This document shows positions 1 through 39,846 of a stretch of DNA of 39,846 bases, in pieces. Source of the stretch: an uncultured Oscillospiraceae bacterium (GTDB lineage: Bacteria; Bacillota; Clostridia; Oscillospirales; Oscillospiraceae); assembly GCA_905234855.1 (NCBI GenBank), contig CAJOIU010000021.1, positions 1-39,846 of the forward strand, written 5' to 3'. Both the position numbers and the translations under genes were made by a program. Positions within the stretch are counted from its first letter, which is position 1, and every line of letters starts with the position of its first letter. A model generated the notes under the pieces. The model was given only the letters and a program-made list of their open reading frames with translations, did not search any database and was not told where the DNA came from.

Positions 1-451
1 TTCAAATATTGGCAGTCACATTATATCACAGCATAACAGTTTGACACAAGCTTGGATTGCAGCTATTGTTTACTTTTCTTTTCACCATCTTGATCGGATG
101 ACGAAATATATAGTCCTGGACGGCCTTGGTCGCTCTGAAGGCCTTATCAAAGCTCTGGTTGTTTTTCTCCGCAGTAAAGATACTGCTGTTTCTATTGGCA
201 CAGGTACTGGAAAAAACGTGAAGCCGGACGGCTGAAAACGCATCTTTCCGAACTGGACGCGGCGTAGTCCAGAAAAAACTGAAAACTCTCCACATTTGAC
301 GCCTTCCCACAGGCTGGCGTCTGTGAAAGTGCGCCCAAAACGCGGAAGTTTTCCACATTTCGGGCGCGCTTTTTCAATTCTTGCTTATCCTGATGGCAGA
401 AAAGAGCGCGTCACATAAATTTCCATTCTGCAACGCGCCCTGTTTTTCGTC
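1..451. other. Non-coding stretch at left edge
   Basis: No convincing gene is seen. Short open frames exist on both strands, but none has a ribosome binding site or a recognisable sequence. The stretch holds one small hairpin (298-321, arms GACGCC/GGCGTC) and a rho-independent terminator (329-374), which suggests that a plus-strand transcript from a gene left of the window ends here. The heptamer ACATTTY preceded by TTCC/CTCC occurs twice (near 289 and 351). Confidence 0.5.
329..374 (+). terminator. Rho-independent terminator
   Basis: Arms GTGCGCCC (329-336) and GGGCGCGC (362-369) form an 8-bp stem with one G-U pair and are followed by five T. The 25-nt loop contains its own small GGAA/TTCC hairpin. 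It would end a plus-strand transcript entering from the left. Confidence 0.5.
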
Positions 452-742
452 TCACCACCGTTCGTTATAACCGTAGGTGCGGCCATTGTCCACAATGTGA
501 GATACAGAGTCTCCGTATGAATGGCCAGAGTATCTTTCAGAATCTATGAATTTCTCCCAATCGGTCTGAGATGAGTAAGAAAAGGACGAACCGCCGTCGT
601 CATCATCATAATATGGACGTGAGGGTCGAGGAGGGGTGGACGGTACTCCCAGCTCATCGCGAAACAGTTTGGGGATGGCGACGAACAGGGCGACGATAAT
701 GATCACGCCGCTCGCAACGGCAAGCCAAGCGAGTAATGACAT
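452..742 (-). CDS. Small single-pass membrane protein, unknown
   Basis: A 96-aa protein. The start is placed at 742 because AGGAAA lies about 9 nt upstream; an in-frame start at 781 would add 13 polar residues and lacks a clear ribosome binding site. Residues about 3-26 form one hydrophobic membrane helix (LLAWLAVASGVIIIVALFVA), followed by a basic/polar stretch, a Pro-rich segment and a run of four Asp with Gly/Ser. The C-terminal half is rich in Ser, Tyr, Asp and Arg. The likely topology is an N-terminal anchor with a soluble acidic tail. No family is recognised. It is the leftmost gene of the integrative element and faces away from the integrase, with a good -10 box at 807-812. Confidence 0.6.
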   Translation of the reverse strand: MSLLAWLAVASGVIIIVALFVAIPKLFRDELGVPSTPPRPSRPYYDDDDGGSSFSYSSQTDWEKFIDSERYSGHSYGDSVSHIVDNGRTYGYNERW

Positions 743-806
743 AGCAAATTTTCCTTTCTGTTTTGAACAAAAATTCATCAAAGATCTGTTGTGTTTTTCT
801 AGTGTT

Positions 807-812
807 ATTATA
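807..812 (-). promoter_or_regulatory. -10 box for the 452-742 gene
   Basis: On the minus strand TATAAT (807-812) lies 65 nt upstream of the start at 742. The matching -35 position (TAGCAT, 17-nt spacer) is poor, so the promoter may need an activator. Confidence 0.4.
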
Positions 813-889
813 CTATAATCGCGCCGTTTATGCTATAGTTTGAGCCAAATTTCTCGAAAAAATTCTTTGCTGTTTTCGTGATGTTCGCG

Positions 890-944
890 CAGAATTTCTG
901 AGCAATTTTCGTTCTGCTTTCAAGCCGGATCAGCAGAATTTCTG
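890..944. repeat. Two CAGAATTTCTG palindromes 44 bp apart
   Basis: CAGAATTTCTG occurs at 890-900 and 934-944. Each is a perfect 5+1+5 inverted repeat, and both are followed by A(G/A)CAA. The 44-bp period is about four helical turns, so both sites would face the same side of the DNA. They lie between the divergent promoters at 807 and 1054 and look like operator sites. Confidence 0.5.
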
Positions 945-1053
945 AACAAGATTTTTGGCGTGTTAATAATTTAGACATAACATTTTTTTCGGTTTTTGTT
1001 CAGCTTCTAAGCCGTTCCGACCAACTTTTTTCGAAAAATTTCGACCAAAACCG

Positions 1054-1082
1054 TTGCCAGACGGCCGGGGATCTGGTATAAT
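1054..1082 (+). promoter_or_regulatory. Sigma-A promoter of the small RNA
   Basis: TTGCCA (1054-1059), a 17-nt spacer and TATAAT (1077-1082), with a TGG extension directly before the -10. Transcription would start near 1089. The next plus-strand gene starts at 1484, beyond a terminator. Confidence 0.75.
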
Positions 1083-1088
1083 CAAGAC

Positions 1089-1197
1089 ATAAAATTGAAT
1101 AGAAATTACACGATGATTTTTGCTTTTTGAGATGCACGCAGACGGCGTGGGTACTGTGGAGATGATTCTCCAGATCAGTATACCCATGCCGTTTTTT
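1089..1197 (+). ncRNA. Putative small RNA, about 110 nt
   Basis: A strong promoter (1054-1082) is followed after about 60 nt by a large rho-independent terminator and no open frame with a ribosome binding site, so the unit encodes a short RNA of about 110 nt. The 5' half is AT-rich and unstructured; the 3' half is a long two-tier hairpin. It lies about 100 nt upstream of the 22-bp repeats. Possible roles are a regulatory or counter-transcribed RNA of the element, or an attenuated leader of the operon beginning at 1484. No known RNA family is recognised. The 5' end is inferred from the promoter. Confidence 0.5.
1142..1197 (+). terminator. Two-tier terminator hairpin of the small RNA
   Basis: Outer arms ACGGCGTGGGTA (1142-1153) and TACCCATGCCGT (1181-1192) pair over 12 bp with one G-U. 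An inner TGGAGA/TCTCCA hairpin (1157-1172) closes a TGAT tetraloop. T follows at 1192-1197. Confidence 0.75.
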
Positions 1198-1290
1198 GTT
1201 GGAATTTGCGCTGGCGTGGCCAACAACCTCACTCAATCGAACCACCAAAAACCACTCCTCAGATGCCGTTTACGGGCTAAAAACCACCGG

Positions 1291-1366
1291 TAAATCGTTG
1301 CAGGACCATAGGAGATTAGCTGCAAAACCCATGTCAAATCGTTGCAGAACCTATGTAAATCAGTTG
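1291..1366. repeat. 22-bp iteron-like direct repeats, about 3.5 copies
   Basis: Three contiguous 22-bp units at 1291-1312, 1313-1334 and 1335-1356 and a partial fourth (1357-1366) share the core AAATCGTTGCAGAACC-ATGT. Units 1 and 3 are closest; unit 2 is more diverged but keeps the register (CTGCAAAACC-CATGT). The exact 22-bp spacing without gaps argues for a protein-binding array rather than chance. No replication gene lies next to it. The array sits 118 nt upstream of the first small gene. Confidence 0.55.
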
Positions 1367-1483
1367 TTTTTTCGGATACAACGAAAAAGCATCATTTTTG
1401 ACCCGTGGAATTCGGTATTTTCAAGGGGTTGAGCGGTGTCGATATCATCAGCACATAAAACTGATACAAAAAGGAGGACACAT

Positions 1484-1744
1484 ATGGAGGACAGATTTGA
1501 CAGGCTCTGCGATCAGATCCACGAGTATATCGCTGCATGCAGACTTGATGGGTACGTGCTACTATATCACGGTTGCTCGATCCTCGTTTACCCCTGCATG
1601 TCGGCATTCAATGTTGAGGTCAAGAGCCTCGATGGGCCGTACGACATCGCCAGTCATGCCGATACACTCGACGAAGCAGTCCAACTCGGAATGGAGATGG
1701 CTGAAGACCGAGACTGGTTCGAAGGGAGAGGTGATGTGCGATGA
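1484..1744 (+). CDS. Small protein of the element, unknown
   Basis: An 86-aa acidic protein. The start at 1484 is preceded by AAGGAGG six nt upstream; an in-frame start further left lacks this. The sequence mixes an N-terminal helix (EDRFDRLCDQIHEYIAACRL) with a likely beta segment (YVLLYHGCSILVYP) and a C-terminal helix (DTLDEAVQLGMEMAEDRDWF). There is no membrane segment and no family I recognise. It is the first of four genes that overlap or touch and run into the integrase, so all are probably co-transcribed. Its stop overlaps the next start by ATGA. Confidence 0.7.
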   Translation: MEDRFDRLCDQIHEYIAACRLDGYVLLYHGCSILVYPCMSAFNVEVKSLDGPYDIASHADTLDEAVQLGMEMAEDRDWFEGRGDVR

Positions 1745-2076
1745 CAGATGTGCAGATTAGAGCTATCGGTGCAGCGTATGCAAGGAGGTTGGAGCGTTAT
1801 ACGGACACTATGTCTCAAGATCGTGCTGCCCGCGGACGTGTCGAGAGCTACATCACAGCATGGACCACATGCCTACATAATCAACTGGGGTCATTCCATA
1901 CACAGTGTGCTGTGACTTCATTTTTGACTCTCTATACCATCCTGCACGATGCATACGGCATCACGATCGATGAAATCGTTGCGGGTAAGCCAGACAAAGA
2001 GCGGCTTAACAGCATCATTGATACATATCTAAAGAATAAAATTAAAAAGGATGATATAAATGACCAAAACGATTGA
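1741..2076 (+). CDS. Small helical protein of the element, unknown
   Basis: A 111-aa protein whose ATG overlaps the preceding stop (ATGA), with AGGGAGAGGTG just upstream. The sequence is predicted mostly helical, with three blocks (about residues 3-45, 46-72 and 76-105) and a lysine/aspartate-rich tail (KNKIKKDDINDQND). It has no cysteine motif and no membrane segment. No family is recognised. Its 3' end overlaps the next gene by 17 nt. Confidence 0.65.
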   Translation: MTDVQIRAIGAAYARRLERYTDTMSQDRAARGRVESYITAWTTCLHNQLGSFHTQCAVTSFLTLYTILHDAYGITIDEIVAGKPDKERLNSIIDTYLKNKIKKDDINDQND

Positions 2077-2254
2077 ATACCCGCACTGTACCATCTCAGT
2101 GTATCCTCATCGCGGTCGGTGGCAAATCGAGCTGGTTCATGCCGGGGCAGATCATCCAATAGTTTTTGACAGCGCCCCGACACAAGGTATTGCCGAGACA
2201 ACTGCACGATGTATCGCGCGAACTGTGTCGGGCGAATCGTTACACTATGTGTGA
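2060..2254 (+). CDS. Small beta-type protein of the element, unknown
   Basis: A 64-aa protein starting 17 nt inside the preceding gene. AAAAAGGATG lies about 7 nt upstream and supports this start. The pattern ISVYPHRGRWQIELVHAG...IVFDSA suggests a short beta sheet followed by a helix (AETTARCIARTVSG), a layout common in small element-encoded proteins. No family is recognised. Translational coupling to the upstream gene is likely. Confidence 0.6.
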   Translation: MTKTIEYPHCTISVYPHRGRWQIELVHAGADHPIVFDSAPTQGIAETTARCIARTVSGESLHYV

Positions 2255-2414
2255 GATCACAGTGACAGTACCGGAGCATATCCGAATCGTTGCGGTCGAG
2301 ATGGTCGAGATTAGACACGGAACGGATCAAACACCCGTGATGATAGAGCTGCCGACCGGGCTGAGAGTCAAACAGATCGTGCTCGAACCAACACACAGTA
2401 GGGAGAAGAAGTGA
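2247..2414 (+). CDS. Very small protein preceding integrase, unknown
   Basis: A 55-aa protein if started at the ATG at 2247, which overlaps the preceding gene by 8 nt. An earlier in-frame start at 2166 would run almost wholly inside the preceding gene and is less likely. There is no clear ribosome binding site, so expression would depend on coupling. The protein has alternating hydrophobic residues (ITVTVPEHIRIVAVEMVEI) consistent with a beta fold. The position directly before the integrase is where excisionase (recombination directionality) genes often sit, but it lacks an obvious helix-turn-helix. Confidence 0.45.
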   Translation: MCEITVTVPEHIRIVAVEMVEIRHGTDQTPVMIELPTGLRVKQIVLEPTHSREKK

Positions 2415-3589
2415 TGGCTGGAATCAATTACAAGTCATTGTTTGCATATGACAAGAGCCGAAAGCTCTATCACAAAACGATCACGGTGCAGAACGCGGAC
2501 GGAACCACGATGCGAAAAAAATTCACGGCGAAAGATCCCAAAGAATTGTACAACCGCCTCCATGAATTCGAACACTCAGGCCGAACCACTAAGCAATTTG
2601 TGACGGTGGAGAAAATGCTCGACCTATGGCTAGAAGAAAAAGAGCGCGAATGCCGCCATGGCACTCTCCGCTCCTACGAACCAACCTGTAAACAATGGCA
2701 ACCGCTCTATGCTATGCGAGTCGATCAGCTGACGACCGATACCATACAATCACGACTCCAACAGATGCACGATGACGGCCTCAGTGCAAAGACGATCAAG
2801 ACTGCCCGGTCATGTCTCCGTATGGCATATGACTGGATTAGGCCGCAGTATCATGGGGCACTCGCCAACCCAGTCAAAGAAGCCAAACTCCCGAGAGGTA
2901 TGAAGAGCACGAAAAGGCACGCACCGACGGAAGACGAAACGAAACGGATCATCGATAGCGTCAATTGTTACTTCGGCTTTTTCTATTTTATGCTATTGTA
3001 TACTGGCATGAGACGGGGCGAACTGTTAGGACTCCGATGGGATGATGTCGGCTTAGAAATGAAAAGAATCAATATCTCCCACGGTGTCACATTTAAATAC
3101 GGTAAACCGATCGTGGGTCCGCTGAAAACTGAATCCTCCGTCCGACAAATACCCATACTGCCTCCGTTGCTGGATGAACTCCAAAAGCGCCGACCAGACG
3201 ACTGGAAAGGAAAATATGTTTTTCCTGCTCCGACCGACGCGTATAGCCCGATGCCAGAGTCAACTCTGAAAAGACACGAGATGCACTACTGTATAGAAGC
3301 TGGTTTCGTCAAAGTAACAGAAAAGAAAAGGACAAAGAAGGATGGTTCGGAGAAAGTACAACCTGCCTACCACTCGACGATCACGCCTCATATGATGCGG
3401 CACGGAACGGCTACCCTTTGTTATGAGGCCGGGGTCGACGTCATGACAACCGCCGCTCTGCTTGGGCACGCAGACACAAGAGTCACGCAAGAGATCTATA
3501 CCGATCTCAGACAACGACACCAGCAAGTCGAACTGCAAAAACTAGAACAGTACATGGCTGAAAACTACAACAAGCCGTCTCAATCGTGA
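2414..3589 (+). CDS. int: Tyrosine recombinase/integrase
   Basis: A 391-aa site-specific recombinase that integrates and excises the element. The ATG at 2414 is preferred over the GTG at 2411 for its spacing from GGGAGAAG, and it overlaps the previous stop by one base. An N-terminal beta-rich arm-binding region (about residues 1-55) is followed by a SAM-like core-binding domain (about 60-155) and the catalytic domain (about 165-385). The catalytic set is visible: Arg200 in GMRRGELLG, a Lys in the LKTESSVRQIP hairpin, His326 and Arg329 in HMMRH, His352 in LLGH, and the nucleophile Tyr362 in EIYTDL. It reads toward the 3' end of tRNA-Arg, the probable attachment site. It appears intact and complete. 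Confidence 0.93.
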   Translation: MAGINYKSLFAYDKSRKLYHKTITVQNADGTTMRKKFTAKDPKELYNRLHEFEHSGRTTKQFVTVEKMLDLWLEEKERECRHGTLRSYEPTCKQWQPLYAMRVDQLTTDTIQSRLQQMHDDGLSAKTIKTARSCLRMAYDWIRPQYHGALANPVKEAKLPRGMKSTKRHAPTEDETKRIIDSVNCYFGFFYFMLLYTGMRRGELLGLRWDDVGLEMKRINISHGVTFKYGKPIVGPLKTESSVRQIPILPPLLDELQKRRPDDWKGKYVFPAPTDAYSPMPESTLKRHEMHYCIEAGFVKVTEKKRTKKDGSEKVQPAYHSTITPHMMRHGTATLCYEAGVDVMTTAALLGHADTRVTQEIYTDLRQRHQQVELQKLEQYMAENYNKPSQS

Positions 3590-3603
3590 GACGGCTCTTT
3601 TTT
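3573..3603 (+). terminator. Terminator of the integrase operon
   Basis: Perfect 10-bp arms AGCCGTCTCA (3573-3582) and TGAGACGGCT (3587-3596) with an ATCG loop are followed by CTTTTTT. The integrase stop codon lies in the right arm, so the terminator begins inside the gene. Confidence 0.9.
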
Positions 3604-3683
3604 CACAATTATCAACCTATTGAAATGGTAGGGAAGTGTATACTTTAGTGTCACGGTTTGTATGCACTAACACACTGCTTGGA

Positions 3684-3734
3684 GCGTTCAATCTAATCCA
3701 GCCGGCCACAGGCCGGCTTAATTCAATTGAACGC
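3684..3734. repeat. 51-bp near-palindrome between integrase and tRNA
   Basis: Outer arms GCGTTCAAT (3684-3692) and ATTGAACGC (3726-3734) enclose a partly paired 7-nt interval on each side and inner arms AGCCGGCC (3700-3707) and GGCCGGCT (3711-3718) with an ACA loop. No T tract follows on either strand, so it is not an ordinary terminator. It could be a recombinase or cruciform site at the element end. Confidence 0.55.
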
Positions 3735-3763
3735 CAAAACACCGCAAACCCGCATGAATACAA

Positions 3764-3796
3764 TAAAAATTGGATCGATACATGTTGCATCGATCC
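3764..3796 (-). terminator. Terminator of tRNA-Arg
   Basis: Read on the minus strand, GGATCGAT, a 9-nt loop and ATCGATCC (3772-3779 with 3789-3796) are followed by AATTTTTATT. It lies about 10 nt after the CCA end of tRNA-Arg. Confidence 0.8.
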
Positions 3797-3805
3797 GATT
3801 CATTT

Positions 3806-3882
3806 TGGCACGGCATGAGGGATTCGAACCCCCGGCCTTCTGGTCCGTAGCCAGACGCTCTATCCAGCTGAGCTAATGCCGC
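3806..3882 (-). tRNA. tRNA-Arg (anticodon ACG)
   Basis: A 77-nt cloverleaf with encoded CCA (3806-3808). The anticodon stem TCTGG/CCAGA closes the loop CTACGGA, giving anticodon ACG, which reads CGU and, after A-to-I editing, CGC/CGA. The T loop is TTCGAAT. The acceptor arms GCGGCAT and ATGCCGT pair with a G1-U72 wobble at the end of the helix, which is unusual and lies in the half that an integrating element can replace. The gene has its own promoter (3895-3923) and terminator (3764-3796). Its 3' end faces the integrase, the usual arrangement for tRNA attachment sites. Confidence 0.95.
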
Positions 3883-3894
3883 TCGCGCCCAGCT

Positions 3895-3923
3895 ATAATA
3901 GCATAAGCAAAACCAGAATGCAA
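3895..3923 (-). promoter_or_regulatory. Promoter of tRNA-Arg
   Basis: On the minus strand TTGCAT (3918-3923), a 17-nt spacer and TATTAT (3895-3900), ending 12 nt before the mature 5' end of the tRNA. Confidence 0.8.
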
Positions 3924-3949
3924 GAGGTTTTTTCAAATTTTCCCCTTTT

Positions 3950-4114
3950 TCAGAGGCCGATGGTGTTGGCAACGTTTTCCACTACGTCGCCGACGGAGCG
4001 GATTGCCTTGCCGATGGTGCTGGATTTCTGTTTCTTCGGCGCGGCGACCATGCCAACCATGGAGCCGACCGCGAGGCCGACGCCCATTCCTTTGATAAAC
4101 GACATTTTGTTCAT
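3950..4114 (-). CDS. 54-aa YtxH-like small protein
   Basis: Read on the minus strand from ATG at 4114, this gives a clean 54-residue protein. It begins MNKMSFIKGMGVGLAVGSMVGM, continues with a Lys/Gln/Ser stretch (PKKQKSS) and ends in an amphipathic helix (IGKAIRSVGDVVENVANTIGL). GAGGGG lies about 8 nt upstream. A short glycine-rich hydrophobic N-terminus followed by an amphipathic helix is the general layout of YtxH-like and related small membrane-associated proteins of Firmicutes; the family match is tentative. The function is unknown; it probably sits at the membrane. It ends upstream of and in the same direction as tRNA-Arg and is divergent from the ymdB operon. Confidence 0.6.
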   Translation of the reverse strand: MNKMSFIKGMGVGLAVGSMVGMVAAPKKQKSSTIGKAIRSVGDVVENVANTIGL

Positions 4115-4186
4115 TCTTTACCCCTCTTTCATCCCTAGTATTTCCCGCGGCTTTGTGATATATTACCTGTAAAGCAAAAAACACGC

Positions 4187-4202
4187 TTCCATATTTATGG
4201 AA
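4187..4202. promoter_or_regulatory. Inverted repeat before the ymdB ribosome binding site
   Basis: TTCCATA (4187-4193) and TATGGAA (4196-4202) form a perfect 7-bp hairpin with a 2-nt loop, or a duplex palindrome. It ends 3 nt before the AAGGAG ribosome binding site (4206-4211) of the next gene. It could be an operator or an RNA element affecting translation. No clear promoter was found for this operon. Confidence 0.4.
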
Positions 4203-4217
4203 TAGAAGGAGCCTGTC

Positions 4218-4997
4218 ATGATCATCAGCATTCTGGCCGTCGGCGACGTATGCGGCGTGCCCGGCCTGACTTTTTTGGAAAAGCGCCTGCGTACCGTCCA
4301 GCGGGAATACGGCGTGGCCTTCACCGTGGTGAACGGCGAAAACGCCAATGTCGTTGGCGTGACGCCGGAGCAATGCGACCGCATCTTCAACGCCGGCGCG
4401 GATGTCATCACCCTCGGCAACCATACATGGGTACGCTGGGAGCTGCAGCCGTATCTGGCGGACAATGTCCGGGTCATTCGGCCGATCAATTACGCGCCGC
4501 AATGTCCGGGACGCGGTTTCGGCGTATACCGCACGCCCTTCGGCGAGATCTGCGTCGTCAACGCCCTCGGTCGGTTCACCCTCGACGCCAATACGGACAA
4601 CCCCTTTGTGGAGGTGGACAGGCTCTTGGAGGAGCTGTCGCCCCGGCCGAAGATCATCCTGCTCGATATGCATGCAGAGGCCACCAGCGAGCGGCTGGCC
4701 ATGGGCTATTTCCTCGATGGGCGCGTGAGCGCCGTTTGGGGGACGCATACCCATGTGCAGACCTCGGACGCCGCCGTGCTGCCCGGCGGCACGGGCTACA
4801 TAAGCGACCTCGGCATGACGGGCGCAGCCCGCAGCGTGCTGGGTATCGACGTGGAGCAGTCGATAAATAAGTTTCTCGGCGATCCGCCCCGGCGTTACAA
4901 GTCCGGCGGCGGGCCGGGAAAGATGGAATGTTGCCTGTTCGATATCGACACCGAAACCGGCCGCTGCGTCAAGGCTGAGGCGCTGAGGATAGAATGA
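4218..4997 (+). CDS. ymdB: YmdB-family metallophosphoesterase
   Basis: A 259-aa cytoplasmic phosphodiesterase of the YmdB/TIGR00282 family. Bacillus YmdB hydrolyses 2',3'-cyclic nucleotides and influences biofilm versus motility decisions. The metal-binding signature is complete: Asp10 in VGDVCG, Glu41/Asn42 in VNGENAN, Asn68-His69 in LGNHTW, DMHAEATSE in the middle, and GTHTHVQT near residue 180. The length matches the family. The start has AAGGAG 6 nt upstream. It overlaps the next gene by ATGA and so heads a five-gene operon. In many Firmicutes ymdB follows the RNase Y gene; here that gene is absent and the partners are a second metallophosphoesterase and its ATPase. Confidence 0.9.
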   Translation: MIISILAVGDVCGVPGLTFLEKRLRTVQREYGVAFTVVNGENANVVGVTPEQCDRIFNAGADVITLGNHTWVRWELQPYLADNVRVIRPINYAPQCPGRGFGVYRTPFGEICVVNALGRFTLDANTDNPFVEVDRLLEELSPRPKIILLDMHAEATSERLAMGYFLDGRVSAVWGTHTHVQTSDAAVLPGGTGYISDLGMTGAARSVLGIDVEQSINKFLGDPPRRYKSGGGPGKMECCLFDIDTETGRCVKAEALRIE

Positions 4998-6097
4998 TCC
5001 GTATCTTACACGCGGCCGATCTGCATCTGGATTCGCCGTTTCAGGCGCTCGGCCGGGAAAAGGCGCTGCAGCGCCGCGCGGAGCAGCGGCAGCTCATTCT
5101 GCGCATCTGCGAGGCGGTGCGTGAGCATCGGGCGGATATCGCCGTTTTTTCCGGGGATTTGTTCGATTCCGAGGAGGTGTTCTCCGATACCGGGCAGACG
5201 CTGGTCAAGGCGCTGTCCGCGCTGGAAATCCCCGTCTTCCTCGCGCCGGGCAACCATGACTGGTACGGCGCGCGCTCCGTGTGGGCGCGGCTGCCCTTCG
5301 GGGAGAACGTACATGTCTTCACGGAGCAGGAGATCCAATGCGTCGAGCTGCCCGAACTCGGCGCCCGCGTATGGGGAGCAGCCTTCACGGGAAAATACCG
5401 CAACCCGCCGCTGGCGGGGTTTGAGGCGGAAAAGGACGGCGATACCGTGGATATCCTCGCACTGCACGGCGAGGTGGGCAATCCCGCCTCTCCCTACGGC
5501 GCGATTACGGAAGAACAGCTTGCCCGCAGCGGGATGGACTATGTCGCCCTCGGCCATGTCCACGGCTTCAGCGGCCTGCGCCGTGCGGGGGATACCTTCT
5601 ATGCATGGCCGGGCTGTCCGGAAGGCCGCGGCTTTGATGAAACGGGTGAAAAGGGCGTGATCCTTGCAGCCGTGGAGCCGGGGTGCTGTGCCATCGACTT
5701 TCTTCCGATCGCGGGGCGGCGGTATGAGATTGCCAAGGTGGAGCTGACGTCGGCGGCGGACGCCCTTGCCGCCGTAACCGCGGCGCTGCCGGCGGATACG
5801 GCGCGGGATATTTACCGCATCCTGCTCACCGGGGAAACGGACGCCGCCCCCGATACGGCGGCGCTTGCCCGGACGCTGGAGGATCGGTTCTTCGCGCTGG
5901 AGCTGCGGGATGAAACGCGGCTGCGGCGGGATATCTGGGCGGAGCGAGGGAACGATACCCTCAAAGGGCTGTTCCTCTCCCGGCTATGGAAAGCGCTGGA
6001 GCAGGCAAGCGACGATGCGGAGCGCGAGCGCGTGACGCAGGCGGCGCGTTGGGGACTGCTGGCGATGGAAAACGGCGAGGAGCTGCCGCTGATTTAA
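4994..6097 (+). CDS. yhaO: YhaO/SbcD-like DNA repair metallophosphoesterase
   Basis: A 367-aa calcineurin-like phosphoesterase resembling Bacillus YhaO and the nuclease subunit SbcD/Mre11. The metal ligands are visible: Asp9 and His11 in ADLHLDSPF, Gly54-Asp55 in FSGDLFDSE, GNHDWYG at 86-92, LHGE near 157 and LGHVHGF near 190. The C-terminal part (about 250-367) is an accessory region. The following gene encodes the matching coiled-coil ATPase, so the two probably form an SbcCD-type complex acting on DNA ends or structures. The start overlaps the ymdB stop by 4 nt, which implies translational coupling. The gene symbol is given by similarity to the Bacillus pair. Confidence 0.85.
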   Translation: MIRILHAADLHLDSPFQALGREKALQRRAEQRQLILRICEAVREHRADIAVFSGDLFDSEEVFSDTGQTLVKALSALEIPVFLAPGNHDWYGARSVWARLPFGENVHVFTEQEIQCVELPELGARVWGAAFTGKYRNPPLAGFEAEKDGDTVDILALHGEVGNPASPYGAITEEQLARSGMDYVALGHVHGFSGLRRAGDTFYAWPGCPEGRGFDETGEKGVILAAVEPGCCAIDFLPIAGRRYEIAKVELTSAADALAAVTAALPADTARDIYRILLTGETDAAPDTAALARTLEDRFFALELRDETRLRRDIWAERGNDTLKGLFLSRLWKALEQASDDAERERVTQAARWGLLAMENGEELPLI

Positions 6098-6109
6098 GAG
6101 AGAAAGAGC

Positions 6110-8068
6110 ATGAAGATAAAGAAAATGACCGCATACTTCGGCGGGCTGGAGGGTCGGACGCTCACGCTGGGCGACGGGCTGAATATCATCTACGCGCCGA
6201 ACGAGAGCGGGAAATCCACATGGTGCGCCTTCCTGCGCACGATGCTGTACGGCGTGAATACCGCCCAGCGCGCCAAGGCCGGGCAGAAGCCGGATAAGGT
6301 GAAATACCGCCCATGGAGCGGCGCGCCGATGTCCGGCAGTATGGAGCTTGCGTGTGATCTCGGACCCGTCACGCTCCGCCGATGGACGGAGCGGGCCAAT
6401 CAGCCCATGCAGGCGTTTTCTGCCACGGTGACGGGGACGGAGAGCGCCGTGCCCGAGCTTGTCTCCGACACCGCGGGGGAGACCCTCACCGGCATGCCGC
6501 GGGAGGTGTTCGAGCGCAGCGCGTTCATCCGGCAGGCCGGCATCGAGATGACGAACGAGCCGGAGCTGGATCGGCGCATCAGTGCCATCGCCTCCTCCGG
6601 CGACGAGGAGGTATCCTTCCTCGAGACCGAAGCGCGGCTCAAATCATGGCAGCGTCATCGCCGCAGCGGAAAGCGCGGCGCGATCCCGGAGCTGGAGGCG
6701 CAGATGGACGAGGCACGCCGTACGCTGGAGAGCATTCGCGGCGACGCAGAGGTAGTCACGGCGGCGGAGGGCGAGATCGCCCGGCTGGAATCGGAGCAGG
6801 AGGCCGCGATCCTGCGTATGCAGGAGGCGCGGGCGCGGCAGCGGAAACGGGCGCTGGCGGAGCTTGCTGAGGCGCGGGGCGCCGTCCAGCTTGCCGAGGA
6901 GAAGCAGAAGGCCGCGGAGCGGGCGTTTGAGGAAGCGGAAGAGGCCGCCATGGCCACGCCGTATAAGGATCTGGGCGTCGAGGAAGCGGCCAAGCGCTCG
7001 GAGACGGATCGCGCGAACGCCGAGGAACTGCTGCGGCTGGCTGACAAGCTGCCGCCGGTGAAGCTGGCTTTCATCCCGCTGGCGGCGGCGGTGCTGGCGT
7101 TTCTGCTGGCCATCGTGCTGCCGTGGCATGTGGAATGCGCGGGCGTGGGCTGTATTCTGATGCTGCTGTTCGTGGTGATGTATACCCGGCTGCTTTCCAT
7201 CCAAAGAACCAAGGCGGACACGCTTGCGCAGCGGCAGCGCATCTTGGACGCATACGGCGTATCCTCGCCGGAGGAGATCGACGGCCTGCTGGCGGACTAC
7301 CGCCGCCTGTGGCAGGCGCGTCAGAAGGCGGAGCTCCGTCTGGAGGACGCCGAGGAGGCGCTTTCCGCCGCGCGGGAGGCACAGCATGCGGCGGAGGCAT
7401 GGGCGGTGAACGCCCTCGATTTCACGAACGGCGATAACGAAGCCGCCCGCGCCGGGCAGGAGGCAGAGGCGATCCGGGCGCGCATCACACGGCTCAAGGA
7501 GCGCCGTGCCGAGGCGGAGGGACGCGCCCGGGCACTGGGCGATCCCATGGCGCTGGAGAGTGAGCTGGCCAATGGCGAGCGGCGCCGGGAGGAGTTGCTT
7601 TCGCAGGAGCGGGCGCTCACGCTGGCGCTCGATACGCTGCGGGACGCGGACGCGGAGCTTCAGCAGCGGGTATCCCCGCGGCTCGCGAAGCGGGCGCAGG
7701 AGCTGTTTGCTGCGCTGACCGGCGGGCGCTATGACGAGGTCACCCTCACCCGGGATTTCGCGGCAAAGGCGCGACCGGCCGGAGAGGCCGTCGGCTGGGA
7801 GGCGGATTACCTCTCTGCCGGGGCGAAGGATCAGCTCTATCTGGCGCTGCGCCTCGCGGTATGCGAGCTGGCGCTGCCGTCGGATGACCCCTGCCCCATC
7901 GTGCTGGACGACGCGCTGGTGAATTTCGACGAGGAACGCATGGCGCTGGCGCTGGTGCTCCTGCGGGAGATGGCAAAGGAGCGGCAGATCCTGCTGTTTA
8001 CCTGCCACCGGCGGGAGGGCGAGTATTTTCGTCACGACCGTTCGGTGACACGGATCGACGCGGAGTGA
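6110..8068 (+). CDS. yhaN: YhaN-like AAA/SMC-type ATPase
   Basis: A 652-aa ATPase partner of the preceding nuclease. The Walker A motif APNESGKST lies at residues 29-37. Long Glu/Arg/Ala-rich coiled coils follow (about 180-290 and 380-530), split by two closely spaced hydrophobic helices (about 318-360: FIPLAAAVLAFLLAIVLPW and GCILMLLFVVMYT), so the coiled coil is anchored to the membrane. The signature motif LSAGAKDQLYLALR and Walker B (IVLDDALVNFD) are near the C-terminus. Bacillus YhaN is longer (about 960 aa); this is a compact version. The internal membrane pair is a known feature of YhaN-type proteins and differs from soluble SbcC. It follows the nuclease gene by 12 nt with a GAGAGAAAG ribosome binding site. 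Confidence 0.85.
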   Translation: MKIKKMTAYFGGLEGRTLTLGDGLNIIYAPNESGKSTWCAFLRTMLYGVNTAQRAKAGQKPDKVKYRPWSGAPMSGSMELACDLGPVTLRRWTERANQPMQAFSATVTGTESAVPELVSDTAGETLTGMPREVFERSAFIRQAGIEMTNEPELDRRISAIASSGDEEVSFLETEARLKSWQRHRRSGKRGAIPELEAQMDEARRTLESIRGDAEVVTAAEGEIARLESEQEAAILRMQEARARQRKRALAELAEARGAVQLAEEKQKAAERAFEEAEEAAMATPYKDLGVEEAAKRSETDRANAEELLRLADKLPPVKLAFIPLAAAVLAFLLAIVLPWHVECAGVGCILMLLFVVMYTRLLSIQRTKADTLAQRQRILDAYGVSSPEEIDGLLADYRRLWQARQKAELRLEDAEEALSAAREAQHAAEAWAVNALDFTNGDNEAARAGQEAEAIRARITRLKERRAEAEGRARALGDPMALESELANGERRREELLSQERALTLALDTLRDADAELQQRVSPRLAKRAQELFAALTGGRYDEVTLTRDFAAKARPAGEAVGWEADYLSAGAKDQLYLALRLAVCELALPSDDPCPIVLDDALVNFDEERMALALVLLREMAKERQILLFTCHRREGEYFRHDRSVTRIDAE

Positions 8069-8090
8069 CGGAGAAAGGCGGAAAAAAGAA

Positions 8091-8774
8091 ATGGAGAAAA
8101 AGAAAGCGGTGAAGATGTTCCGCACGGCGTCGGCTCTGCTGGCGGTGTCGGCGCTGATCGCGGCGGTGATCCTGCTGGCATGCACGGGTTTCGCGTTCAC
8201 GGATTTGCTGCGGAGCCCCGCGGCCGTGACACAGGGAGCCGATATGACGCCGGAGGCGTATGTGACGGCGGACGTGTCCTTCGTGATGGATATATGCGCC
8301 GTGGAGCGTGACGGGAACGGTGAGGCCAAGGCCTATTTTGCCATTGTCCCGGTGGGCGATCAGTTCGTTCTTGTACGGTTTCCCGCCGACGACTATGACC
8401 ATTTCGCCTCGTTGGAGGCGGCCACACGGAGCTTCCTGCGGGGCGTATCCAGCGATATGGGCTTCCATCTAGCCGTGACCGGCATGACCCGGCAGCCGCC
8501 CAACGAGGCGGCGGCGCTGCTGGCGCAATGGTTCGAGGATAACGCCTCATGGATGAGTCAGTCCGGCGTCATCGGCGCGGTGGAGGATTACGAGACGTAC
8601 CTCGGCGCGGTGATGATCGACTCCGGCACCGTGGGCAGCGTGAGCTATCCTTCGGCGGTCGCCATGACGTTGATCGCGGCGCTCCTGATCGTATTCGCTG
8701 TCGTGGAGATCGTGTTTTTCTGCGCCGGTCGGTACGATCTGCCCGGAAAGGGGAAGGATAAACGGCATGTCTGA
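8091..8774 (+). CDS. Unknown membrane protein, two helices
   Basis: A 227-aa protein with an N-terminal membrane helix (about residues 12-35), an extracytoplasmic domain of about 150 residues (about 40-190) and a C-terminal helix (about 190-212: AVAMTLIAALLIVFAVVEIVFF) followed by a short basic cytoplasmic tail. The central part alternates beta strands and helices (FVMDICAVERDGNGEAKAYFAIVPVGDQFVLVRFP) and has no catalytic motif I recognise. The two-helix, sensor-like layout resembles uncharacterised DUF membrane proteins of Clostridia. It sits between the YhaN ATPase and the methyltransferase, overlapping the latter by 8 nt, so it is part of the operon. A link to YhaN at the membrane is possible but unsupported. 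Confidence 0.75.
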   Translation: MEKKKAVKMFRTASALLAVSALIAAVILLACTGFAFTDLLRSPAAVTQGADMTPEAYVTADVSFVMDICAVERDGNGEAKAYFAIVPVGDQFVLVRFPADDYDHFASLEAATRSFLRGVSSDMGFHLAVTGMTRQPPNEAAALLAQWFEDNASWMSQSGVIGAVEDYETYLGAVMIDSGTVGSVSYPSAVAMTLIAALLIVFAVVEIVFFCAGRYDLPGKGKDKRHV

Positions 8775-9870
8775 ATTTGTCGTACCCTGCCTCTTCGGAC
8801 TGGAGGGTCCCGCGGCGGACGAGCTGCGCCGCATAGGGCTCGATAATGTCCGGGCGGAGAACGGGCGCGTCCGCTTCGACGGGGACGCCCTTGCCTGCGC
8901 CAAGGCGAATCTGCGTCTGCGGACGGGGGAGCGGGTGCTGCTCCTGCTGGGCAGCTTCCCGTCGCCGAGCTTCGACGCGCTGTTCGAGGGCGTGAAGGCG
9001 CTGCCGCTTGCCGATTATATCCCCCGGGACGGCCAATTCCCCGTAAAAGGCTATTGCCTCAACTCTGCCCTCCATTCCGTGCCGGATTGCCAGCGCATCA
9101 TAAAGAAAGCGGCGGCTGTCGCCCTTGGCCGCGCCTATGGGACCCAATGGCTCCCGGAGACGGGCGCGCTGTATCAGCTCCAGTTTTCCGTCATAAAGGA
9201 TCGGGCGGAGATCTATCTGGATACGACGGGCGCGCCGCTTTTCAAGCGGGGCTACCGCCCCGGCCATGTGAGCGCGCCTCTGCGGGAGACGCTGGCCGCG
9301 GCGCTGGTGGGCTTTGCACGCTACCGGGGTCGGGATGCTTTTCTCGACCCCTTCTGCGGCAGCGGCACCATCCCCATCGAGGCCGCCCTCATCGCGCATA
9401 ACCGCGCGCCGGGCTTGAACCGCGCCTTTGCCGCCCAGCAATGGGCGTTTGCCCCCGCGTCCGTATGGCGGGAGGCGGCGGAGGAGGCGCGGAGCCTCGA
9501 ATATCACGGGGAATACCGCATCTTCGCCTCGGATATCGACCCCAAGGCCGTGGCGCTCAGCCGCGAGAACGCCCGCCGCGCGGGGGTGGAGCGGGATATC
9601 GTGTTTTCCGTGGCGGATGCCTGCGCGCTCACGCCGCCTGCTGAGACGGGGGTCGTCGTCTGCAACCCGCCCTACGGCGAACGGATGCTGGAAAAGCAGC
9701 AGGCGCAGGCGCTTTACCGTGCTTTCGGCGCGGCGCGGCTGCCGGGCTGGAAGAGGTTCATCATCTCCTCGGACGCCGATTTCGAGCGCTGCTACGGCCG
9801 ACAGGCAGATAAAAAACGCAAGCTCTATAACGGGATGCTGCAATGCAATTTGTATATGTATTTTACATAA
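8767..9870 (+). CDS. RlmK/RlmL-type rRNA (guanine-N2) methyltransferase
   Basis: A 367-aa class I RNA methyltransferase of the COG0116 family (Bacillus YpsC, N-terminal half of E. coli RlmL). It is expected to methylate a guanine N2 in 23S rRNA using S-adenosylmethionine. An N-terminal ferredoxin-like/THUMP region covers about residues 1-155. The SAM-binding motif DPFCGSGTIPIEAAL is near 195 and the catalytic motif NPPYGERM near 300. The family's usual stand-alone length is about 375-390 aa. The start overlaps the preceding gene by 8 nt with GGAAAGGGGAAGG upstream. It is the last gene of the ymdB operon; groES follows with its own promoter. Confidence 0.9.
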   Translation: MSEFVVPCLFGLEGPAADELRRIGLDNVRAENGRVRFDGDALACAKANLRLRTGERVLLLLGSFPSPSFDALFEGVKALPLADYIPRDGQFPVKGYCLNSALHSVPDCQRIIKKAAAVALGRAYGTQWLPETGALYQLQFSVIKDRAEIYLDTTGAPLFKRGYRPGHVSAPLRETLAAALVGFARYRGRDAFLDPFCGSGTIPIEAALIAHNRAPGLNRAFAAQQWAFAPASVWREAAEEARSLEYHGEYRIFASDIDPKAVALSRENARRAGVERDIVFSVADACALTPPAETGVVVCNPPYGERMLEKQQAQALYRAFGAARLPGWKRFIISSDADFERCYGRQADKKRKLYNGMLQCNLYMYFT

Positions 9871-9901
9871 AACGGCCGGTATTATTTGTGCAGATTGCCA
9901 G

Positions 9902-9930
9902 TTGAAGAAATTGACTGACTGGGGTATTAT
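9902..9930 (+). promoter_or_regulatory. Sigma-A promoter of groESL
   Basis: TTGAAG (9902-9907), a 17-nt spacer and TATTAT (9925-9930). The predicted start point near 9937 falls at the beginning of the CIRCE element, the usual arrangement for HrcA repression. Confidence 0.75.
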
Positions 9931-9972
9931 ATGTGTGTTAGCACTCGGACTAAATGAGTGCTAACACACATA
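9930..9972. promoter_or_regulatory. CIRCE operator (HrcA), extended arms
   Basis: The canonical arms TTAGCACTC (9938-9946) and GAGTGCTAA (9956-9964) are separated by 9 nt. The symmetry continues 8 bp further on each side (TATGTGTG at 9930-9937, CACACATA at 9965-9972), giving perfect 17-bp arms. HrcA binds CIRCE and represses heat-shock chaperone genes; hrcA itself is not in the window. Confidence 0.97.
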
Positions 9973-10013
9973 GTTTTGTTAATAATAATTGATGTATAGG
10001 AGGCACAAACATC

Positions 10014-10301
10014 ATGACTCTCAAACCGTTGGCGGATAAGGTCGTCGTCAAGCGCCTTGAGGCGGAGGAAAAGACCAAGAGCGGCATCCTGCTGGCCGCC
10101 GCTGCGCAAGAAAAGCCCGAGATCTATGAGGTCGTGGCCGTGGGCCCCGGCGGTGTGATCGACGGGAACGAAGTGAAGATGGAAGTCAAGGCCGGCGACC
10201 GCATCCTCACCGGCAAGTACACCGGCACCACCGTGAAGGTGGACGGCGAGGAGTTTACCGTTGTCCGTCAGGGCGACATCCTTGCCATTCTGGAAGACTG
10301 A
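10014..10301 (+). CDS. groES: Co-chaperonin GroES
   Basis: A 95-aa heptameric lid of the GroEL chaperonin, acting in the cytoplasm in ATP-dependent protein folding. The family signature is complete: LKPLADKVVVKRLEAEEKT at the start, a mobile loop around residues 20-32 (KSGILLAAAAQEK), GPGG near 45, KAGDRIL near 60 and GDILAIL at the end. The length is normal. AGGAGG lies at 9998-10003, 10 nt before the ATG. It is controlled by the CIRCE element directly upstream and is followed after 16 nt by groEL. Confidence 0.97.
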   Translation: MTLKPLADKVVVKRLEAEEKTKSGILLAAAAQEKPEIYEVVAVGPGGVIDGNEVKMEVKAGDRILTGKYTGTTVKVDGEEFTVVRQGDILAILED

Positions 10302-10311
10302 TTGGAGGTAG

Positions 10312-11936
<1,625 letters not shown>

Positions 11937-11982
11937 GAATAGCCGCAAGCCCTTGAAAATGCCGGATTTTGGCGCACCGTAA

Positions 11983-12031
11983 ACGCCATTTACGCCAAAT
12001 TTACGCCAATTAGAGCGTAATTCGTACGCCA
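11983..12031. repeat. ACGCCA repeats downstream of groEL
   Basis: ACGCCA occurs at 11983, 11992, 12003 and 12026, flanked by short A/T tracts, so the sequence alternates TTTACGCCA-like units. Read on the minus strand this would encode Gly-Val-Asn repeats (RKFGVNGVYG), as in the C-terminal tails of some clostridial phage/element integrases. It could be a scar of a lost element; no integrase body is present. Confidence 0.4.
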
Positions 12032-12059
12032 TTTGAAAGCACTTGGTATGATAGGAAAC

Positions 12060-12084
12060 TCCCCTTGTTTAAGGGGAATTTTTT
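12060..12084 (+). terminator. Terminator after groESL
   Basis: TCCCCTT (12060-12066) and AAGGGGA (12071-12077) pair over 7 bp with a GTTT loop, followed by ATTTTTT. The next gene (12115-12357) converges on it. Confidence 0.8.
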
Positions 12085-12114
12085 GTGTTTCATCATTGGA
12101 TAACGAAAGCGTTT

Positions 12115-12357
12115 TTACTTGATTTCCTGCTCCAGGCCGTCAAACAGGTCACAGTCGAAGAATGTCCGCACGGAAATGTCCAGACCGTCACAGATCTTCT
12201 TGATGGAAACGATGCCCGGGTTCTTGCTCTTCTCGTTGAGCATGCTGTAGATGGTGGACGGAGGGATGCCGGCAATGTTGGCCAGCGCATTGACGGCGAT
12301 TTGCCGATCCTCACACAACGCCAGAATACGCTTGGCAACCGCTTCTTTCGTGTTCAT
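12115..12357 (-). CDS. XRE-family (Cro/CI-type) repressor
   Basis: An 80-aa protein that is almost entirely a single helix-turn-helix domain of the XRE family: AVAKRILALCEDRQIAVNALANIAGIPPSTIYSMLNEKSKNPGIVSIKKICDGLDI, where AGIPPSTIYSML is the recognition helix region. It should bind DNA as a dimer. The start at 12357 has AGGGAG about 8 nt upstream. Its promoter region contains several CGATATATCG palindromes, which are the obvious candidate operators for autoregulation and for control of the divergent gene at 12485. The style is that of an element or phage regulator. Confidence 0.85.
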   Translation of the reverse strand: MNTKEAVAKRILALCEDRQIAVNALANIAGIPPSTIYSMLNEKSKNPGIVSIKKICDGLDISVRTFFDCDLFDGLEQEIK

Positions 12358-12372
12358 AAATCTGCTCCCTTA

Positions 12373-12467
12373 CGATATATCGCAAGACAAGCTTGCCCAT
12401 TTGCGCGATATATCGTGTGGGATGTATCGCAAATTTGATCTCGGAGTGTTATAATTGCGATATATCC
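12373..12467. promoter_or_regulatory. CGATATATCG operator cluster and divergent promoter
   Basis: Perfect 10-bp palindromes CGATATATCG stand at 12373-12382 and 12406-12415 (33 bp apart), a one-mismatch copy CGATATATCC at 12458-12467, and a half-like GATGTATCGC at 12421-12430. All three full copies are preceded by GC or AC. A plus-strand -10 TATAAT lies at 12450-12455, next to the third site. The layout fits autoregulation by the divergent XRE repressor. Confidence 0.7.
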
Positions 12468-12484
12468 CATGAAGGAGAAGCTTT

Positions 12485-12682
12485 ATGAAAGAACACGGTT
12501 CTGCGTATTTTGTGAAGAAGCCGAGGACGATCGACGATCTGCATATGCCGCACTTGAAAGAGCAAGAGCGTCCCTATCGCTGCCCGTGTCAGCGAGGCGG
12601 ATGTGCATGGTCTGAAAAGAATGATTCATGGAAGAAACAAAATGAAAAGGTTACATGTTCGTTTAATCTTTTTCTGTTATAA
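12485..12682 (+). CDS. Small protein divergent from XRE repressor, unknown
   Basis: A 65-aa basic protein with AAGGAGAAG about 6 nt before the ATG at 12485 and a TATAAT box further upstream. It contains a cysteine cluster (YRCPCQRGGCAW, three Cys within seven residues) and many Lys/Arg/His residues. The C-terminal 12 residues run into the promoter of the next gene, so the true protein may once have been longer or differently ended. No family is recognised. Its control by the neighbouring repressor is suggested by the operator cluster between them. Confidence 0.45.
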   Translation: MKEHGSAYFVKKPRTIDDLHMPHLKEQERPYRCPCQRGGCAWSEKNDSWKKQNEKVTCSFNLFLL

Positions 12683-12683
12683 T
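12654..12683 (+). promoter_or_regulatory. Promoter with CATGTTCGTTTAATC element (lipoprotein)
   Basis: CATGTTCGTTTAATC (12654-12668) covers the -35 position of a TATAAT box at 12678-12683. The identical 15-mer recurs with the same 24-nt spacing at 13252. The box replaces a recognisable -35 hexamer, which suggests activation by a bound regulator. Confidence 0.65.
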
Positions 12684-12763
12684 AATCCATAAGATCCGCT
12701 GTAAGTGTTTTTATAATCAGCCTGTAATTCCGAAAGCAGGCTTAATAAATTAGGAGGTTGAAC

Positions 12764-13192
12764 ATGAAAAAGATCATCGCATTGCTCATTGGCACAATCC
12801 TTGTTCTGGGCTTGCTCGCCGGCTGCGGCGGCTCTGGGACGCCCGAAGCGCAGGAAGCTCCGACTGCGCCGGCATCTGCGCCTGCGGAGGCAGCGCCTGC
12901 CGCAGAGGAGGTCACATGGGACGACTATATCGACTGGCTGGCCTCCGCAATAGGTGCGAACTCCCCCGACCCCGACGGGTTCCGGGCTCTTCTCGCCGAG
13001 GCGCAAAGCTGGGAGGATGTGGACCCCGCGTCCCCTCCATGGGATAAGATATTTGACGAAGCGGCCTTCGACGCCTCAACTTGGGATGAGTTCGTGGCTG
13101 CCGGGGGCATCGGCACCTACAACGCCGAGTATGAGGATTCCGCCAGCAGCGGCGAGCCAACGGGCGAGCCTACTGACGAGCCCGCCGCCTGA
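12764..13192 (+). CDS. Small secreted lipoprotein, unknown
   Basis: A 142-aa lipoprotein. The ATG at 12764 (AGGAGG six nt upstream) is chosen over an in-frame TTG at 12758. The signal peptide MKKIIALLIGTILVLGLLAGC ends in a lipobox LLAGC, so it would be anchored outside the membrane. An Ala/Pro/Glu-rich linker (about residues 22-46) leads to a short acidic, Trp-rich domain with an internal repeat of the pattern W-x-D/E (TWDDYIDWLAS, SWEDVDP, PWDKIFDE, TWDEFVAA). The tail is GEPTGEPTDEP. No known family. It shares its promoter element with the response-regulator gene downstream and ends at a strong terminator. Confidence 0.75.
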   Translation: MKKIIALLIGTILVLGLLAGCGGSGTPEAQEAPTAPASAPAEAAPAAEEVTWDDYIDWLASAIGANSPDPDGFRALLAEAQSWEDVDPASPPWDKIFDEAAFDASTWDEFVAAGGIGTYNAEYEDSASSGEPTGEPTDEPAA

Positions 13193-13208
13193 CACACCCG
13201 CCGCTGTC

Positions 13209-13251
13209 AAAGGATCCAAGTTTTCAAGCTGCGAAGACTTGGATCCTTTTT
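13209..13251 (+). terminator. Terminator of the lipoprotein gene
   Basis: Perfect 12-bp arms AAAGGATCCAAG (13209-13220) and CTTGGATCCTTT (13238-13249), further pairing in the loop, then a T run. It directly abuts the promoter element at 13252. Confidence 0.92.
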
Positions 13252-13281
13252 CATGTTCGTTTAATCATTCGGTGTTACACT
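13252..13281 (+). promoter_or_regulatory. Promoter with CATGTTCGTTTAATC element (response regulator)
   Basis: CATGTTCGTTTAATC (13252-13266) and a TACACT -10 (13276-13281), spaced exactly as in the copy at 12654-12683. Shared control of the lipoprotein and the regulator is likely; autoregulation by the response regulator is one option. Confidence 0.65.
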
Positions 13282-13345
13282 CTCAACGATCACAGCTTGT
13301 GCATTTTAAGAAAGTAATATAGAATGAACAAAAGGCGGTGACATC

Positions 13346-13568
13346 ATGCGGATCCTGATCGTGGAGGATGAGGCACGGATGGCGCAGACCATCCAGAGCC
13401 TTCTGAAGAAACAAAACTATATATCCGATATCGCTGCGGACGGCGAGGCGGGTCTCGACAGTATCCTGAGCGGGATATATGATCTTGTTATCCTTGACGT
13501 GATGCTGCCGAAAATGGACGGGTTTCAGGTGCTGGAGTCTGCACGGGCGCAGGGGATACAGACCCCTC
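13346..13568 (+). pseudogene. Truncated OmpR/PhoB-type response regulator
   Basis: The first about 74 codons encode a normal receiver domain start: MRILIVEDEARMAQTI with the acidic pair (Glu8/Asp9), then DLVILDVMLPKMDGFQVLE with phospho-acceptor Asp52, and ARAQGIQTP. After GIQTP (about 13567), where a receiver domain continues with P-V-[IL]-x-L-T-A, the sequence changes abruptly into coding sequence of an unrelated beta-rich protein in another frame. The rest of the receiver, the DNA-binding domain and any histidine kinase gene are missing. GGCGGTG precedes the ATG and a promoter lies at 13252-13281. The junction is either a real deletion of several kilobases or an assembly misjoin. Confidence 0.85.
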
Positions 13569-15350
13569 GGCAACTCCCGCTGCGTGAACCTCATGGGCGC
13601 GCAGAGCACCGAGACCGTGGTGGACAGCACGGTCACCGCGGCGGGCTGGGGCGGTCTTTCCGTGGACGACGGCAGCTACATGCGCATGGACGTTATTAAC
13701 TCTACTGTGGACGTGGGCGAGGGCTACGGAGCGTTTGCCATCGGCCAGGTGACGGAGAATTGGTACGGCTCGGACGTGAACACGGGTGTGCTTGGCTTCA
13801 TCATGATGGGCGGACATGTGAATATCGGCGGTTACACCGGCGGCGATGAGATCACCGTCAAGCGTATGGAGGCCAAGGACGGCGGCGAGGGCATCGACAC
13901 CTATTACGCCCAGGAGACGGACGAGGTTGTGACCACAGTCCAAAGCGACGCGCTCCCGACCGGAGAGATGAAGACCTCCCATATCGTCTCAGATCGGTTC
14001 GGCTTTGAGGCTCACTCCATGATGCTGAACGATACCGTAAACACCGTGACCCTCACGGAGAACACAGAGGTGGAGACCGGCGAGGCGGCGTTCATCGTGA
14101 AATCGGGCTTTGCGGAGATCACCGTGGACGGCGCCAGCGTAAAGCCGGGCGTCAGCCCCTATACCGGCGAGACGGTGTTTCTGCAGATGATGGACAACGA
14201 CGACGGCTTCTGCGGCCTGACGAACTTCCAGTACAGCACCTTCGGCGAGTATTTTTGGGAGCCGGATGGCTGGAGCTATGAGTTCCATGACACCATCGAC
14301 ACGGATGATTATGACCTGCAGGGCGGCAGCGGCTACGACGTGTGCACCTACGGCACGGAGGCGCAGAAATCCCTCGGCCAATGGTGGACGAAGGTCGATC
14401 TCAAAAACACCGATATTATCGGCGATCTGTGGAATTCCACAGGTTACTGGACGCAGGGCGGCAGCGATCTTCTTGTGACCATCGGGGAGAACGCCTCCGT
14501 TACGGGCGTCGTCTCCGCTGGCGCGTATCAGCACTACGCCAAGACCTATGAAGTCGGCCTGTACGGCTATTACAGCGCCACCGGGGAAGAGAGCGTGCCG
14601 CTCGAACAGAACGAGTGGTACAACAGCCCGTATTCCGGCAGCTGGGAGAACGCGAAGTACATCTCCGTTGTGGCAAATACGCCTTACTACTATGGTGCAA
14701 ACGGGGTGGATGTGACCCTGACGGACGGCGGCGTGTGGAATGTCACAGCGCCGAGCTTCATCACGGGGCTCACTGTGGACGGAGGGAGCCTTGCGAATGT
14801 CGGCGGCATTTACAAGATCCTCGTGGACGTGACGCCGGGCGACAACGCGGTGGATACGGTCACCGTCACGGGTATCGGCAAGGTCGATTGGGATGGCGGC
14901 GACATTACCCTGACCGCGGAGGATGACTATACCTTTTTCGTGATCGTGCCGGAGGGGGGTTCCGTTGACAATATCCTCTCCGCCGGGGAGAGTATCAGCT
15001 ATGGTGCGAAGGAGTTTGAAGGTCAGTATTTCGGTTCCTTCTATGATCCGTCCATAGGTCTTTTGTCCGAGCCTATGTCCCTGCCGGAGCAGGAGAGTGT
15101 GAGCAATACCGCTCCCTCCGGGGAGGCAAAGTCCGTCGAGGAAGCGTATGCTGCTTACATCCGCGGGTGGCTGCAGAACGAGCTTCTGCACAACGACCAG
15201 ATGACGCAGGAGCAGATCGACAATGAGTATATGCCCCTCATTGAGGCGGGGGACTATACGAGCTTCCCCGTGTCTTATCTGTATGACGGCTGGCTGGAGA
15301 CCGGCACCGCCATGACACTCGAGGAATTTGCAGCGCAGTATTTAGGATAA
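13569..15350 (+). pseudogene. 3' part of large beta-rich secreted protein (5'-truncated)
   Basis: An open frame of about 590 codons lacking any signal peptide or ribosome binding site; it continues directly out of the response-regulator fragment (GNSRCVNLMGAQ...). GTG at 13584 is the first possible start but is not convincing. The protein has repeated short strands with Gly/Asp/Asn turns (VDSTVTAAGWGGLSVDDGS, VTLTENTEVETGEAAF, GENASVTGVVSAG), typical of right-handed parallel beta-helix or adhesin-like surface proteins. The C-terminal 90 residues (after GLLSEPMSLPEQ) form an alpha-helical acidic tail (VEEAYAAYIRGWLQNELL, TLEEFAAQYLG). The missing N-terminus should carry a signal peptide. The function is unknown; related clostridial proteins are annotated as hypothetical or adhesin-like. 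Confidence 0.75.
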
Positions 15351-15376
15351 AGCTTTTAATCCGGGATCACTATGAA

Positions 15377-15418
15377 AAACCGAAAGCGCCGTCCCCGCAG
15401 CCGGGGGACGGCGCTTTC
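15377..15418 (-). terminator. Strong hairpin between convergent genes
   Basis: Perfect 15-bp arms GAAAGCGCCGTCCCC (15382-15396) and GGGGACGGCGCTTTC (15404-15418). On the minus strand the stem is followed by GGTTTTTC, so it terminates the hydantoinase operon; it may also stop plus-strand transcripts. Confidence 0.85.
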
Positions 15419-15430
15419 AGTCGGAGCGCA

Positions 15431-16789
15431 TCAGTTGATGATGGGCGGCTTTCGATAGAGATACTGCCCGCCTCCCTTACGGAGGCAGCGGCCGTCCTCG
15501 GCGGCTTTCACGCCCCGAAGCCATACCTCCCGGGCGCGGCCGGTGACGGTGAAGCCCTCCCATGGGGAATAGTCGCATTGCGTCTCCTGATCCGCCGCGC
15601 GGATCGTCCCGCGATAGGCGGGATCCCATACGACGATATCCGCGTCGAAGCCCGGTTCAAGAGCGCCCTTTTTGCCCCAGAGCCCCATGGCCTTCGCGGG
15701 GGCGGCGCTCAAGAGGCGGCACATATCCGCCGCGGTGATGCGTCCGGCGGCGACGCCCGCCGTCCAAAGCAGGGCTGGGCGCGTTTCAAGGCCGGGCAGA
15801 CCGTTCGGGATCTTGGAAAAATCGCCGCGGCCAATCTCCTTCTGCCCGGCAAAGTTGAAGGAGCAATGATCGGTGGAGAGGATATCCACCCTGCCGTCCT
15901 CAACTGCCTGCCAAAGGGCATCCCGATCCGCCGCGGAACGGATGGGCGGGGAGCAGACGAATTTCGCGCCCTCGAAATCGGGACGAGCATAGACCTCGTC
16001 CGTCAGTGTCAGATACTGCGGGCAGGTCTCCACCAGCACGGACTGACCAAGCTCACGGGCGGCGTCGATCTCCGCCAGTCCCTCGCGGGTGGAAAGATGC
16101 ACGATCCACGGCAGACCGCGCGCCATACGTGCCAGCTCCAAAAAACGCCGCACGGCGAGAGCTTCCACCTCGTTCGGACGGGACAGCGGGTGATATTTCG
16201 GGGCGGTATGGCCTGCAGCCAGCAGCGCGGCGACGCCGCTGTTTACCATGCCGCCCAGCTCGCAATGCATCCCTACGAACGCGCCCTGCTCGCCCGCCGC
16301 GGCGGCAAAAGCGCGGATATCTTCGTCGTCAAGTCGGAGATTGTCATAGGCCATATAGCCCTTGAAGCTGGTGATCCCGGCCTCCGCCATGCGGGGCAGC
16401 TCCTTTTTTGTGCGCTCGTTCCAGTCGGTGACGGCCATATGGAAGCCGTAATCGCAGGCGCAGCGCCCGTCGGCGCGGGTATGCCACACGTCAAGCGCCT
16501 CCGCCAGCGTATGTCCCCGATCCTGCGTGGCAAAGTCGATGACGACCGTCGTGCCGCCCGCAACCGCGGCGGCGGTGCCGGAAGGGAAGGAATCGGCCGT
16601 GACCGTGCCGGAAACCGGCATATCGAGATGGGTATGGCTGTCGATGAAGCCCGGGAAAAGCAGGCAGCCGGACACATCCACGACCTGCTCCGCCTCGCCG
16701 GGCGGAACGATTTTCCCGCCGTCGATGTACAGGTCGCGCTTTTGGATCCCATCAGCCGTCACAACGGAGCCGCCGCGAAAAACGATCAT
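15431..16789 (-). CDS. hydA: Dihydropyrimidinase/hydantoinase-type cyclic amidohydrolase
   Basis: A 452-aa metallo-amidohydrolase that opens cyclic amides such as dihydropyrimidines or hydantoins. The binuclear metal site is complete: His52 and His54 in DSHTHLDMP, the Lys143 to be carboxylated in SFKGYMAYD, His175 in GMHCE, His231 in WIVHLST and Asp307 in STDHCS. ETCPQYL near 254 is the family hallmark. The length fits dihydropyrimidinases (about 455-480 aa). AGGAGG lies 6 nt before the ATG. It is the third gene of a minus-strand operon with a PLP enzyme and an ATP-grasp protein. The exact substrate (dihydrouracil, hydantoin, or a purine-breakdown intermediate, as proposed for HydA in anaerobic purine clusters) cannot be read from sequence. 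Confidence 0.88.
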   Translation of the reverse strand: MIVFRGGSVVTADGIQKRDLYIDGGKIVPPGEAEQVVDVSGCLLFPGFIDSHTHLDMPVSGTVTADSFPSGTAAAVAGGTTVVIDFATQDRGHTLAEALDVWHTRADGRCACDYGFHMAVTDWNERTKKELPRMAEAGITSFKGYMAYDNLRLDDEDIRAFAAAAGEQGAFVGMHCELGGMVNSGVAALLAAGHTAPKYHPLSRPNEVEALAVRRFLELARMARGLPWIVHLSTREGLAEIDAARELGQSVLVETCPQYLTLTDEVYARPDFEGAKFVCSPPIRSAADRDALWQAVEDGRVDILSTDHCSFNFAGQKEIGRGDFSKIPNGLPGLETRPALLWTAGVAAGRITAADMCRLLSAAPAKAMGLWGKKGALEPGFDADIVVWDPAYRGTIRAADQETQCDYSPWEGFTVTGRAREVWLRGVKAAEDGRCLRKGGGQYLYRKPPIIN

Positions 16790-16814
16790 ATCGTGCCTCC
16801 TATAAGGTGCGCCG

Positions 16815-17834
16815 TCACAGCTTGAGTGACGGCGCGTATTTTTGGAAAACGGGCAGCATGCCGGTCTTTTCCGGCGTCTGTGCCGGAAGCTGCCAGAAGT
16901 CGTGGGCAGTGTAGTCGTTGCCCTCCACGATGGCGGGGCCTTTGGGCGTGATGCCTACGTCCCAGCCGATATAGCGCATCTGCGGTACCTCAAGAGCCGC
17001 CCTGCATACACATTCGCAGGCCTCGAAGAAGCAGGGCACCTCGCGCCCTTGGAGCTTTATATGGGTCATGGGATGCTCGTCATAGGTAATGCCGAGGGAG
17101 CCGTCCCCACTCACGCCGGGGGAGCAGATTATTCCCGTTTCGAGATCGACCCGGCAGCCGAAACCGTAATTGTCCACCACGCGGCCGTTCAGGCCGAATT
17201 TCTGCGTGGCGAAGATCACATGGGGCGCGCCGGCGTCGTCGATGAGCGTGATGAGCCGCAGGCAGTTCATGGCGAGGGGATAGACCTCCTCGCTGCGGGG
17301 ATGCTGTCGCAGCACCTCCTCGATGAGCCACGCCTCGTTCTCCTCCAGCGCGGCGTAAAAGGCGTCGAAATCCGCAAACTGCGCGGAATCGAGCTTTGAG
17401 CAGTCGTGGCCGCAGGAGCCGTGGGCGGGCTTGCAGAATACGACGGGATGCTTTTCGACAAAGGCGCGCACCTCGTCCTTCGAGGCGGTGCGGAAGTTCA
17501 GAAAATCCCGGCGGATATAAGCGCGGAAGGCGGTGTTGAATTTCTCCTTGTCGTTGAAGGTGTCCTCATAGCGAGGGTCGTTGAGAAGAGTGACGAGTTT
17601 TTTCGATTTGACGCGGGTGACATAGGTGGCGCGCTGCTCGTCGGTCAGCTCCCAGAAGCCGAAGGTGAGGTAGTCGTAATACCCCGCGCCGTAGCGGAGG
17701 CCGCAGCGGAGCATATCGCGCGTGAGCCAGCCCTTGCTGCGGCCGGAGAATTTCTGCGCCCGATCCAGCACCTCGGCAAATTTGCCATACCGCATCCCGG
17801 AGAGGACGCGCAGATAGTAAGGGAAAAAGGACAT
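16815..17834 (-). CDS. ATP-grasp protein (sugar-transfer-associated type)
   Basis: A 339-aa protein of the ATP-grasp superfamily, resembling the group found beside cell-surface sugar transferases (Pfam ATPgrasp_ST). The start is placed at 17834 (MSFFPYYLRVLSG), 8 nt after the upstream stop; an open frame extends further back but only as out-of-frame sequence of the upstream gene. Visible ATP-grasp features are the nucleotide lysine in FCKPAHGSCGHDC (Lys135), IEEVLRQHP near 161, and the metal-binding tail GWDVGITPKGPAIVEGND near 300. ATP-grasp enzymes form amide or thioester bonds through acyl phosphates. Lying between a PLP enzyme and a hydantoinase is odd for a sugar-transfer gene and suggests a ligase acting on a related small molecule; that is inference. 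Confidence 0.75.
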   Translation of the reverse strand: MSFFPYYLRVLSGMRYGKFAEVLDRAQKFSGRSKGWLTRDMLRCGLRYGAGYYDYLTFGFWELTDEQRATYVTRVKSKKLVTLLNDPRYEDTFNDKEKFNTAFRAYIRRDFLNFRTASKDEVRAFVEKHPVVFCKPAHGSCGHDCSKLDSAQFADFDAFYAALEENEAWLIEEVLRQHPRSEEVYPLAMNCLRLITLIDDAGAPHVIFATQKFGLNGRVVDNYGFGCRVDLETGIICSPGVSGDGSLGITYDEHPMTHIKLQGREVPCFFEACECVCRAALEVPQMRYIGWDVGITPKGPAIVEGNDYTAHDFWQLPAQTPEKTGMLPVFQKYAPSLKL

Positions 17835-17842
17835 CGACGCGC

Positions 17843-19300
17843 TCAGCCCTGCGCCACGGCGGCGTTGAATTCGCAGATCAGCTCGTCGATGGCGGCGGCC
17901 TGCTTGTGGACGTCGGCAAATTCGGAGCCGTACCAGAGGGCGTTCAGCTCCTCCACTGTCTTGCCCTGCTGCTCGACCCATGTGTAGTACTTGAGGTTAT
18001 GCACGCGCTTGCGCTCGGCATACGTCAGCTCCAGCAGATTGTCGGTCTTCTGCGCCTCCAGATGGCGGGCGAAGTCCACGGCGGCCTTCTCGTGGGAATA
18101 GACGCCGTCGGCGTCGCGCAGCTCCTGCAGGCGGCTGCCATACATGGCGATAGAGTCGGTCAGCACGGTGGCGACGACATCGTGTTCGGTGAATTCGTAA
18201 TATTTCGCCATCTTGATGCAGCACAGCAGATTCGCGATTCCGGAAATGCCGAGCCAGCTCAGCTTCTCCGCAAATTCGGGCTCGAGACCGAGATCGCGCA
18301 CGAGGAAATCGACGCCCTCCGGCTCGTTGAACAGGCGGATCAGCTCCTGACTGTCGTTATCGTCGATGGCGATGACCATATCGGTGTTTTTGACGTTGTG
18401 GATCCAAGGCACATGCTTATCGCCGATGCCCTCTATGCGGTGACCGCCGAAGCCGCAGTTGAGCAGCGTGGGGCATTGCAGCGCCTCGCCCGCGCCGAGC
18501 TTCATGGCGGGATACAGCTCCTTGAGCTTGTCGCCGGAGCCGATGGCGCCGGCGGAGCCGGTGGTGAAGCATGCGCCGCTCAGCCGGTCGCCGGGACGGC
18601 GGATGCGTTCGAATACCTCCGCGATGGCACTGCCCGTCACCTCGTAATGCCAGAGGTGGTTGCCCATCTGCTCGAATTGGTTGAAGATCATATTGGCCGG
18701 ATCCTGCGCCAGCTCATGGGTCTTGTCGAAAATCTCCTTGACGTTCGATTCGCAGCCGGGGGTGGCGATGATCTCCGCGCCGATGGAGCGCAGCCAGTCA
18801 AACCGCTCTCGGCTCATCTCTGCGGGGAGGATGCCGATGGCGTGGACGCCGAGGAGCTTCGAGTTGAAAGCGCCGCCGCGGCAGTAGTTGCCGGTGGAAG
18901 GCCATACGGCCTTCTGCGCGGAGGAGTCGAACCGGCCGGTGACCAGCTCCGGCACGAGACAGCCGAAGGACGCGCCGACCTTATGACAGCCGGTGGGGAA
19001 CCATTTTCCGACCATGCCGATGATGCGGCAGGGAACGCCCGTGAGCGCGGGCGGAAATTCGATATAGTTCGGCGCGCCGAACAGGCCGCCGGACTCCTTC
19101 GGCTCGTTGTGCCAGTTCACGCGGAACAGGTTCACGGGGTCGATGTCCCACAGGCCGGTCTTTGCCAGCTTATCCAGAACGCTCTGCGGGATGAGGGATG
19201 GATCCTTCATCTGTGCGAAGGTGGGGATCACAATGCCGTTTTCCCGGGCGCGGGCGATGTTTTTCTCCCGACCCTGCTTGTTTATGGACAGATCGATCAT
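17843..19300 (-). CDS. Fold-type II PLP-dependent enzyme, unknown substrate
   Basis: A 485-aa enzyme of the cysteine synthase/threonine synthase fold. The candidate Schiff-base lysine is Lys107 in TGCHKVGASFG, the substrate loop is STGNYC (135-140), and a Ser/Gly-rich phosphate loop is TTGSAGAIGSGD (246-257). It is much longer than cysteine synthase (about 310 aa) or diaminopropionate ammonia-lyase (about 400 aa) and contains a long C-terminal helical extension (about 390-485). Such proteins are annotated only generally in Clostridia. The likely chemistry is beta-elimination or replacement on an amino acid. AAGGAGAG precedes the ATG and a consensus promoter lies at 19331-19359. It is the first gene of the operon, divergent from guanine deaminase. 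Confidence 0.8.
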   Translation of the reverse strand: MIDLSINKQGREKNIARARENGIVIPTFAQMKDPSLIPQSVLDKLAKTGLWDIDPVNLFRVNWHNEPKESGGLFGAPNYIEFPPALTGVPCRIIGMVGKWFPTGCHKVGASFGCLVPELVTGRFDSSAQKAVWPSTGNYCRGGAFNSKLLGVHAIGILPAEMSRERFDWLRSIGAEIIATPGCESNVKEIFDKTHELAQDPANMIFNQFEQMGNHLWHYEVTGSAIAEVFERIRRPGDRLSGACFTTGSAGAIGSGDKLKELYPAMKLGAGEALQCPTLLNCGFGGHRIEGIGDKHVPWIHNVKNTDMVIAIDDNDSQELIRLFNEPEGVDFLVRDLGLEPEFAEKLSWLGISGIANLLCCIKMAKYYEFTEHDVVATVLTDSIAMYGSRLQELRDADGVYSHEKAAVDFARHLEAQKTDNLLELTYAERKRVHNLKYYTWVEQQGKTVEELNALWYGSEFADVHKQAAAIDELICEFNAAVAQG

Positions 19301-19330
19301 GAGAATCTCTCCTTTATATCATTTACCGTC

Positions 19331-19359
19331 ATTATAGCGGCTTTTGCGGGGAATTACAA
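19331..19359 (-). promoter_or_regulatory. Promoter of the PLP/ATP-grasp/hydantoinase operon
   Basis: On the minus strand TTGTAA (19354-19359), a 17-nt spacer and TATAAT (19331-19336). Confidence 0.8.
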
Positions 19360-19387
19360 GATTTGTCTGTCACAATCCGCCCGACTA

Positions 19388-19396
19388 TGTTATACT
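19388..19396 (+). promoter_or_regulatory. Extended -10 promoter of guaD
   Basis: TGT directly before TATACT (19391-19396) forms an extended -10. A matching -35 is weak. The start codon of guaD is 41 nt downstream. Confidence 0.5.
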
Positions 19397-19436
19397 GTAA
19401 ATAAATAGATCAGACGGTAACGGAGAGGATCGAAGC

Positions 19437-20699
19437 ATGGAGTCCTTTGTTCTGCGAGGCAGCTATATTTGGTCGGAAAGCCCGCGGGAGCTGGTTTTGA
19501 AACCCCGCGCCTATGGCGTATGCGATGAAAACGGCTGCTGTGCCGGCGTATTCGATGCGCTGCCGGAGCGATATGCCGCGCTGCCCCTGCGGGATCTAGG
19601 CGAAGCGCTCATCGTGCCGGGCTACAGCGACCTGCATACCCACGCCGCGCAATACCGGGATATCGGCCTCGGGATGGATATGACGCTGATCGAATGGCTC
19701 GACGGGCTGACCTATCCCGAGGAGGCTCGGTTTGCCGAGGCGGACTTTGCCCGGGAGGTGTACGGGCGGTTTGCTGCCGAGCTGCGCACCGGGTTCACGA
19801 CCCGGGCGGCGATCTTTGCCAGCGCCCACCGGGAAGGGACGGAGATCCTCATGGAGCTTCTGGAGCAGACTGGCCTGCATACCCTCGTCGGCAAGGTGAA
19901 TATGGATCGAAGCGCGCCGGATTATATACGGGAGCGGGACGCCGCATCCGCGCTGGCCGATACGGAGCGCTGGCTCAGGGAAACGGCGCGGTTCCAGAAC
20001 ACGAAGCCCATCCTCACGCCGCGGTTCGTGCCGAGCTGCACGCCGGAGCTTTTGACGGGACTTGGTCGGCTGGCGGAGCAGCGGGGGCTACCCGTGCAGA
20101 GCCATCTCGACGAGACGCCGGAGGAGGTCGCATGGGTGCGGGAGCTGTGCCCCGACAGCGAAAGCTATGCCGCGGTTTATGACGCGGCGGAGCTGCTGGG
20201 GCCGCAGACGGTGATGGCGCATTGCATTTACATGACCGACGCGGAATGCGCGCTCATGAAGGAGCGGAGCGCGTTCATCGCCCACTGCCCCAGCTCGAAC
20301 GCGAATGTCCGCAGCGGCATCGCGCCGATCCGCAAGTATCTGGACATGGGGCTGAATATCGGCCTCGGCACCGATATCTCCGGCGGCAGCAGCCTCGATA
20401 TGGCGGACGCCGTGCGTGACGCGCTTTCCGCCTCGCGGCTGCTGTGGCGGCTGGGGGAGGAGCATTGGCCGCATCTTCACGCGCGGGAGGCGTTTTATCT
20501 CGCCACAGCAGGGGGCGGCGCTTACTTCGGCAAGGTCGGAAAATTCGCCCCCGGCTATGCCTTTGATGCCGTGGCGGTGGATGACGGCGCATGGAGCGGC
20601 GGGGACGAAACGCTGGAGGTTCGCTTCCACAAGATGATCTACCGCGCCCGATCCGCGAACGTCGTATCGAAGTATGTGAACGGCCGCAGGCTGTTCTGA
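19437..20699 (+). CDS. guaD: Guanine deaminase
   Basis: A 420-aa zinc amidohydrolase converting guanine to xanthine and ammonia. The metal site includes His67 and His69 in PGYSDLHTHAAQY, HLDET near 222, AHC near 260 and GTDISGG near 330. The stretch KVNMDRSAPDYIRE is highly characteristic of guanine deaminases and separates it from other amidohydrolases. The length is close to the family's usual 430-450 aa. GAGAGGAT precedes the ATG. It is divergent from the hydantoinase operon and ends at a shared bidirectional terminator. It would feed xanthine into purine catabolism. Confidence 0.92.
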   Translation: MESFVLRGSYIWSESPRELVLKPRAYGVCDENGCCAGVFDALPERYAALPLRDLGEALIVPGYSDLHTHAAQYRDIGLGMDMTLIEWLDGLTYPEEARFAEADFAREVYGRFAAELRTGFTTRAAIFASAHREGTEILMELLEQTGLHTLVGKVNMDRSAPDYIRERDAASALADTERWLRETARFQNTKPILTPRFVPSCTPELLTGLGRLAEQRGLPVQSHLDETPEEVAWVRELCPDSESYAAVYDAAELLGPQTVMAHCIYMTDAECALMKERSAFIAHCPSSNANVRSGIAPIRKYLDMGLNIGLGTDISGGSSLDMADAVRDALSASRLLWRLGEEHWPHLHAREAFYLATAGGGAYFGKVGKFAPGYAFDAVAVDDGAWSGGDETLEVRFHKMIYRARSANVVSKYVNGRRLF

Positions 20700-20712
20700 C
20701 GACCGCAACAAA

Positions 20713-20756
20713 CCCGCGGGGCAGACCGTATGCGCGATCTGCTCCGCGGGCTTCTT
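20713..20756. terminator. Bidirectional terminator between convergent genes
   Basis: CCCGCGGGGCAGA (20713-20725) and TCTGCTCCGCGGG (20738-20750) pair over 13 bp with one G-U. Short T-rich sequence follows on both strands (CTTCTTT on plus, TTTGTTG on minus). Confidence 0.75.
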
Positions 20757-20774
20757 TATGCGGTTTTATCTGCA

Positions 20775-21845
20775 TCAGAAAATGAACTCGTCACCGATGG
20801 CTTGGGGATCGGAGCCGTCCGTGCCGACGCGGCACAGCCGGGGCTGATCGTCAATGACGGTGGCATAATAGACCGTGTTTTCCGTGACGTGCCGGATCTG
20901 GCAGTAGGCCTCGGCCTGCGGCAGCCCGATCCGCACAGGCTCGCCCGCGCCGTCCATGGGGAACACAAGGATGCTCTCTGCGGCGAGCTGCGGCACATAC
21001 ACCTTTCCGTCGAAGCATGCGACGCTGTCGGTCAGCTCTTCAAGGGTATACCGCCCGCGCAGGCGGCCGTCCAAGTCCCGCAGCTCCAGCAGCGCGGTCT
21101 GTCCGCCGTCGGAATATGTCAGATCACACAGCCCCTCAGGGCCGGCGGTGAGATAGCCCGCGTTGGAGCTGATGATCTTCACCTCCGCGGTCATGGTACT
21201 GTCGTTGCGGTATACGCCGTCGTTGCGGGCGTAATAGATAAAGCCGTCCGCCGCTGCCAGAAGCTGGACGCCATCGGGATACACGGCGGCCGGCTCGCCT
21301 CCGGTCAGTGGGACGCTCCATAGGCTGCCGTCGCCGTATCCTTCGAAAAACACCGTGTCGCCCGCCAAACAGAAGACACCGCTGGGGGAGAGCTCGGCGC
21401 TCAGCACCGAGGGCTCGCCCTCGGCCGGGCAATAATACAGCGCGGAGGGATCGAGGGAATAGAAATACTCCTTGCTGGAGACGCAGAATCCGCCGTCGGT
21501 CGGGATGATGCCCGCGATATATCCGATGTCCTCCGGCAGCAGGTCATGGAGATCCGTGATATCCTCCGCCCGGGCGATCCCGGTGTATACAGCGCCGTCC
21601 CCGCCGGTCACAAACAGAGCGGACAGGCAGGAATCCTCCGCAGCGCCCGGGGAGAGGACGGGCTCCGTACCGGGCAGCACCTCCGGCTCGGCGGTGGGCT
21701 CGGGGATGGGAACGGGTGTAACCTCCGGGGTGGGGGCGACTTCGGCGACGGCCTCCGGCGTGGGCTGCGGAGCTTCGGTTCGTCCGCAGGCGGCCATGCC
21801 AAGCAGCAGAGCGGCGGCGGTCATCAGGCAAAGAATGCGTTTCAT
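20775..21845 (-). CDS. Lipoprotein with beta-propeller-like repeats
   Basis: A 356-aa lipoprotein. The signal peptide MKRILCLMTAAALLLGMAAC ends in the lipobox GMAAC. A Pro/Glu/Thr linker (about residues 22-65) precedes about 290 residues of repeated short strands of the form DGxxYYARNDGVYRND, AADGFIYY, CFDGKVYVP, RVGTDGSDPQ. This resembles the DUF5050-type propeller proteins of Clostridia, which are thought to be extracellular. No catalytic residues are recognised. GGAGG lies 9 nt before the ATG, with a consensus promoter at 21897-21925. The role is unknown. Confidence 0.75.
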   Translation of the reverse strand: MKRILCLMTAAALLLGMAACGRTEAPQPTPEAVAEVAPTPEVTPVPIPEPTAEPEVLPGTEPVLSPGAAEDSCLSALFVTGGDGAVYTGIARAEDITDLHDLLPEDIGYIAGIIPTDGGFCVSSKEYFYSLDPSALYYCPAEGEPSVLSAELSPSGVFCLAGDTVFFEGYGDGSLWSVPLTGGEPAAVYPDGVQLLAAADGFIYYARNDGVYRNDSTMTAEVKIISSNAGYLTAGPEGLCDLTYSDGGQTALLELRDLDGRLRGRYTLEELTDSVACFDGKVYVPQLAAESILVFPMDGAGEPVRIGLPQAEAYCQIRHVTENTVYYATVIDDQPRLCRVGTDGSDPQAIGDEFIF

Positions 21846-21896
21846 AGCGGATACCTCCGATAAACGGTGGGTTTGTTTCTTTTGTTACCATTTCAC

Positions 21897-21925
21897 AGTA
21901 TACCACGTTGGAGCCGCAGATGCAA
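21897..21925 (-). promoter_or_regulatory. Promoter of the propeller lipoprotein gene
   Basis: On the minus strand TTGCAT (21920-21925), a 17-nt spacer and TATACT (21897-21902), with CGTGG directly before the -10. Confidence 0.8.
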
Positions 21926-21934
21926 GCAGTGCAC

Positions 21935-21966
21935 AAAAAGAGGCCGCTCCCGCGCAGGGAGCGGCC
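21935..21966 (-). terminator. Terminator of aqpZ
   Basis: On the minus strand perfect 10-bp arms GGCCGCTCCC/GGGAGCGGCC (21957-21966 with 21942-21951) are followed by TCTTTTTG. It ends the aquaporin transcript just before the next promoter. Confidence 0.88.
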
Positions 21967-21980
21967 TTGAAAGCGTGCGA

Positions 21981-22646
21981 TCAGTCCTTTTCCGCGGAAA
22001 GGAAGCCGTAAACGACTGCCGCCAGAGCGCCGCCGACCAGCGGGCCGACGATGAATACCCAAAGGCTCTTGAGGGCTTCGCCGCCGGCGAACAGCGCCGG
22101 GCCGAAGCTGCGGGCAGGGTTCACGGAGGTGCCCGTAAGGGCGATGCCGAGGATATGCACCAGCGTCAGGCTCAGACCGATGACAAGGCCGGCTATGGCG
22201 CCGTTTTCCACCTTGGAGGTCACGCCGAGGATGGCGATGACGAAGACAAAGGTGAGGATGATCTCGATCAGCAGGGAGCCGAAGGCGCTGCCGTTATAGA
22301 GGCCGTTGGCGCCGAAGCCGCAGTCAAAGCCGAAGATGAGGCCGAGGATCAGCGCGCCGAGGGTGGCGCCGATGCACTGGGCGATGACATAACCTATGAA
22401 ATCCTTGCCGGTCATCTTTTTTGAGATGAGCATGGCGATGGAGACGGCGGGGTTGATATGGCAGCCGGAGATGTTGCCGATGCTGTAGGCCATGGCGACG
22501 ATCACAAGGCCGAAGGCCAGCGCGGTGAGGATATACCCGCCGCCGGAGGCGGCGTCACAGCCGACCGCGACCGCCGTTCCGCAGCCGAAAACGACCAAAA
22601 CCAGCGTACCGATGCATTCCGCGATGTATTTTTTTATAGCGCTCAT
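21981..22646 (-). CDS. aqpZ: Aquaporin (MIP family, AqpZ-like)
   Basis: A 221-aa channel with six membrane helices. Both pore half-helices carry the signature NPA: HINPAVS at residues 64-70 and SVNPARS at 174-180. The selectivity-filter residues His164 (TLVHIL) and Arg179 match water-selective AqpZ rather than glycerol facilitators, which have Gly and an enlarged loop. The length (AqpZ 231 aa) also agrees. AGGAGG lies 7 nt before the ATG. It has its own promoter and terminator and is divergent from rex. Gly/Cys-rich loops (GCDAASGGG) replace the usual charged first loop. Confidence 0.92.
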   Translation of the reverse strand: MSAIKKYIAECIGTLVLVVFGCGTAVAVGCDAASGGGYILTALAFGLVIVAMAYSIGNISGCHINPAVSIAMLISKKMTGKDFIGYVIAQCIGATLGALILGLIFGFDCGFGANGLYNGSAFGSLLIEIILTFVFVIAILGVTSKVENGAIAGLVIGLSLTLVHILGIALTGTSVNPARSFGPALFAGGEALKSLWVFIVGPLVGGALAAVVYGFLSAEKD

Positions 22647-22698
22647 AAGAAAACCTCCTGTATTCCGGGCAAATGCATCCTGCCCGCTTGATAGGAAA

Positions 22699-22727
22699 AT
22701 TATACCACGTTGTCCGAAGATTCACAA
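22699..22727 (-). promoter_or_regulatory. Promoter of aqpZ
   Basis: On the minus strand TTGTGA (22722-22727), a 17-nt spacer and TATAAT (22699-22704), again with CGTGG before the -10. Confidence 0.85.
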
Positions 22728-22798
22728 TATGATTTACATAATATTTTTGTTTTTTTGTTCCCGGCAGTTTCCGCTGCTTCGGGCGGCGGAAAAAGGAA

Positions 22799-22827
22799 TT
22801 GCGTTTTGCGGGAACGAGTGCTATATT
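22799..22827 (+). promoter_or_regulatory. Promoter of rex
   Basis: TTGCGT (22799-22804), a 17-nt spacer and TATATT (22822-22827). Confidence 0.7.
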
Positions 22828-22861
22828 TTAGGTAACAAATCAATGTGAGGAGGCTAGGTTT

Positions 22862-23500
22862 ATGAAACGCATCCCGGATGACGTGATCCGGCGTTTGCCG
22901 CTGTATCTGCGAAAGCTGGACGGGCTGTATGCGAAGGGTGAAAAACGTGTGTCCTCCGGCGAGCTCTGTCGGCAGCTTCGGATGGAGCCGTCCCAGCTTC
23001 GCCGCGATCTGGCGTGGTTTGGGGATTTTCCGCAGCAGGCCTTTGCTTATGATATCGATGGACTGCGCAGGGAGATCGGCAAGATCCTCGGCACACACGA
23101 GGAGTTTTCCGCGATCCTTGTCGGTCCGGGTAAGATCGGCTCGGCGCTGATCGAACACTTCAGTTTCATAGTAGACGGCTATGAGGTCCTCGGCGCGTTT
23201 GACGTAAGTCCCGAGAGGATCGGCACGGAGATCGCCGGCGTACCCGTGTATGATATCGCCGGTCTGGGGGATTTCGTCCGGGAGCATAAGGTCGATATCG
23301 CGATCCTGACCGTTCCCCGCGGCCCTGCGCAGAAGCTGGCTGACGTGCTGGTGGAAAGCGGCATCCGCGCCATCTGGAACTTCACGAACGAGGAGCTGGA
23401 TGTAGGTGCGGCCGATGTGCTGGTGGAAAATGTGCATTTTTCCGACAGTCTCCTGCACCTCAACTATTATCTGGCGCAGCGAAACGGGGAAACGGACTGA
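22862..23500 (+). CDS. rex: Redox-sensing repressor Rex
   Basis: A 212-aa transcriptional repressor that senses the NADH/NAD ratio and controls fermentation and respiration genes. An N-terminal winged helix (about residues 5-78: RRLPLYLRKL, SSGELCRQLRMEPSQLRRDLAWFG) is followed by a Rossmann domain with the dinucleotide loop VGPGKIGSAL at 87-96 and the conserved AFDVSPERIG and HFSDSLLHLN segments. The length matches the family (about 210-215 aa). AGGAGG lies about 9 nt before the ATG. The gene stands alone with its own promoter and terminator. No clear Rex operator was seen in its own promoter. Confidence 0.95.
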   Translation: MKRIPDDVIRRLPLYLRKLDGLYAKGEKRVSSGELCRQLRMEPSQLRRDLAWFGDFPQQAFAYDIDGLRREIGKILGTHEEFSAILVGPGKIGSALIEHFSFIVDGYEVLGAFDVSPERIGTEIAGVPVYDIAGLGDFVREHKVDIAILTVPRGPAQKLADVLVESGIRAIWNFTNEELDVGAADVLVENVHFSDSLLHLNYYLAQRNGETD

Positions 23501-23516
23501 ACCCGAACGAACAAAG

Positions 23517-23555
23517 AAGCCCTTGGAAACGCGGCGCGTTTCCAAGGGCTTTTCC
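23517..23555. terminator. Terminator between rex and tusA-like gene
   Basis: Perfect 16-bp arms AAGCCCTTGGAAACGC (23517-23532) and GCGTTTCCAAGGGCTT (23536-23551) with a GGC loop, followed by TT on plus and CTTTG on minus, so it serves both convergent genes. Confidence 0.9.
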
Positions 23556-23567
23556 GCTGTGAAAGGG

Positions 23568-23771
23568 TTATTTGGTGAGCGTAAGGGTGTATTCGCCGTC
23601 CGCTTCCTCGACCGAGAGAGCATAGCCCTCCAGCGCGGCGTAGCGGGAGATATTCTCCACGCAGACCATGGCGTCTACCATGACCTCCAGTTTTTGCGGG
23701 TGATTCTTTTTGACCTCCTGCTGAACCATGACCACGGGGATGGGACAGCTTTGACCTCTGGCGTCAATCAT
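23568..23771 (-). CDS. TusA/YedF-like sulfur or selenium carrier
   Basis: A 67-aa single-domain TusA-like protein. The catalytic-type cysteine is Cys9 in the hallmark ARGQSCPIPVV, followed by the usual helix and beta sheet (LEVMVDAMVCVENISRYA). TusA proteins carry persulfide sulfur; the YedF subgroup, encoded next to YedE, is associated with selenium trafficking. GGAGG lies about 6 nt before the ATG. It follows yedE in the same direction after 45 nt, as in many Clostridia. It lacks the C-terminal DsrE-like half of full-length YedF. Confidence 0.88.
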   Translation of the reverse strand: MIDARGQSCPIPVVMVQQEVKKNHPQKLEVMVDAMVCVENISRYAALEGYALSVEEADGEYTLTLTK

Positions 23772-23816
23772 AATGATCCTCCATGCGCTTATGCGCGGTA
23801 ATCGTGATGGATAAAC

Positions 23817-24926
23817 TTATTTGGCTGCCTTCTTGAAAGCAGATGTGTTCAGAAGCGAGATGACCAGCAGCACGGCAAAGCCGATGCATACCGCAATCTT
23901 GCCGTTTACGGAGATGCCGCCCGCGGAATAGACGCCGTCCGTGAGGCTGGCGGCGGAACCTGCGAGCTTGAAGTTATGCGCCAACGCCGCGCCCACGAGC
24001 ATGCCGAGCACCGTGACCGCGCTGTCGCCGTTGCCCTCGCCCGCGAGGATGAGCTGACGGAGCGGGCAGCCGCCCAGCAGCACGCTGCCCCAGCCCACCA
24101 GCGCCATGCCCAGCAGGTTCCAAAGCTGGCTCGCGTGGGCAATGGGCTGCAGATAGGCGGAGAAGCCGTGGAAATTGCCGAGGATGATGTTTCCGATCAG
24201 CACCGTTACGAAGATCGCGACGAACCCGGACAGCAGAGAGAAGTCCTTGAACATCACGGCGTCTCGCATACCGCCGACCATGCAAAGCCGCGCCTTCTGG
24301 GCGAGGGCGCCCACAACGACGGCCATCAGCAGAGAGACCAGCACGGTGGCGTGCTTGGATCCCGGGCCGCTCTCGGAAAAGGCGAAGATCGACGGCACGG
24401 CGAGGACCAGAAGGAACATCACGAGCAGCGCGGCGGGCAGAGAGATGCCCTCGCTCAGCGTGACCTCGTAGGTGCGCTTGAGGGAAAAGCCCCGCTTGAT
24501 GAAAAAGATGCCGATGAGGATGCCGAGGAAAAAGCCGGCCAGCCCCACGAAGGCGTTCAGATCGCCGCCGCCCATGCGGAGAACCATCCGCAGCGGACAG
24601 CCCAAAAACACCAGCGCTCCGATCATCACAAAAACGCCGATCAGAAAGCGCGTTGCGGGGGAGGAACCGGCTTTGGCCTTAAATTCTTTGGTGGCGACGG
24701 CCATGATCGTGGAGCCCAGAACGAGGCCGACGATCTCGGGACGGAAATACTGCACGGGCTCCGCCGAGTGAAGCTTCATGGCTCCGGCGATATCCCGCAC
24801 GAAGCAGGCGATGCAGAAGCCCATATTCGCGGGATTGCCCAGCGCTGTCAGCAGCAGCGCCGCGATGCCGACGACGACTCCGGCGATCGGCACCCATGGA
24901 TTGATGCGTTTGAACATGACAGACAC
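23817..24926 (-). CDS. yedE: YedE-family putative selenium (sulfur) transporter
   Basis: A 369-aa membrane protein with about ten hydrophobic helices, belonging to the YeeE/YedE family and matching the subgroup proposed to import selenium compounds (TIGR04112). Conserved cysteine motifs line the putative pore: GFCIACFVRD (about 36-45), FLGCPLRMVLRM (about 107), ARLCMVGGMRDA (about 215) and GGCPLRQLILAGEGNGDS (about 287). These paired Gly-Cys-Pro motifs resemble those of thiosulfate transporters. AAGGAGAG precedes the ATG and a near-consensus promoter lies at 24963-24991. It is probably co-transcribed with the TusA-like gene. Confidence 0.88.
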   Translation of the reverse strand: MSVMFKRINPWVPIAGVVVGIAALLLTALGNPANMGFCIACFVRDIAGAMKLHSAEPVQYFRPEIVGLVLGSTIMAVATKEFKAKAGSSPATRFLIGVFVMIGALVFLGCPLRMVLRMGGGDLNAFVGLAGFFLGILIGIFFIKRGFSLKRTYEVTLSEGISLPAALLVMFLLVLAVPSIFAFSESGPGSKHATVLVSLLMAVVVGALAQKARLCMVGGMRDAVMFKDFSLLSGFVAIFVTVLIGNIILGNFHGFSAYLQPIAHASQLWNLLGMALVGWGSVLLGGCPLRQLILAGEGNGDSAVTVLGMLVGAALAHNFKLAGSAASLTDGVYSAGGISVNGKIAVCIGFAVLLVISLLNTSAFKKAAK

Positions 24927-24943
24927 TCTCCTTCATGGATCGG

Positions 24944-24960
24944 ATGACGGTTTCTGTCAT
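24944..24960. promoter_or_regulatory. Palindrome in the yedE leader
   Basis: ATGAC (24944-24948) and GTCAT (24956-24960), with a 7-nt centre, form a symmetric site between the promoter and the start of yedE. The spacing resembles a LysR-type T-N11-A operator; the LysR gene is next door. Confidence 0.4.
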
Positions 24961-24962
24961 TC

Positions 24963-24991
24963 ATTTTAGAATATCGTCAGAGGTGTGTCAA
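24963..24991 (-). promoter_or_regulatory. Promoter of yedE
   Basis: On the minus strand TTGACA (24986-24991), a 17-nt spacer and TAAAAT (24963-24968). Confidence 0.85.
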
Positions 24992-25007
24992 ACAGGCAGT
25001 TACGATG

Positions 25008-25048
25008 AGCCGGTGCTGTTATCGCTTTTTTCGATAACAGCACCGGCT
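25008..25048. repeat. 17-bp perfect inverted repeat after the LysR gene
   Basis: AGCCGGTGCTGTTATCG (25008-25024) and CGATAACAGCACCGGCT (25032-25048) pair perfectly around a CTTTTTT loop. It begins 4 nt after the LysR stop. The T/A run is inside the loop and none follows the stem, so if it terminates transcription it does so atypically. Confidence 0.7.
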
Positions 25049-25051
25049 GCA

Positions 25052-25951
25052 TCATAGCCTTTTCAAAAACTCCACAAAGCGCTGCTCGGCGCTGCTGAGG
25101 AGCATATCCTTCGGATAAATGAGGTAGATATCCCGGCGAAGACCCACAGGATCCATGGCGAAAGCGATCAGCGTGCCGTCCGCGACCTCCCTCGCTACGG
25201 CCAGCGCGGACAGTACCGACACGCCCACCCCCTGCGCTACCATCTGCTTGATCGTTTCGGGATCGTCCACCCGGGCGAGGATATGGAGCTGATCCTTGGG
25301 AAAGCCGATGCCGGTCATATAATCCTGCACGGTGCGGTCGGTGCCGGAGCCCTCCTCCCGCGCCACGGTGGGTTCGGCCAGAAGCTCCCTGCCCAGCGCG
25401 CCCTGCTGATGCAGGCAGCGGTAATGCTCGTTGTTCGGCGCGACCATGACGAGCGTGTCCTGCGCCAAGGAGATATATTGGAAGACTTCCGGCTCCAGCT
25501 TTGCGCCGACGAAGCCCAGCCGCACGCTGCCGCTGCGGATGAGCTGATGGATCTCGGCGGAATCGCCCCGCCGGAGATGATAATGCTGCTGGGGATGTTT
25601 TTTCAGATAAGCGGCCAGATACCGGGGAAGGAGATACTGCCCCGGAACGGTGGAGGCGCCCAATAGCAGCGGTTCCGCTGAATTTTCGGTTACAAAGAGA
25701 GAAATCATCTCCTCGCAGTCAGCAAGGACGCGCTTGGCCATGGGATAAACGCGGCTGCCGGCGGCGGTGAGGCGCGGCAGATGCCGGTCAGCCCGCTGCA
25801 GCAGCGGCTGGCCGAGGATCTGTTCCAGCGTGCTGATATGCGCGCTGACGGTGGATTGGCTCAAAAACAGCGTTTCCGCTGCCCGGGAAAAACTGCCGCA
25901 TTCCACCACGGCGGTGAATGCTTCGAGCTGCTTGAGCGTTATCTGCGGCAT
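25052..25951 (-). CDS. LysR-family regulator of the selenium/sulfur genes
   Basis: A 299-aa LysR-type regulator. The start at 25951 has AAGGAGG about 7 nt upstream; longer in-frame versions run back into the DUF3343 gene in a different frame. The N-terminal winged helix covers residues 1-60 (LKQLEAFTAVVECGSFSRAAETLFLSQSTVSAHISTLE), followed by a periplasmic-binding-like effector domain (about 90-299). LysR regulators of this type are often encoded with YedE/YedF and DUF3343 genes in anaerobes. It lies downstream of the DUF3343 gene and probably regulates yedE, whose leader holds a palindrome. The ligand is unknown. Confidence 0.88.
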   Translation of the reverse strand: MPQITLKQLEAFTAVVECGSFSRAAETLFLSQSTVSAHISTLEQILGQPLLQRADRHLPRLTAAGSRVYPMAKRVLADCEEMISLFVTENSAEPLLLGASTVPGQYLLPRYLAAYLKKHPQQHYHLRRGDSAEIHQLIRSGSVRLGFVGAKLEPEVFQYISLAQDTLVMVAPNNEHYRCLHQQGALGRELLAEPTVAREEGSGTDRTVQDYMTGIGFPKDQLHILARVDDPETIKQMVAQGVGVSVLSALAVAREVADGTLIAFAMDPVGLRRDIYLIYPKDMLLSSAEQRFVEFLKRL

Positions 25952-25994
25952 GGCGGAGCCTCCTTCTTTCGGCGGGATAAATGACGGGCGCGGC

Positions 25995-26234
25995 TCATGG
26001 AAGCGCCATCTCGTGGAAGCCCGCGACCTCGATCCCGGCCTGCCGGATCGCCTGCTCTGTGGCTTCGCGCAGCTCCGGCGGTGCGCTCCAAGCAATGCCG
26101 CAGTCGGCGGAAAGAATCCGGGGCGCCGGGATGAGCCGCCCCCCAAGACGGTTTTGGCGGCATACCTTTTCCGTTGCCATGGCTTCGGCGGTGGTATGGA
26201 AGGTCACGATAAAACGCGGTTTTTTCTGCGGCAC
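25995..26234 (-). CDS. DUF3343 putative Se/S carrier protein
   Basis: A 79-aa protein of the DUF3343 family, described in Pfam as putative Se/S carrier-like. It uses a GTG start at 26234, with AGGAGG 7 nt upstream. The typical pattern is visible: a strand (RFIVTFHTTAEAMATEKVC), a Pro-rich turn with GGRLIPAPRILSADCGIAWSA containing the conserved Cys, and a C-terminal helix/strand (IRQAGIEVAGFHEM). It heads an operon with the LysR gene and accompanies yedE and the TusA-like gene, consistent with selenium or sulfur delivery. Confidence 0.85.
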   Translation of the reverse strand: MPQKKPRFIVTFHTTAEAMATEKVCRQNRLGGRLIPAPRILSADCGIAWSAPPELREATEQAIRQAGIEVAGFHEMALP

Positions 26235-26268
26235 GGCAAAAGCCTCCTCTGCTTGCGGCTGTGCGGCT

Positions 26269-26298
26269 ATTATATCACGCCCGGCGCTTTCTTGTCCA
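26269..26298 (-). promoter_or_regulatory. Promoter of the DUF3343-LysR operon
   Basis: On the minus strand TGGACA (26293-26298), an 18-nt spacer and TATAAT (26269-26274). Confidence 0.7.
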
Positions 26299-26338
26299 TG
26301 ACCGCAGCCGCTTCTTTGACAAAACGCAAAAGCGGATA

Positions 26339-26367
26339 TTGCAATTCATGGGGCGGAATGATAAAAT
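26339..26367 (+). promoter_or_regulatory. Promoter of typA
   Basis: TTGCAA (26339-26344), a 17-nt spacer and TAAAAT (26362-26367). A TTGACA further left (26316) has no -10 at the right distance. Confidence 0.75.
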
Positions 26368-26411
26368 AACCGTTTGTGTAGAAATGTTACGGAACAAAGG
26401 AAGAAAGCTAT

Positions 26412-28223
26412 ATGGCGAATCTGAGAAATATTGCGATCATTGCCCATGTCGACCACGGCAAGACCACACTGGTTGACGCGATGCTTGGTCAGTCCGGCGC
26501 GTTCCGCGCCAATCAGCAGGTGGCCGAGCGCGTGATGGATTCCGGCGATCTTGAACGCGAGCGCGGTATCACCATTCTGGCGAAAAATACCGCCATCCAT
26601 TACGGCGACACGAAGATCAACATCGTCGATACCCCGGGACACGCCGATTTCGGCGGCGAGGTGGAGCGCATCCTGAAGATGGTGAACGGCGTGCTGCTTT
26701 TGGTGGACGCGGCGGAGGGGCCGATGCCGCAGACGCGCTTCGTGCTGGAGCGGGCGCTGCAGCTCGGGCACAAAGTGATCGTCGTGGTGAACAAGATCGA
26801 CCGCCCCGATCAGCGGGTGTACGAGGTCATCGACGAGGTGCTGGAGCTTCTGATGGATCTCGGCTGCACGGATGAGCAGCTCGATTCCCCGATGCTGTTC
26901 GCCTCTGCGCGGCAGGGGATCTGCTCCGTCTCGCCGGAGGTGCAGGGTACGGACCTGAAGCCGCTCTTCGATGCGATCGTGGAGTATATCCCGGAGCCCG
27001 ATCAGCCGGTGGACGAGCCGTTCCAGATGCTCGTGAGCTCTATCGATTATAACGAATACGTCGGCCGCATCGCCATCGGACGCATCGAGCGGGGCTGCAT
27101 CCGCCAGAACGAGGAGATCGTCGTTTGCGACTACCACGGCGACCGCCCGACGCGCAAGGCCAAGGCCGTGAGCCTTTATGAGTTCGAGGCGCTGGGCAAA
27201 GCGCCCGTCACCGAGGCCTTTGCCGGCAATATCATCGCCATGAGCGGCATCGGCGACGTCACTATCGGCGATACTGTCTGCGCCCCCGCTGCGGTGGAGC
27301 CGCTGCCGTTCGTAAAGATCTCCGCCCCGACCATCGAGATGACCTTCTCGGTAAACGACAGTCCCTATGCCGGGCGCGAGGGCAAGTGGGTCACGAGCCG
27401 CAACATTCGCGACCGGCTCATGCAGGAGACCCTCAAGGACGTGTCCCTGCGCGTGACGGAGACCCAGTCCACGGACGCCTTCAACGTGGCCGGACGCGGC
27501 GAGATGCACCTTTCCATCCTCATCGAGACGATGCGTCGGGAAGGGTATGAGTTCCAAGTATCTCCCGCGCGCGTGCTGTTCAAGGAGATCGACGGGAAGA
27601 CCTGCGAGCCGATGGAGCGCGTCGTTCTGGACGTGCCGTCGGAATGCGTAGGCTCCGTTATGGAAAAGCTTGGACAGCGTAAGGCGGAGTTTTTGCAGAT
27701 GAACCCCGTCGGTATGCGCATGAAGCTCGAATTTCTCGTGCCGACGCGCGGACTGTTCGGTTATCGCAGCGAGTTTCTTACCGATACGCGCGGCGAGGGC
27801 ATCATGGCCTCCGTGTTCGATTCCTATGCGCCGCTGAAGGGCGAGGTGAAGCGCCGCAACACCGGCTCCCTCGTCGCGTTCGAGACCGGCGAGGCGCTGG
27901 CCTACGGCCTGTGGAACGCGCAGGAGCGCGGCGCGCTGTTCATCAGCCCCGGCACGGCGGTATATGCGGGCATGATCGTCGGCGAAAGCCCCAAGAAGGA
28001 GGACATCGTCGTGAACGTCTGCCGCGCCAAGCATCTGACGAATACCCGCGCCTCCGGCTCCGACGAGGCGCTGAGGCTCGTGCCGCCGAAGCAGATGAGC
28101 TTGGAGCAATGCCTTGAATTCATGGCGGACGACGAGCTTTTGGAGGTCACGCCGGAGCATCTGCGCCTGCGCAAGTCCATCCTGAACCACGAAAAGCGCA
28201 TGAAAAGCGAGCATCGGAAGTAA
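26412..28223 (+). CDS. typA: Translational GTPase TypA/BipA
   Basis: A 603-aa ribosome-binding GTPase involved in stress adaptation and large-subunit assembly. GTPase motifs: AHVDHGKTT (11-19), the switch sequence ERERGIT near 50, DTPGH near 75 and NKID near 130. These are followed by EF-G-like domains II, III and V and the TypA-specific C-terminal domain (from about residue 480: [39 protein letters not shown]). The length is normal (about 605). AAAGGAAG lies about 9 nt before the ATG. A 22-bp tandem duplication overlaps its last codons. Confidence 0.96.
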
Positions 28224-28246
28224 AAAAAGCGAGCATCGGAAGCAAA
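28203..28246. repeat. 22-bp tandem duplication at the typA stop
   Basis: AGCGAGCATCGGAAG occurs at 28206-28220 and again at 28228-28242, flanked by A runs, with a 22-bp period. The first copy encodes the last residues and stop (TAA) of typA; in the second copy TAA has become CAA. Confidence 0.85.
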
Positions 28247-28254
28247 AAACGTGT

Positions 28255-28283
28255 TTGACAAAACACATTTTGTATAGTATAAT
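28255..28283 (+). promoter_or_regulatory. Consensus promoter of rpsO
   Basis: TTGACA (28255-28260), a 17-nt spacer and TATAAT (28278-28283): a full consensus sigma-A promoter. Confidence 0.92.
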
Positions 28284-28289
28284 CTCCTA

Positions 28290-28378
28290 GATTCTGCCCG
28301 TGTGCTTGGTTCCGGGAGCTATACGACCCGCTACTCAGCCGCAGGGCTTAGCAAATTATCGAAAGGAAGAGTATAACC
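28290..28378 (+). promoter_or_regulatory. rpsO 5' leader, possible S15-responsive structure
   Basis: About 89 nt separate the predicted start point from the rpsO ATG. The leader contains short complementary blocks (GCTA at 28318 with TAGC near 28350, CCC with GGG between them) that can form a multi-branched fold before the GAAAGGAAG ribosome binding site. In several bacterial groups S15 represses its own translation by binding its leader. Whether this leader does so is not shown by sequence alone. Confidence 0.4.
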
Positions 28379-28645
28379 ATGATCACAAAGGAACAAAAAA
28401 CCGCCATCATCGAAAACAACAAGACCCACGAGAACGACACCGGCTCGCCCGAGGTTCAGATCGCCATCCTCACCGAGCGCATCAACCAGCTCACCGAGCA
28501 TCTGAAGGTTCACAAGAAGGACAATCACAGCCGTCAGGGTCTGTTCAAGATGATCGGTAAGCGCCGCCGCCTGCTCGACTATGTGGCGAAGAACGACATC
28601 GAGCGCTACCGCGCGATCATTGCCAAGCTCGGCATCCGCAAGTAA
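28379..28645 (+). CDS. rpsO: 30S ribosomal protein S15
   Basis: An 88-aa primary 16S rRNA-binding protein of the small subunit platform. The family signature is complete: [49 protein letters not shown] and the [14 protein letters not shown] end. Length is exactly typical (88-89). GAAAGGAAG lies about 9 nt before the ATG. It precedes pnp, as in most Firmicutes, but with a strong terminator between them. Confidence 0.98.
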
Positions 28646-28680
28646 TCGCCGCTTGCATTTCTGAAGGGTATGAAGGTTTT

Positions 28681-28715
28681 GAGGGAGACAAGAGAATATT
28701 GTCTCCCTCTTTTTT
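28681..28715 (+). terminator. Terminator of rpsO
   Basis: Perfect 11-bp arms GAGGGAGACAA (28681-28691) and TTGTCTCCCTC (28699-28709), followed by TTTTTT. Confidence 0.95.
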
Positions 28716-28724
28716 ATGCCGCTT

Positions 28725-28743
28725 AAACGCTTTTGCGTTTTTT
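28725..28743 (+). terminator. Short second terminator or attenuator before pnp
   Basis: AAACGC (28725-28730) and GCGTTT (28735-28740) with a TTTT loop are followed by further T. It may back up the rpsO terminator; no clear pnp promoter was identified after it, so pnp may rely on readthrough or on a weak TAGAAT box at 28749-28754. Confidence 0.4.
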
Positions 28744-28784
28744 CTGGATAGAATAGATTCGTGTAAGGAAAGGGAAAAGAACAA

Positions 28785-30923
28785 ATGATCATCAAACACA
28801 AAACATTCGACAACCTCCATCGCTGGGAGATCGACTACTGCGGCCGTCCCCTCAAGATGGAAGTCGGCCGCATGGCCGAGCTCTGCAATGCCGCCGTGTA
28901 TGTGCAGTACGGCGAGACGACCGTGCTTTGCACCGTGACGGCCTCCGCCCGTCCCAAGGACGGCATCGACTACTTCCCCCTCGCCGTGGACTTCAACGAG
29001 AAGCTCTACGCTGTCGGCCGCATCCCCGGCTCCTTTATGCGCAGGGAGGGCAAGCCCTCGCTGCCTGCGGTTCTGGCCTCCCGCCTCATCGACCGCCCCA
29101 TGCGTCCGCTGTTCCCGTCCGACCTGCGCAACGACGTCGTGATCGCCTGCGAGGTCATGAATGTGGATCGTGACTGTTCCCCGGAGATCACCGCCATGAT
29201 CGGCGCGGCCGCCGCCGTCGCTATCTCCGACGTGCCCTTCAACGGCCCCATCGCCGGGATCGTCCTCGGCTATGACGGCGAGAAGTATCTCTTCAACCCG
29301 ACCCACGCCGAGAAGGAAACAAACCAGATGACCGTCACCGTCGCCGCGACCCATAAGAAGATCGTCATGATCGAGGCCGAGGCGAAGGAGATCCCCGACG
29401 ACGTGATGTACGAGGGTATCGTGCAGGCGCACGAGAAGCTGCAGCCCGTGCTCGATCTTATTGATCAGATGGTGGCCGAGGTCGGCAAGCCCAAGTTCAG
29501 CTATGAGCATGCCGCGTTCGACGAGGAGCTGTTCGAGAAGCTCGTCGCCAACGAGTTCGAGGGTATGGAGTACTGCATGGACACGGACGACAAGAACGTC
29601 CGCGAAGCCCGCGTGAACGAGTGGGTCACCGCCGTCGAGGAGAAATACGGCGAGGAGCATCCCGATCTCATGCAGTATATGGATGAGATCCTCTATAAGC
29701 TCCAGAAGAAGGTCGTCAAGAAGTGGCTGCTGGCCGGCAAGCGTGTCGACGGCCGCGCCATGAACGAGATCCGCCCGCTGGCCTCCGAGATCGACGTCGT
29801 CCCCGGTGTGCACGGCTCCGGCCTGTTCACCCGCGGTCAGACGCAGGTGCTTTCCATCGCCACGCTGAACACCCTCTCCGCCGCCCAGAAGCTCGATACC
29901 ATCTGGGAGGAGACGGAAAAGCGCTTCATGCACCACTACAACATGCCCAGCTACTCCACCGGCGAGGCGCGTGCCAGCCGCTCTACCAGCCGCCGCGAGC
30001 AGGGGCATGGTGCCCTTGTGGAGAAGGCTCTTGAAGCGGTCATCCCCTCCGCCGAGGAGTTCCCCTATGCCATCCGCGTGGTGAGCGAGGTTCTCTCCTC
30101 CAACGGCTCCACGTCGCAGGGTTCCATCTGTGGCACCACGCTTGCGCTCATGGCCGCCGGCGTTCCCATCAAGGCGCCCGTCGCGGGCATCAGCTGCGGC
30201 CTCATCCAAGACGGCGACGATTTCACGACGTTCATCGACATTCAGGGCGTGGAGGATTTCCACGGCGAGATGGACTTCAAGGTCGCCGGTACAAAGAAGG
30301 GAATCACCGCCATCCAGATGGACCTCAAGAACGACGGCCTCAAGCACGAGATCGTGAAGGAAGCCTTTGAGATCACCCACGAGGCGCGTATCCAGATTCT
30401 CGACGAGATCATGCTGCCCGTCATCAGTGAGCCGCGCCATGAGCTTGCGGCGACCGCGCCGAAGATGATCATGATGAAGATTGACCCGGATAAGATCCGC
30501 GAGGTCATCGGCTCCGGCGGTAAGGTCATCCAGAAGATCACCGCCGATACCGGCTGCAAGATCGATATCGAGGACGACGGCTCCGTGTATATCGCCTCGC
30601 AGGATATCGAGGCCTGCCGCGCCGCGAAGCAGACCATCGACAACATCGTGTTCGTGCCCGAGGTCGGCCAGCTTTACTACGGTCAGGTCGTCCGCGTCAT
30701 CCCCATCGGCGCCTTTGTGGAGCTGGTGCCGGGCAAGGACGGCATGGTGCATATCAAGGATCTTGAGTTCAAGCGCACCGAAAAGGTCGAGGACGTGCTG
30801 AACGTCGGCGACTGGACATGGGTCAAGGTCACGGAGATCGACGACCGCGGCCGCGTGAACCTCTCCCGCAAGGACGCTGTCAAGGAGCGTCAGCAGGCCG
30901 GCCTTCCCATCGACCGCGCCTGA
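28785..30923 (+). CDS. pnp: Polynucleotide phosphorylase
   Basis: A 712-aa 3'-5' phosphorolytic exoribonuclease of the RNA degradosome, forming a trimer. Two RNase PH domains (about residues 1-230 and 315-545) flank a helical linker. Then come a KH domain (IGSGGKVIQKITADTGCKIDIEDDGS near 565-590) and an S1 domain (GQVVRVIPIGAFVELVPGKDGMVHI near 630-655). The active-site segments are present, including STGEARASRSTSRREQGHGALVEKAL, a variant of the more common S-V-G-E-T...RREIGHG. Length and architecture are normal. Ribosome binding site AGGAAAGGGA. Confidence 0.97.
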   Translation: MIIKHKTFDNLHRWEIDYCGRPLKMEVGRMAELCNAAVYVQYGETTVLCTVTASARPKDGIDYFPLAVDFNEKLYAVGRIPGSFMRREGKPSLPAVLASRLIDRPMRPLFPSDLRNDVVIACEVMNVDRDCSPEITAMIGAAAAVAISDVPFNGPIAGIVLGYDGEKYLFNPTHAEKETNQMTVTVAATHKKIVMIEAEAKEIPDDVMYEGIVQAHEKLQPVLDLIDQMVAEVGKPKFSYEHAAFDEELFEKLVANEFEGMEYCMDTDDKNVREARVNEWVTAVEEKYGEEHPDLMQYMDEILYKLQKKVVKKWLLAGKRVDGRAMNEIRPLASEIDVVPGVHGSGLFTRGQTQVLSIATLNTLSAAQKLDTIWEETEKRFMHHYNMPSYSTGEARASRSTSRREQGHGALVEKALEAVIPSAEEFPYAIRVVSEVLSSNGSTSQGSICGTTLALMAAGVPIKAPVAGISCGLIQDGDDFTTFIDIQGVEDFHGEMDFKVAGTKKGITAIQMDLKNDGLKHEIVKEAFEITHEARIQILDEIMLPVISEPRHELAATAPKMIMMKIDPDKIREVIGSGGKVIQKITADTGCKIDIEDDGSVYIASQDIEACRAAKQTIDNIVFVPEVGQLYYGQVVRVIPIGAFVELVPGKDGMVHIKDLEFKRTEKVEDVLNVGDWTWVKVTEIDDRGRVNLSRKDAVKERQQAGLPIDRA

Positions 30924-30952
30924 TCGAACCGAATACGCCGCCCAAAGCGGCA

Positions 30953-30995
30953 AAAAGATCGCATGACCAAAACGGCCATGCGATCTTTTGTTTTG
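30953..30995. terminator. Bidirectional terminator after pnp
   Basis: Perfect 13-bp arms AAAAGATCGCATG (30953-30965) and CATGCGATCTTTT (30977-30989), then GTTTT on plus; on minus the stem runs into TTTTTG. It serves pnp and the convergent regulator gene. Confidence 0.92.
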
Positions 30996-31004
30996 CGGGC
31001 ATCG

Positions 31005-32819
31005 TTACCGATATAGCTTATCCAGCGCCTGCATGGTGGTGAATCGGTCGGCGGCATATTGCCCGATCAGAGAGTGGCAGTAATCCGATACGGAGCGTGT
31101 CAGCGCGGCGTTCATAAACACGAATGCCGTATAGGGTTCACGGCACCGCAGCACAGCCACGGCGTCCTTCATGGTGAGGATCTGCAGATCGCGGAAGTGC
31201 GCGCTGGGAAGCAGCGTCAGATGGTAATTTTTCTCCCGGCTCACGAGCTCCCGCACCGCCGCGGCGTGTTCGGCGTATTCCTCCGGCGTATAGGCGAGGG
31301 GAAGCCCGGTCGGCTCTGTGCCGAAGTTGATGCTCACGCGGCCTTGCTCCACGGCTTCCCGATCCGGCAGGCATACAAGCTCATGCAGCGCCCCCTGCGC
31401 CAGAATTTCGAAAAGCTGCTGCCTGCTGTCTCGATGGAACGCCATCAGCCTTCCCCGCTGGGCAGGGAGGATCGCTGCCCGGGTGAGGATCCTGTCCAGC
31501 AGAGCTTCCGGCATGGAGGCGACGGACAGACCGTCGAGGATGGCGGTGTTTTTTCCCGGCTGCGCCCGATAGAACCGCCAGAACTCATCGGCGCTGGATG
31601 CGGGATAGGTTTTCAGAAACGGCGAGGCGCAGGCGAGCATCGCGCCGTAGCCGCTTTCCAAGGCGTCCAGCCGCGCCTTGTCGGTGATATAGTCATACCA
31701 GCGGTTCTCCTCCGCGTCTGCAGGGAAGAAGCCCAAGATCCCCGCGCCGCCGGGACGCAGAAAAACAGTGTGATGGAACCGGGCGCTGCGGGTGCGGCGG
31801 AAAATATAGGGCTCGATCTGGCCGGAGATATACAGCGGAAACCAGCCGTTGATCGCAGAGATCATTTCCGAGCCGACCCGGTCGATGTTATGGATGATTC
31901 TGATATGCACACCCTCGCGGATGCAGGCAGCCATCAAGGCCGCCCATAAGGAGAAATAGGCTGCATCGCCGCTCATCCAAGTCATGGGTTCATCGGAATA
32001 GAGCAGGAGCTCCCCGCCCTCCCGGGCGGCGTCATCCAGAAACCGAACCACCGCAATCCGCAGTCCCTCCGTGCCCCAATACCGTTCCGCCTCCCGGATA
32101 GGAGGAAGCTCCGGCGGGGGAGCGGGAACGCCCTGTCCCGGCGTGAAGGCGTCGATAGAGCGGAACAGCGATTCGGCCAGCGCCGAGGGATCCTCCTCGG
32201 AAGAGGCGAAAAGCCAATCCCGCAGCACCTCGGCATCGAAGCTCTCTCCGGCGCTTTGGCATAGCTCCGCCAGCGCCGGGAGACGGCCCTTCTTTTCGGC
32301 GCAGGCAAAAAGCAGCTCGGAGAGCCGCTCCCGGGTGTCTCCGTTGCGGTGGGGGTAATAGATCCCGCTGCGATAGCGGCTCACGAGAGAATCGTCCACA
32401 TTCATCTGCGCGGCCAGCTGGCCGTTCGACAGCTCCAGCAGCGTCATGGCCTGATCCAGCCGCTCCCCGAAGGCCGCCATTGTCATCTCCTGCGTGCGCT
32501 TGCTTTTGGGTACGACCGGGTGCGGCGGGGTGAAATCGCTGTCTTCATACAGCCATGCCAGAAGCGCGGGGATCATGACCTCCGCCCGGGTGTCCTCCGC
32601 CCCGCAAAGCTCGCACAGCATCGAGAGCATATTCTCGTAATCGGCATAGCGAACCACACCCTCGACCAGCCGCAGGACGGTTCGGCTGCCCGATCCCGGC
32701 TCCCGGGTCCCGCTTTTCAGCCGGGAGATATTGGAGGGCGAACAGCCCGCATACCGCGCGATTTCCGTGTTGCTGCATTGCAGGAGCTGAAAAAGCCGTG
32801 TGATCCTTTCCGACAGCAT
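31005..32819 (-). CDS. Large regulator with two XRE-type helix-turn-helix domains
   Basis: A 604-aa protein. The start at 32819 (MLSERITRLFQLL) is preferred because AGAGGG lies about 7 nt upstream; a start 21 nt earlier has no ribosome binding site. A first helix-turn-helix is at about residues 5-40 (CSNTEIARYAGCSPSNISRLKSGTREP) and a second at about 115-155 (SNGQLAAQMNVDDSLVSRYRSGIYYPHR). The remaining 400 residues look like an effector domain (SDEPMTWMSGDAAYFSLWAALMAACIREGVHIRIIHNIDR is suggestive of a transcription-regulator ligand fold). It has no membrane helix. The family is seen in Clostridia as XRE-like transcriptional regulators but is uncharacterised. It is divergent from the zinc-ribbon membrane protein and may control it. 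Confidence 0.8.
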   Translation of the reverse strand: MLSERITRLFQLLQCSNTEIARYAGCSPSNISRLKSGTREPGSGSRTVLRLVEGVVRYADYENMLSMLCELCGAEDTRAEVMIPALLAWLYEDSDFTPPHPVVPKSKRTQEMTMAAFGERLDQAMTLLELSNGQLAAQMNVDDSLVSRYRSGIYYPHRNGDTRERLSELLFACAEKKGRLPALAELCQSAGESFDAEVLRDWLFASSEEDPSALAESLFRSIDAFTPGQGVPAPPPELPPIREAERYWGTEGLRIAVVRFLDDAAREGGELLLYSDEPMTWMSGDAAYFSLWAALMAACIREGVHIRIIHNIDRVGSEMISAINGWFPLYISGQIEPYIFRRTRSARFHHTVFLRPGGAGILGFFPADAEENRWYDYITDKARLDALESGYGAMLACASPFLKTYPASSADEFWRFYRAQPGKNTAILDGLSVASMPEALLDRILTRAAILPAQRGRLMAFHRDSRQQLFEILAQGALHELVCLPDREAVEQGRVSINFGTEPTGLPLAYTPEEYAEHAAAVRELVSREKNYHLTLLPSAHFRDLQILTMKDAVAVLRCREPYTAFVFMNAALTRSVSDYCHSLIGQYAADRFTTMQALDKLYR

Positions 32820-32890
32820 GGGTATCCCTCTTGTGTTCATGCGGATTTGGCACAGAAAGTTTCAATGAGAAATTATGTGCCATTGCTGAC

Positions 32891-32896
32891 ATTATA
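32891..32896 (-). promoter_or_regulatory. Extended -10 promoter of the two-HTH regulator
   Basis: On the minus strand CGTGG precedes TATAAT (32891-32896), giving a TGG-extended -10; the -35 region is weak. It lies 71 nt before the start at 32819. Confidence 0.5.
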
Positions 32897-32958
32897 CCAC
32901 GAGGCTGTTAAAATAAAATAGGTAAATTATAAATGCCTTCAAAAAGGGAGGATGGCTT

Positions 32959-34479
32959 ATGATCTGTCCATATTGCGGCGCATCCATCGAGGATGGAGCG
33001 AGATTCTGCTCCGAATGCGGAAATCAGCAGATGCCGCCGAACAAACCCGCCCAAAGCTTCTGTCCCTACTGCGGGGCGGCGCAGGAGGAGGGATCCGTCT
33101 TCTGCGATACCTGCGGAAAAAAGCTGGACGGCTCCGCTGCAGCCGATCCCCCGCAGGAACCCTCGCCGACAGGCTATTCCGCTCCCGGAACACCGTTGGG
33201 CTATTCCGTTCCCGGATCGCAGACGGGCTTCTCCGTTCCGAAAGCGGCAAGCAGCCGGAGCGAGAGTACATATAACCGGGTGAAAACGGGCGGCGCAGCC
33301 CGTGATTTCCGCGTCACCGCAAAGCCGGAAATGCGCATCTTGGGTATCCCCGTCCGGGGCAAAGCCATGTGGATCGTCCTCGGCGTGATCGCGGCGGCGG
33401 TGATCGCCCTTGTGGTGTTTACAAAACTCGGCGGGGAGAAGGAGCCTGTCGAGGATAGCGCAGCGCGCTCCTTCGGGATGTCGGAGAAGACCGCGGAAGC
33501 GAGGGAGGACGGGGAGGAACCCCTGCGGGAAGGCAGCGTGAGCAGTCTGATGGAAAGCGCGGCCAAGGCAAAGCAGGCGGCGCTGGAAGAGCAGGCGCTG
33601 GAAGAGCAGGCGGGGGAAGAGGAGACAGCCCCCGAGCCGACATCGGATCCCACCCCCGAGCCGACACCGAAAGCGGCAGAGAAGCCGACGATCACGACGC
33701 AGCCGAAGGATCAGACGGCGGCGGAGGGCGAAACGGCGACCTTTGCTGTGGAAGCTGACGGCGATGAGCTCACCTATCAATGGCAGTATAAAAAGAGCGA
33801 CGGAACGTGGCAGAATATAACGAACAGCGACTATACGGGATTGAAGAGCGCCAAGATGACGGTGCCTGCAACTACGGGACGCAACGGGATGCAGTTCCGC
33901 TGCGTGGTGACGAATGACGCGGGATCGGTAAGATCGGAAACTGCGAAGCTGACGGTGACGGCTTCGACGCCGAAGCCGACGGCCAAGCCGACCGATACGC
34001 CGGCGCCGACGCCCCGATACGACCGAAACGACTACTCCACAACGGAGCAGCCGACGCTCGCGGATTTCCAATGGGTGACATATGATATTCTCCATGGCAG
34101 TCGGCCGGAGGGCTTGGAAAAGCTCAAATATACCGAGGCCGCCGGCGGCTGGAAGTGCTATATCCTCGACGATCCGAACGGTGAATACGACGCCGTGGCG
34201 GAACATTTCCTAAATGTCGATATCAAGGGGAAATATACGGATGTCACGGTGACCTTCGACTGGATCTATACCTTCATCGGCGCGGAGGGCGAGGGCTATG
34301 ACGACAACAGCCCCGATTCTACCTTTAAGGGCGCTTGGTCAGGCGGCGTGATCGAGGCGACCGGCTCGGGCAACGTGACCTTTACTGACTTCTATTATCT
34401 GGACGGCAAGGAATACGCCATCGGCACGATGATGTGGCCGGACGGCATCCCCGCCGCTGTCTTCATGGTTCGCCCGTAA
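32959..34479 (+). CDS. Zinc-ribbon / membrane / Ig-like protein
   Basis: A 506-aa protein combining cytoplasmic and extracellular parts. Two zinc ribbons lie at the N-terminus (CPYC...FCSECG at about 3-21 and CPYC...FCDTCG at about 35-53). A Pro/Ser/Gly linker follows, then one membrane helix (about 136-156: MWIVLGVIAAAVIALVVF). Outside are an acidic/Pro-rich spacer with PEPTSDPTPEPTPK repeats, an Ig-like domain (about 236-335: TITTQPKDQTAAEGETATFAVEADGDELTYQWQY...FRCVVTNDAGSV) and a C-terminal domain of unknown type (about 370-506). GGGAGG lies about 8 nt before the ATG. It is probably co-transcribed with the next lipoprotein gene. Confidence 0.85.
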   Translation: MICPYCGASIEDGARFCSECGNQQMPPNKPAQSFCPYCGAAQEEGSVFCDTCGKKLDGSAAADPPQEPSPTGYSAPGTPLGYSVPGSQTGFSVPKAASSRSESTYNRVKTGGAARDFRVTAKPEMRILGIPVRGKAMWIVLGVIAAAVIALVVFTKLGGEKEPVEDSAARSFGMSEKTAEAREDGEEPLREGSVSSLMESAAKAKQAALEEQALEEQAGEEETAPEPTSDPTPEPTPKAAEKPTITTQPKDQTAAEGETATFAVEADGDELTYQWQYKKSDGTWQNITNSDYTGLKSAKMTVPATTGRNGMQFRCVVTNDAGSVRSETAKLTVTASTPKPTAKPTDTPAPTPRYDRNDYSTTEQPTLADFQWVTYDILHGSRPEGLEKLKYTEAAGGWKCYILDDPNGEYDAVAEHFLNVDIKGKYTDVTVTFDWIYTFIGAEGEGYDDNSPDSTFKGAWSGGVIEATGSGNVTFTDFYYLDGKEYAIGTMMWPDGIPAAVFMVRP

Positions 34480-34544
34480 GACGGCCCTGCGGGGGGAGAA
34501 AGACGCAAAAACACAGACAGCAAGGACGAAAGGAGATCGTGACC

Positions 34545-36053
34545 ATGAAGGGAACAAGAATCGCGCTGTCTCTGCTGCTGGCATTGGCGCTGGCGCTGAG
34601 CCTGTGCGCCTGCGGCGGGGCAAAAACCGACAAGCTGAGATCAAAGGTCGAATCGGTCAGCGATCGCGATACCTCCGCGAACGAGGCCTATGCCGGGGAG
34701 TATACCTTCTGCTGCGCCCGGTTCGGCGCCGCTTATATGGATTCCATTTTTGACTACGACGGCGAGGCTCAGGCTATCCCGGATCGGTATGTGGATACCC
34801 CGGAGATGGCGGGGGAAACGGTGCTGCTGAAGGCCGACGGGACCGGGTATCTCTATTGGGGCGAGGACAATCAAGGGCTCATCGACTGGTGGACGGTGGA
34901 AGGAGACTCCCTTGCGTTCCAAGCGGGTGTGTCGGTCTTTGACGGAACGATCCGCGATGGCTTCATGACAGTGGAGATCGAGGATGGCTTTGCGCTCTGC
35001 TTTGCTTTGCCCGATGCGGATACGTCCGACGTGGAGCCGATCCCGGTGGACGACTACTTCCTGCTCCTCTACGGTCTTGCGCCGGACGGGGCTGAGCCGG
35101 AGGCTGAAACGGAGGATGCTTCGTCTCTGGAGGGCGAGTATACGGTTTTTGCCGTGCAGACCGAGGGATATCTGGTGGAGCCCGATGTGCTTGAGATCGC
35201 CTCCACGCTGACGCTGACGGCGGACGGCTCCGGCTTCATGACGATAGGCGATGAAGCCATGGATATCCGCTCGTGGACGGCGGAGAGCGGAATGCTCACC
35301 GTTGTGCTGGCGGACGACAGCTCCGCACAGGCAGCCGTGCGCAGTGGGGTTTTGGAGCTGGATATCTGGGGCGACGGCGGGATGATCCTCTGCTACGCGC
35401 GGGAGGGGACGGATATCTCCGCGTATGATCCCATGACGTTGGAGGAGCTGATGGAGGCTCTCGAAGCCGACGCGCCGGATTCCCGGCTGAGAGCGCTCTG
35501 GGAGAGCTTGGATACCGAAACGGGCGTCCACATGCGCTATGATCTGCATACGGAATTTATGGATGCGGATCAAAGCATTGATGTCCACGGGAAGGACGGC
35601 GTGTATTATTCCCGCCGAACCACCACTGTTTCCGGCTTTGAGAACACGGTCATTACCTTCTTCCGGGATGGAACAGCCTATAATCTGTCCCCGAAGGATA
35701 TGACCGGCGTTATCGCCACCACAACGACATCCTCCATCGTCTCGGATAATGTCATGCGGCTGGATGCCCTGTATTCCGCCATCTGGAATCGTGCGCAGGA
35801 GTCGGATTATTCGGTGGAGACCCGGGAAATGGACGGAGTGACCTATACCGTGGAGGTCTTTCCCGCGAGTGAGTATCAGGCAGAATCGGCGTTCTATTTC
35901 GATAGCCGCGGACAGCTTGCTTACTACATCGAGGGCGCGCCGGTCATCGATACCGTGGTTGAGATCGGCGAATTGGTCTATACGATCCACACCATCGACG
36001 ACGCGGTGGACGAGACGCTCTTTGACATCTCCGGGTACGATATAACGGAATGA
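34545..36053 (+). CDS. Lipoprotein with two repeated domains, unknown
   Basis: A 502-aa lipoprotein. The ATG at 34545 has AAAGGAG about 8 nt upstream; an earlier in-frame start gives a basic, unlikely N-terminus. The signal peptide MKGTRIALSLLLALALALSLCAC ends at the lipobox. Two similar segments of about 100 residues follow, each beginning with GEYTF/GEYTV and containing LKADGTGYLYWGEDNQGLIDWWTVEGDSLAF and LTADGSGFMTIGDEAMDIRSWTAESGMLTV, indicating an internal duplication. The C-terminal 190 residues (about 310-502) resemble LolA/LppX-like or outer-surface lipoprotein folds but no clear match is visible. It lies 65 nt after the zinc-ribbon gene. Confidence 0.8.
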   Translation: MKGTRIALSLLLALALALSLCACGGAKTDKLRSKVESVSDRDTSANEAYAGEYTFCCARFGAAYMDSIFDYDGEAQAIPDRYVDTPEMAGETVLLKADGTGYLYWGEDNQGLIDWWTVEGDSLAFQAGVSVFDGTIRDGFMTVEIEDGFALCFALPDADTSDVEPIPVDDYFLLLYGLAPDGAEPEAETEDASSLEGEYTVFAVQTEGYLVEPDVLEIASTLTLTADGSGFMTIGDEAMDIRSWTAESGMLTVVLADDSSAQAAVRSGVLELDIWGDGGMILCYAREGTDISAYDPMTLEELMEALEADAPDSRLRALWESLDTETGVHMRYDLHTEFMDADQSIDVHGKDGVYYSRRTTTVSGFENTVITFFRDGTAYNLSPKDMTGVIATTTTSSIVSDNVMRLDALYSAIWNRAQESDYSVETREMDGVTYTVEVFPASEYQAESAFYFDSRGQLAYYIEGAPVIDTVVEIGELVYTIHTIDDAVDETLFDISGYDITE

Positions 36054-36071
36054 TCCCGTGAATACGAACAG

Positions 36072-36101
36072 GCCGCCCGCATCTTTTCGGATGCGGGCGG
36101 C
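36072..36101. terminator. Hairpin between convergent genes
   Basis: Perfect 12-bp arms GCCGCCCGCATC (36072-36083) and GATGCGGGCGGC (36090-36101) with a TTTTCG loop. No T run follows on either strand, so the terminator role is inferred from position. Confidence 0.6.
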
Positions 36102-36131
36102 TGAATGTACGTTCGGTTTGCTTCGGGAGGA

Positions 36132-38306
36132 TCATATGCTGTCGGCGGCAAGACGGAACGGCCTGTCCACATTGCTCACGCCGATGACGATGTGATGTCT
36201 GTCGTGGGTGTTGGCACGGATGGCCTTGAGCAGATAGTAGGTGGGAGCGCCTTCGATCATCAGTCGGTAGATCATGGAAAACGACTGTCCGTTCGCGAGC
36301 TGCTCCAGCAATGTCTGTTTCCGCATACAATCCGAGACCCGGGACAGATCCTCGGCGTATACCACCCGGGGGAGATTGCGCTGCGTGTCGGCGAAAAAGT
36401 CTGCGCCGCTGCGCTGGATCTGCAGATCCTCATACTTCCCTTCCGAGCTGAACTCCACATAATGATCGTTCTGCGTATCGACATAATAGACGCTCTCGAA
36501 GCCGGAGGAGAGGGCGTTGACGATCTTGCCGGAAACGGTGGCATCATAATGGGCGTCGGCGGATGCGCGCCCGCGGGAAGCCGGGGTAAGGGGAACGCTT
36601 TGCTCCTTCGCCTTGCGCTCGAGGAGGAAACGCTCAAATTCCGCCGCCGGGATCGGACGGGAAAAATAGAAGCCCTGCACCAGATCGCAGCCCATGGCCT
36701 TCAGGGCGTTCAGCTGCTCCTCGCTCTCGACGCCCTCGGCGATGACGGGTACGGAGAGATAGTCCGCGATATCGATGATGACCTCCAGCAGGCGGGTGTC
36801 CTTCCGTTCGCTAAAGGCGGCGCGGATAAACTGCATGTCCAGCTTCAGCGCGTCGATGGGCAGGGTGGAGATCATATTCAGCGAGGAATAGCCGGTGCCG
36901 AAATCGTCCATCTCGATGCGGAAGCCCAGCTCTCGGAGCTGGCTCACGGTTCTGATGATCTGCTCGGAATTTTGGGTATAGGCGGATTCCGTGATCTCCA
37001 GATAAAGCTCATTTGAGGTGATGCCGTGGTTCCGAAGGATCTGCTGGAAGGTTTGGATCAGATTGGGATCGTACATGTCGATCCGAGAGACGTTGACGGA
37101 AACAGGGACGGTGAAGCCGAGCCGTGTCTTCCAGTCCATGATCTGGGCGGCGGATTCCCGCCAGACGTAATTGTCCAGAGTCTGGATCAGACCGTTTCCC
37201 TCAAAGAGCGGGATGAACACGCCGGGACTGATAAGACCCAGCTCTGGGTGCTGCCAGCGAACCAGCGCCTCGGCGCTGGCCAGCATCGGCGTATCCGGCC
37301 GGATATCGAATTTCGGCTGGTAATAGACCTTGAACTGCTTTTCTTCGATGGCTTTTTGAAATTCGTCTATGAGCTGCTCGCTGTACAGCTCCTGCTCGTG
37401 CATGCGGTTATCATAGATGCCGATGGTTTTTGCGAAGCTGTTGCGGACGGTGTCGGCGGCCATTTTGGCGCGGTCGAACCTGCGCTCAATGTCCATGGTC
37501 TTGTCCACCTTGGCATAAACGCCCATGCGCAGGCGGATGCGGTTGTTGACAGAGCTGTCCCCCGCCAGACCGATGGAGGCGTTGTCAAGGATCGCCTTAT
37601 AGTCCTTGCCGTGGGGGCAGTAGACGAGGAAGGTATCCGCCTCGCGCCGGCAGACGATGCCGCCGGTGTCCCGCACCATATCCCGCACCATCTCGCCGAT
37701 GCGGCGCAGGGCGTCGTCGCCGTAGGCGGTGCCAAAGCGCTCGTTGATGATGTGGAAATGATTCACGTCGATCACGATGGCGTCCATTTCCAGATCCTTG
37801 TGATGCTGGTCGAACTGCTCGGCGTAGCGATAGAAGTATTCACGGTTATAGAGACCCGTCAAGGGATCTCGCTCCGTATAGCTGATGATATCGCGATCCT
37901 CGGAAAGCTCGATGGTGCGCAGAGCGCGGGCAAGGATAACACCTGCCTGCGGATAGGGCTTTGGAATGAAATCGATGGCGCCGAGACTGAGGCTCTCGAT
38001 CTCTGCGGTTTGGTCGGAGGTGACGACGATGACGGGAATGGACTGAAGCCCGGGATCCTCCTTGATGCGCCGCAGGACCTCCAGCCCGGGAATGAGCGGC
38101 ATTTTGAGATCCAGCAGGACAAGGGAAAGAATGTCCCGATGCGCTTGGATTTGCTCCAGCGTCTCCTGCCCGTCTGCCGCGAATATGACCTCATAATCCT
38201 TTTCAAGTACCGAACCGAGCAATGCGCGGTTGATCTCTTCGTCGTCAGCGACCAGAATCAAGCGCTTCCCGTTGGTGGAATGGAATTTTTCGTGGCTCTT
38301 AAACAT
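36132..38306 (-). CDS. REC-GGDEF(degenerate)-EAL cyclic-di-GMP phosphodiesterase
   Basis: A 724-aa signalling protein. A receiver domain (about 14-128) carries Asp21/Asp22, the phospho-acceptor Asp66 in LLDLKMP and Lys116. A GGDEF domain follows (about 140-305) whose active site reads EADTF (222-226), so it should not make cyclic di-GMP. An EAL domain (about 312-560) keeps its catalytic set: SAEALVRW, VNVSRI, EITESA, DDFGTGYSS, KLDMQF, AEGVE and QGFYFSRPI. It should therefore hydrolyse cyclic di-GMP. The C-terminal 150 residues (FESVYYVDTQNDHYVEFSSEGKY) resemble a PAS-like sensor. No histidine kinase is adjacent. GGGAGG lies 11 nt before the ATG, and a consensus promoter is at 38346-38374. 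Confidence 0.92.
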   Translation of the reverse strand: MFKSHEKFHSTNGKRLILVADDEEINRALLGSVLEKDYEVIFAADGQETLEQIQAHRDILSLVLLDLKMPLIPGLEVLRRIKEDPGLQSIPVIVVTSDQTAEIESLSLGAIDFIPKPYPQAGVILARALRTIELSEDRDIISYTERDPLTGLYNREYFYRYAEQFDQHHKDLEMDAIVIDVNHFHIINERFGTAYGDDALRRIGEMVRDMVRDTGGIVCRREADTFLVYCPHGKDYKAILDNASIGLAGDSSVNNRIRLRMGVYAKVDKTMDIERRFDRAKMAADTVRNSFAKTIGIYDNRMHEQELYSEQLIDEFQKAIEEKQFKVYYQPKFDIRPDTPMLASAEALVRWQHPELGLISPGVFIPLFEGNGLIQTLDNYVWRESAAQIMDWKTRLGFTVPVSVNVSRIDMYDPNLIQTFQQILRNHGITSNELYLEITESAYTQNSEQIIRTVSQLRELGFRIEMDDFGTGYSSLNMISTLPIDALKLDMQFIRAAFSERKDTRLLEVIIDIADYLSVPVIAEGVESEEQLNALKAMGCDLVQGFYFSRPIPAAEFERFLLERKAKEQSVPLTPASRGRASADAHYDATVSGKIVNALSSGFESVYYVDTQNDHYVEFSSEGKYEDLQIQRSGADFFADTQRNLPRVVYAEDLSRVSDCMRKQTLLEQLANGQSFSMIYRLMIEGAPTYYLLKAIRANTHDRHHIVIGVSNVDRPFRLAADSI

Positions 38307-38345
38307 ACGAATGCACGCCTCCCATACCGTTACCTATGTTACCAT

Positions 38346-38374
38346 ATTATAACAATCAATAGGCGTGAAATCAA
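38346..38374 (-). promoter_or_regulatory. Promoter of the EAL protein gene
   Basis: On the minus strand TTGATT (38369-38374), a 17-nt spacer and TATAAT (38346-38351). Confidence 0.82.
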
Positions 38375-38417
38375 CCGAAAGCGTAGAAGACCGACAACTT
38401 TTTGTGCAGCTTCCAAT

Positions 38418-38446
38418 TTGACTTGCAGCGGAAAAACCTTTATATT
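38418..38446 (+). promoter_or_regulatory. Promoter of the oxidoreductase gene
   Basis: TTGACT (38418-38423), a 17-nt spacer and TATATT (38441-38446). Confidence 0.78.
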
Positions 38447-38494
38447 GTCCTTGGGAAGCACGGCGGATACAGCCGTGCGGAATGGGGTGTGACA

Positions 38495-39667
38495 ATGCGG
38501 GAGATAGGGATCGGCATGGTTGGCGCCGGGCGCGGCGCTGAGCTGCATATGGCCGGGTATGACCGGGTATACGGCGTGGCGGTGCGCCGCAGGGCGATCT
38601 GCGGGCATACGCCGGAACGGCTCCGCAGCGCTCAAAAAAGATTCGGCTTCGAGTATACCACCTTGGAATTTGAGGATCTGCTCCGGGATCCGAAGATCGA
38701 TGTGATCGATATATGCACGCCGCCCTATGTCCACAGAGAGCAGATCGAAAAGGCACTGGCTGCCGGGAAGCATGTGATCTGCGAAAAACCGCTGACGGGG
38801 TATTTTGGCCGTCCCGGCGATCCGCAGCCTATCGGCGACGCGGTCTCCAAGCAAAAGATGTATGCGGCGCTGCTGGCTGATATCGAAGGGCTGAAGACCG
38901 CGGTGGCGGCAGCCGGCGTAAGATTCATGTACGCCGAGAATTATATTTATGCCCCGGCGATCCAGAAGGCGGGGGATATCCTCCGAGCCAAGAAAAGCCG
39001 CATCCTGTATATGAAGGGCGAGGAGAGCCTCCAAGGCTCCAGCTCGGCGCTGGCGGGGGACTGGAGGAAAAGCGGCGGCGGTTCCCTGATCCGCGTAGGC
39101 GCCCATCCGCTTGCCGCGATCCTGTGGCTCAAGCGAACGGAGGCGCGGACGCACGGGGAGATCATCCGTGTCAAAAGCGTGTCGGCCGAGACGGGACGGG
39201 TGACCTCCCGGCTCACGGCCTATGAGCATCGGCATATCGCCGCCCGTCCGCGGGATGTGGAGGATATCAGTACGGTCACGCTTACGTTTTCCGACGGGAC
39301 GCAGGCGGTGATCCATGCGACGGACGTGCTGCTGGGCGGCAGCCGCAATGCGGTGCAGATTTATGCCAACGATGCGGTCATCGATTGTAATCTGACGCTG
39401 ACGGATCATATGCGCACCTATCTGCTGGATGAGGACGGCATGGACGGAGTGTCCTTTTCGGAAATGCTGCCGGTCAAGACGGGATGGAACCGTCCCTTTG
39501 TCGAGGATGAGATCCTGCGCGGCTATACGAATGAAATGCAGGACTTCATGGAATGCGTCGCGTATGACCGTGCGCCGCGGTCGGATTTCGAGCTGGCGTA
39601 TGACACTGTCAGACTGATCTATGCCGCCTATGCGGCCGCCGAAACGGGCGAGCGGATCAACCTGTGA
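38495..39667 (+). CDS. Gfo/Idh/MocA-family oxidoreductase
   Basis: A 390-aa NAD(P)-dependent oxidoreductase of the Gfo/Idh/MocA family, which acts on sugars, inositols and similar polyols. The start at 38495 (MREIGIGMVGAG) is chosen because the dinucleotide motif must lie at the N-terminus; an in-frame start 93 nt earlier would overlap the promoter. The Rossmann motif is IGMVGAGRGAELHM, and ICTPPYVHREQIEKALAAGKHVICEKPLT (about 67-96) carries the catalytic-type EKP lysine. A C-terminal alpha/beta domain follows. The substrate is not determinable here. It is the last protein gene before tRNA-Pro. Confidence 0.9.
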   Translation: MREIGIGMVGAGRGAELHMAGYDRVYGVAVRRRAICGHTPERLRSAQKRFGFEYTTLEFEDLLRDPKIDVIDICTPPYVHREQIEKALAAGKHVICEKPLTGYFGRPGDPQPIGDAVSKQKMYAALLADIEGLKTAVAAAGVRFMYAENYIYAPAIQKAGDILRAKKSRILYMKGEESLQGSSSALAGDWRKSGGGSLIRVGAHPLAAILWLKRTEARTHGEIIRVKSVSAETGRVTSRLTAYEHRHIAARPRDVEDISTVTLTFSDGTQAVIHATDVLLGGSRNAVQIYANDAVIDCNLTLTDHMRTYLLDEDGMDGVSFSEMLPVKTGWNRPFVEDEILRGYTNEMQDFMECVAYDRAPRSDFELAYDTVRLIYAAYAAAETGERINL

Positions 39668-39719
39668 GCCGTATGTCCGCAGGAAAGTCGAAGTTTTTTC
39701 GAAAAGAGAGATTTTTCTC

Positions 39720-39748
39720 TTGCAATCTCTCCCGGTCTGTGCTAAGAT
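39720..39748 (+). promoter_or_regulatory. Promoter of tRNA-Pro
   Basis: TTGCAA (39720-39725), a 17-nt spacer and TAAGAT (39743-39748), ending 21 nt before the tRNA. Confidence 0.75.
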
Positions 39749-39769
39749 ACTAAAGCTGAAACGCAATAA

Positions 39770-39846
39770 CCGGGTGTGGCGAAGTTTGGTATCGCGCCTG
39801 AATGGGGTTCAGGAGGCCGCTGGTTCAAGTCCAGTCACTCGGACCA
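39770..39846 (+). tRNA. tRNA-Pro (anticodon GGG)
   Basis: A 77-nt cloverleaf ending with an encoded CCA exactly at the window edge. Acceptor arms CCGGGTG and CACTCGG pair with one G-U. The anticodon stem CCTGA/TCAGG closes the loop ATGGGGT, giving anticodon GGG with G37, as expected for proline. The T loop is TTCAAGT. Confidence 0.93.

Follow-up and report, generated by a model that had tools for sequence, protein, structure and literature searches.

The window analysed here is an entire contig (C21), 39,846 bases long, from a draft assembly of 44 contigs that totals 1.79 Mb and is 82.6% complete. Close to its left end lies a run of co-directional genes—four small open reading frames (ORF1–ORF4) and a gene for a tyrosine integrase (int)—each of which overlaps the next in one layout, with a terminator-like hairpin after int and a tRNA-Arg(acg) gene beyond it. 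The gap before this operon (782–1483) is filled by two direct repeats and a match to a sigma-70-type promoter, P1, which precedes a long stem-loop (Table 1).

Table 1. Features of the left end of the window, in order of position.
Feature	Position	Strand	Remarks
Dispersed repeat of the host genus	204–451		Contig starts beside or inside this repeat
ORF, 109 aa	452–781	−	Matches own genome only, among 35 genus genomes
AT-rich stretch	780–1050		34.5% GC at 801–1000
Second direct repeat, 44-bp (2 × 22) spacing	845–976	+	Two strong units, one weak
Sigma-70-type promoter match P1	1054–1082	+	TTGCCA-17-TATAAT, TG ahead, 11/12
Predicted short RNA, ~109 nt	1089–1197	+	Both ends predicted from promoter match and hairpin
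Long stem-loop and T-run	1140–1197	+	Stem 1140–1194, T-run 1192–1197; read as intrinsic terminator
22-bp direct-repeat array	1292–1366	+	Three gap-free degenerate copies and a poor half copy
AT-rich inverted repeat	1365–1391		Directly 3′ of array; terminator-like on + strand in scans
ORF1, 86 aa	1484–1744	+	No family; ATG at 1484 is our choice; aaggagg just upstream
ORF2, 111 aa	1741–2076	+	No family; predicted all-helical, low confidence
ORF3, 64 aa	2060–2254	+	No family
ORF4, 55 aa	2247–2414	+	No family above cut-off; ATG at 2247 is our choice
Tyrosine integrase (int), 392 aa	2411–3589	+	Open frame
Terminator-like hairpin after int	3572–3597		Found on both strands
tRNA-Arg(acg)	3806–3882	−	Putative integration target

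The integrase matched the profiles PF00589 (1.1e-19), PF02899 (2e-6) and phrog_1 (2.1e-59). For ORF1–ORF4, nothing in Pfam, NCBIfam or PADLOC passed the cut-off, nothing in PHROGs fell below E 0.09, and no DNA-binding domain was recognised in them in these family searches, which agree with a first-pass annotation of this DNA that had described four small genes of no known family with an integrase downstream. Single-sequence fold models of ORF1 and ORF2 were poor (mean pLDDT 52.6 and 62.2, respectively) and not usable; searches of solved structures with both returned nothing at E ≤ 0.001, the best fold match of ORF2 being 2rld_B (E 0.22).

The segment carrying these genes is of foreign origin. 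Its GC content is 47% (positions 1–3800) vs 60.5% from 3900 on, and it is missing from congeners: similarity to the window starts at 3797–3807, the 3′ end of the tRNA-Arg gene, in 26 of 29 congener loci (among them L053, which ends there with its contig, and L034, which gets there by a 25-nt piece) and at 3950–4048 in the remaining three, and none of the 29 matches further left, where the most that any of them carries beyond the tRNA is about 1.1 kb. We read the DNA left of about position 3805 as a foreign insertion at the tRNA 3′ end, with the integrase adjoining its target. A tRNA gene with an intact tyrosine integrase beside it, and a foreign segment that stops at the 3′ end of that gene, are what a tRNA-targeted tyrosine-recombinase integrative element would present, and the first-pass description of an integrative element, with its integrase and a dense non-coding region before the operon, holds good. 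A search for attL/attR direct repeats found no exact match of ≥9 nt to the tRNA end within 1–3740; the core pattern had one other match in the genome, on contig C17, with three mismatches. Between int and the tRNA gene, in what would be the att arm region, lies an imperfect 24-nt inverted repeat with a 3-nt spacer (3684–3734).

At the other side, positions 204–440 have an 82% identical copy on contig C9 of the same genome, and 344–451 match five places in one congener (G023), where three of the matches sit at the ends of contigs; we would guess that this dispersed repeat is possibly an insertion-sequence end. Because the contig starts at the repeat, the element is probably truncated, and part of it, possibly with an initiator, may therefore be missing. 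We set aside the contig end as the mark of a circular form, since the dispersed repeat explains the break more simply, and also a whole element ending near 1000–1300, where no copy of the att core was found. The leftward ORF beside the repeat could be served by a promoter-like match at 807–836 (ATAGCA-18-TATAAT, 9/12, with a weak first hexamer). The right end of the contig coincides exactly with the end of a tRNA-Pro gene (39770–39846), as if the assembly broke there at another insertion or repeat.

Searches for relatives of the element returned its own genome only, whether with the DNA of 700–2420 (among 60 genomes), with ORF1 and ORF2 each (among 394 genomes of the order) or with ORF1–ORF4 as a single query (among 391 genomes of the class); ORF3 and ORF4 were covered by the DNA search, the joint four-ORF query and the family libraries. 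ORF1, ORF2 and int had no relative in viral contigs in a search that reaches close relatives only, int had none in the genome_contigs collection and ORF2 had no match in phages. DNA patterns derived from the 22-bp array found, in viral contigs, six stretches resembling one related sequence, with no array within about 130 bases, and a two-unit pattern found no match there.

In a search of 60 related genomes, the top three relatives of the integrase share 35–36% identity with it; their flanks (L004, L005, L006) were considered as homologous elements and rejected, as inspection by eye found other genes there. Identity to phage integrases of phrog_1 was 24–31% among the 20 phage matches listed. 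The lowest E-values among the integrase matches listed belonged to two 6.7-kb faecal phage records (28.7% and 27.7% identity), which were likewise set aside: by eye, one holds a repressor-like HTH protein and neither has anything like the small ORFs.

The integration site itself was surveyed by anchoring on the flanking 259-aa ORF (4218–4997) and taking the best 80 of 583 named loci. The tRNA end lies to the left of the flanking gene in 43 of these best 80, and seven of the 43 have an integrase-like match in the left flank, which in five (L114, L119, L136, L137 and L161) ends 218–592 bp from the tRNA. Judged from such matches, the tRNA-Arg(acg) locus is a recurrent integration site.

Within the gap before the operon, P1 is the best of eight promoter-like sites in 1–4200 (shuffles gave a mean of 5.5) and the sole plus-strand match above 9/12 within 780–1500, so that the near-consensus promoter of the first-pass annotation stands; a weak plus-strand match (9/12) also occurs at 943–970. 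The sequence of 1088–1200 folds at −36.9 kcal/mol vs −21.0 (sd 3) for 200 shuffles, none of which was as good (z −5.30). Its stem and T-run suggest a terminator, which simple terminator scans miss because the stem is bulged, a feature that those scans apparently disallow. A short RNA ending in a large terminator had been proposed here; the strong hairpin and T-run are confirmed, whereas the ends of the RNA and its termination are predictions from the promoter match and the fold. The gathering scores of Rfam were reached in the window by the two tRNAs only, and seven weak matches in 1000–1500 (to snoRNAs, CRISPR repeats, a lncRNA and a truncated piece of SAM-II) lay below those scores and were taken as chance.

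The same RNA had been likened to the counter-transcribed RNAs of plasmids, a comparison that fails on direction: P1 runs the same way as the operon, and the promoter matches that face it score poorly (TTGAAA-19-AAAAAT, 9/12, 1424–1394; ATTCCA-17-TATACT, 8/12, 1205–1177), with none found by a stricter scan. Promoter matches between the array and ORF1 are also weak, the best being 9/12 with a 19-nt spacer at 1418–1448.

Of the two repeats, the 22-bp array scores best at period 22 from position 1292, with 43 of 66 matches across three copies (z 7.25), a score reached by none of 200 Markov sequences and none of 500 dinucleotide shuffles of 1200–1480. It had been described as 3.5 gap-free repeats; three gap-free copies are indeed present, but they are degenerate (pairwise identity 11/22, 17/22 and 15/22, or 50–77%) and the half copy, at 6/10 in register, is doubtful. 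Tandem Repeats Finder reported only 2.1 copies (1321–1366, 8% indels). The score is not unique, for two other repeats in the window score 9.28 and 9.10, and higher-scoring repeats occur in three of 20 integrase flanks of related genomes (L092, L100, L102). The unit itself is confined to the array: a search of the window with the full 22-bp unit and ≤3 mismatches finds itself only, and a weight matrix scores the three units at 25.0–29.7 and everything else in the window at ≤11.6. An 11-mer core with ≤2 mismatches is not commoner than chance (21 observed vs 24.7). The word AATCGTTGC, chosen from the array, occurs four times in the window, always on the plus strand and between 1293 and 2293, a count that none of 100 shuffles reaches; two of the four occurrences are the array itself and two lie in coding frames (ORF2 and ORF4).

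The second repeat, absent from the first-pass annotation, has its strong units at 889 and 933 (18/22, sharing 16 of 17 bases) and a weak one at 845 (11–12/22), with a palindromic core, CAGAATTTCTG. At period 44 the top-scoring stretch begins at position 856 (z 7.28), and none of 500 dinucleotide shuffles of 780–1050 was as good (largest 6.69). Tandem repeats elsewhere in the window include 22 bp × 2.1 at 28203–28249 (96% matches) and 27 bp × 2.9 at 33163–33239 (74%), and in a congener locus (L097, 4902–4964) a 21-bp repeat whose core resembles CGATAACG occurs three times (z 6.50).

We tentatively favour, as the likeliest of the readings considered but with somewhat less than even confidence, a switch region of the integrase operon in which both repeats are tandem protein-binding sites, the whole belonging to a small, otherwise unknown element integrated at tRNA-Arg. 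P1 would give a short terminated transcript, serving either as a leader attenuator or as a stand-alone small RNA; with that transcript stopping at the hairpin, little transcription would enter the operon from the left, and the operon would thus be mostly silent. Just upstream of the operon, the 22-bp array could offer tandem same-face sites to an element-encoded DNA-binding protein, and the 44-bp-spaced repeat upstream of P1 would probably bind the same protein, the spacings of 22 and 44 bp being about two and four helical turns. That protein would switch the ORF1–ORF4–int operon, most likely through the weak promoter near 1418–1448 or through altered read-through of the terminator; the weak matches between array and ORF1 might look as expected of an activated promoter. 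Protein binding, the switch and the sign of its regulation we infer from this arrangement. In favour of this reading, the five genes overlap ahead of a terminator-like hairpin, the repeats and P1 occupy the gap before them, P1 is the one plus-strand match there to exceed 9/12 and has the strong hairpin behind it, and the plus-strand AATCGTTGC words are more numerous than in any shuffle. Parallels come from PMC11963761: RdfS, which attaches to attP as well as to the rdfS promoter, controls both rdfS and intS, and BldC binds direct repeats.

Several observations count against such a switch: the copies are degenerate, the unit recurs nowhere else, family searches recognise no DNA-binding domain in ORF1–ORF4, the AATCGTTGC words divide between coding sequence and the array itself, and P1 is accompanied by the weak promoter match at 943–970. 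Nor is there an equal array at the seven other integrase-flanked tRNA-Arg loci, where no repeat reaches the score of the array (best z 6.22).

The first-pass annotation had instead read a plasmid-like control region with iterons. In its fullest form, with 845–976 and the 22-bp array as the origin of an excised circle and an initiator encoded in ORF1–ORF4 or in the missing part, we regard this as unlikely, though it has points in its favour. Class A theta origins of lactic acid bacteria are described as consisting of an AT-rich region, 3.5 iterons of 22 bp and small inverted repeats at the rep promoter (its −35 box) and ribosome-binding site (PMC4490491), preceded at some distance in lactococcal origins by a 10-bp A/T-rich repeat (PMC6458302), and the period and approximate copy number found here, downstream of AT-rich repeated DNA, resemble them. 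SGI1 offers the precedent of an integrative mobilizable element able to replicate from an iteron oriV (PMC7433901), and the start of the contig at the dispersed repeat means that the element may be truncated. Against this, the copies share only 50–77% identity, P1 and the hairpin stand between the AT-rich part and the array, and the inverted repeat at 1365–1391 sits at the end of the array, not at the ribosome-binding site. Where class A theta plasmids have a Rep gene directly after the iterons, ORF1 has no family match; the earlier remark that no RepB-like gene follows the array extends to the whole draft (82.6% complete), in which Rep_3 (PF01051), the sole Rep family searched genome-wide, had no match, the control search being positive in two of 14 control genomes, Lactococcus lactis included. 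No DnaA-like box, with one mismatch allowed, lies in 780–1480, and the five such sites across the window are as chance gives (mean 4.07). A comparison of 1040–1480 with 72,556 plasmid and 50,697 phage records found no similar DNA, and ORF1 had no match in plasmids.

On these sequence comparisons, membership among the lactococcal class A theta replicons fails, and no positive evidence marks the repeats as an origin of plasmid type in preference to binding sites of an ordinary regulator. An origin function keeps some probability because the contig end may cut the element and because SGI1 replicates from iterons; the second repeat raises it slightly, and it is reduced by the lack of a recognised initiator and by the degeneracy of the copies. 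A more specific version, in which a two-array origin would act after excision with a small initiator unlike known Rep families, encoded in the integrase operon and its expression tuned by the P1 RNA, has a low probability in our view. Among the titles and abstract openings listed in literature searches on iterons, integrative and mobilizable elements, lactococcal plasmids and excisionase control, none describes this layout; one listed paper, PMC7117683, describes theta plasmids that carry repA together with a tyrosine integrase gene.

It is also conceivable, with slightly lower probability than the origin, that the arrays are weak, partly decayed repeats that now serve no function in an inactive island, with P1 and its hairpin as an orphan transcription unit. 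The low identity among copies, the better-scoring repeats (two elsewhere in the window and those in three of 20 other integrase flanks) and the dispersed repeat at the left fit such decay, but the integrase and small ORFs keep open, overlapping frames, and both repeats beat 500 local shuffles and share a single control gap. Arm-type and Xis sites typically consist of direct repeats, and the array might accordingly serve recombination, binding the arm domain of the integrase or an excisionase among the small ORFs and so assembling or timing excision. The operon shared with int suits this idea, which nonetheless has a small probability in our judgement: some 2.4 kb separate the array from the putative att site at 3806, the tRNA-side end has no exact match of ≥9 nt in 1–3740, and operon family searches gave no match to an excisionase family. 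Repeats are found in the non-coding origins of integrative mobilizable elements, and a site at which a helper element would start transfer or packaging was considered as well; with no relaxase or terminase among the scanned window ORFs left of the tRNA, and with 1040–1480 dissimilar to the plasmid and phage records, its chance is smaller again.

Overall, the features exist, though in a weaker form than first described; they are of an ordinary kind, and their function is putative. If the region is a switch of the integrase operon, as we favour, it would show in compact and testable form how an integrase operon is controlled in a gut-type Oscillospiraceae lineage; were it an origin instead, the initiator would be a small protein outside the searched families or would sit in the missing part. 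A 22-bp repeat in about 3.5 copies does not by itself make a plasmid origin.

Among known systems, the lactococcal class A theta origins (pCI305 and pWVO2 type; extracts of PMC4490491 and PMC6458302) are alike in the repeat number and length and in the repeated AT-rich DNA upstream, and unlike in that here no Rep gene is recognised, the copies are degenerate, a promoter and hairpin are inserted and an integrase operon lies downstream. The oriV of SGI1 similarly combines direct repeats with AT-rich DNA holding short repeats in an integrating element, but its iterons measure 17 bp and it possesses a rep gene and a putative DnaA box (PMC7433901), none of which was found here, no rep being recognised in the visible part of a possibly incomplete element. 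Phages with phrog_1 integrases, including Streptococcus satellite phages, share the integrase family and differ in the small ORFs, which here have no PHROG match below that E-value of 0.09. The rdfS/intS system of ICEMlSymR7A differs in its winged-helix protein, which has no recognisable counterpart here, and its RdfS sites are without a consensus motif; it is alike in that integrase expression would be expected to come under an element-encoded DNA-binding protein (extracts of PMC11963761).
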